Shown in pieces: positions 1-25,077 of a stretch of DNA of 25,077 nt (its first letter is position 1; each line of letters starts with the position of its first letter). The DNA lies in IMG/VR virus record IMGVR_UViG_3300028581_001775, positions 1-25,077 of that record, one strand, 5' to 3'. The notes beneath the pieces were generated by a model. The model was not told the origin of the DNA. It saw only the letters and a list, made by a program, of their open reading frames with translations, and searched no databases. Both the position numbers and the translations under genes were made by a program. This DNA is from a virus.

Positions 1-296
1 TTTACATACCAAGCGTTTTGAATAGTGTGTGAAATACGACTTAAACTCGTATCAAATACATCAGGATGGTCAAACTCTCCATAGACTACTTTCAGTAAGT
101 TTTTTCTCTCTAATAATTCACTTAAATGGGGTAAAAATTTCTCTGGAGTGTATATTCTTTCATTACGATTGCGGATTAAAAATTCCGTGAAAATGCCCTT
201 CATGATATATAGGGTATTACCTTTATGAGTTACAACTTCATTGATTTTTTCCAACCCACCTAATGTATTATCAATAATCATTACATTTTTTTTCAT
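1..296 (-). CDS. 21: Prohead core protease, T4 gp21-like (N-terminal part, cut by window edge)
   Basis: The reverse strand reads an open frame from ATG at 296 to the window edge, 98 codons without a stop. After a short start (MKKNVMIIDNTLGG) it has the pattern of T4 gp21: a G-I-F segment, then NRNERIYTPEKF (T4 has NRNKRLYPKRIL), then YGEFDHPDVFDTS (T4 has LGELNHPPRANVD) with the conserved histidine of this serine-protease family, then ISHTIQNAWYV (T4 IIIEDMWW). The family cleaves scaffold and internal head proteins during prohead maturation. The catalytic serine lies beyond the edge. In T4, gene 21 lies downstream of portal gene 20, as here. A TAATATATA motif lies 26 nt upstream of the ATG. 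The family call is strong; it rests on remembered T4 sequence, not a search. Confidence 0.85.
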   Translation of the reverse strand, partial: MKKNVMIIDNTLGGLEKINEVVTHKGNTLYIMKGIFTEFLIRNRNERIYTPEKFLPHLSELLERKNLLKVVYGEFDHPDVFDTSLSRISHTIQNAWYV

Positions 297-322
297 AGAT
301 GGAGTTTCAATGTTTTTCTTTT

Positions 323-331
323 TATATATTA
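323..331 (-). promoter_or_regulatory. TAATATATA promoter motif for the gp21-like gene
   Basis: Exact motif on the minus strand, 26 nt before the ATG at 296. It is one of 16 exact copies in the window; see the finding on the putative late promoter. Confidence 0.6.
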
Positions 332-390
332 GCATTGAAAATCAACTTTTTTCTAACAAAAGGTATTTTTACTGTTTTTGACTTTAAATA

Positions 391-409
391 TTTTATATAT
401 ATCATAAAA
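391..409 (+). promoter_or_regulatory. Promoter-like TATATATATC box upstream of the inserted endonuclease
   Basis: TTTTATATATATCATAAAA ends about 13 nt before the ATG at 423. It is a degenerate relative of the TAATATATA box and is placed like one, which would give the inserted gene its own transcription. Confidence 0.35.
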
Positions 410-422
410 TAAAAAACCATAT

Positions 423-1499
423 ATGATATTAACAAAATCGATAATTGTAATAATACACCCAAGTAATATGAAATATTATGAAAAATTGGGTTATAAAAAT
501 ATAGGTGTTGGTGATGAAATAAATGTTGAAATCAATAACATAAAAAAAGGATCACATTCGATAATAAAATGTAAATGTGATAATTGTGGAAAAGAAAAAG
601 ATATACAATATAGAGTATACATCCGATATGGAAATGAATTTGGTCAATATTATTGTAGAAAATGTTCTCAATTCAAATTAGAAGAAACCAATTTGAAAAA
701 TTATGGTAAAAAATATCCATCTCAAAGAATAGAAATTTTAAATAAAATGAAAAAATCTATGATAGAAATATATGGTGTAGAAAATGCTTCACAATCAAAT
801 GAATTACAAATGAAAAAAATAAAAACAAATAGAAAAAAATTTGGTTGTGATTGGGGATTATCTAATGAAGATATTAAAGATAAATCAATAGAAACCAGTT
901 TAAAAAAATATGGAACTAAAAAACCAAGTCAAAATAAAATTGTTAAAGATAAAATATCATTGAAATTAAACAATGTTGATTTACAAAATAAAAAATCAAA
1001 AAAAATAAAAGAAACTTGTTTAAAAAAATATGGTGTAGAACATGTGTCTCAAATAGAATCAACAAAAGAAAAAACAAAACAAACATTTTTGAAAAAATAT
1101 AAAGTGGAACATGTATTACAAAATGAAGAAATATATAAAAAAATGATAAAAAATTCATTTAAAATAATAAATTATAAAAATACACCATTATATTATCAAG
1201 GAACATATGAAAAGGATTTTTTGGATAAATATTTTGGCAATTTCACTATTATGAATGGTAAAACTATATTATATGAAATGGATGATAAAAAAATGAAATA
1301 TTATTCTGATTTTTACTTACCATATTTTAATATGATTGTAGAAATAAAATCTACTATTTGGTATGAAAAACATTTTGAAAAAAATTTAATCAAACAAAAA
1401 ACATGTATAGAACAAGGTTATAATTTTATATTTATAATAGATAAAAATTATGATATTTTCAATGAAACTATAAAGGAATTAAAAAAGGGAATCATTTGA
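423..1499 (+). CDS. Free-standing homing-type endonuclease: Cys cluster, KYG-SQ repeats, PD-(D/E)XK nuclease
   Basis: A 358-residue lysine-rich protein. Residues 50-81 hold a zinc-finger-like cluster (C50, C52, C55, then C78, C81). Residues 91-233 hold about six copies of a short motif of the form LKKYGVEHVSQ, each followed by a basic helix; this repeat is typical of DNA-binding regions of phage mobile endonucleases. The C-terminus has a PD-(D/E)XK-like core, D296 in YSDFYLP, E307 and K309 in VEIKS, then a QK...GYNFIFIID strand as in Vsr-like and I-Ssp6803I-like nucleases. It lies on the opposite strand between portal and protease genes that would otherwise be adjacent, with its own promoter-like box and terminator, so it looks like a mobile insertion. 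The nuclease class is inferred from motifs; the cut site is unknown. Confidence 0.75.
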   Translation: MILTKSIIVIIHPSNMKYYEKLGYKNIGVGDEINVEINNIKKGSHSIIKCKCDNCGKEKDIQYRVYIRYGNEFGQYYCRKCSQFKLEETNLKNYGKKYPSQRIEILNKMKKSMIEIYGVENASQSNELQMKKIKTNRKKFGCDWGLSNEDIKDKSIETSLKKYGTKKPSQNKIVKDKISLKLNNVDLQNKKSKKIKETCLKKYGVEHVSQIESTKEKTKQTFLKKYKVEHVLQNEEIYKKMIKNSFKIINYKNTPLYYQGTYEKDFLDKYFGNFTIMNGKTILYEMDDKKMKYYSDFYLPYFNMIVEIKSTIWYEKHFEKNLIKQKTCIEQGYNFIFIIDKNYDIFNETIKELKKGII

Positions 1500-1510
1500 T
1501 TCCCTTTTTT
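1481..1510. terminator. Bidirectional intrinsic terminator between endonuclease and portal genes
   Basis: A perfect 14-bp inverted repeat, AAAAAAGGGAATCA / TGATTCCCTTTTTT, with a 2-nt centre. A U-run follows the GC-containing stem in both directions. The endonuclease stop codon (1497-1499) lies inside it and the portal stop is at 1513-1515, so it can end both convergent genes. Confidence 0.8.
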
Positions 1511-1512
1511 TA

Positions 1513-3327
1513 TTATATTGTAGGTGTCTGACCACCCCCTCCTTGTGGAGGTGCACCACCTTGTGGTCCACCACCTTGTGGTCCACCAGCTGGAGCTCCT
1601 TGTGGTCCACCAGTTGGTCCACCTTGTGGTCCACCACCTTCCGGTGGAGCACCACCTTGTGCACCACCCATTTCTGGTCCGGGACCGGGTTGAGGTCCAC
1701 CCCCACCCCCTCCCATTGGGGAACCACCGCCACCACCCGGAGGTCCACCACCCGGAGGACCACCACCTTCCGGTGTTGGTAATCCTGCATTTTGTAATGC
1801 TTTCTTTCTTTCAATCATTTTATATTTTTCATTCTCTTCAATATCAGCATCTGTAAATTTCATAATACGTCTGGCCAAAAATTCAACCGCTAAGAATGGT
1901 TTTCCTTCCATATCAACTAAATTACTTGATAAACCAGCAGCAATTTGAGCTCTTTTATCTAGATTCGCTAAATATTTCCATTCTTCGAATAATACATCAG
2001 AATTAAATAACAATCTCATTGAATTAGCGAAAACAACATCTTTCTTTAATTCTGGGAAATCCAAAATCATTTGAATTCTTAATGGTTTCGTTAAAATTTC
2101 TTTAAATATAGTACGAATTCTTGTAATGTAATTTTTGAATTTTATTTCATCTCTTGTTATTTGAGTTGTACTATCATATAATGTTCCACCACCTGTTTCT
2201 TCTTCGTGACGTTGGAATGGAATTTTACTTGCTCTTTTAAAGTTTTTATAAAACCATTGAAGAGTAACATCTTCCGCTAAGTTATTTTGTTCTGGTCTAA
2301 CTATATCAAATTGAGGTGCCATTCCACCCGATGATGGAAACCAGAAATCTTTACTATGTGGTATATTTGTACTACCATTCATTTGAACCAATCCAAGATG
2401 TTCATCCCATTGAACATCTTCATGGTAATCACTCATCAACTCGTAAATTTGTTGTTCCGCTTGTTGTCTGGATAAACCATCAACAGGTATAATGAATTTT
2501 TTATAAAGAGAAGCTTGATTAATATTGTATAATAATTTCGCTTGTTCTAACATTTTTAATTGGTTATATGGTCTAATAAGACTTTCAATATAACTAGTAT
2601 CACCATATTCATTGTTATTAGAATATGATATATAAATAATTTGAGAATCCAATAAAACCCTACGAAGTTGTGGATTATCAGGGAACTGAATCCAAACCAT
2701 TGTATTCGACATCGGATCAGTAGCAACAACAAGTGTCAAAGGATCCAAAGGAGCTAAATCGATAATATTTTTTTGTCTATCATCATAAATAATTTCAAAA
2801 GCGATATAACCATCAATCAATAAGGTTCTTAAATAATTCCAAGCAACTACACCATCAATAAAATTAAATTCATTCATAATTCTACTGAATGTTTCTTGAT
2901 ATTTTTGACGAATTGTGTGATCAAATGTTTCTGGTAAATCTTTTACATAACAGAATTTGTTATTTTCATCATATATAATACATTCATCACATATTTGAAT
3001 AATGAAATCTTTTATCTCATCTTTAATAGAATATTGTCTTAAAATTTTACGTTTATCTAAATAGGTTCTATCTAAATATGCAATTGATTTCTTGTCCAGA
3101 AAACGAGCTATTGTTTTCTTTGTAAACAAGTCATACATATTTGTACTCTGTGGATGAAACGCAACATCACTTGTTTCTTCGTGAACACCTAACGCATAAG
3201 CGTTTTTTATTTTCATATCATTGTAATCTAATCCACCGAAAACATTAGATAGACCTCTTAGAACTCTATTAAATACTGTCGGATTTGATTGACTTTGACC
3301 TGAATAATCACCTTTGTAACTTGCCAA
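1513..3327 (-). CDS. 20: Portal vertex protein, T4 gp20-like, with Gly/Pro/Gln-rich tail
   Basis: The 604-residue protein matches T4-type portals in size and layout: an N-terminal FNRVLRGLSNVFGG, a FVKDLPETFDHTIRQKYQETF-type segment, a YQFxRP-like SLIRPYNQLKMLEQA helix, the SSGGMAPQFDIVRPEQN loop, and DSTTQITRDEIKFKNYITRIR before the C-terminal helical region. Portals form the dodecameric DNA channel of the head. The last ~88 residues are low-complexity GGGPPGGG / GGPQGG repeats, absent from T4 gp20 (524 residues) and locally GC-rich. The only start in the open frame after a stop is TTG at 3327; an in-frame ATG at 3348 is followed by AAA AAA TAA, so the true start or the TAA deserves checking. 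A promoter motif lies 21 nt upstream of that ATG. The gene ends at a shared terminator. Confidence 0.87.
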   Translation of the reverse strand: MASYKGDYSGQSQSNPTVFNRVLRGLSNVFGGLDYNDMKIKNAYALGVHEETSDVAFHPQSTNMYDLFTKKTIARFLDKKSIAYLDRTYLDKRKILRQYSIKDEIKDFIIQICDECIIYDENNKFCYVKDLPETFDHTIRQKYQETFSRIMNEFNFIDGVVAWNYLRTLLIDGYIAFEIIYDDRQKNIIDLAPLDPLTLVVATDPMSNTMVWIQFPDNPQLRRVLLDSQIIYISYSNNNEYGDTSYIESLIRPYNQLKMLEQAKLLYNINQASLYKKFIIPVDGLSRQQAEQQIYELMSDYHEDVQWDEHLGLVQMNGSTNIPHSKDFWFPSSGGMAPQFDIVRPEQNNLAEDVTLQWFYKNFKRASKIPFQRHEEETGGGTLYDSTTQITRDEIKFKNYITRIRTIFKEILTKPLRIQMILDFPELKKDVVFANSMRLLFNSDVLFEEWKYLANLDKRAQIAAGLSSNLVDMEGKPFLAVEFLARRIMKFTDADIEENEKYKMIERKKALQNAGLPTPEGGGPPGGGPPGGGGGSPMGGGGGGPQPGPGPEMGGAQGGAPPEGGGPQGGPTGGPQGAPAGGPQGGGPQGGAPPQGGGGQTPTI

Positions 3328-3369
3328 AATATTAATTTATTTTTTCATAATCATTGTTTTATGTTGATC

Positions 3370-3378
3370 TATATATTA
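3370..3378 (-). promoter_or_regulatory. TAATATATA promoter motif for the portal gene
   Basis: Exact motif 21 nt before the ATG at 3348 and 42 nt before the TTG used by the open portal frame. The 21-nt spacing is the one usual in this window, which favours 3348 as the ancestral start. Confidence 0.55.
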
Positions 3379-3399
3379 TTTTATAAAGACAAAAAAGTT

Positions 3400-4215
3400 T
3401 TAAACAATTTCAAAGTAATTTTCTAGTTGTCTTAATTTTTTATATAATCCCTTTTCTTCTTGATCCAAAGTATTTAAAATCTTTTCCAATGCTTCTAAAA
3501 TTGATTTTAATTTTTCCCTTTCTTGAGTTGTTTCAGATTCTTTCAATGTTTCAATGATATTTTTCTTATTAACCAATTTACAATCTAAAAACATCAATCT
3601 TTGTGCAATCGTTGTAGATATAGAATATAATTCAGGCATTCCATAAGTAAATTTATCTATTTTATCTGGATCATAAGCTGTCAAACTATATTCAAATCCA
3701 CCGTTATTCTTTAATAAATTGTATAATTTTAGTGCAGATACTTTCAAAGGCCATTCATTTAAAACATTATCTTTTTTTACAAAATGTAAATCTTTGTTTT
3801 TTTCAATTCTGTCAAAATTCATATTAAAAACCATATCAAAAAATAAAATTCTGTATCTGTATGGTAAATAATCAAGATTTATTGCATACATAATTAGTTT
3901 TTTATTTTTCATATATCTTTGAACAACCTTATCGGATTCTTTGAAACCCAAAACAAAAACAGGACACCAAATTTTTAAAGATGGTACATTTTTTTGTTCC
4001 ATATACTTTTCTTCAAAATATTTATCTTTGATGTATTCATATTTCATCAAATAAAATTTACCTGTAATTAATTTATTTGGTTTTGTTGACATTAATTCAT
4101 GATTATTGTTATCCTTTAAATTAAAAATAATATCGGTTGAATCATATATACAAGTTTTCCAATTTCCACCGTATTCACCCAATAAAGCATAACATTCATC
4201 TTTAAATGTCAACAT
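3400..4215 (-). CDS. Conserved phage protein of unknown function between gp4 and portal
   Basis: I do not recognise this 271-residue protein. It has a mixed alpha/beta N-terminal half (GKFYLMKYEYIKDK, then KIWCPVFVLGF and KKLIMYAINLDYLPYRYRILFFDMVF) and a helical, charged C-terminus with coiled-coil character (residues ~225-271). There is no signal peptide or membrane segment. It starts 2 nt after the stop of the gp4-like gene and so is probably translationally coupled to it, and it is followed by the portal gene with its own promoter. The neighbourhood of head genes suggests a role in head or neck assembly or DNA packaging; that is inference from position only. Confidence 0.7.
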   Translation of the reverse strand: MLTFKDECYALLGEYGGNWKTCIYDSTDIIFNLKDNNNHELMSTKPNKLITGKFYLMKYEYIKDKYFEEKYMEQKNVPSLKIWCPVFVLGFKESDKVVQRYMKNKKLIMYAINLDYLPYRYRILFFDMVFNMNFDRIEKNKDLHFVKKDNVLNEWPLKVSALKLYNLLKNNGGFEYSLTAYDPDKIDKFTYGMPELYSISTTIAQRLMFLDCKLVNKKNIIETLKESETTQEREKLKSILEALEKILNTLDQEEKGLYKKLRQLENYFEIV

Positions 4216-4217
4216 AA

Positions 4218-4748
4218 TTAAAACAATTTTATTTTATTATCAGCTTGAAAGAATTGTTCTGTCATTACGAAAAATTCCATTCCTCTTCTTTCACAAAAAT
4301 TCTTAGCAGCTTGCCATTTAATAATATTTTTGTGAAATGTCCTTAATGCATATTCGTAATTTCTTAAAGATTTTGCTGTTTTATTCTTTGGTTCTTTTGG
4401 TGGTTGTAATCCTTCATTTTTATCAGAACTCCATTCACTATAAGGTTTAATTTCCAATACAACCCTTTGTGTGGTGTTATCTGATTTCAATATTTCACAA
4501 TAAGCATCAGGATAATATTTATGTGTACTCCAATTTCCATTTTCATTTATTTCATATGGAACAGCAATATTTTCAGCACTCCATCTGACAACTCTTTTGT
4601 TTACATCTAGATAATAATACAATTTTTGTTCCCAAGAAGAACGATAAAAAATTCTTTCTAAATCACCTAAGTATTTATCTGGATTTTGACAAATATAACG
4701 ACCTTGCTTGTACTTTCCTGATTTATTAGGTACTCTATTATTTCCCAT
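4218..4748 (-). CDS. 4: Head completion protein, T4 gp4-like
   Basis: The 176-residue protein follows T4 gp4 (gp50/65) closely in pattern: KYKQGRYICQNPDKYLGD, then IFYRSSWEQKLYYYLD, then VVRWSAENIAVPYE, then the nuclease-fold core YYPDAYCEI ... VVLEIKPYSE (P80-D81, E99, K101 as a PD-(D/E)XK signature), then PPKEPKNKTAKSLRNYEYA and a C-terminal WQAAKNFCERRGMEFFVMTE. In T4 this protein completes the packaged head before tail joining; the nuclease-like core may process DNA ends. It sits downstream of the gp55-like gene and is followed 2 nt later by an unknown gene. Its promoter box overlaps the end of the gp55-like gene. Confidence 0.85.
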   Translation of the reverse strand: MGNNRVPNKSGKYKQGRYICQNPDKYLGDLERIFYRSSWEQKLYYYLDVNKRVVRWSAENIAVPYEINENGNWSTHKYYPDAYCEILKSDNTTQRVVLEIKPYSEWSSDKNEGLQPPKEPKNKTAKSLRNYEYALRTFHKNIIKWQAAKNFCERRGMEFFVMTEQFFQADNKIKLF

Positions 4749-4766
4749 AATTTTAATGTTTTTCTT

Positions 4767-5150
4767 TTATATATTAAAGAATCCATCCCCATCATTACAA
4801 GAATCTAAACTAATCATAATAACAGCATCTTGATTTGACTTTTTATTTCTCAATTCATTATACCCCTGTGCGATTCCTCTTTTAAAGATTTCGGAAAAGT
4901 AAGGCATTGCTGTTTTATATTTTTTGTCGTTAAAATTATTCCAATTTTGAAACATGAACAATAATCCAGTTTGAACACAATCATTTTTATCATCATCAGT
5001 TTTATAATGATCTGACTTCCTTTTGATAAAATTGTTGGCTATTTTAACCAACATACCTTCGGCTTTTTTTGTTAGAAAGCCTTTGCCCTTTGATAATACT
5101 ATCTCATAATAAAATTCATCATCATCTAAATAAAATGGTGTTTTTGCCAT
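4767..5150 (-). CDS. 55: Late-transcription sigma factor, T4 gp55-like
   Basis: The 127-residue protein resembles the core of T4 gp55, the small sigma-family subunit that recognises the TATAAATA late promoter. Residues 33-60 (MLVKIANNFIKRKSDHYKT...KNDCVQTG) match the region where gp55 has LSKRFNFSGYT...EMIADG; residues 61-100 (LLFMFQNWNNFNDKKYKTAMPYFSEIFKRGIAQGYNELRNKK) match gp55 [31 protein letters not shown]. That is sigma region 2-like, with no region 4, as in gp55 (185 residues in T4). The final SLDSCNDGDGFFNI may be a shortened form of the gp55 clamp-binding tail. An AAGGA box lies ~9 nt before the ATG. It stands directly upstream of head genes. The call is good but the protein is short, so a profile search would settle it. 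Confidence 0.75.
   Translation of the reverse strand: MAKTPFYLDDDEFYYEIVLSKGKGFLTKKAEGMLVKIANNFIKRKSDHYKTDDDKNDCVQTGLLFMFQNWNNFNDKKYKTAMPYFSEIFKRGIAQGYNELRNKKSNQDAVIMISLDSCNDGDGFFNI
4768..4776 (-). promoter_or_regulatory. TAATATATA promoter motif for the gp4-like gene
   Basis: Exact motif in the form TTTAATATATAA, 19 nt before the ATG at 4748. It lies inside the last codons of the upstream gp55-like gene, so codon choice and promoter are shared there. Confidence 0.6.
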
Positions 5151-5343
5151 ATTTTGGTCCTTATTTTTTGGTGGTAAAAAATTATGGGACTGTTAGGACT
5201 TGAATGAAATTAATGCTATTTTTTAAAAAGGCCTTAAAAGCTAATGTTTTGAATGATTGTTATATATAAATATATAAAAAAAGTTTACAAAAAAGAAAAA
5301 TATATTAAGTTAATGATAATTTTTGACATAAAAAAATTTTTAT
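5151..5343. other. AT-rich intergenic stretch upstream of the gp55-like gene
   Basis: No credible gene was seen on either strand. It holds two degenerate promoter-like boxes on the minus strand, TATATATTTATATATAA (about 5259-5279) and TTAATATATT (about 5299-5308), but no exact TAATATATA. The gp55-like gene may therefore be under a different, earlier control than the genes with the exact box; this is inference. Confidence 0.35.
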
Positions 5344-5379
5344 AAAAAAACCACCGACCAGTTTCCTAGTCGATGGTTT
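5344..5379 (-). terminator. Intrinsic terminator after the 429-residue protein gene
   Basis: On the minus strand the stem AAACCATCGAC / GTCGGTGGTTT (11 bp, one U-G pair) has a 10-nt loop and is followed by seven U residues. It begins about 19 nt after the stop codon at 5398. Confidence 0.85.
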
Positions 5380-5397
5380 AAACTAAATTCCTGATAA

Positions 5398-6687
5398 TTA
5401 ACGTACTAAAGATTTCTTAAACTGTGTCTTTTCGTCTTTAAGTTGATTCAATTCAACATATAAATTTTGTCTATGAGTTAATAAATTGTTGAATAATAAT
5501 TTCAAATTACTATCAGATTCCAATAATTCATTTTCATATTTTAATTCATCTATAGCGTTTGTAGCATCTTTAATCTTACTTTCAATAACTTTTTCTTTAT
5601 CTTCTAAAGTCTTGATTTTCTTTAATTCTTTTGATAATTTATTTTCAAAGAAATGAGTAACATCAAAATCTAAATCTTTACGAATATCATTTATAAGTTC
5701 GGTTACAGATTCATATTCATAAAATCCACTTCCGGTTCTAGCATCTTTACTATACAAATACATTTTATCTTGATAGTTAAATACATAACATTCCAAAGTA
5801 GGTTGTAAAATATTGTGAATTCTTAAAGCAATATCCAATTCCAAAATTTTATCAATATTTTCCTTAACGGTATTAGTAATCATAAAATAATCTTTCTTTA
5901 ACCAAGGAATAATAGGTGACGAGAAAATACTTTCAAGAGTTGTTTCTGGATCTAATTTTTCTTCATTGATATACAAATTCTTATCATTCTTTGTTGATAA
6001 ACTTAAAACGATATTTTCATCAATTCTAATTGAAAATTTATCCTTTGTAACTTCACCAAGAGTTAAAGCCTGTTCCATAATTCTCAATTCTCTTACTCTA
6101 TCTTCTTCCTTAACGTAATCTTCCATTAAAACTTGTTTAATACCTTTATCATCAATTAAGAACCATCTATCTGCCATAAAAGCCAAATGACCATTTTCTA
6201 ATTTTTCAACAATAGTATAAATTTTTTCAGCTTTACCCGGACTTACCATATTTTGTTTATCTAATGGACTCTTTGTTAAACCCCAAATAAATTTCTTAAT
6301 TTCTGGTACCCATTCGTAAATTTTTAATTCATTTAAGATTGCTTCTAATCTTGATTGATCGTCTGCTAATTGGGTTATTTCAAGTATAACACTCAACGGA
6401 TGACGATATAATTCACCTAAATTGTTTTTTTCTAATCTTTTGTAAAGATCCTTTAATTCATACATTAAACTATAAGCCTGTAATTCTTGATCAACAGTTT
6501 CTAATAGACCTTTAACATCAGTATCATAGGTGTAAGGTAATAATCTTTCAGTTAAAGCTTTTTGTAATTCTTTTTCTGAAAACATATCATAATTTAGAAG
6601 AAAACTTTCAACAATTGAAGAAATTTCCTCTTGTTCAAAAACTAATTTTTGTTTGAAATTGAACAATTCCATTTTTAAATTTTTCAT
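5398..6687 (-). CDS. Unknown 429-residue phage protein with C-terminal coiled coil
   Basis: I do not recognise the family. The protein is acidic and mostly helical in its first 140 residues, has a strand-rich middle (about 150-345, including MADRWFLIDDKGI, CYVFNYQDKMYLYSKDARTGSGFYEYES), and ends in a long heptad-like coiled coil (about 350-425, LSKELKKIKTLEDKEKVIESKIKD). No signal peptide or membrane segment is visible. It is a single-gene unit: an exact promoter box 63 nt upstream and a strong terminator downstream. ATG at 6687 is chosen; a second in-frame Met is at residue 6. Position beside head genes would fit a virion or scaffold component, but nothing in the sequence proves it. Confidence 0.7.
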   Translation of the reverse strand: MKNLKMELFNFKQKLVFEQEEISSIVESFLLNYDMFSEKELQKALTERLLPYTYDTDVKGLLETVDQELQAYSLMYELKDLYKRLEKNNLGELYRHPLSVILEITQLADDQSRLEAILNELKIYEWVPEIKKFIWGLTKSPLDKQNMVSPGKAEKIYTIVEKLENGHLAFMADRWFLIDDKGIKQVLMEDYVKEEDRVRELRIMEQALTLGEVTKDKFSIRIDENIVLSLSTKNDKNLYINEEKLDPETTLESIFSSPIIPWLKKDYFMITNTVKENIDKILELDIALRIHNILQPTLECYVFNYQDKMYLYSKDARTGSGFYEYESVTELINDIRKDLDFDVTHFFENKLSKELKKIKTLEDKEKVIESKIKDATNAIDELKYENELLESDSNLKLLFNNLLTHRQNLYVELNQLKDEKTQFKKSLVR

Positions 6688-6750
6688 ATCTTTTTCACTT
6701 ATTTTTTAGCAATCTTTTACTTTTTGAAAAAATTGTACATTATACTTGAC

Positions 6751-6759
6751 TATATATTA
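6751..6759 (-). promoter_or_regulatory. TAATATATA promoter motif within an inverted repeat
   Basis: Exact motif 63 nt before the ATG at 6687. It is bracketed by TTGAC and GTCAA (6746-6765), making an interrupted palindrome that no other copy of the box has; this could be an operator. Confidence 0.5.
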
Positions 6760-6793
6760 AGTCAAAAAAGTGTATTTTTTCTTTTTTTCTTTT

Positions 6794-6802
6794 TAATATA
6801 TA
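6794..6802 (+). promoter_or_regulatory. TAATATATA promoter motif 5 nt before an ATG
   Basis: Exact motif in TTTAATATATAAAAAC directly before the ATG at 6808. If it works like a T4 late -10 box the transcript would begin at or next to the start codon. Confidence 0.55.
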
Positions 6803-6807
6803 AAAAC

Positions 6808-7398
6808 ATGAAACTTAAAACATTTGAATCATTTAAGAAAACCATATCAACCGATATGTTAAATGATATCCTTGATAAAATATCCGAATTTGGAATTAAA
6901 TCTTTATCTGAATATGAAACAAGATTATTAAAAAGTTATAGTGATAAAAATATTGATGTAGAAGAAGAAATAAAAAAACATCAAAATAAATATTTAACAG
7001 CCAAATCTGTTGTGAGAGATGTAATTCCACTCGCTGTTGATGATCACGAACTAGAAAGAAATATTGGTAGATTTGTTAGATATAAAATTGGAAAAAAAGG
7101 AGATAGACAAACATTGGGGTTAATAGCTTGGATGGGTACTATTTATGAAATTGTTGGTATTCAAAAACATTGGGGACATGATGAAAATGGTAATTATGTT
7201 CCAGATAGAATTGGATATAGAGTTGCTGAAGTTGGTAGAAATGAATCATTCGGTAGAGTTATGTCAACTGATGAAACTATTTTTGTTAATATTACAGAAG
7301 ATGAAGCAATAAAGGTTAATGAATGGATTGAAAAAAATTATGGTAAGTATCCCTACAAAAGAGTTGATTACCAAAAGATTTTAAATCATCCCATATAA
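6808..7398 (+). CDS. Unknown protein with capsid-targeting-like N-terminus (MKLKTFESF)
   Basis: A 196-residue protein of unknown function. I start it at ATG 6808, just after the promoter box; an earlier TTG-initiated extension would run through the promoter and is not credible. The first residues, MKLKTFESFKK, match the N-terminal pattern of three other proteins in this window and the T4 capsid-targeting peptide. Residues ~75-190 look like a compact domain: IGRFVRYKIGKKGDRQ, LIAWMGTIYEIVGIQKHWG, IGYRVAEVGRNESFGRV, then ITEDEAIKVNEWIEKNYG. No catalytic signature is seen. The 3' end overlaps the convergent gene at 7386 by 13 nt. It may be an internal head protein; that is inference. Confidence 0.7.
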   Translation: MKLKTFESFKKTISTDMLNDILDKISEFGIKSLSEYETRLLKSYSDKNIDVEEEIKKHQNKYLTAKSVVRDVIPLAVDDHELERNIGRFVRYKIGKKGDRQTLGLIAWMGTIYEIVGIQKHWGHDENGNYVPDRIGYRVAEVGRNESFGRVMSTDETIFVNITEDEAIKVNEWIEKNYGKYPYKRVDYQKILNHPI

Positions 7399-7625
7399 TC
7401 ATCAACTTCCGAAAAATTTATTTCTTGAACATAGTTATATTCGTTACGGAGTTCCTCTAAAATATCGTCTATAACATATTCTTTATCATACTTTGTCATT
7501 TCTAGATCGTAAGGGACATTTCCATCAATAGATTCTATTATCCAACCAATTTTATTGGTTATTTTAATAACGAATTTATCATCATCATCTTCCATGAAGA
7601 TATAATAACATTCATCTTTCAACAT
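7386..7625 (-). CDS. Small acidic protein of unknown function
   Basis: A 79-residue acidic protein (several D/E runs such as MEDDDDKF, residues 11-18; EVDDYMG end). I do not recognise it. A leader of the common AAAAAATAAAAATTAC type precedes the ATG and a TGATATATA variant of the promoter box lies 24 nt upstream. It overlaps the 3' end of the convergent plus-strand gene by 13 nt. Confidence 0.6.
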   Translation of the reverse strand: MLKDECYYIFMEDDDDKFVIKITNKIGWIIESIDGNVPYDLEMTKYDKEYVIDDILEELRNEYNYVQEINFSEVDDYMG

Positions 7626-7649
7626 ATAGTAGTAATTTTTATTTTTTAC

Positions 7650-7658
7650 TATATATCA
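7650..7658 (-). promoter_or_regulatory. Variant promoter box TGATATATA
   Basis: One mismatch to TAATATATA, 24 nt upstream of the ATG at 7625, the same position as the exact boxes. Confidence 0.4.
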
Positions 7659-7668
7659 TTTAAAAATT

Positions 7669-7920
7669 TCAGGAAAAATTAAGTGTTGGTGGTATATAAT
7701 TTAAAATTACCACGACATCTTGTTCATTAACATGATTTTTCATACTATAACCATTAAATTTGTAATTACACCAACCGTTTTGTTTCAAATAATTAATCAA
7801 ACTAGATATATTATCTGGTTTTTTTGATAATTGAACTTTTAAACATTTTTCGTAATGATCATTTAAAATATTAATGATAGTAGACTCAATGTTTTTGAAC
7901 CTCAAAGAGGAGGGATTCAT
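7669..7920 (-). CDS. Small protein of unknown function
   Basis: An 83-residue protein, MNPSSLRFKNIESTIIN... with a predicted helical N-terminal half and a strand-rich end (WCNYKFNGYSM ... VVVILNYIPP). No family recognised. The ATG follows an A-rich leader (AAAAAATAAAAACTCATTT), and an exact promoter box lies 46 nt upstream. Its own promoter, together with that of the gene downstream, suggests it is not part of a long operon. Confidence 0.55.
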   Translation of the reverse strand: MNPSSLRFKNIESTIINILNDHYEKCLKVQLSKKPDNISSLINYLKQNGWCNYKFNGYSMKNHVNEQDVVVILNYIPPTLNFS

Positions 7921-7966
7921 AAATGAGTTTTTATTTTTTTAATTAATAATTAGGATTATTAACTAT

Positions 7967-7975
7967 TATATATTA
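7967..7975 (-). promoter_or_regulatory. TAATATATA promoter motif for the 83-residue gene
   Basis: Exact motif, context TTAATATATAATAG, 46 nt before the ATG at 7920. It lies in the 71-nt gap after the end of the fibre operon. Confidence 0.5.
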
Positions 7976-7991
7976 ATTTCTGTATATTGTT

Positions 7992-8357
7992 TTAATAAGT
8001 TAAAATATTACCATAGGATGTTCCATTACTATTTGTAGTATAAGCTAAATAGTATTTAGTTGCAGTGGTTGATAATGGTAAAAGAGTAGAAGCAACAGTA
8101 ATAAAACCAAGATCGGGTGGGAATGATCCAGAATATGTACCCAAATTATTATAATTTCCACCTATTAATGGGTTTGGATTTAAAGATAAATAAAAACCAT
8201 AAGCTGTTATTGAACTTCCACCATCTGATGTTATTTTAGCTGTTAAAGTTGGATTAACTGTATCTGGTAATAATGGAAGAGTTACAACTGTTGGCAATCC
8301 AGTTGATACTGATGTAGTAAATGTCAATACACTACCATAACTTGTTCGTTGTAACAC
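7992..8357 (-). CDS. Fibronectin-III-like repeat module, probably the displaced 3' end of the upstream fibre gene
   Basis: The frame opens at GTG 8357 and gives 121 residues. It starts with TSYGSVLTFTT, the usual end of a Bacteroidetes FN3-like repeat, then carries one full repeat: TVVTLPLLPDT, LTAKITSDGGSSITAYGFYLSLNPNP, GSYSGSF-like GTYSGSFPPDL, and KYYLAYTTNSNGTSYGNILTY. The upstream gene, overlapping by 26 nt in another frame, ends in the beginning of such a repeat (ATVTTDSISNISNNSGV). The two halves together read as a fibre tail from which the middle of one repeat was lost with a frame change. It may be a separately initiated protein, a frameshift product, or a remnant. No promoter of its own was seen. 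Confidence 0.6.
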   Translation of the reverse strand: MLQRTSYGSVLTFTTSVSTGLPTVVTLPLLPDTVNPTLTAKITSDGGSSITAYGFYLSLNPNPLIGGNYNNLGTYSGSFPPDLGFITVASTLLPLSTTATKYYLAYTTNSNGTSYGNILTY

Positions 8358-9546
8358 CGGAATTGTTAGATATGTTCGATATAGAATCTGTTGTAACAGT
8401 TGCTAATGTATATGTCGGTGGTGTTGGTGGTGCTGGTAAAACACTTGGAACAGAATTTGGCATATTTCCAGTGAATAAACTAACTAAATAACCATTTTCA
8501 AAAATACCATTTAACCACATACCATCATAAAAAAATCCGGATTTAAATGTTCCATTTAACCATAAACCACCATACCAATTACCATTTTTCCAAGTGGTGA
8601 ATTGGGTATAACTATTATCAATACTTGTATTAAAAACACCACCATACCAATCACCATAATTAAATAAACCTTTTTCAAAATGACCACCCCACCAAGTACC
8701 ATTGTTGAATACACCATTTTGCCAATGTGCCGTATGATGACAAAGACTTGGTATAGTATTTCCACTAACTTCTTTATATAATCCTGACATAAATTCACCT
8801 TTTTCGAATGCACCATTTACCCATGTTGATAAAGTACCATCATATGTTGTTCCACTATATGTTCCAAATCTAGCTTTTATATTTGTATCTATTTGATTAA
8901 ATGTTCCACCACTCCAAATACCTCTCCAAAAATCCCCACCATAAAAATTACCATTCCACCATTGATAATTATCAAATGTACCATTATAAAATTTTCCATT
9001 TAACCAATAAGAATTTTTAAAACTTCCATTGTAGAAAATTCCATTTTTCCATACAGAATTTTTAAATAAACCGTTATACCAATTTCCATTATACCAATAT
9101 GGACAACCAATATTTTCACTTAACGTTTCACCTGATGTTTTTCCTGATATATTTACATCATCATTTCCAAATATACCATTATACCATTGACCATTATACC
9201 ATTTACCGTTTAAAAACTGAGAATATTTTTTATCTTCTTCTATAACAACAAATCGTTTGGTTAATATCATTGGTTTATCTAATAAATATGAATACCAACG
9301 ACCATTTTTCCAAATACCATCATGGAAAATACCACCATACCATGTTCCATCTTCCCATTCACCACAAATCCATTCACCCATATACCATACTAAACCATAA
9401 TCATCCATTCCCAAAACAACATTTTTAATACTAGCATTTAATATCCAGTTGTATCTAACCTTTAATATTTCTATTGTTAGATCATCTGTTAATAATATGT
9501 TATTAACGTTATTTTCTATATTGATTATGTTAACTTTAAAAGCCAC
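8332..9546 (-). CDS. Fibre or baseplate-like protein with MORN-like W-x-N-G repeats
   Basis: A 404-residue protein starting at GTG 9546. Residues ~50-345 are a long array of aromatic-glycine repeats of the type GxWYNGxFxNGxW (for example WYNGQWYNGIF, WYNGNWYNGLFKNSVWKNGIF), which resemble MORN-type beta-hairpin repeats and would form an extended beta structure. The end (VPSVLPAPPTPPTYTLATVTTDSISN) is a proline-rich linker and the first strands of an FN3-like domain, then a stop after a probable frame change. It follows the 852-residue gene by 16 nt and shares its transcript. The repeats and position suggest a virion surface fibre or baseplate component; T4 has no obvious counterpart. The GTG is preceded by an A-rich leader (AAAAAATAATTTAATACT). 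Confidence 0.7.
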   Translation of the reverse strand: MAFKVNIINIENNVNNILLTDDLTIEILKVRYNWILNASIKNVVLGMDDYGLVWYMGEWICGEWEDGTWYGGIFHDGIWKNGRWYSYLLDKPMILTKRFVVIEEDKKYSQFLNGKWYNGQWYNGIFGNDDVNISGKTSGETLSENIGCPYWYNGNWYNGLFKNSVWKNGIFYNGSFKNSYWLNGKFYNGTFDNYQWWNGNFYGGDFWRGIWSGGTFNQIDTNIKARFGTYSGTTYDGTLSTWVNGAFEKGEFMSGLYKEVSGNTIPSLCHHTAHWQNGVFNNGTWWGGHFEKGLFNYGDWYGGVFNTSIDNSYTQFTTWKNGNWYGGLWLNGTFKSGFFYDGMWLNGIFENGYLVSLFTGNMPNSVPSVLPAPPTPPTYTLATVTTDSISNISNNSGVTTNKLW

Positions 9547-9562
9547 AGTATTAAATTATTTT

Positions 9563-12121
9563 TTAATTATAAGCTAGTGTCCAACCTTTACTAATTAAAT
9601 TGGTTCTAGCTGTTAATGAAGAATTTGTAACAGACGAATTACCCGTGCCACTTGTATCAATATCACCATTTATTTTACCATTTGTATCTAAAATATTAAA
9701 TAATACATCCACATTATTAACACTTAATGATGTTTCCAAACTATTATTTTTCAAATGTAAATCATTGAGGTAAATTAATCCATTAATATCTATTTCAGAT
9801 AACATGTTGTCATTCAAATTTAGAGTAATTAAATTTTTAAGTTTTGAAACATCAACTTTAAAAATAACATTATTGGCAGCGAAAACATAATATATGTATT
9901 GTAAATCACCCGAAAATGTAATAGTTAAAAATTGATCAGCCATATAAAGGTGTGTAATTCCGGTACGAACACCATTAAAACTTACTGTTTCTAAAGATGT
10001 ACCATCACCCCAATCAATTGTTAAGGTTGTTAAATTTGAACTAATTATATTCATTAAAAAATTCCCATTTGTCATTTTTGTTAAGAATTTAAATGAATCA
10101 TAAGATGTACTTCCGGTTGTCGAACCACTTGTCACACCAGTTAATAAATCATATGTTAATTGTAAATTTTCGTTTAATATAGGAATTGGAATTTTTGTGT
10201 GTTTATCTATTCCAATTTCTATTAATTCTATTGGTTTATAAATCAAATCTGGATCATAGGTAAATGTAATATTATTACCATTATTATATAAGTTTTCAGG
10301 ATTATATAATTCAAGAATGAATTTATTTTTATCATCTTGTGTTAATAATGCCGTTGTATATTTTGTAATATTTGGATCGTTTTCTATTATTCTAGAATAT
10401 GAATTACAAATTTCTTTTCTTATATTGTCAGGCCTTACTCTATACCAACTATTTTCATCGTTCTTATACACCGAATATAAAAGATCAGAAATTCCAGTTA
10501 AAGTATAAATTGTATCTATATTTGTTATTGTTAAACCGGAATTAGATTTATATGTTTCAATAGTAAAATATTCGTTTTGAACATAATCAACAATTAGAGT
10601 TTTATATGTTCCATTTAAATTTACAAAAGTATTCTTTTTGAAAAAATAAATATCCGATGGATTCGTTGGTGTTATTTTAATATATGTTCCTTTTGGATAA
10701 CTATTATAATATTCTGAACTTTGTGTATCTGTAACAAGAACTGTAAAACCGGTTGTAAAGTTTACTAAACTAGAATTTGGATAATTTGGAAATGAATAAG
10801 AACTATTAAAAACAGAATTGATATCTTTTAAATGTTCATATAGTTTATATTTGATATAATAATTTGATGTATTAAAACCTATATATGTTGTACCACCATC
10901 AAAAGAAAATTGTAATCCATCATAATCAAAATAATGATTATATTTATAATATTTAGGAATTAATTCCGTTCCACCAGATATTTCGAAATATTTCGAATAA
11001 TATGAATCTAATAATGTATCATTTAAATTTGAAGTAAATTGCAAATTTGTTATTGTATAAGTTCCACCACTTATATAATAATCATGTAGAACATTTGATG
11101 GAATTGGATCCTTTAATATTAAAGTTGGTGATGTTGTATTATCTTTAATTGCATATGTATAATAAACAAGATTAATATTAGAATTGGTTAATTCTATTTT
11201 TAAATAATCTCCATCTGTTGTTGAAGAATAAAAAGAACCATCTGTAACTATCAAAAATGTTTCCTTTATACCACCGGGCATTACTGTAATTCCGGTATAT
11301 ATGGTTGTATCTGAAATTGATGAACCATTATAAATTAAATCACTACCAACATTAATAGTATAAACCTGATTATCATGATATTTAATTTTGGCAACACTTG
11401 TTGATGGAATTGTGAAACCGGTATACAATGAATAATTTTCTGGGTTTATGTGTCTTGCAACATCATAATCTGTAAAAATTAATTTTGGAACAGGTGTTAC
11501 AGCATTAATATCATAACTAAAGAAATGTTTGATTATATAGGTATGACCCAACATATATTCAGCTAAAGTCCCAGATATTGGGAAATAATCACCACTATTT
11601 TTTAGATGATATTGATTGTGTTTATTATCACCCAATTTAACATAACCTTTGTATCTAAATGTATTTCCACTATCAGCGAGTTGTGATGATCTGATTAAAA
11701 AACCTCTTTGATCAACCTTATATAAATCATTTTGAGTTTTATCATTTTGATTTACAAGTAAAATTTTATGATTTGTTTTTAAATTGACATTATCTATTTT
11801 ATAAAACCTTTGTGTCAAATCTAAATTGGATGTACTACAAACATCAACGGTATCCATATTTACCATAAAATTATTTATAATATCAAATTCGTTGTACATG
11901 TCGTAAATACACCATGTTTTCCCAACCATTGAGTTTTTATTATAAATATCAGTTAAAGTATTTACATATTGATAAGTAATACCAGATAAACATTTTTTAT
12001 ATTTAAAATAATTATCAGGAACGTAAGTGACCCCACTCCAATATGTGTCCAATCTTTCAATTCTCGTCCAAGTTGTACCTGTCAGAACCCAATCATATTT
12101 GAGATTCCATAAATCTTCCAT
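9563..12121 (-). CDS. Large structural protein with PKD-like and leucine-rich C-terminal region
   Basis: An 852-residue protein, first gene of the minus-strand fibre operon. The N-terminus (MEDLWNLKYDWVLTGTTWTRIERLDTYWSG) is tryptophan-rich; the central region has many Y/N/T/G-rich strands (for example FTIPSTSVAKIKYHDN, LQFSFDGGTTYIGF) as in tail-associated beta proteins. The last ~150 residues include a PKD-like signature TIDWGDGTS followed by leucine-rich repeats (KLKNLITLNLNDNMLSEIDINGLIYLNDLHLKNNSL). Such PKD/LRR modules commonly mediate surface binding. No signal peptide. An exact promoter box is 25 nt upstream. I call it a baseplate or tail-fibre component by composition and by the next gene; no T4 homologue is recognised. 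Confidence 0.7.
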   Translation of the reverse strand: MEDLWNLKYDWVLTGTTWTRIERLDTYWSGVTYVPDNYFKYKKCLSGITYQYVNTLTDIYNKNSMVGKTWCIYDMYNEFDIINNFMVNMDTVDVCSTSNLDLTQRFYKIDNVNLKTNHKILLVNQNDKTQNDLYKVDQRGFLIRSSQLADSGNTFRYKGYVKLGDNKHNQYHLKNSGDYFPISGTLAEYMLGHTYIIKHFFSYDINAVTPVPKLIFTDYDVARHINPENYSLYTGFTIPSTSVAKIKYHDNQVYTINVGSDLIYNGSSISDTTIYTGITVMPGGIKETFLIVTDGSFYSSTTDGDYLKIELTNSNINLVYYTYAIKDNTTSPTLILKDPIPSNVLHDYYISGGTYTITNLQFTSNLNDTLLDSYYSKYFEISGGTELIPKYYKYNHYFDYDGLQFSFDGGTTYIGFNTSNYYIKYKLYEHLKDINSVFNSSYSFPNYPNSSLVNFTTGFTVLVTDTQSSEYYNSYPKGTYIKITPTNPSDIYFFKKNTFVNLNGTYKTLIVDYVQNEYFTIETYKSNSGLTITNIDTIYTLTGISDLLYSVYKNDENSWYRVRPDNIRKEICNSYSRIIENDPNITKYTTALLTQDDKNKFILELYNPENLYNNGNNITFTYDPDLIYKPIELIEIGIDKHTKIPIPILNENLQLTYDLLTGVTSGSTTGSTSYDSFKFLTKMTNGNFLMNIISSNLTTLTIDWGDGTSLETVSFNGVRTGITHLYMADQFLTITFSGDLQYIYYVFAANNVIFKVDVSKLKNLITLNLNDNMLSEIDINGLIYLNDLHLKNNSLETSLSVNNVDVLFNILDTNGKINGDIDTSGTGNSSVTNSSLTARTNLISKGWTLAYN

Positions 12122-12146
12122 TCAGATTATTTGATTAGTTTTCTGT

Positions 12147-12155
12147 TATATATTA
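12147..12155 (-). promoter_or_regulatory. TAATATATA promoter motif for the fibre operon
   Basis: Exact motif, context TTTTAATATATAACAG, 25 nt before the ATG at 12121. Confidence 0.6.
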
Positions 12156-12180
12156 AAATAGTGTACTCTCTTTTTAAAAA

Positions 12181-12198
12181 TTCATTTTTATAAATGAA
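12181..12198. other. Small hairpin between two divergent promoters
   Basis: TTCATTT TTAT AAATGAA, a 7-bp perfect inverted repeat roughly midway between the minus-strand box at 12147 and the plus-strand box at 12242. It could be an operator or structural; no U-run supports termination. Confidence 0.3.
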
Positions 12199-12241
12199 CG
12201 TTGTATTTTGACGAACTAACGATAAAAATCATTTCAAAATT

Positions 12242-12250
12242 TAATATATA
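12242..12250 (+). promoter_or_regulatory. TAATATATA promoter motif for the M16 peptidase gene
   Basis: Exact motif in TTTAATATATAAAAAAG, 52 nt before the ATG at 12303. Confidence 0.55.
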
Positions 12251-12302
12251 AAAAAGTGAAATTGTACCCTAACAAAAGAACTATAAAAAATGAGAATTTA
12301 TC

Positions 12303-13412
12303 ATGATAGAAAATGTCTTAAATCAGAACGAACTGTCTGGATTTTATATAGTATACAATAATGTAGTTGCAAATGAAACAGACGGCACTTATGGTTTATC
12401 ACATCTAATAGAACATTTAATATGTAAAAATCTAAAAGATGAATTTGTAGAAAAATTAGAGAATAATGGAATAATCTGGAATGCTTATACAACTCCAAAC
12501 AATATAGTTTTTTATATCAGAGGATTAGATGATTATGTTTTCAAATTTAAAGACGAATTTTATAATATTGTATCTAATTTTGATGTAACGGAACAAAGTT
12601 TACAATCAGAAAAAAAGATTGTATTGGATGAATATACTGATTTATTTAACCGTTATAATAAAAACCACTATTTAAATTTATACAGAAAATTATTTAATAA
12701 TTACAACTCAATAGGAAGAAGATCCGACATTGAAAATATTACTTTGGATAAATGTTATTCACATTATCACAATTATTACAATAATCCTTATAAGATAATA
12801 TACATATCGAAAAAATATCAACATGAAACAGATATTAAATTTGGTGGTAATGATATAATTAAGGGATTTAATTATATACCAAATAATAATGCGTATACTT
12901 TAGAAAGTCCAATTTCATCTAAAAATAAATCATCTGTGATCTATATTTCACCGGTTGTTAATGATGATTTTGATAAAATAATATTTATCAACTATCTATT
13001 ATCTGGTGGCTTAAAATCACCATTATATAAGAATTTAAGGGAAAAAGAAAATTTAACATATTATATCAATTGTAGAATAGATAGACTTCAAAATACAGGA
13101 ATCGTTTTAATATCAACAGAAACGAATGATTATAATATAGAAAAATTACACGAAACTGTGGTAAACGTTTTTAATGACAGAAGTTATTTGAACAAAGAAA
13201 AGTTTAATACCATAAAAAACTTCATTAAGATAAATAATCTAAAATCAAATATTAATCTACAAGATAATGAAGATAAATTTATTTTACCACAAAATTGGCT
13301 TATTGAAAATACCATTGATTCAATAACATATGATGATATTGTGGAAACATTTGATAAATATTTCAACATTGAAAAATTTTATAAAAGTGTCGATAAGACT
13401 GAATTTTATTAA
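12303..13412 (+). CDS. M16-family (pitrilysin-like) zinc metallopeptidase
   Basis: A 369-residue protein with the inverted zinc motif HxxEH at H34-L-I-E37-H38 in GLSHLIEHLICK, and the distal glutamate expected ~70-77 residues later (E110 in SEKKIVLDEYTD, the equivalent of the family's ER-xVxxE segment). The C-terminal half has the family's second signature, LREKENLTYYINCRIDRLQNTGIVLISTET (residues ~245-275). M16 enzymes are clamshell proteases, often of two such halves; this copy is near the short end (families are usually over 400 residues) and its N-terminal strand before HxxEH is short. All visible catalytic residues are intact. No signal peptide, so it should act in the host cytoplasm or in the virion. 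It has its own promoter box. Its substrate is unknown. Confidence 0.85.
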   Translation: MIENVLNQNELSGFYIVYNNVVANETDGTYGLSHLIEHLICKNLKDEFVEKLENNGIIWNAYTTPNNIVFYIRGLDDYVFKFKDEFYNIVSNFDVTEQSLQSEKKIVLDEYTDLFNRYNKNHYLNLYRKLFNNYNSIGRRSDIENITLDKCYSHYHNYYNNPYKIIYISKKYQHETDIKFGGNDIIKGFNYIPNNNAYTLESPISSKNKSSVIYISPVVNDDFDKIIFINYLLSGGLKSPLYKNLREKENLTYYINCRIDRLQNTGIVLISTETNDYNIEKLHETVVNVFNDRSYLNKEKFNTIKNFIKINNLKSNINLQDNEDKFILPQNWLIENTIDSITYDDIVETFDKYFNIEKFYKSVDKTEFY

Positions 13413-13431
13413 ACTTTCCGGTGTTTTGTCA

Positions 13432-13440
13432 TATATATTA
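13432..13440 (-). promoter_or_regulatory. Orphan TAATATATA motif pointing into the 3' end of the M16 gene
   Basis: Exact motif on the minus strand, 20 nt beyond the stop of the M16 gene with no minus-strand gene below it. It would give RNA antisense to the peptidase gene, or it is a chance copy in AT-rich DNA. Confidence 0.25.
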
Positions 13441-13475
13441 TATGAATCAGTTTTCAAAAAACGGTTTTTTTTATT

Positions 13476-13484
13476 TAATATATA
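13476..13484 (+). promoter_or_regulatory. TAATATATA promoter motif for the IF-3 operon
   Basis: Exact motif in TTTAATATATAAATTTG, 87 nt before the ATG at 13572; the leader is longer than for most units in the window. Confidence 0.55.
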
Positions 13485-13571
13485 AATTTGATTTTTTATA
13501 GGCTTTTTTAGTATTTTTAGGCAATGATTTGGAATACATATTGATAATTTAAAAAAATAAAAATTAGTATT

Positions 13572-13733
13572 ATGTCAGAACAACAAGAACAAAAAATATC
13601 TGTAGTTTTAAAGAACTTCATAGAAGAAATTTCCAAAGATTTCAATTTAAATGAAGATCAAAAAAAAGAGTTAAAAAGAATAGCAATTGAAGATACAAAC
13701 AAATTATACAACTACAGTCTTGAACTCCAATAA
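13572..13733 (+). CDS. 53-residue acidic helical protein, first gene of the IF-3 operon
   Basis: ATG at 13572 after an AAAAAATAAAAATTAGTATT leader; the stop TAA is at 13731-13733. The protein (MSEQQEQKISVVLKNF ... KLYNYSLELQ) is charged and predicted almost wholly helical. I do not recognise it. It ends 53 nt before the IF-3 start and shares its promoter. The matching A-rich leader and operon position make it a credible gene despite its size. Confidence 0.6.
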   Translation: MSEQQEQKISVVLKNFIEEISKDFNLNEDQKKELKRIAIEDTNKLYNYSLELQ

Positions 13734-13740
13734 TTTTTTT

Positions 13741-13797
13741 ATGAAGAAATTTATTTATACATTTGTTAATCCCGAGGAATCTAAAAATGGGATATAA
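13741..13797 (+). CDS. Possible 18-residue leader peptide overlapping the IF-3 start
   Basis: ATG at 13741 opens MKKFIYTFVNPEESKNGI and stops with TAA at 13795-13797, just inside the IF-3 gene in another frame. Its codons contain the GAGGAA that lies ~8 nt before the IF-3 ATG. This would couple IF-3 translation to the leader. It is small and could be chance. Confidence 0.3.
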   Translation: MKKFIYTFVNPEESKNGI

Positions 13798-14341
13798 AAA
13801 CAATTTTTCAATGAACAACAGAAACAACGAAAAGACAGAAAGAATAAACAATCAGATTAATTCTCAAACTATTAGACTTGTTTTTACCGATGGAACACCA
13901 TCTTATGTAACCCCTTTAAGGGATGCTATATTATTATCCAGAGAAAAGGGTTTAGATTTAATTGAAATATCTAAAAACGGTGATCAATCCGTTTGTAAAC
14001 TAATGGATTACAACAAGTTTTTATACGAAAAGAAACAAAAAGAGAAAGAAAATCAGAAAAACAATAAGAAATGTAAATTAAAAGAAATCCGTATGACATA
14101 TAATACGGGTGATCACGATTTCAATTTCAAATTGAATCACGCTATTAACTTCTTAAAAGATGGTGATAAAGTTAAAGTTTTCATCTTTTTTGCTGGTCGT
14201 GAAATCAATTTCAAATCACAAGGGGAACTTCTACTTCTCAAATTTATAGACAATCTAAAAGAATTAGGTAAGGTAGAAAACATGCCAAAATTAGATGGTA
14301 ACAGATTGTGGGTTATATTGTCACCAAAGAAAGCTATATAA
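13787..14341 (+). CDS. infC: Translation initiation factor IF-3, phage-encoded
   Basis: A complete two-domain IF-3. From ATG 13787 it has 184 residues; the N-domain carries RINNQINSQTIRLVFTDGTPSYVTPLRDAILLSREKGLDLIEIS and VCKLMDYNKFLYEKKQKEKE (residues ~19-88), the lysine-rich linker follows, and the C-domain has LKEIRMTYNTGDHDFNFKLNHAINFLKDGDKVKVFIFFAGREI (98-140) and a terminal LWVILSPKK. IF-3 binds the 30S subunit, prevents 50S joining and proofreads start codon and initiator tRNA. The frame can be extended to a TTG at 13763, but the ATG preceded by GAGGA fits better, a rare Shine-Dalgarno-like site in this window. It lies between a 53-residue protein and an unknown gene. A phage copy could redirect ribosomes to phage messages. 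Confidence 0.95.
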   Translation: MGYKNNFSMNNRNNEKTERINNQINSQTIRLVFTDGTPSYVTPLRDAILLSREKGLDLIEISKNGDQSVCKLMDYNKFLYEKKQKEKENQKNNKKCKLKEIRMTYNTGDHDFNFKLNHAINFLKDGDKVKVFIFFAGREINFKSQGELLLLKFIDNLKELGKVENMPKLDGNRLWVILSPKKAI

Positions 14342-14398
14342 TATTTTTTTTATCCGATAAGTATTCATACCTTTGTCGAAACATTAAAACCATAAACC

Positions 14399-14884
14399 AT
14401 GAGAAATAATTGGATATTACGTTTAAAAGTCCACTTCAGAAGTTGGAAACGAAAAACTTGGAGAAAACTTGAACCATTAGATGTTCTAAATCCCAAACAA
14501 CAACTTGCATTGGACATCTTCAAAATCGCTTTAAAAGATGATAACAATATTCTTTACCTTAATAACAAAAAGGCATTGACATCGGAAAAAATGTATATTG
14601 TTAGTAAGGAATATGTTACAAACAATGAAGTCAGGACATTTATTATGTTGGAATCAACATTGGATGGTCCGGGAATTATCGTTATCGTTAACCACGAATA
14701 CAAATATGATATTGATCTTCCACAAAGAACTGCCAAAAAAATGATTGAAATGTTCGAAGATGCTGTTTCAAGAGAAAGAGCCAAAATGGAAAAAGAAATT
14801 ATGGGAAATATCACAAGTAGTCTCGAAATCGTCCTTGGAAAATTCAAAGAGAAAATGTTGGATAGTAAAGTTAATCCACGTTAA
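14399..14884 (+). CDS. Unknown protein downstream of IF-3
   Basis: A 161-residue protein with a basic, tryptophan-containing N-terminus (MRNNWILRLKVHFRSWKRKTWRK), a central strand-rich part (KMYIVSKEYVTNNEVRTFIMLES ... GIIVIVNHEYKYDI) and a C-terminal amphipathic helix (MIEMFEDAVSRERAKMEKEI). No family recognised, no signal peptide. It is the third gene of the IF-3 operon, 57 nt after infC, without a promoter of its own. The basic N-terminus could bind RNA or DNA, but that is speculation. The 3' end overlaps the convergent gene by 14 nt; the terminator lies 47 nt beyond. Confidence 0.65.
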   Translation: MRNNWILRLKVHFRSWKRKTWRKLEPLDVLNPKQQLALDIFKIALKDDNNILYLNNKKALTSEKMYIVSKEYVTNNEVRTFIMLESTLDGPGIIVIVNHEYKYDIDLPQRTAKKMIEMFEDAVSRERAKMEKEIMGNITSSLEIVLGKFKEKMLDSKVNPR

Positions 14885-15245
14885 TGACTCTGTTGTAAAC
14901 GTTAGAATTACTAGCTACTTTTATATAATAGAAACCCGGTGATATATTTTTACTAAATGTTACCGGGTTTTTTATATCATTTTCTATAATTTTCCTACCA
15001 AAGATGTCAAACAAATATATTTTATAATCACCCTTTATATTTAAATCATTCGATTTTACAGAAATATCAATTTTACCAGAACTAATCATATAATAAATAG
15101 ATATGTTACAATCATTGGTATCAATTGACAACCATTTTTCACAATCGAAAAATTTTACATAAGTATATGGCACTGTTGATTCTGATTTTGTCGGTTGTAT
15201 AAAACCGAAAATTAAGATGATAATTAATAGTAATATTTTCTTCAT
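14871..15245 (-). CDS. Secreted protein with T9SS-type C-terminal sorting-like domain
   Basis: A 124-residue protein with a clear signal peptide (MKKILLLIIILIFGFIQPTKS, residues 1-21) and a C-terminal module (residues ~72-124: YKIYLFDIFGRKIIENDI ... KNISPGFYYIKVASNS ... RVINVD) matching the Bacteroidetes type A sorting domain pattern, D-x-x-G-R-x-V ... L-x-x-G-x-Y-x-x-K-V. Such domains direct Sec-exported proteins through the type IX system to the surface. Between them is a short cysteine-containing part (FFDCEKWLSIDTNDC). A phage gene made of little more than signal and sorting domain is unusual; it might titrate or block the secretion channel, or coat the infected cell. It has its own promoter box 20 nt upstream. 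The family assignment is by pattern only. Confidence 0.7.
   Translation of the reverse strand: MKKILLLIIILIFGFIQPTKSESTVPYTYVKFFDCEKWLSIDTNDCNISIYYMISSGKIDISVKSNDLNIKGDYKIYLFDIFGRKIIENDIKNPVTFSKNISPGFYYIKVASNSNVYNRVINVD
14932..14973 (+). terminator. Intrinsic terminator of the IF-3 operon, inside a convergent coding sequence
   Basis: AAACCCGGT / ACCGGGTTT (9-bp perfect stem, 21-nt loop) followed by TTT. It is 47 nt after the stop at 14884 and lies wholly within the coding part of the minus-strand gene 14871-15245, which must keep both functions. Confidence 0.75.
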
Positions 15246-15265
15246 TAAAATTTATTGTTTTTGAA

Positions 15266-15274
15266 TATATATTA
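15266..15274 (-). promoter_or_regulatory. TAATATATA promoter motif for the sorting-domain gene
   Basis: Exact motif 20 nt before the ATG at 15245. Its first TAA is the stop codon of the RNase H gene upstream. Confidence 0.6.
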
Positions 15275-16243
15275 AATTTTTATTAAAGTATTCATGTTTT
15301 CATATAATTTCTGAGGACAAGATTTCTCATCCAACTTCACTATTTTCAAATTTCTCTTCAATCTTTCTTTCATAGAATCATCGTAACTATCATCTTTTAT
15401 TCTTTTATGAAACTTTATTATATCCAAAAGATTAGTTTCAAAAATTGGATCGTCAAAATCTATTGTACCGGGATAAGTTGATTTGAAAAGACCATAAACT
15501 GTTTCGATTCCAGTTTCACCAATTCCCCTATTTCCCTGCATAAAGATTGATTTAATATTATCTTTACCATGACCCATTATTTTCTTGAAAAGTTCGAATT
15601 CACTATTTATATCAACAATCTTCTTACCATGTAAGAATCTATCGAAAAATTCTAAAAATTCAGTATCAGTATTTGATTGAAAAATATCATCTTCATCATT
15701 GTGTTGATCAACATAATTGATATAACGTTTGTATTGTTCCGGTAGATAAACTCTTTCATCGTTGAATTTATAATTATACATCATATTCATAAACTTGTAA
15801 TCCAATCCATCAAAATATATTTTTTGATAAATATCACTATCACAAGATACAATGAATACAGATTCACCTTTTTTATTTAGTTTATCGGTAACAAAAGCGA
15901 TAAGATCATCACCTTCCATTTGGTCAACTTCACATAGATTAACAGTTTTTTTACTATCAACCAAAGTTTTTAATTTTTTGTATTCTTCGTAAACGAACTT
16001 CCAATCAATTAAATCATCCTTTTTTCTTGTTCCCTTGAGTTCTGGGAAGTATTCTTTTCTCCAGTTGGAATGACTATCAGAAATAAAGAAAGTGTCTTTA
16101 AAGTTGAATAGGCGGGTTAAAACGTTAAAATCTCTTTCCAATACATTGTATAGTTCAGAGTATAAGATTTTATTTTTGAATAGGATTTGTATGTTCTTCT
16201 GTAACAGGTAATTACCATCAATTATGAGATTTAAGGAAACCAT
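15272..16243 (-). CDS. rnh: 5'-3' exonuclease / flap nuclease, T4 RNase H-like
   Basis: A 323-residue protein of the FEN/T4 RNase H superfamily, which removes RNA primers from Okazaki fragments. Visible motifs: D9 in LIIDGNYLL; SDSHSNWRKEYFPELKGTRKKDD (residues 55-77; T4 has DNAKSGYWRRDFAYYYKKNRG); the acidic cluster E110, D112, D113 in QMEGDDLIAFV and D135, D137 in VSCDSDIYQ; a C-terminal GHGKDNIKSIF (T4 KGDKKDNVASV) with D228, the helix-hairpin part. T4 RNase H has 305 residues, close to this. The gene is followed by the sorting-domain gene, whose promoter overlaps its stop codon. No exact promoter box was found upstream, only a reversed-orientation GGTATATTAAG near 16262, so it may be expressed earlier than the late genes. 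Confidence 0.85.
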   Translation of the reverse strand: MVSLNLIIDGNYLLQKNIQILFKNKILYSELYNVLERDFNVLTRLFNFKDTFFISDSHSNWRKEYFPELKGTRKKDDLIDWKFVYEEYKKLKTLVDSKKTVNLCEVDQMEGDDLIAFVTDKLNKKGESVFIVSCDSDIYQKIYFDGLDYKFMNMMYNYKFNDERVYLPEQYKRYINYVDQHNDEDDIFQSNTDTEFLEFFDRFLHGKKIVDINSEFELFKKIMGHGKDNIKSIFMQGNRGIGETGIETVYGLFKSTYPGTIDFDDPIFETNLLDIIKFHKRIKDDSYDDSMKERLKRNLKIVKLDEKSCPQKLYENMNTLIKI

Positions 16244-16304
16244 GAAAATTAACTTTTTTCTTAATATACCAATTCATAAGATAAAAGTTTAAACAAAATT
16301 GCAT

Positions 16305-16339
16305 AGTGAAATACCCCACCGAAATAGGGTATTTTCACT
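16305..16339 (-). terminator. Hairpin downstream of the 135-residue gene
   Basis: AGTGAAATACCC (16305-16316) pairs with GGGTATTTTCACT (16327-16339) with one bulged base and a ~10-nt loop. It begins 12 nt after the stop at 16352. There is no good U-run after it on the minus strand, so it may be a weak terminator or a transcript stabiliser. Confidence 0.5.
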
Positions 16340-16351
16340 TTGAATTTTTAA

Positions 16352-16759
16352 TTATTCCCCAAAAAGAGGTAAATCATCATCCGAAAGAATCCAATCAAGT
16401 TTAAGCCTTCTTTCTTCATTAATCATATAGGGAAGAGCATCTTCGTAATCCTTTACCATTCGATCACTTGAACAGATAATCTTACCTTCTTCTTCCATCG
16501 GATGAAGTTTGTTGTTGGGAACTTTGTAGAATTTAACACCATTTGTAGATTCCCTTTCTGTCATTTCAGTACAACAGAAAATAGTACCAATGGGATGATC
16601 TTCCCTGATACTGTGTGAACAAGAGATGTTTAATGTTACATCAAGTGAACTTCCGTATAATTTCTGACCACCCAGAACACGAACACGAATTTTCTTATCC
16701 TTTTTCCTGTTACCATCTGCTTTTTCGTAACAAGTCTTAACATAAAAATAATTTGCCAT
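16352..16759 (-). CDS. Unknown protein, 135 residues
   Basis: A mixed-charge protein with a lysine/arginine-rich N-terminal part (ADGNRKKDKKIRVRVLGGQKLYG), a cysteine-containing core (NISCSHSIREDHPIGTIFCCTEM, GKIICSSDRM) and a C-terminal acidic end (LDWILSDDDLPLFGE). Cysteines at C49, C62, C63 and C96 could form a metal site, but no known finger pattern is seen. Not recognised. It starts at ATG 16759 and is divergent from the GNAT-like gene; no exact TAATATATA is in its leader, while a TAATTTTG box (Bacteroidetes -7 type, TAnnTTTG) is present there, so host-sigma transcription is possible. It shares a strand with the RNase H gene, 108 nt away. Confidence 0.65.
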   Translation of the reverse strand: MANYFYVKTCYEKADGNRKKDKKIRVRVLGGQKLYGSSLDVTLNISCSHSIREDHPIGTIFCCTEMTERESTNGVKFYKVPNNKLHPMEEEGKIICSSDRMVKDYEDALPYMINEERRLKLDWILSDDDLPLFGE

Positions 16760-16787
16760 AATGTTTTGTTTTTGATGATTTGATTAG

Positions 16788-16795
16788 AATACAAA
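16788..16795 (-). promoter_or_regulatory. Possible Bacteroidetes-type -7 box TAATTTTG
   Basis: On the minus strand TAATTTTG fits the primary sigma consensus TAnnTTTG of Bacteroidetes and lies about 28 nt before the ATG at 16759. I see no convincing -33 TTTG. It is of interest because this gene lacks the exact phage box. Confidence 0.3.
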
Positions 16796-16824
16796 ATTAC
16801 GAATATCTATTGGAATAAAAAAAT

Positions 16825-16833
16825 TAATATATA
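16825..16833 (+). promoter_or_regulatory. TAATATATA promoter motif 6 nt before an ATG
   Basis: Exact motif in ATTAATATATAAATTTT directly before the ATG at 16840, nearly the same close arrangement as at 6794. Confidence 0.55.
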
Positions 16834-16839
16834 AATTTT

Positions 16840-17292
16840 ATGAAAACTTACGAACAATTTGTAAACGGTGAATATGAATTAAAATACGAAAAATGGCCAT
16901 GGGAAGGTTATTCCGAAGGTCATGATTCTTGGATTTTATATAAAGAAGGGAAGGCTATAACTGGAATGTCAAATGATAGTGATGATAAAAATAATGTATC
17001 TATTAGAAAAATTGAATCGCACACCGATGAAAAAGGGATTGCAACAAAATTGTTATTTATGTTACTTGATCAGGGTGTTGTTGTTACAACTGGTAAACCA
17101 AATTACAATTCAACAACAGAAAAAGGATATTATTGGAAAAAATCTGTAGTTGAAAAGATTAAAAATAGTGGAGGTAAATACGAATATGAAATTATAGGTA
17201 AAAGTGTTTCAAGAGACGATGACCCATCTTTTATTAATATAAAGGATAAAGATGATAATTATCATTATACTTTCAGAAAAAATAATCCATAA
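16840..17292 (+). CDS. GNAT-like protein with capsid-targeting-like N-terminus (MKTYEQFVNGE)
   Basis: A 150-residue protein. The first 11 residues, MKTYEQFVNGE, closely resemble the T4 internal-protein capsid-targeting peptide (MKTYQEFIAE). The body has a fold pattern reminiscent of GNAT acetyltransferases: SWILYKEGKAITGM, then VSIRKIESHTDEKGIATKLLFMLLDQ (the KGIATKLL stretch is like the acetyl-CoA loop), then VVTTGKPNYNSTTEKGYYWKK. GNAT assignment is tentative because the loop is not a strict Q/R-x-x-G-x-G/A. If correct it would be an enzyme delivered with the virion. The promoter box is almost adjacent to the ATG. It ends just before the GH16 gene and probably shares its transcript. Confidence 0.65.
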   Translation: MKTYEQFVNGEYELKYEKWPWEGYSEGHDSWILYKEGKAITGMSNDSDDKNNVSIRKIESHTDEKGIATKLLFMLLDQGVVVTTGKPNYNSTTEKGYYWKKSVVEKIKNSGGKYEYEIIGKSVSRDDDPSFINIKDKDDNYHYTFRKNNP

Positions 17293-17296
17293 TATT

Positions 17297-18247
17297 ATGT
17301 GTAATTTATTTTACAATATGAGTTTTGGAACATGGTTAACCAACGGATGGTACTATGTTCGTTTTTATTTTAAATCTTGGTTTACAAATTATTTCAAAAA
17401 AGAACACAATAATTCACCTGATAAATTAGGATATACAATGGTTTATGCTGACGAATTTGAACAACCTATTGATTGGAATACTTGGAGATGGTGTGAAGAA
17501 TGGGGATGTGAAAGAGATATGGTGATTTTTAAACAAGAACAAGTTACACAATCCGGAAGTGACGCTGTACTAACATCAGATTTAAATAATGTACCAGATG
17601 AACCACTTGTTAAATCCGGTGGTCTTTATACTTGGAATTTCTTTAATACCAAATACGGTTATTTTGAAACAAGAGAAAAGTTAGCACCGGGTGGACTTAA
17701 ATATTGGCCAGCTTTCTGGTTAAGTTCTTCTGATAGTTGGCCACCGGAAATTGATGTTTTTGAATTAATGGGAAGTGATAGTTCTTATTTCACAATGACT
17801 TTACATTGGAGAAATACTTGGAAAAATGCAAAAGAAATTCAAAAAATATATGATCAAATATATCAAGTATATGGTTATGTTGCAACAGATTTTGATGATA
17901 CTTGTAAATATCTTCAACAAGAACCTTGGGAACAACAAAAAACCGATTTCATAATTGCTTTACAAGCTCAAACACCAATAGAAATGAAAGGTAGAAGATT
18001 GAAATTCTGTCAAAAAGATTTCTTATCAAAAGATTATCATATTTATGCTTGTGAGTGGACAGAAGATAAAGTAGTATGGTATATTGATAATATTGCTGTT
18101 TATAAATTGGATAAACATATTCCAAGTAGAAATATGTTATCATTGATAACTTTTAACTATACTTATGATAAAGAATATGGACCAAATCCAGATGATGTAC
18201 CAATGAGTATGTATTGTGATTATTTTAGAGCATATAAAAAGAAATAA
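17297..18247 (+). CDS. Glycoside hydrolase family 16-like enzyme (endo-beta-glucanase type)
   Basis: The protein carries the GH16 catalytic signature ExDxxE as EIDVFE (E151, D153, E156 counted from the ATG at 17297), in the family context YGYFETREKLAPGGLKYWPAFWLSS upstream and ACEWTEDKVVWYIDN downstream. GH16 enzymes cut beta-1,3/1,4 linkages in laminarin, agar, carrageenan and related polymers. I start at ATG 17297 because AAAAATAATCCATAATATT matches the leader pattern of other genes here; ATG 17318 is possible, and an ATG at 17252 lies inside the previous gene. The aromatic N-terminus (WLTNGWYYVRFYFKSWFTNYF) is not a signal peptide. About 316 residues, a single catalytic domain. In a phage it probably degrades host capsule or biofilm polysaccharide. 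No fibre-attachment module is seen. Confidence 0.85.
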   Translation: MCNLFYNMSFGTWLTNGWYYVRFYFKSWFTNYFKKEHNNSPDKLGYTMVYADEFEQPIDWNTWRWCEEWGCERDMVIFKQEQVTQSGSDAVLTSDLNNVPDEPLVKSGGLYTWNFFNTKYGYFETREKLAPGGLKYWPAFWLSSSDSWPPEIDVFELMGSDSSYFTMTLHWRNTWKNAKEIQKIYDQIYQVYGYVATDFDDTCKYLQQEPWEQQKTDFIIALQAQTPIEMKGRRLKFCQKDFLSKDYHIYACEWTEDKVVWYIDNIAVYKLDKHIPSRNMLSLITFNYTYDKEYGPNPDDVPMSMYCDYFRAYKKK

Positions 18248-18249
18248 GG

Positions 18250-18561
18250 TTAAATTATATATGATACCTTATCAAAACGAGGAATGATAATTGGTTTGCC
18301 ATTTTCATCAACACCCATATTTACATCATAAGAATAGTAAACTGTGATTGAATTTAATTTTTCAATTTTAACTTCGTCACCACCATCTTCGGTAATTAAC
18401 TTTTCTGTTTCGTAATTTAAGTCAACACCCGGTATTTCACCAATTACCAATTGTAAATCTCTTTTAATCTGATTGATATCAACGGTATCTTCGTTTAATT
18501 CATAAAGACTTGAAAAATAATTGTTTATTTGAACTCTTTTGAAATTTGCTAATTCATCCAT
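18250..18561 (-). CDS. Unknown protein, 103 residues
   Basis: A 103-residue acidic protein (MDELANFKRVQINNYFSSLYEL ... IGEIPGVDLNYETEKLI ... NSITVYYSYDVNMG ... GKPIIIPRFDKVSYII). It has a helical first half and a beta-rich end. No family recognised. The ATG at 18561 is 21 nt from an exact promoter box. The stop is 2 nt from the stop of the convergent GH16 gene; no terminator is seen between them. Its promoter places it with the late genes, so a small virion component is possible. Confidence 0.6.
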   Translation of the reverse strand: MDELANFKRVQINNYFSSLYELNEDTVDINQIKRDLQLVIGEIPGVDLNYETEKLITEDGGDEVKIEKLNSITVYYSYDVNMGVDENGKPIIIPRFDKVSYII

Positions 18562-18582
18562 CTTTTATACTTTATTTTGTAT

Positions 18583-18591
18583 TATATATTA
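18583..18591 (-). promoter_or_regulatory. TAATATATA promoter motif for the 103-residue gene
   Basis: Exact motif in TTTAATATATAATAC, 21 nt before the ATG at 18561. Confidence 0.6.
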
Positions 18592-18608
18592 AATATAATG
18601 GTTTTGGT

Positions 18609-20498
18609 TTAAATTTGTTTCTTAATAGTTTTCAATAATTGGGTTTTATTAAATGGTTTAAATATAAAATCATCCGCTCCCATTTCGAATGCTTTACTCC
18701 TATATTCGGATACCGTATATGCTGATTGAATAATAACCTTTATATCTTTATTATAATCCTTTATATCTTTCAATATATCATAACCACTTATATCAGATAA
18801 TCCCAAATCCAATAAAACCACATCAATTTTTTTACTTTTTATTATATCCATTACACCCAATCTAAAACTTGTAAAAACTTTAGCATTGACAGACATCATA
18901 TGTAATTTTAATACTTTGTTTATTTCTATATTATCTTCAACAATAAGTATTTTGAGATCTGTGAAATCAAATTTTTGTTCCTCTTCAGATTCTTCAAATA
19001 TTTGAATTTCAGTATCATCCTTAAATATAAAACCGGTTTCAAAATAAAAACGACTTCCGACACCAATTTCAGATTCTAATTTTATATCCCCAAAACCCAT
19101 CAAACTTACAAGAGATTTTGAAATAGCTAATCCTAAACCATAACCTCTATTATTTTTGCTTATTCCCGGTTGACTTATTTGGATAAATCTATCAAACAAT
19201 CTTGGTTTATTCTCTTCGGAAATTCCACAACCAGTATCTTTGACATATATCTGTAATTTGTTATTACATAACATTTTATATCCAAATTTTATATATCCTT
19301 TTTTGGTAAATTTAATAGCATTTCCGATTAAATTCATCATTATCTGTTTTAATCTATATTTATCAGCAAGAATAAAAACGTTACTATTTATATCAATATC
19401 AATATTTAATTTAATTTTTGATGTTGTTTTTTTCATTTGTTTAGAATATTGAATCTTGAGATCTTGAAAAAATTTGTTTAAATCTATTTCAGATTTTTGT
19501 ACTTTCATCATCTCTGAATCTATTTTTGATATGTCAATAATATCGTTTATAAGATTTGTCAAAATATCACCATTTTTCATTATTATATCTAAATATTCCA
19601 ATCTTTGTTCTTTTGTAACACCATTATCTTTTAATAATTCAGAAAATCCTATAATACTGTTTATTGGTGTTCTTAAATCGTGACTCATATTAGCTAAAAA
19701 GGCTATTTTCATTTGTTCTGATTTTTCAGCTCTTTCTTTTTGTTTAAGTAGTTCATATTCATGTATTTTACGTTCCGTAATATCTAATCCAAATGATATT
19801 ATTCCTATAACTTCATTATTTTCTATAACTTCATTATTTTGCCATAAAATATATTTAATTTCACCATGTTTGGTTATTATAGAATTTTCAAATTCATTAC
19901 TTGACTTTGCATCAGTTAATAAAACACCAAATACCTTTTTAACTTTATCGAGTTCATCTTTTGGTAAAATATTAGTTTCTGTAAACCAATTTTTACCAAT
20001 AATTTCATTTTTACTATAACTAGTTAATTTTTCAGCTGCATTATTGAATATATTTACATTTCCATTTTTATCAAGTCCAACAATCATGACATTCGCGGTA
20101 TTTAAAAGGTTTTCCGCAAATTCTTTTGAATTTAAAAGATTTCTTCTTGTATTTGTTTCATTAGTAATATCTCTTACAATAACAACAACTTCATTATCAT
20201 TATTTTTAACCGTCCTAGAATAATAATGTCTATCACTATTTTTGAATTTTATGGAATATGAATATTCTATTGATTCTCCGGTTTTTATAACTTCTTTTAT
20301 AATACTTTTAAACTCTTTAATAACATTATCACCAAATGGGAGATCTTCAATTTTAGAATTTATATAAATTAAAGATTGTCCATGTTCAGAAAATATACCT
20401 TCACCCGGTTTTATATCTATTATATGTCCATCTGAATCAATTCTGGCAATCATATCAGGTATCACTTCTAATAATGATTTATAATTTTCTATTGTCAT
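18609..20498 (-). CDS. Cytoplasmic hybrid histidine kinase (PAS-PAS-HisKA-HATPase-REC)
   Basis: A 629-residue complete hybrid kinase. PAS domain 1 covers ~1-115 (LLEVIPDMIARIDSDGHII ... VVIVRDIT), PAS domain 2 ~125-243 (LLNTANVMIVGLDKNGNVNIFNNAAEKLTSYS ... ISFGLDITERK). The dimerisation domain has H273 in FLANMSHDLRTPINSIIGFSELL. The ATPase has N-box N393 (MMNLIGNAIKFTKKG), D421-G-x-G (VKDTGCGI), and G452-Y-G-L-G (GLAISKSL). A C-terminal receiver (~515-629) has E521, D522, the phosphorylatable D564 in VLLDLGLSDISGYD, S592 and K614. No membrane segments or signal peptide: a soluble sensor. All phosphotransfer residues are intact. Histidine kinases are rare in phages. No partner regulator or phosphotransfer protein is in the window. 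TATATATAG near 20521 may drive it in the reverse direction. Confidence 0.9.
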   Translation of the reverse strand: MTIENYKSLLEVIPDMIARIDSDGHIIDIKPGEGIFSEHGQSLIYINSKIEDLPFGDNVIKEFKSIIKEVIKTGESIEYSYSIKFKNSDRHYYSRTVKNNDNEVVVIVRDITNETNTRRNLLNSKEFAENLLNTANVMIVGLDKNGNVNIFNNAAEKLTSYSKNEIIGKNWFTETNILPKDELDKVKKVFGVLLTDAKSSNEFENSIITKHGEIKYILWQNNEVIENNEVIGIISFGLDITERKIHEYELLKQKERAEKSEQMKIAFLANMSHDLRTPINSIIGFSELLKDNGVTKEQRLEYLDIIMKNGDILTNLINDIIDISKIDSEMMKVQKSEIDLNKFFQDLKIQYSKQMKKTTSKIKLNIDIDINSNVFILADKYRLKQIMMNLIGNAIKFTKKGYIKFGYKMLCNNKLQIYVKDTGCGISEENKPRLFDRFIQISQPGISKNNRGYGLGLAISKSLVSLMGFGDIKLESEIGVGSRFYFETGFIFKDDTEIQIFEESEEEQKFDFTDLKILIVEDNIEINKVLKLHMMSVNAKVFTSFRLGVMDIIKSKKIDVVLLDLGLSDISGYDILKDIKDYNKDIKVIIQSAYTVSEYRSKAFEMGADDFIFKPFNKTQLLKTIKKQI

Positions 20499-20520
20499 AA
20501 TGATGGAACCAGTTTCTTTC

Positions 20521-20530
20521 TATATATAAA
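20521..20530. promoter_or_regulatory. Shared palindromic TATATATA box between divergent genes
   Basis: CTATATATAAAAA lies 22 nt from the kinase ATG (20498) and 15 nt from the resolvase ATG (20546). TATATATA reads the same on both strands, so it could serve both; it is not an exact TAATATATA. Confidence 0.4.
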
Positions 20531-20545
20531 AATAAAAAATTCAAG

Positions 20546-21277
20546 ATGAATATAGTTGGTATTGATATAAGTAAGAATTCTACTGGTATATCTATAATGA
20601 GGAATGAAGAAATAATACTTTTTAATTTTACAACCACAAAAAAAAGTTATGTGTGGATAAAGAAAGTATTGGATAATATAGATTTCGAGTTCATTACTTA
20701 TACTCATGAAAGTATTAAAAGTTATAGTGAAAAAGAAATTATAAAATTAAGAGAATTTGATAAAGTTTCAGATATTATATTTAATAAAGTATTGGGAAAT
20801 ATTGATAAAACACAAAAAACTTACATATCAATAGAAGGTTATAATTTCGGAAAAAATACTAATTCTATTATAGATATTGTTACCCTATCAACATTAATTC
20901 GTAAGAAATTATATGAAGGAATACCAAATCTTGTTGAAATGGTCATCCTATCACCATTAACAGTTAAAAGTAAAACTTGTGAAATGGTTTATGGTTCAAC
21001 AATTACCGAAACCACTAATAAAAAAGGTGTTAAGAAAATAATCAAGAAAATAAATAAGAGTCCAGACGATATAACAGGAACAAAATTTCAAAAACATGAT
21101 ATGTTAAAAGCAATCATTGATTTAAATGTAGATGTTAAATTAAATCAATTTTTAAAAGATAATAAAGACGAATTATTAAGTTACAAAAATATTCCGAAAC
21201 CTTTTGATGATTTAATTGACGCGATGTTCATAATGTTAATTTTAAAAGATATGATAATTGAAAAGTCTAAAAAATAA
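20546..21277 (+). CDS. RuvC-like Holliday-junction resolvase / RNase H-fold nuclease
   Basis: A 243-residue protein with an RNase H-fold signature like RuvC: D7 in MNIVGIDISKNSTGIS, E97 in TYISIEGYNFGKNTNSIIDIV, then VILSPLTVKSKTC, and the acidic C-terminal set D221, D222, D225 in KPFDDLIDAMFIMLIL. Resolvases of this type cut branched DNA before packaging, a role T4 gives to the unrelated endonuclease VII, which I do not see in the window. It starts 15 nt after a TATATATA box. A lysine-rich stretch (KKGVKKIIKKINK, ~159-171) may contact DNA. The fold is well supported by motif order; the exact biochemical role is inferred. Confidence 0.75.
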   Translation: MNIVGIDISKNSTGISIMRNEEIILFNFTTTKKSYVWIKKVLDNIDFEFITYTHESIKSYSEKEIIKLREFDKVSDIIFNKVLGNIDKTQKTYISIEGYNFGKNTNSIIDIVTLSTLIRKKLYEGIPNLVEMVILSPLTVKSKTCEMVYGSTITETTNKKGVKKIIKKINKSPDDITGTKFQKHDMLKAIIDLNVDVKLNQFLKDNKDELLSYKNIPKPFDDLIDAMFIMLILKDMIIEKSKK

Positions 21278-21279
21278 AT

Positions 21280-21288
21280 TAATATATA
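21280..21288 (+). promoter_or_regulatory. TAATATATA promoter motif for the 21308-23056 gene set
   Basis: Exact motif in ATTAATATATACGAA, 19 nt before the ATG at 21308. Confidence 0.55.
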
Positions 21289-21307
21289 CGAATAAATAAT
21301 TTTTACT

Positions 21308-21790
21308 ATGAAAATGAAAAAATTTCAAAATTTTTGTAATGAAAATTCTAATAATTGGATTCCACGTAAAACAGAAAATAGTTTAACAAGAGATGGAAGT
21401 TTAATATCAATACCTTATGTTATTTTTAACATTGATGGTTGGTATTATGGTGATACTGAAATCAATTGGTCAAGATTAGATTATAGAATGTATAAAGAAT
21501 ACGGAAGAGATTATGGAAAGAAAGATTTCATAGTTATAAATAATTTCACTGGTGAAAAATCAAAGGGAATTTGTACAGATAGTAAAAATGGTGAAAAATT
21601 AGAAATTGAAAATTGGGAAGAATTTAAAACAAATGCTCAAATAGCTTATAGAAAGTGGGATGAATTTCTGGGTCTAAAAGCCTATGATACAAGATGGACT
21701 GATACCAATTATCAAGTGTTAAACAACGCTAAAGATGATACCACGAAAGATAAAATTTTTCAAAAAGGTATTGATTATATAAAGAAATAA
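21308..21790 (+). CDS. Unknown protein with capsid-targeting-like N-terminus (MKKFQNFCNEN)
   Basis: A 160-residue protein whose N-terminus, MKMKKFQNFCNEN, fits the MK(T/K)(F/Y)xxF-NE pattern of others here; the alternative ATG at 21314 gives MKKFQNFCNE and aligns better. The body is tryptophan-rich (NNWIPRKTEN, GWYYGDTEINWSRLDYRM, IENWEEFKTNAQIAYRKWDEFLGLKAYDTRW), with no recognised catalytic motif. It is the first gene of a unit with 21797 and 22765; the next gene begins 6 nt after its stop. Possible virion-internal protein, by inference from the N-terminus. Confidence 0.65.
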   Translation: MKMKKFQNFCNENSNNWIPRKTENSLTRDGSLISIPYVIFNIDGWYYGDTEINWSRLDYRMYKEYGRDYGKKDFIVINNFTGEKSKGICTDSKNGEKLEIENWEEFKTNAQIAYRKWDEFLGLKAYDTRWTDTNYQVLNNAKDDTTKDKIFQKGIDYIKK

Positions 21791-21796
21791 AGAAAA

Positions 21797-22768
21797 ATGA
21801 CCAACCCATATACCAACCCGTACGATTCATACAACAACATGACAGATGTTGCTTTTATACCTAAGTATAATTGGACATTAAATGAAAGAAATATAATTAC
21901 AGAAGCACAACTTAATGATGATTTGGTTCCGGGGTTTCCTATTAACAAACTATTGAAATTTACACCACAAATGGAAAATAAATTGGAACCATTGTTAATT
22001 AAAGCGATTCAGTATGGAATGGCGTTAACAATTAGTTATAGGGGTGATAAAGATAAATGGCGTGGTGGTCGTATCAGAACAATATACCCAATGGCACTTG
22101 GTATTAATGCAAACACAAAAAATAAACTTCTTAGAACCTTTCATGTCGAAGGTTGGTCTGTTCATAAGAAAAAAGAAGTTAATGACGAATGGAGATTAAT
22201 GAAAACGGTAAATATTTTATCTATTATGTTTACTGGGAATTTTTATCGTATGGCACCTGCTGGTTATCGTTTGAATGATAGAGTTATGACAGAAAGAATG
22301 ATTTGTCAAGCTGATTTTTCTACAATTAGAAGAAATCAACAATCATTATTAAATGAAGGTAAAATTGAACAAGTTGTAGAAAGACAAGATAAAAAATTAC
22401 AAGCTCTTAACCTTAACAGATCTTTGGATTTGAAAAAACCATTCGAAGGTTTCGAAAAGAAAGATATTGATAAAATAGAAATAACAGTTTTGAAATCGAT
22501 ATTAACAAAATCTGAAAACAATTATATTGCAATTGTTGGTGTTAGAGGTATTAGAAATCATAGAGTTAGAGTATTCACAAAAGAAAGTGGTGGATCAAGA
22601 GAGTTGGGTAATTATATGGTTGTTAGATACTTAACAAAGAGTCCAAACAATCCGACATTTTTAATAGAAACATCAGTACAAGCTCAAGACCAAGTTGAAA
22701 GACCGTGTACAATGATTGATGGTAAAGCTGAATTTCCGATGTTTAAATTTGAAGGTTTTATAAGATGA
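21797..22768 (+). CDS. Unknown 323-residue protein, possibly WYL/SH3-like
   Basis: A protein with two beta-rich parts joined by a helical middle. Residues ~64-120 (LLIKAIQYGMALTISYRGDKDKWRGGRIRTIYPMALGI ... LLRTFHVEGWSV) resemble a WYL-type ligand-binding domain (A-I-x-x-x-x-x-L-x-I-x-Y-x-G, then R-x-I-x-P and a following strand). The C-terminal part (IAIVGVRGIRNHRVRVFTKESGGSRELGNYMVVRYL) is also strand-rich. The N-terminus is Asn/Tyr-rich (MTNPYTNPYDSYNNMTD). The resemblance is weak, so I give no function. It ends in ATGA, with its stop overlapping the start of the next gene at 22765, implying translational coupling with the CTS-bearing protein. Confidence 0.6.
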   Translation: MTNPYTNPYDSYNNMTDVAFIPKYNWTLNERNIITEAQLNDDLVPGFPINKLLKFTPQMENKLEPLLIKAIQYGMALTISYRGDKDKWRGGRIRTIYPMALGINANTKNKLLRTFHVEGWSVHKKKEVNDEWRLMKTVNILSIMFTGNFYRMAPAGYRLNDRVMTERMICQADFSTIRRNQQSLLNEGKIEQVVERQDKKLQALNLNRSLDLKKPFEGFEKKDIDKIEITVLKSILTKSENNYIAIVGVRGIRNHRVRVFTKESGGSRELGNYMVVRYLTKSPNNPTFLIETSVQAQDQVERPCTMIDGKAEFPMFKFEGFIR

Positions 22769-23076
22769 AAACATTCGAAAAATTTATTAATGAATCTAAA
22801 AATTTTAATTTATATCATTGGGTTAGTACAAATAAAATGATTGAAATTATAAATGATAATACTTTATATGCTAAATTCAAACATACTATAAACAATAAAG
22901 AGATTTATGGTAATTCATTATCAAGAAATAAAAAATTAAAAATTAATTATTCATATATTAGATTAACATTAGATCAAGAAAAATTAAATAATAATTACAA
23001 AATTATACCTTTAGATGGCGAAATTATTCATAGACGAATAAATATAACAGATGATTATGAACTACTACTACACTAA
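22765..23076 (+). pseudogene. 5' part of an interrupted ADP-ribosyltransferase-like gene with capsid-targeting-like N-terminus
   Basis: As it stands the frame reads 103 residues, the last six (ELLLH and neighbours) coming from the inserted 416-bp element. True gene sequence ends at 23056. It starts MKTFEKFINE, the best match here to the T4 capsid-targeting peptide including the I-x-E cleavage site. The body reads NLYHWVSTNKMIEIINDN ... SLSRNKK ... SYIRLTLDQEKLNNNYKIIPLDGE, which together with the 3' fragment (DEEFLIGDIKNINKYIKEILI) resembles ADP-ribosyltransferase-like phage proteins (H/Y...S-x-S-R...E-E). Removal of the insertion (23057-23472) rejoins both parts in frame as a 177-residue protein. 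It overlaps the previous gene by ATGA. The enzyme class is tentative; the interruption is seen directly. Confidence 0.7.
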
Positions 23077-23088
23077 AGATGTAGTAGT
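23064..23088 (-). repeat. Right-end hairpin, copy A
   Basis: On the minus strand CTACTACA TCTTTAG TGTAGTAG, the tip of the 416-bp element. It shares loop and closing pairs with copies B and C but differs in the outer stem with compensating changes. Confidence 0.75.
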
Positions 23089-23089
23089 T

Positions 23090-23440
23090 TCGGGATCAAA
23101 AATGATCCTTCTTTTTAAACGCTTCATAGCTTATGCCACAAGTGGTCTTATTTTTGCTCCACGTTCGTAATCGTCAGTTCCTGACGATCGGTCTTAAAAA
23201 AACCGATAATGTTGTTTATTGTTTTTGCATTGGCACATCCTGTCTTTCAAGGGTAGGCATAGCAGCATCGTTTTAACGATGTTAAAATTAAAGTCATTAA
23301 TGCTTGGTTTTCGCTGACTACTTTTTTATGATTTTACCTAGATTAATAAGTTGTTAATCTAGAACCATATAATCATTACATCAAAGAACTATTTAAAACT
23401 ATTTCTAGTTAAATGTATATATTAATTTAAAAATATCATT
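23090..23440 (-). ncRNA. Putative omega-RNA-like transcript of the 416-bp element
   Basis: The element has no open frame of note but many stems and a promoter-type box at 23424-23416 pointing to its right end, giving a predicted RNA of roughly 350 nt. The stem CGTCA-GGAAC-TGACG (23172-23186) aligns with CCGAT-GGAAT-GTCGG in the tnpB gene (24924-24938): all five pairs differ or swap compatibly and the loop is GGAAY in both. The following GAACGTGGAG is identical. RNA read through the right end would carry host-gene sequence AATCATCTGTTATATT as its guide. Transcription is inferred. Confidence 0.5.
23416..23424 (-). promoter_or_regulatory. TAATATATA promoter motif inside the 416-bp element
   Basis: Exact motif, directed away from the element's left end and toward its RNA-like region; this shows adaptation to, or capture of, the phage's transcription signal. 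Confidence 0.5.
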
Positions 23441-23472
23441 TTTTGTCAAATTCATTTGACGGGTCATTATAA

Positions 23473-23714
23473 ATAAATATAGAGATAGAAATCCCAAAAA
23501 AAGAAATGTTTTTGGTGATCAACCAATATCTAAAAATTTTGATGAAGATAGATTTGATGAAGAATTTTTAATTGGTGATATAAAAAATATCAATAAATAT
23601 ATAAAAGAAATTTTAATTATTAAACCAGAATGGTATTCAGAAGATTTTGATTTGAAACTAATTAATAAAATTAAAGAATATTGTAATTTCAACAATATTT
23701 TATTTTTAAAATGA
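23473..23714 (+). pseudogene. 3' part of the interrupted ADP-ribosyltransferase-like gene
   Basis: In the frame of the 5' part (292 + 242 nt = 178 codons) it reads YKYRDRNPKKRNVFGDQP ... DEDRFDEEFLIGDIKNINKYIKEILI ... CNFNNILFLK and stops at TGA 23712-23714. DEEFLIGDI with the following I-x-x-Y-I-x-x-I is the C-terminal glutamate motif expected of the family. Codon use and AT content match the 5' part. There is no start codon of its own, so it is not expected to be made alone. Confidence 0.7.
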
Positions 23715-23726
23715 ATCTCAAAAGAA

Positions 23727-23753
23727 ATCTACGACATCTTTAGTGTCGTAGAT
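23727..23753 (+). repeat. Hairpin copy B after the interrupted gene
   Basis: ATCTACGACA TCTTTAG TGTCGTAGAT, a perfect 10-bp stem with the same 7-nt loop and closing ACA/TGT as the right-end hairpins A and C. Same orientation as C. It could be the left boundary of the tnpB element, a solo right end of an earlier copy, or a terminator of the broken gene; no U-run follows. Confidence 0.65.
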
Positions 23754-23792
23754 GAATTTTGATGAAAATGGAGAAAAAGGACTTTAATTATT

Positions 23793-23801
23793 TAATATAT
23801 A
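23793..23801 (+). promoter_or_regulatory. TAATATATA promoter motif for tnpB
   Basis: Exact motif in TTTAATATATAGAATT, 48 nt before the tnpB ATG at 23850. Confidence 0.5.
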
Positions 23802-23849
23802 GAATTATCTGAAATTCAAAATAAAATGTTGATAGTCAGAATATTCTAA

Positions 23850-25034
23850 ATGTTAAAGGCTTTTAAATATCGTTTATATCCGGATAATGATCAGAAAGAA
23901 TTGTTGGAAAAACATTTTGGTTCCGTCCGTTTCATATATAATCTAGCTTTAGAAACAAAAATGAACGCTTACAAAGGAAATAAAATAAATTTATCCAGAT
24001 TTGATTTACAGAAACAAGTGGTAGATTTGAAAGAAGATTGTTCATGGTTGAAGGAAGTGAACAGTCAATCACTACAATCATCATTATTAAATTTGGATAA
24101 TGCTTATAAAAAATTTTTCCAGACGAAACATTGTTTTCCAAAATTCAAAAAGAAATCACATAAAAACTCTTTTTCTGTTCCACAGTCAGTCGTGATTTCA
24201 GGTAATGAACTGTTCATCCCTAAATTCAAATCAGGAATTAAAATGGTAGTTGATAGGAAATATAAAGGAACAATCAAAAGTGCAACTATTTCAAAAACTG
24301 TCACCGGAAAGTATCATGTAAGTATTTTATGTGAAACCGGTGAAATGATACCAGAAAAGAAACCTATAAATCCGGAAACAACCATTGGAATAGATTTGGG
24401 TATTAAAAATTTTTTGGTTTTTTCCGATGGTAGAAAAATCAGTAATTCCAATTTTTTTAAAAACAAATTGGATTTTCTGAAAATTCTACAAAGGAAATTA
24501 TCAAAACAAAATATAAAAAGTAATAGGTATAATAAAACAAAACAAAGAATTGGTTTGCATCATGAACATATCACCAACCAACGTCAAGACTTCTTACATA
24601 AACTATCTACCGAGATAACCAATCAGTACGATACAATATGTCTTGAAGATTTAAACGTCAAGGGAATGATTAAAAACCATAAACTGGCACAATCAATACA
24701 GGATGTGTCATGGAGTGAATTCATACGAATGATCAATTACAAATCAGAAAGGAAAGGGAAAAACGTAGTTCAAATTCCACGTTTCTATCCATCATCAAAG
24801 ACTTGTAGTTCATGTGGTTACATATATAAAGAATTAACTCTTGATGTTCGTGAATGGATTTGTCCGGTTTGTGGTGAAAAACATGATCGTGATGAAAACG
24901 CAGCAAAAAATATAAAAAAATGGCCGATGGAATGTCGGTTATTGAACGTGGAGGCCGGCTCTGTGGACGACCGTTTCATTTCGATGAAACCTAAGAAGCA
25001 TCTTGTTTGTGAAACGTTAAAAAAGACGGGTTGA
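23850..25034 (+). CDS. tnpB: TnpB RNA-guided nuclease of IS200/IS605 type
   Basis: A complete 394-residue TnpB. N-terminus MLKAFKYRLYPDNDQKELLEKHFGSVRFIYNLAL is the usual start. RuvC motifs: D182 in TTIGIDLGIKNFLV, E266 in TICLEDLNVKGM, and D346/D348 in HDRDENAAKNI. A zinc ribbon lies between RuvC II and III (C319-x-x-C322 ... C338-x-x-C341). The C-terminal NVEAGSVDDR ... KKH motif is the typical tail and is encoded within the probable omega-RNA. TnpB cuts DNA next to a target-adjacent motif using the RNA made from its own 3' end, and helps retain the element at the donor site. No tnpA transposase is in the window, so movement would need one in trans. All catalytic residues are present. Confidence 0.95.
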   Translation: MLKAFKYRLYPDNDQKELLEKHFGSVRFIYNLALETKMNAYKGNKINLSRFDLQKQVVDLKEDCSWLKEVNSQSLQSSLLNLDNAYKKFFQTKHCFPKFKKKSHKNSFSVPQSVVISGNELFIPKFKSGIKMVVDRKYKGTIKSATISKTVTGKYHVSILCETGEMIPEKKPINPETTIGIDLGIKNFLVFSDGRKISNSNFFKNKLDFLKILQRKLSKQNIKSNRYNKTKQRIGLHHEHITNQRQDFLHKLSTEITNQYDTICLEDLNVKGMIKNHKLAQSIQDVSWSEFIRMINYKSERKGKNVVQIPRFYPSSKTCSSCGYIYKELTLDVREWICPVCGEKHDRDENAAKNIKKWPMECRLLNVEAGSVDDRFISMKPKKHLVCETLKKTG

Positions 25035-25077
25035 AAGACCTAGAAACCACTACATCTTTAGTGTAGTGGTAGTTCAT
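24915..25077 (+). ncRNA. Probable omega-RNA region at the 3' end of tnpB
   Basis: The last ~120 nt of tnpB and 43 nt beyond have stems CCGAT-GGAAT-GTCGG, GTTTCAT-TTCG-ATGAAAC and the right-end hairpin, plus the GAACGTGGAG core shared with the 416-bp element. The guide would start just past 25077, outside the window. The 5' boundary is not known. Confidence 0.6.
25046..25070 (+). repeat. Right-end hairpin of the tnpB element, copy C
   Basis: ACCACTACA TCTTTAG TGTAGTGGT (9-bp stem), then AGTTCAT at the window edge, the same tip (TAGTTCAT) as copy A. It marks the right end of the tnpB element. Confidence 0.75.

Follow-up and report, generated by a model that had tools for sequence, protein, structure and literature searches.

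The last part of a 25,077-nt stretch of viral DNA (IMG/VR record IMGVR_UViG_3300028581_001775, here called the window) holds a tnpB gene and, beside it, a short IS605-like unit that has no protein gene. What such a unit makes and which nuclease would use its product are the questions raised by this locus. An earlier note had proposed that the unit, placed at 23057-23472 on the minus strand, is a non-autonomous element which keeps only the RNA part, and it had taken further copies and significant covariation as its criteria. Both were found in our analysis and the proposal is supported in this respect.

A mobile unit without a protein gene

A copy of the element was found in another viral contig (L058), where it is 97.5% identical to the window element over 400 nt and lies between unrelated flanks. 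The unit is therefore mobile and its ends are fixed by this comparison, together with the common ends of other copies: the element opens with AATGACCCG directly after TTTAT and closes with AGTTCAT. It thus covers 412 nt on the minus strand (23057-23468), four bases short of the end first given, with the TTTAT of the left flank at 23469-23473. Among open frames that reach the core motif the longest has 25 codons, and hence no protein gene is present, as had been claimed for this strand. Element and flanks are identical in a second record (L064), so the window copy did not arise through misassembly of a single contig. The near-terminal palindromes are related to those of IS605-type elements, neither inverted terminal repeats nor a target duplication was observed, the short target motif TTTAT is fixed at every readable left flank of the RNA-only elements, and one unit occurs at different sites (window and L058). 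Judged by these features, which are those of PATEs, the 412-nt unit is a non-autonomous transposon of the IS200/IS605 family and is PATE-like.

A blastn search with the window element and the L196 element against 50,697 phage records returned no match. Rfam gave nothing at the gathering threshold in the window, HEARO included, and a sensitive scan of 22700-25077 gave only chance microRNA matches. A reading as an IStron with a group I intron was rejected, since 22700-25077 gave no group I match at E<5.

The right-end hairpin CTACTACATCTTTAGTGTAGTAG (23065-23087, minus strand), after which the element closes with TAGTTCAT, is common to tnpB right ends and the other elements. The core GAACGTGGAG and this hairpin are nearly identical to those of the neighbouring tnpB (79% over 70 nt, with the hairpin and the TTCAT end in both), which agrees with the earlier note. 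The left end was described there as a hairpin too, and this part needs correction. Pairwise alignment with L058 shows a clean 29-nt gap in the window copy, where the hairpin ACTACGACATCTTTAGTGTCGTAG between the GTCAAA and TTTGAC arms is gone; what remains at 23445-23460 (minus strand) are the outer arms in the form GTCAAA-TGAA-TTTGAC, the leftover of the deletion. The true hairpin is intact in L058 and is also present in L069, L183, L196 and L241. Since the window copy is without it, active excision of this copy is doubtful. It can probably no longer be excised, and its RNA is intact.

Ends-only elements of 39-68 bp were also observed in viral contigs (L059 8256-8305, L063 near 11663, L070 near 9306 and L072 near 11950). 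They consist of TTTAT, one hairpin and AGTTCAT with no scaffold, and a CCGTCAAAG stretch is found in L059 and L063.

Insertion site and predicted guide

When the flanks are joined, the sequence reads as an insertion between two overlapping phage ORFs which separates the second from its start codon. The upstream ORF (22765-23056, plus strand) would then end in ...DDYK-stop, and the body of the downstream ORF (23469-23714, plus strand, 83 aa) would regain its severed ATG at 23051-23053. No homologue was found for either ORF. The predicted guide AATCATCTGTTATATT consists of 16 nt of flank (23041-23056, minus strand) and is placed by its position at the right end, as in the reRNA of ISDra2, which ends in ~16 nt of flank and requires the left-flank motif for cutting (PMC8612924). 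The claim that this guide matches the joined flanks beside TTTAT is correct by reading; such a match is inherent to every IS605-type insertion and is not a special one. Searches for an empty allele by protein, by local joined-flank alignment and by exact junction returned self-matches only. In ISDra2, cutting of the excised site was proposed to restore the transposon (PMC8612924), and by analogy with this known TnpB behaviour (PMC8612924, PMC10278001) retention through cutting of the empty allele is plausible here. The mobilising enzyme is assumed to be a Y1 transposase, TnpA, acting in trans. TnpA (PF01797) was not found in 14 records of the set or in 6 further huge phages, a search limited to these phage sequences, among which the contigs are fragments.

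The 3' third of the element is a TnpB guide-RNA scaffold

The region 23057-23190 (minus strand) was assigned to a scaffold that we call type A. It is made up of a stem (CGTCAGGAACTGACG), GATTACGAACGTGGAG, a AAATAAGACC hairpin, a GGATC/GATCC stem and the right-end hairpin. The predicted transcript, from 23408 to 23057, folds with z = -4.5 and none of 100 shuffles folded as well. Our alignment of 17 sequences, six from RNA-only elements and eleven from tnpB elements, shows pairing in 94% of cells and compensatory changes in 17 of 25 pairs, counts that lean towards structure as the structure was derived from the same sequences. The covariation score was 0.53; shuffles gave 0.16, and sliding the partner gave no more than 0.09. 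When the RNA-only copies are taken alone, pairing holds in 96.5% of cells and 7 of 20 pairs show compensatory change, with sliding controls again much lower; because these copies have no reading frame, coding cannot explain their covariation. A series of stems had been proposed from the window alone, and the folding together with these pairs and those of the 5' domain (4-5 of 11 compensatory) bears this out. By its conserved structure, which ends at the right end of the element, the 3' third of the element is a TnpB guide-RNA scaffold.

These covarying stems are relevant to a less favourable view of the element, in which RNA-only elements are decaying deletion derivatives of tnpB elements that are moved by TnpA, with the RNA unused and the scaffold kept through its overlap with the right end. 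PATEs formed by core deletion are known (PMC3119063, PMC7290912), the ends-only elements of 39-68 bp have the same ends, and the left-end hairpin of the window copy is gone. Against such decay, stems as far as 130 nt inward from the right end still pair by compensatory change in copies without a frame, and the 5' RNA domain, which is absent from all tnpB elements, is conserved, shows covariation of its own and comes with a promoter motif. The ends-only elements also suggest that the scaffold is unnecessary for mobility. We regard decay as quite unlikely.

A conserved 5' RNA domain behind a phage promoter motif

A phage promoter-like motif, ATTAATATATA, is located at 23416-23426 (minus strand) and the same motif precedes the RNA in L058, L183 and L196. 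Sequences with at most one mismatch to TTTAATATATA occur 25 times in the window where 10.4 are expected, and 0 of 100 shuffles reached 25. For most exact or near copies a phage ORF begins 6-63 nt downstream, and one copy is found at 23791 (plus strand), 5' of tnpB. The phage-type promoter of the earlier note thus stands as a motif. The other RNA-only elements mostly have looser variants of it. In L253 the RNA directly follows a phage ORF and has neither left end nor promoter motif.

The domain itself (model R1; 23318-23391, minus strand) consists of GTTCTTTGAtgt followed by a covarying stem-loop, and its covariance-model matches were observed solely in RNA-only elements. All cells of the structure are paired (100%) and 4-5 of 11 pairs are compensatory, the lower stem being drawable in two ways. 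Some members were found with a pattern that includes TTCTTTGAT, so the conservation of those bases is biased in them; the bias does not touch L060, L069, L076 or the pair formed by L058 and the window, and it is slight in L253, a member that came from the model. R1 matched in 10 of 36 viral records. In 84 loci, mostly tnpB-bearing and 604,599 bases in total, the matches were confined to RNA-only elements. No counterpart of the domain was found in Rfam, and six huge phages that were searched are without it. Neither the pattern in bacterial genomes nor R1 in 297 Bacteroidota genomes gave a hit, results of little weight as these searches had no positive control. A separate pattern, GATTACGAACGTGGA, was rejected since its 72 stretches were mostly unrelated coding sequence.

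The domain opens with an invariant GTTCTTTGA, at a distance of about 20-40 nt from the promoter motif on its 3' side. In the window, GTTCTTTGATGT (23378-23389, minus strand), whose first nine nucleotides are invariant, is similar, in sequence only, to the boxA-like GTTCTTTGACAT from a 16S-23S spacer of Bacteroidota (L290/L294). The domain may be thought of as a boxA-type antitermination leader that would carry the polymerase along the untranslated RNA and past the right-end hairpin into the guide, in the manner of rRNA leaders and of some leaders of CRISPR arrays, a role that is compatible with the explanation we prefer below. This is consistent with the position of GTTCTTTGA behind the promoter motif, with the presence of GTTCTTTGACATATTGG about 110 nt before the 23S gene in one Bacteroidota spacer, and with the prediction that huge phages of the Mahaphage clade infect Bacteroidetes (PMC12607003); boxA upstream of CRISPR arrays is reported as well (Stringer et al., cited in PMC7862264). 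On the other side, the exact 16-nt boxA-like pattern occurs in 4 of 41 Bacteroidota genomes and beside rRNA in one of them, the other three having no rRNA nearby, the host is unproven, and the conserved stem-loop is not part of boxA. We consider the leader role unlikely on present comparisons; as a lead, a boxA-like leader would suit a long untranslated RNA.

In L146 (10700-11081, minus strand) the 5' domain is followed by scaffold-like sequence in which no right end can be recognised, and this copy may be fixed and domesticated.

One 5' domain on three scaffold types

About a dozen RNA-only relatives were found (L058, two in L060, L069, the L076/L196 contig, L183, L241, L253 and the end of L057). 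The L076/L196 contig has two copies with the full 5' domain and one truncated copy of type C. Type A scaffolds occur in the window, L058, L060, L069, L076 and L196 and are 75-85% identical to the scaffolds of the clade A TnpBs L065, L067 and L077. Type B scaffolds (L183, L241 and L253) are 70-80% identical to the tnpB scaffolds of L257, L262, L062 and L066, and type C scaffolds (the end of L057 and L076 at ~11634-11845, where the 5' domain is truncated) are 73-78% identical to L043. Among full-length members, TnpB identity is 69-84% within clade A, 72-80% within clade B and 42-48% between A and B; the L043 and L065 TnpBs are partial.

The 5' domain of the window, which sits on a type A scaffold, is 87% identical to that of L241 with a type B scaffold, compared with 65-74% to the other type A elements, a range that leaves out L058 as a copy of the same element. 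This pattern, seen in a domain of only ~73 nt, suggests that the 5' domain and the scaffold have different histories, for which module exchange is the best explanation. The earlier note had recognised the RNA-only character correctly, but neither the 5' domain that the elements have in common nor the swapping of scaffold types was noticed there.

Several further arrangements were observed in these contigs. Two records, 3300028299_000003 (L076/L196) and 3300028299_000132 (L057/L068), each carry several RNA-only copies, which differ in scaffold type, and two tnpB genes. An RNA-only element in L183 (1-391) abuts, and probably lies inside, a tnpB fragment. A long phage ORF in L075 ends with a piece of type A scaffold (626-729) that has neither a left nor a right end.

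The neighbouring TnpB

The tnpB gene (23850-25034, plus strand) encodes 394 aa with the Pfam domains OrfB_IS605 and Cas12f1-like_TNB and matches the TnpB structures 8bf8 and 8h1j. Its RuvC residues GIDLG (180), EDLN (266) and DRDENA (346) and a C..C zinc ribbon are intact. PADLOC named it Cas12f-like, which was not taken as membership, TnpB and Cas12f being homologous. The gene lies in an element of its own (23710-25077, plus strand), which is preceded by TTTAA at 23705-23709 and has a left-end hairpin at 23729-23751 and TTCAT at the contig end, 25077. This element is also mobile, as L047 has it with its left end in other flanks and L061 and L072-L074 carry its right end elsewhere.

It had been suggested that this TnpB could load the RNA in trans. 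The two elements are close and have the right-end hairpin, the TTCAT end and the promoter motif in common, the same divergent layout is found in the L076 contig with an RNA-only element ~400 bp from tnpB, and the 3' hairpin is the sole consistent scaffold feature among divergent TnpBs (PMC10278001). However, the window RNA-only scaffold shares 61% identity with the neighbour's and 77-81% with those of clade A (L065, L067 and L077). As a set, type A scaffolds are 60-66% identical to the neighbour's scaffold, where the middle hairpin is built differently. The left flanks differ likewise, with TTTAA at both known left ends of the neighbour element and TTTAT at the RNA-only elements; TTTAT also precedes the clade A/B tnpB elements L067, L013 and L254. 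Clade A TnpBs are 49-52% identical to the neighbour, and the window TnpB is 49-56% identical to all A, B and C TnpBs compared. Both TnpBs of the L076 contig are of type B, including the one beside the type A RNA, and two RNA-only copies there are of type A. The scaffold identity and the left flanks weaken the claim of loading by this TnpB and leave the identification of the RNA as a guide unaffected; because of them the neighbour is a possible partner but not the likeliest one, and it is unlikely to be the natural partner of this RNA. No clade A TnpB is encoded on the window contig, these contigs being fragments.

Phage context

The T4-type portal of the window is 71% identical to the portal of the 735-kb phage LR756501 and 46-49% identical to those of 634- to 642-kb phages, and the window is therefore a fragment of a huge phage. 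The phage probably belongs to the Mahaphage clade, an assignment drawn from the portal match and genome size. LR756501, the closest long relative, has neither the 5' domain nor TnpB. Other genes seen in the window encode a translation initiation factor IF-3 with both domains (13763-14341, plus strand), a hybrid sensor kinase that combines PAS domains, HisKA, HATPase and a response regulator in one protein (18609-20498, minus strand), a glycosyl hydrolase family 16 protein (17252-18247, plus strand) and an M16-type peptidase (12303-13412, plus strand).

Proposed mode of action

The analysis brings together mobile ends of the IS605 kind, a promoter motif, a 5' domain specific to RNA-only elements and a scaffold that, by its compensatory changes, is kept without a reading frame. 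We consider it rather likely that the element is a PATE-like transposon of huge phages whose sole product is a structured RNA of ~350 nt plus guide, served by a TnpB in trans. Transcription from the phage promoter would run across the right end and on into the flanking DNA. A clade A TnpB, encoded at another place in the phage or by a co-infecting phage and most likely not the one at 23850, would trim the RNA, as TnpB trims its own mRNA (PMC10278001), and load it in trans. The loaded complex would cut TTTAT-flanked copies of the site that are without the element, and repair would then copy the element back or into the empty allele, with mobility supplied by TnpA in trans. Because this 5' domain is also joined, in related elements, to scaffolds that belong to other TnpB clades, the scaffold appears to have been exchanged, and the element may follow whichever TnpB is present. 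A bolder form of this reading, which we hold tentatively and at somewhat less than even chances, is that these are mobile guide-RNA satellites in which a constant 5' module, perhaps an antitermination leader, is recombined onto scaffolds of different TnpB clades, the protein-free element thereby parasitising both the transposase and any RNA-guided nuclease that happens to be present.

The RNA could instead be a domesticated regulator, with TnpB or an inactive relative repressing a phage or host gene rather than cutting the empty allele. The broken left end means that the window copy may be fixed, and L253, which continues from a phage ORF with no left end or promoter motif, would fit. The intact catalytic residues of TnpB, the presence of both ends in most relatives and their different guides make domestication highly improbable.

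Relation to known elements and implications

HEARO/IscB omegaRNA elements are IS200/IS605-linked structured RNAs that carry guides. Unlike HEARO, the phage scaffold matches TnpB clades and has no Rfam HEARO match. Guide-only copies may reportedly also have been described for Geobacillus IS605 elements by Meers et al. in 2023.

PATEs of Haloquadratum and Halanaerobium are likewise free of transposase, with IS605-type near-terminal palindromes and no target duplication, and a Halanaerobium PATE retains the last 58 nt of tnpB with the right end, according to the available parts of these papers (PMC3119063, PMC7290912), which propose no guide-RNA role. Unlike PATEs, the phage elements have a promoter motif of phage type, and across three scaffold types they share a 5' RNA domain whose origin is not in tnpB. 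The reRNA or omegaRNA of the ISDra2 TnpB (PMC8612924; PMC10278001) similarly has a right-end scaffold, a subterminal 3' hairpin, a guide from the flank and a left-flank motif, but it comes from the tnpB transcript in cis, whereas the phage element is without tnpB and has a separate RNA domain as its 5' part. ORF-less IStrons (PMC4227781) are also linked to IS605, have lost their protein genes and have kept a functional RNA; theirs is a group I intron, whereas the phage element matches neither group I nor another Rfam family. The kind of element is thus known from PATEs and ORF-less IStrons, and the shared 5' domain with three exchanged scaffolds in viral contigs appears to be new as far as the literature searched shows.

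Protein-free IS605 elements have been known, and what differs here is that the RNA itself appears to be kept and exchanged, with one front module on the scaffolds of three TnpB clades. If it works in the proposed way, a guide would be separated from its nuclease and act in trans without CRISPR, a step that is assumed for the origin of type V systems from TnpB. These elements would then also provide a natural set of stand-alone guide RNAs for testing scaffold specificity and trans loading of TnpB.
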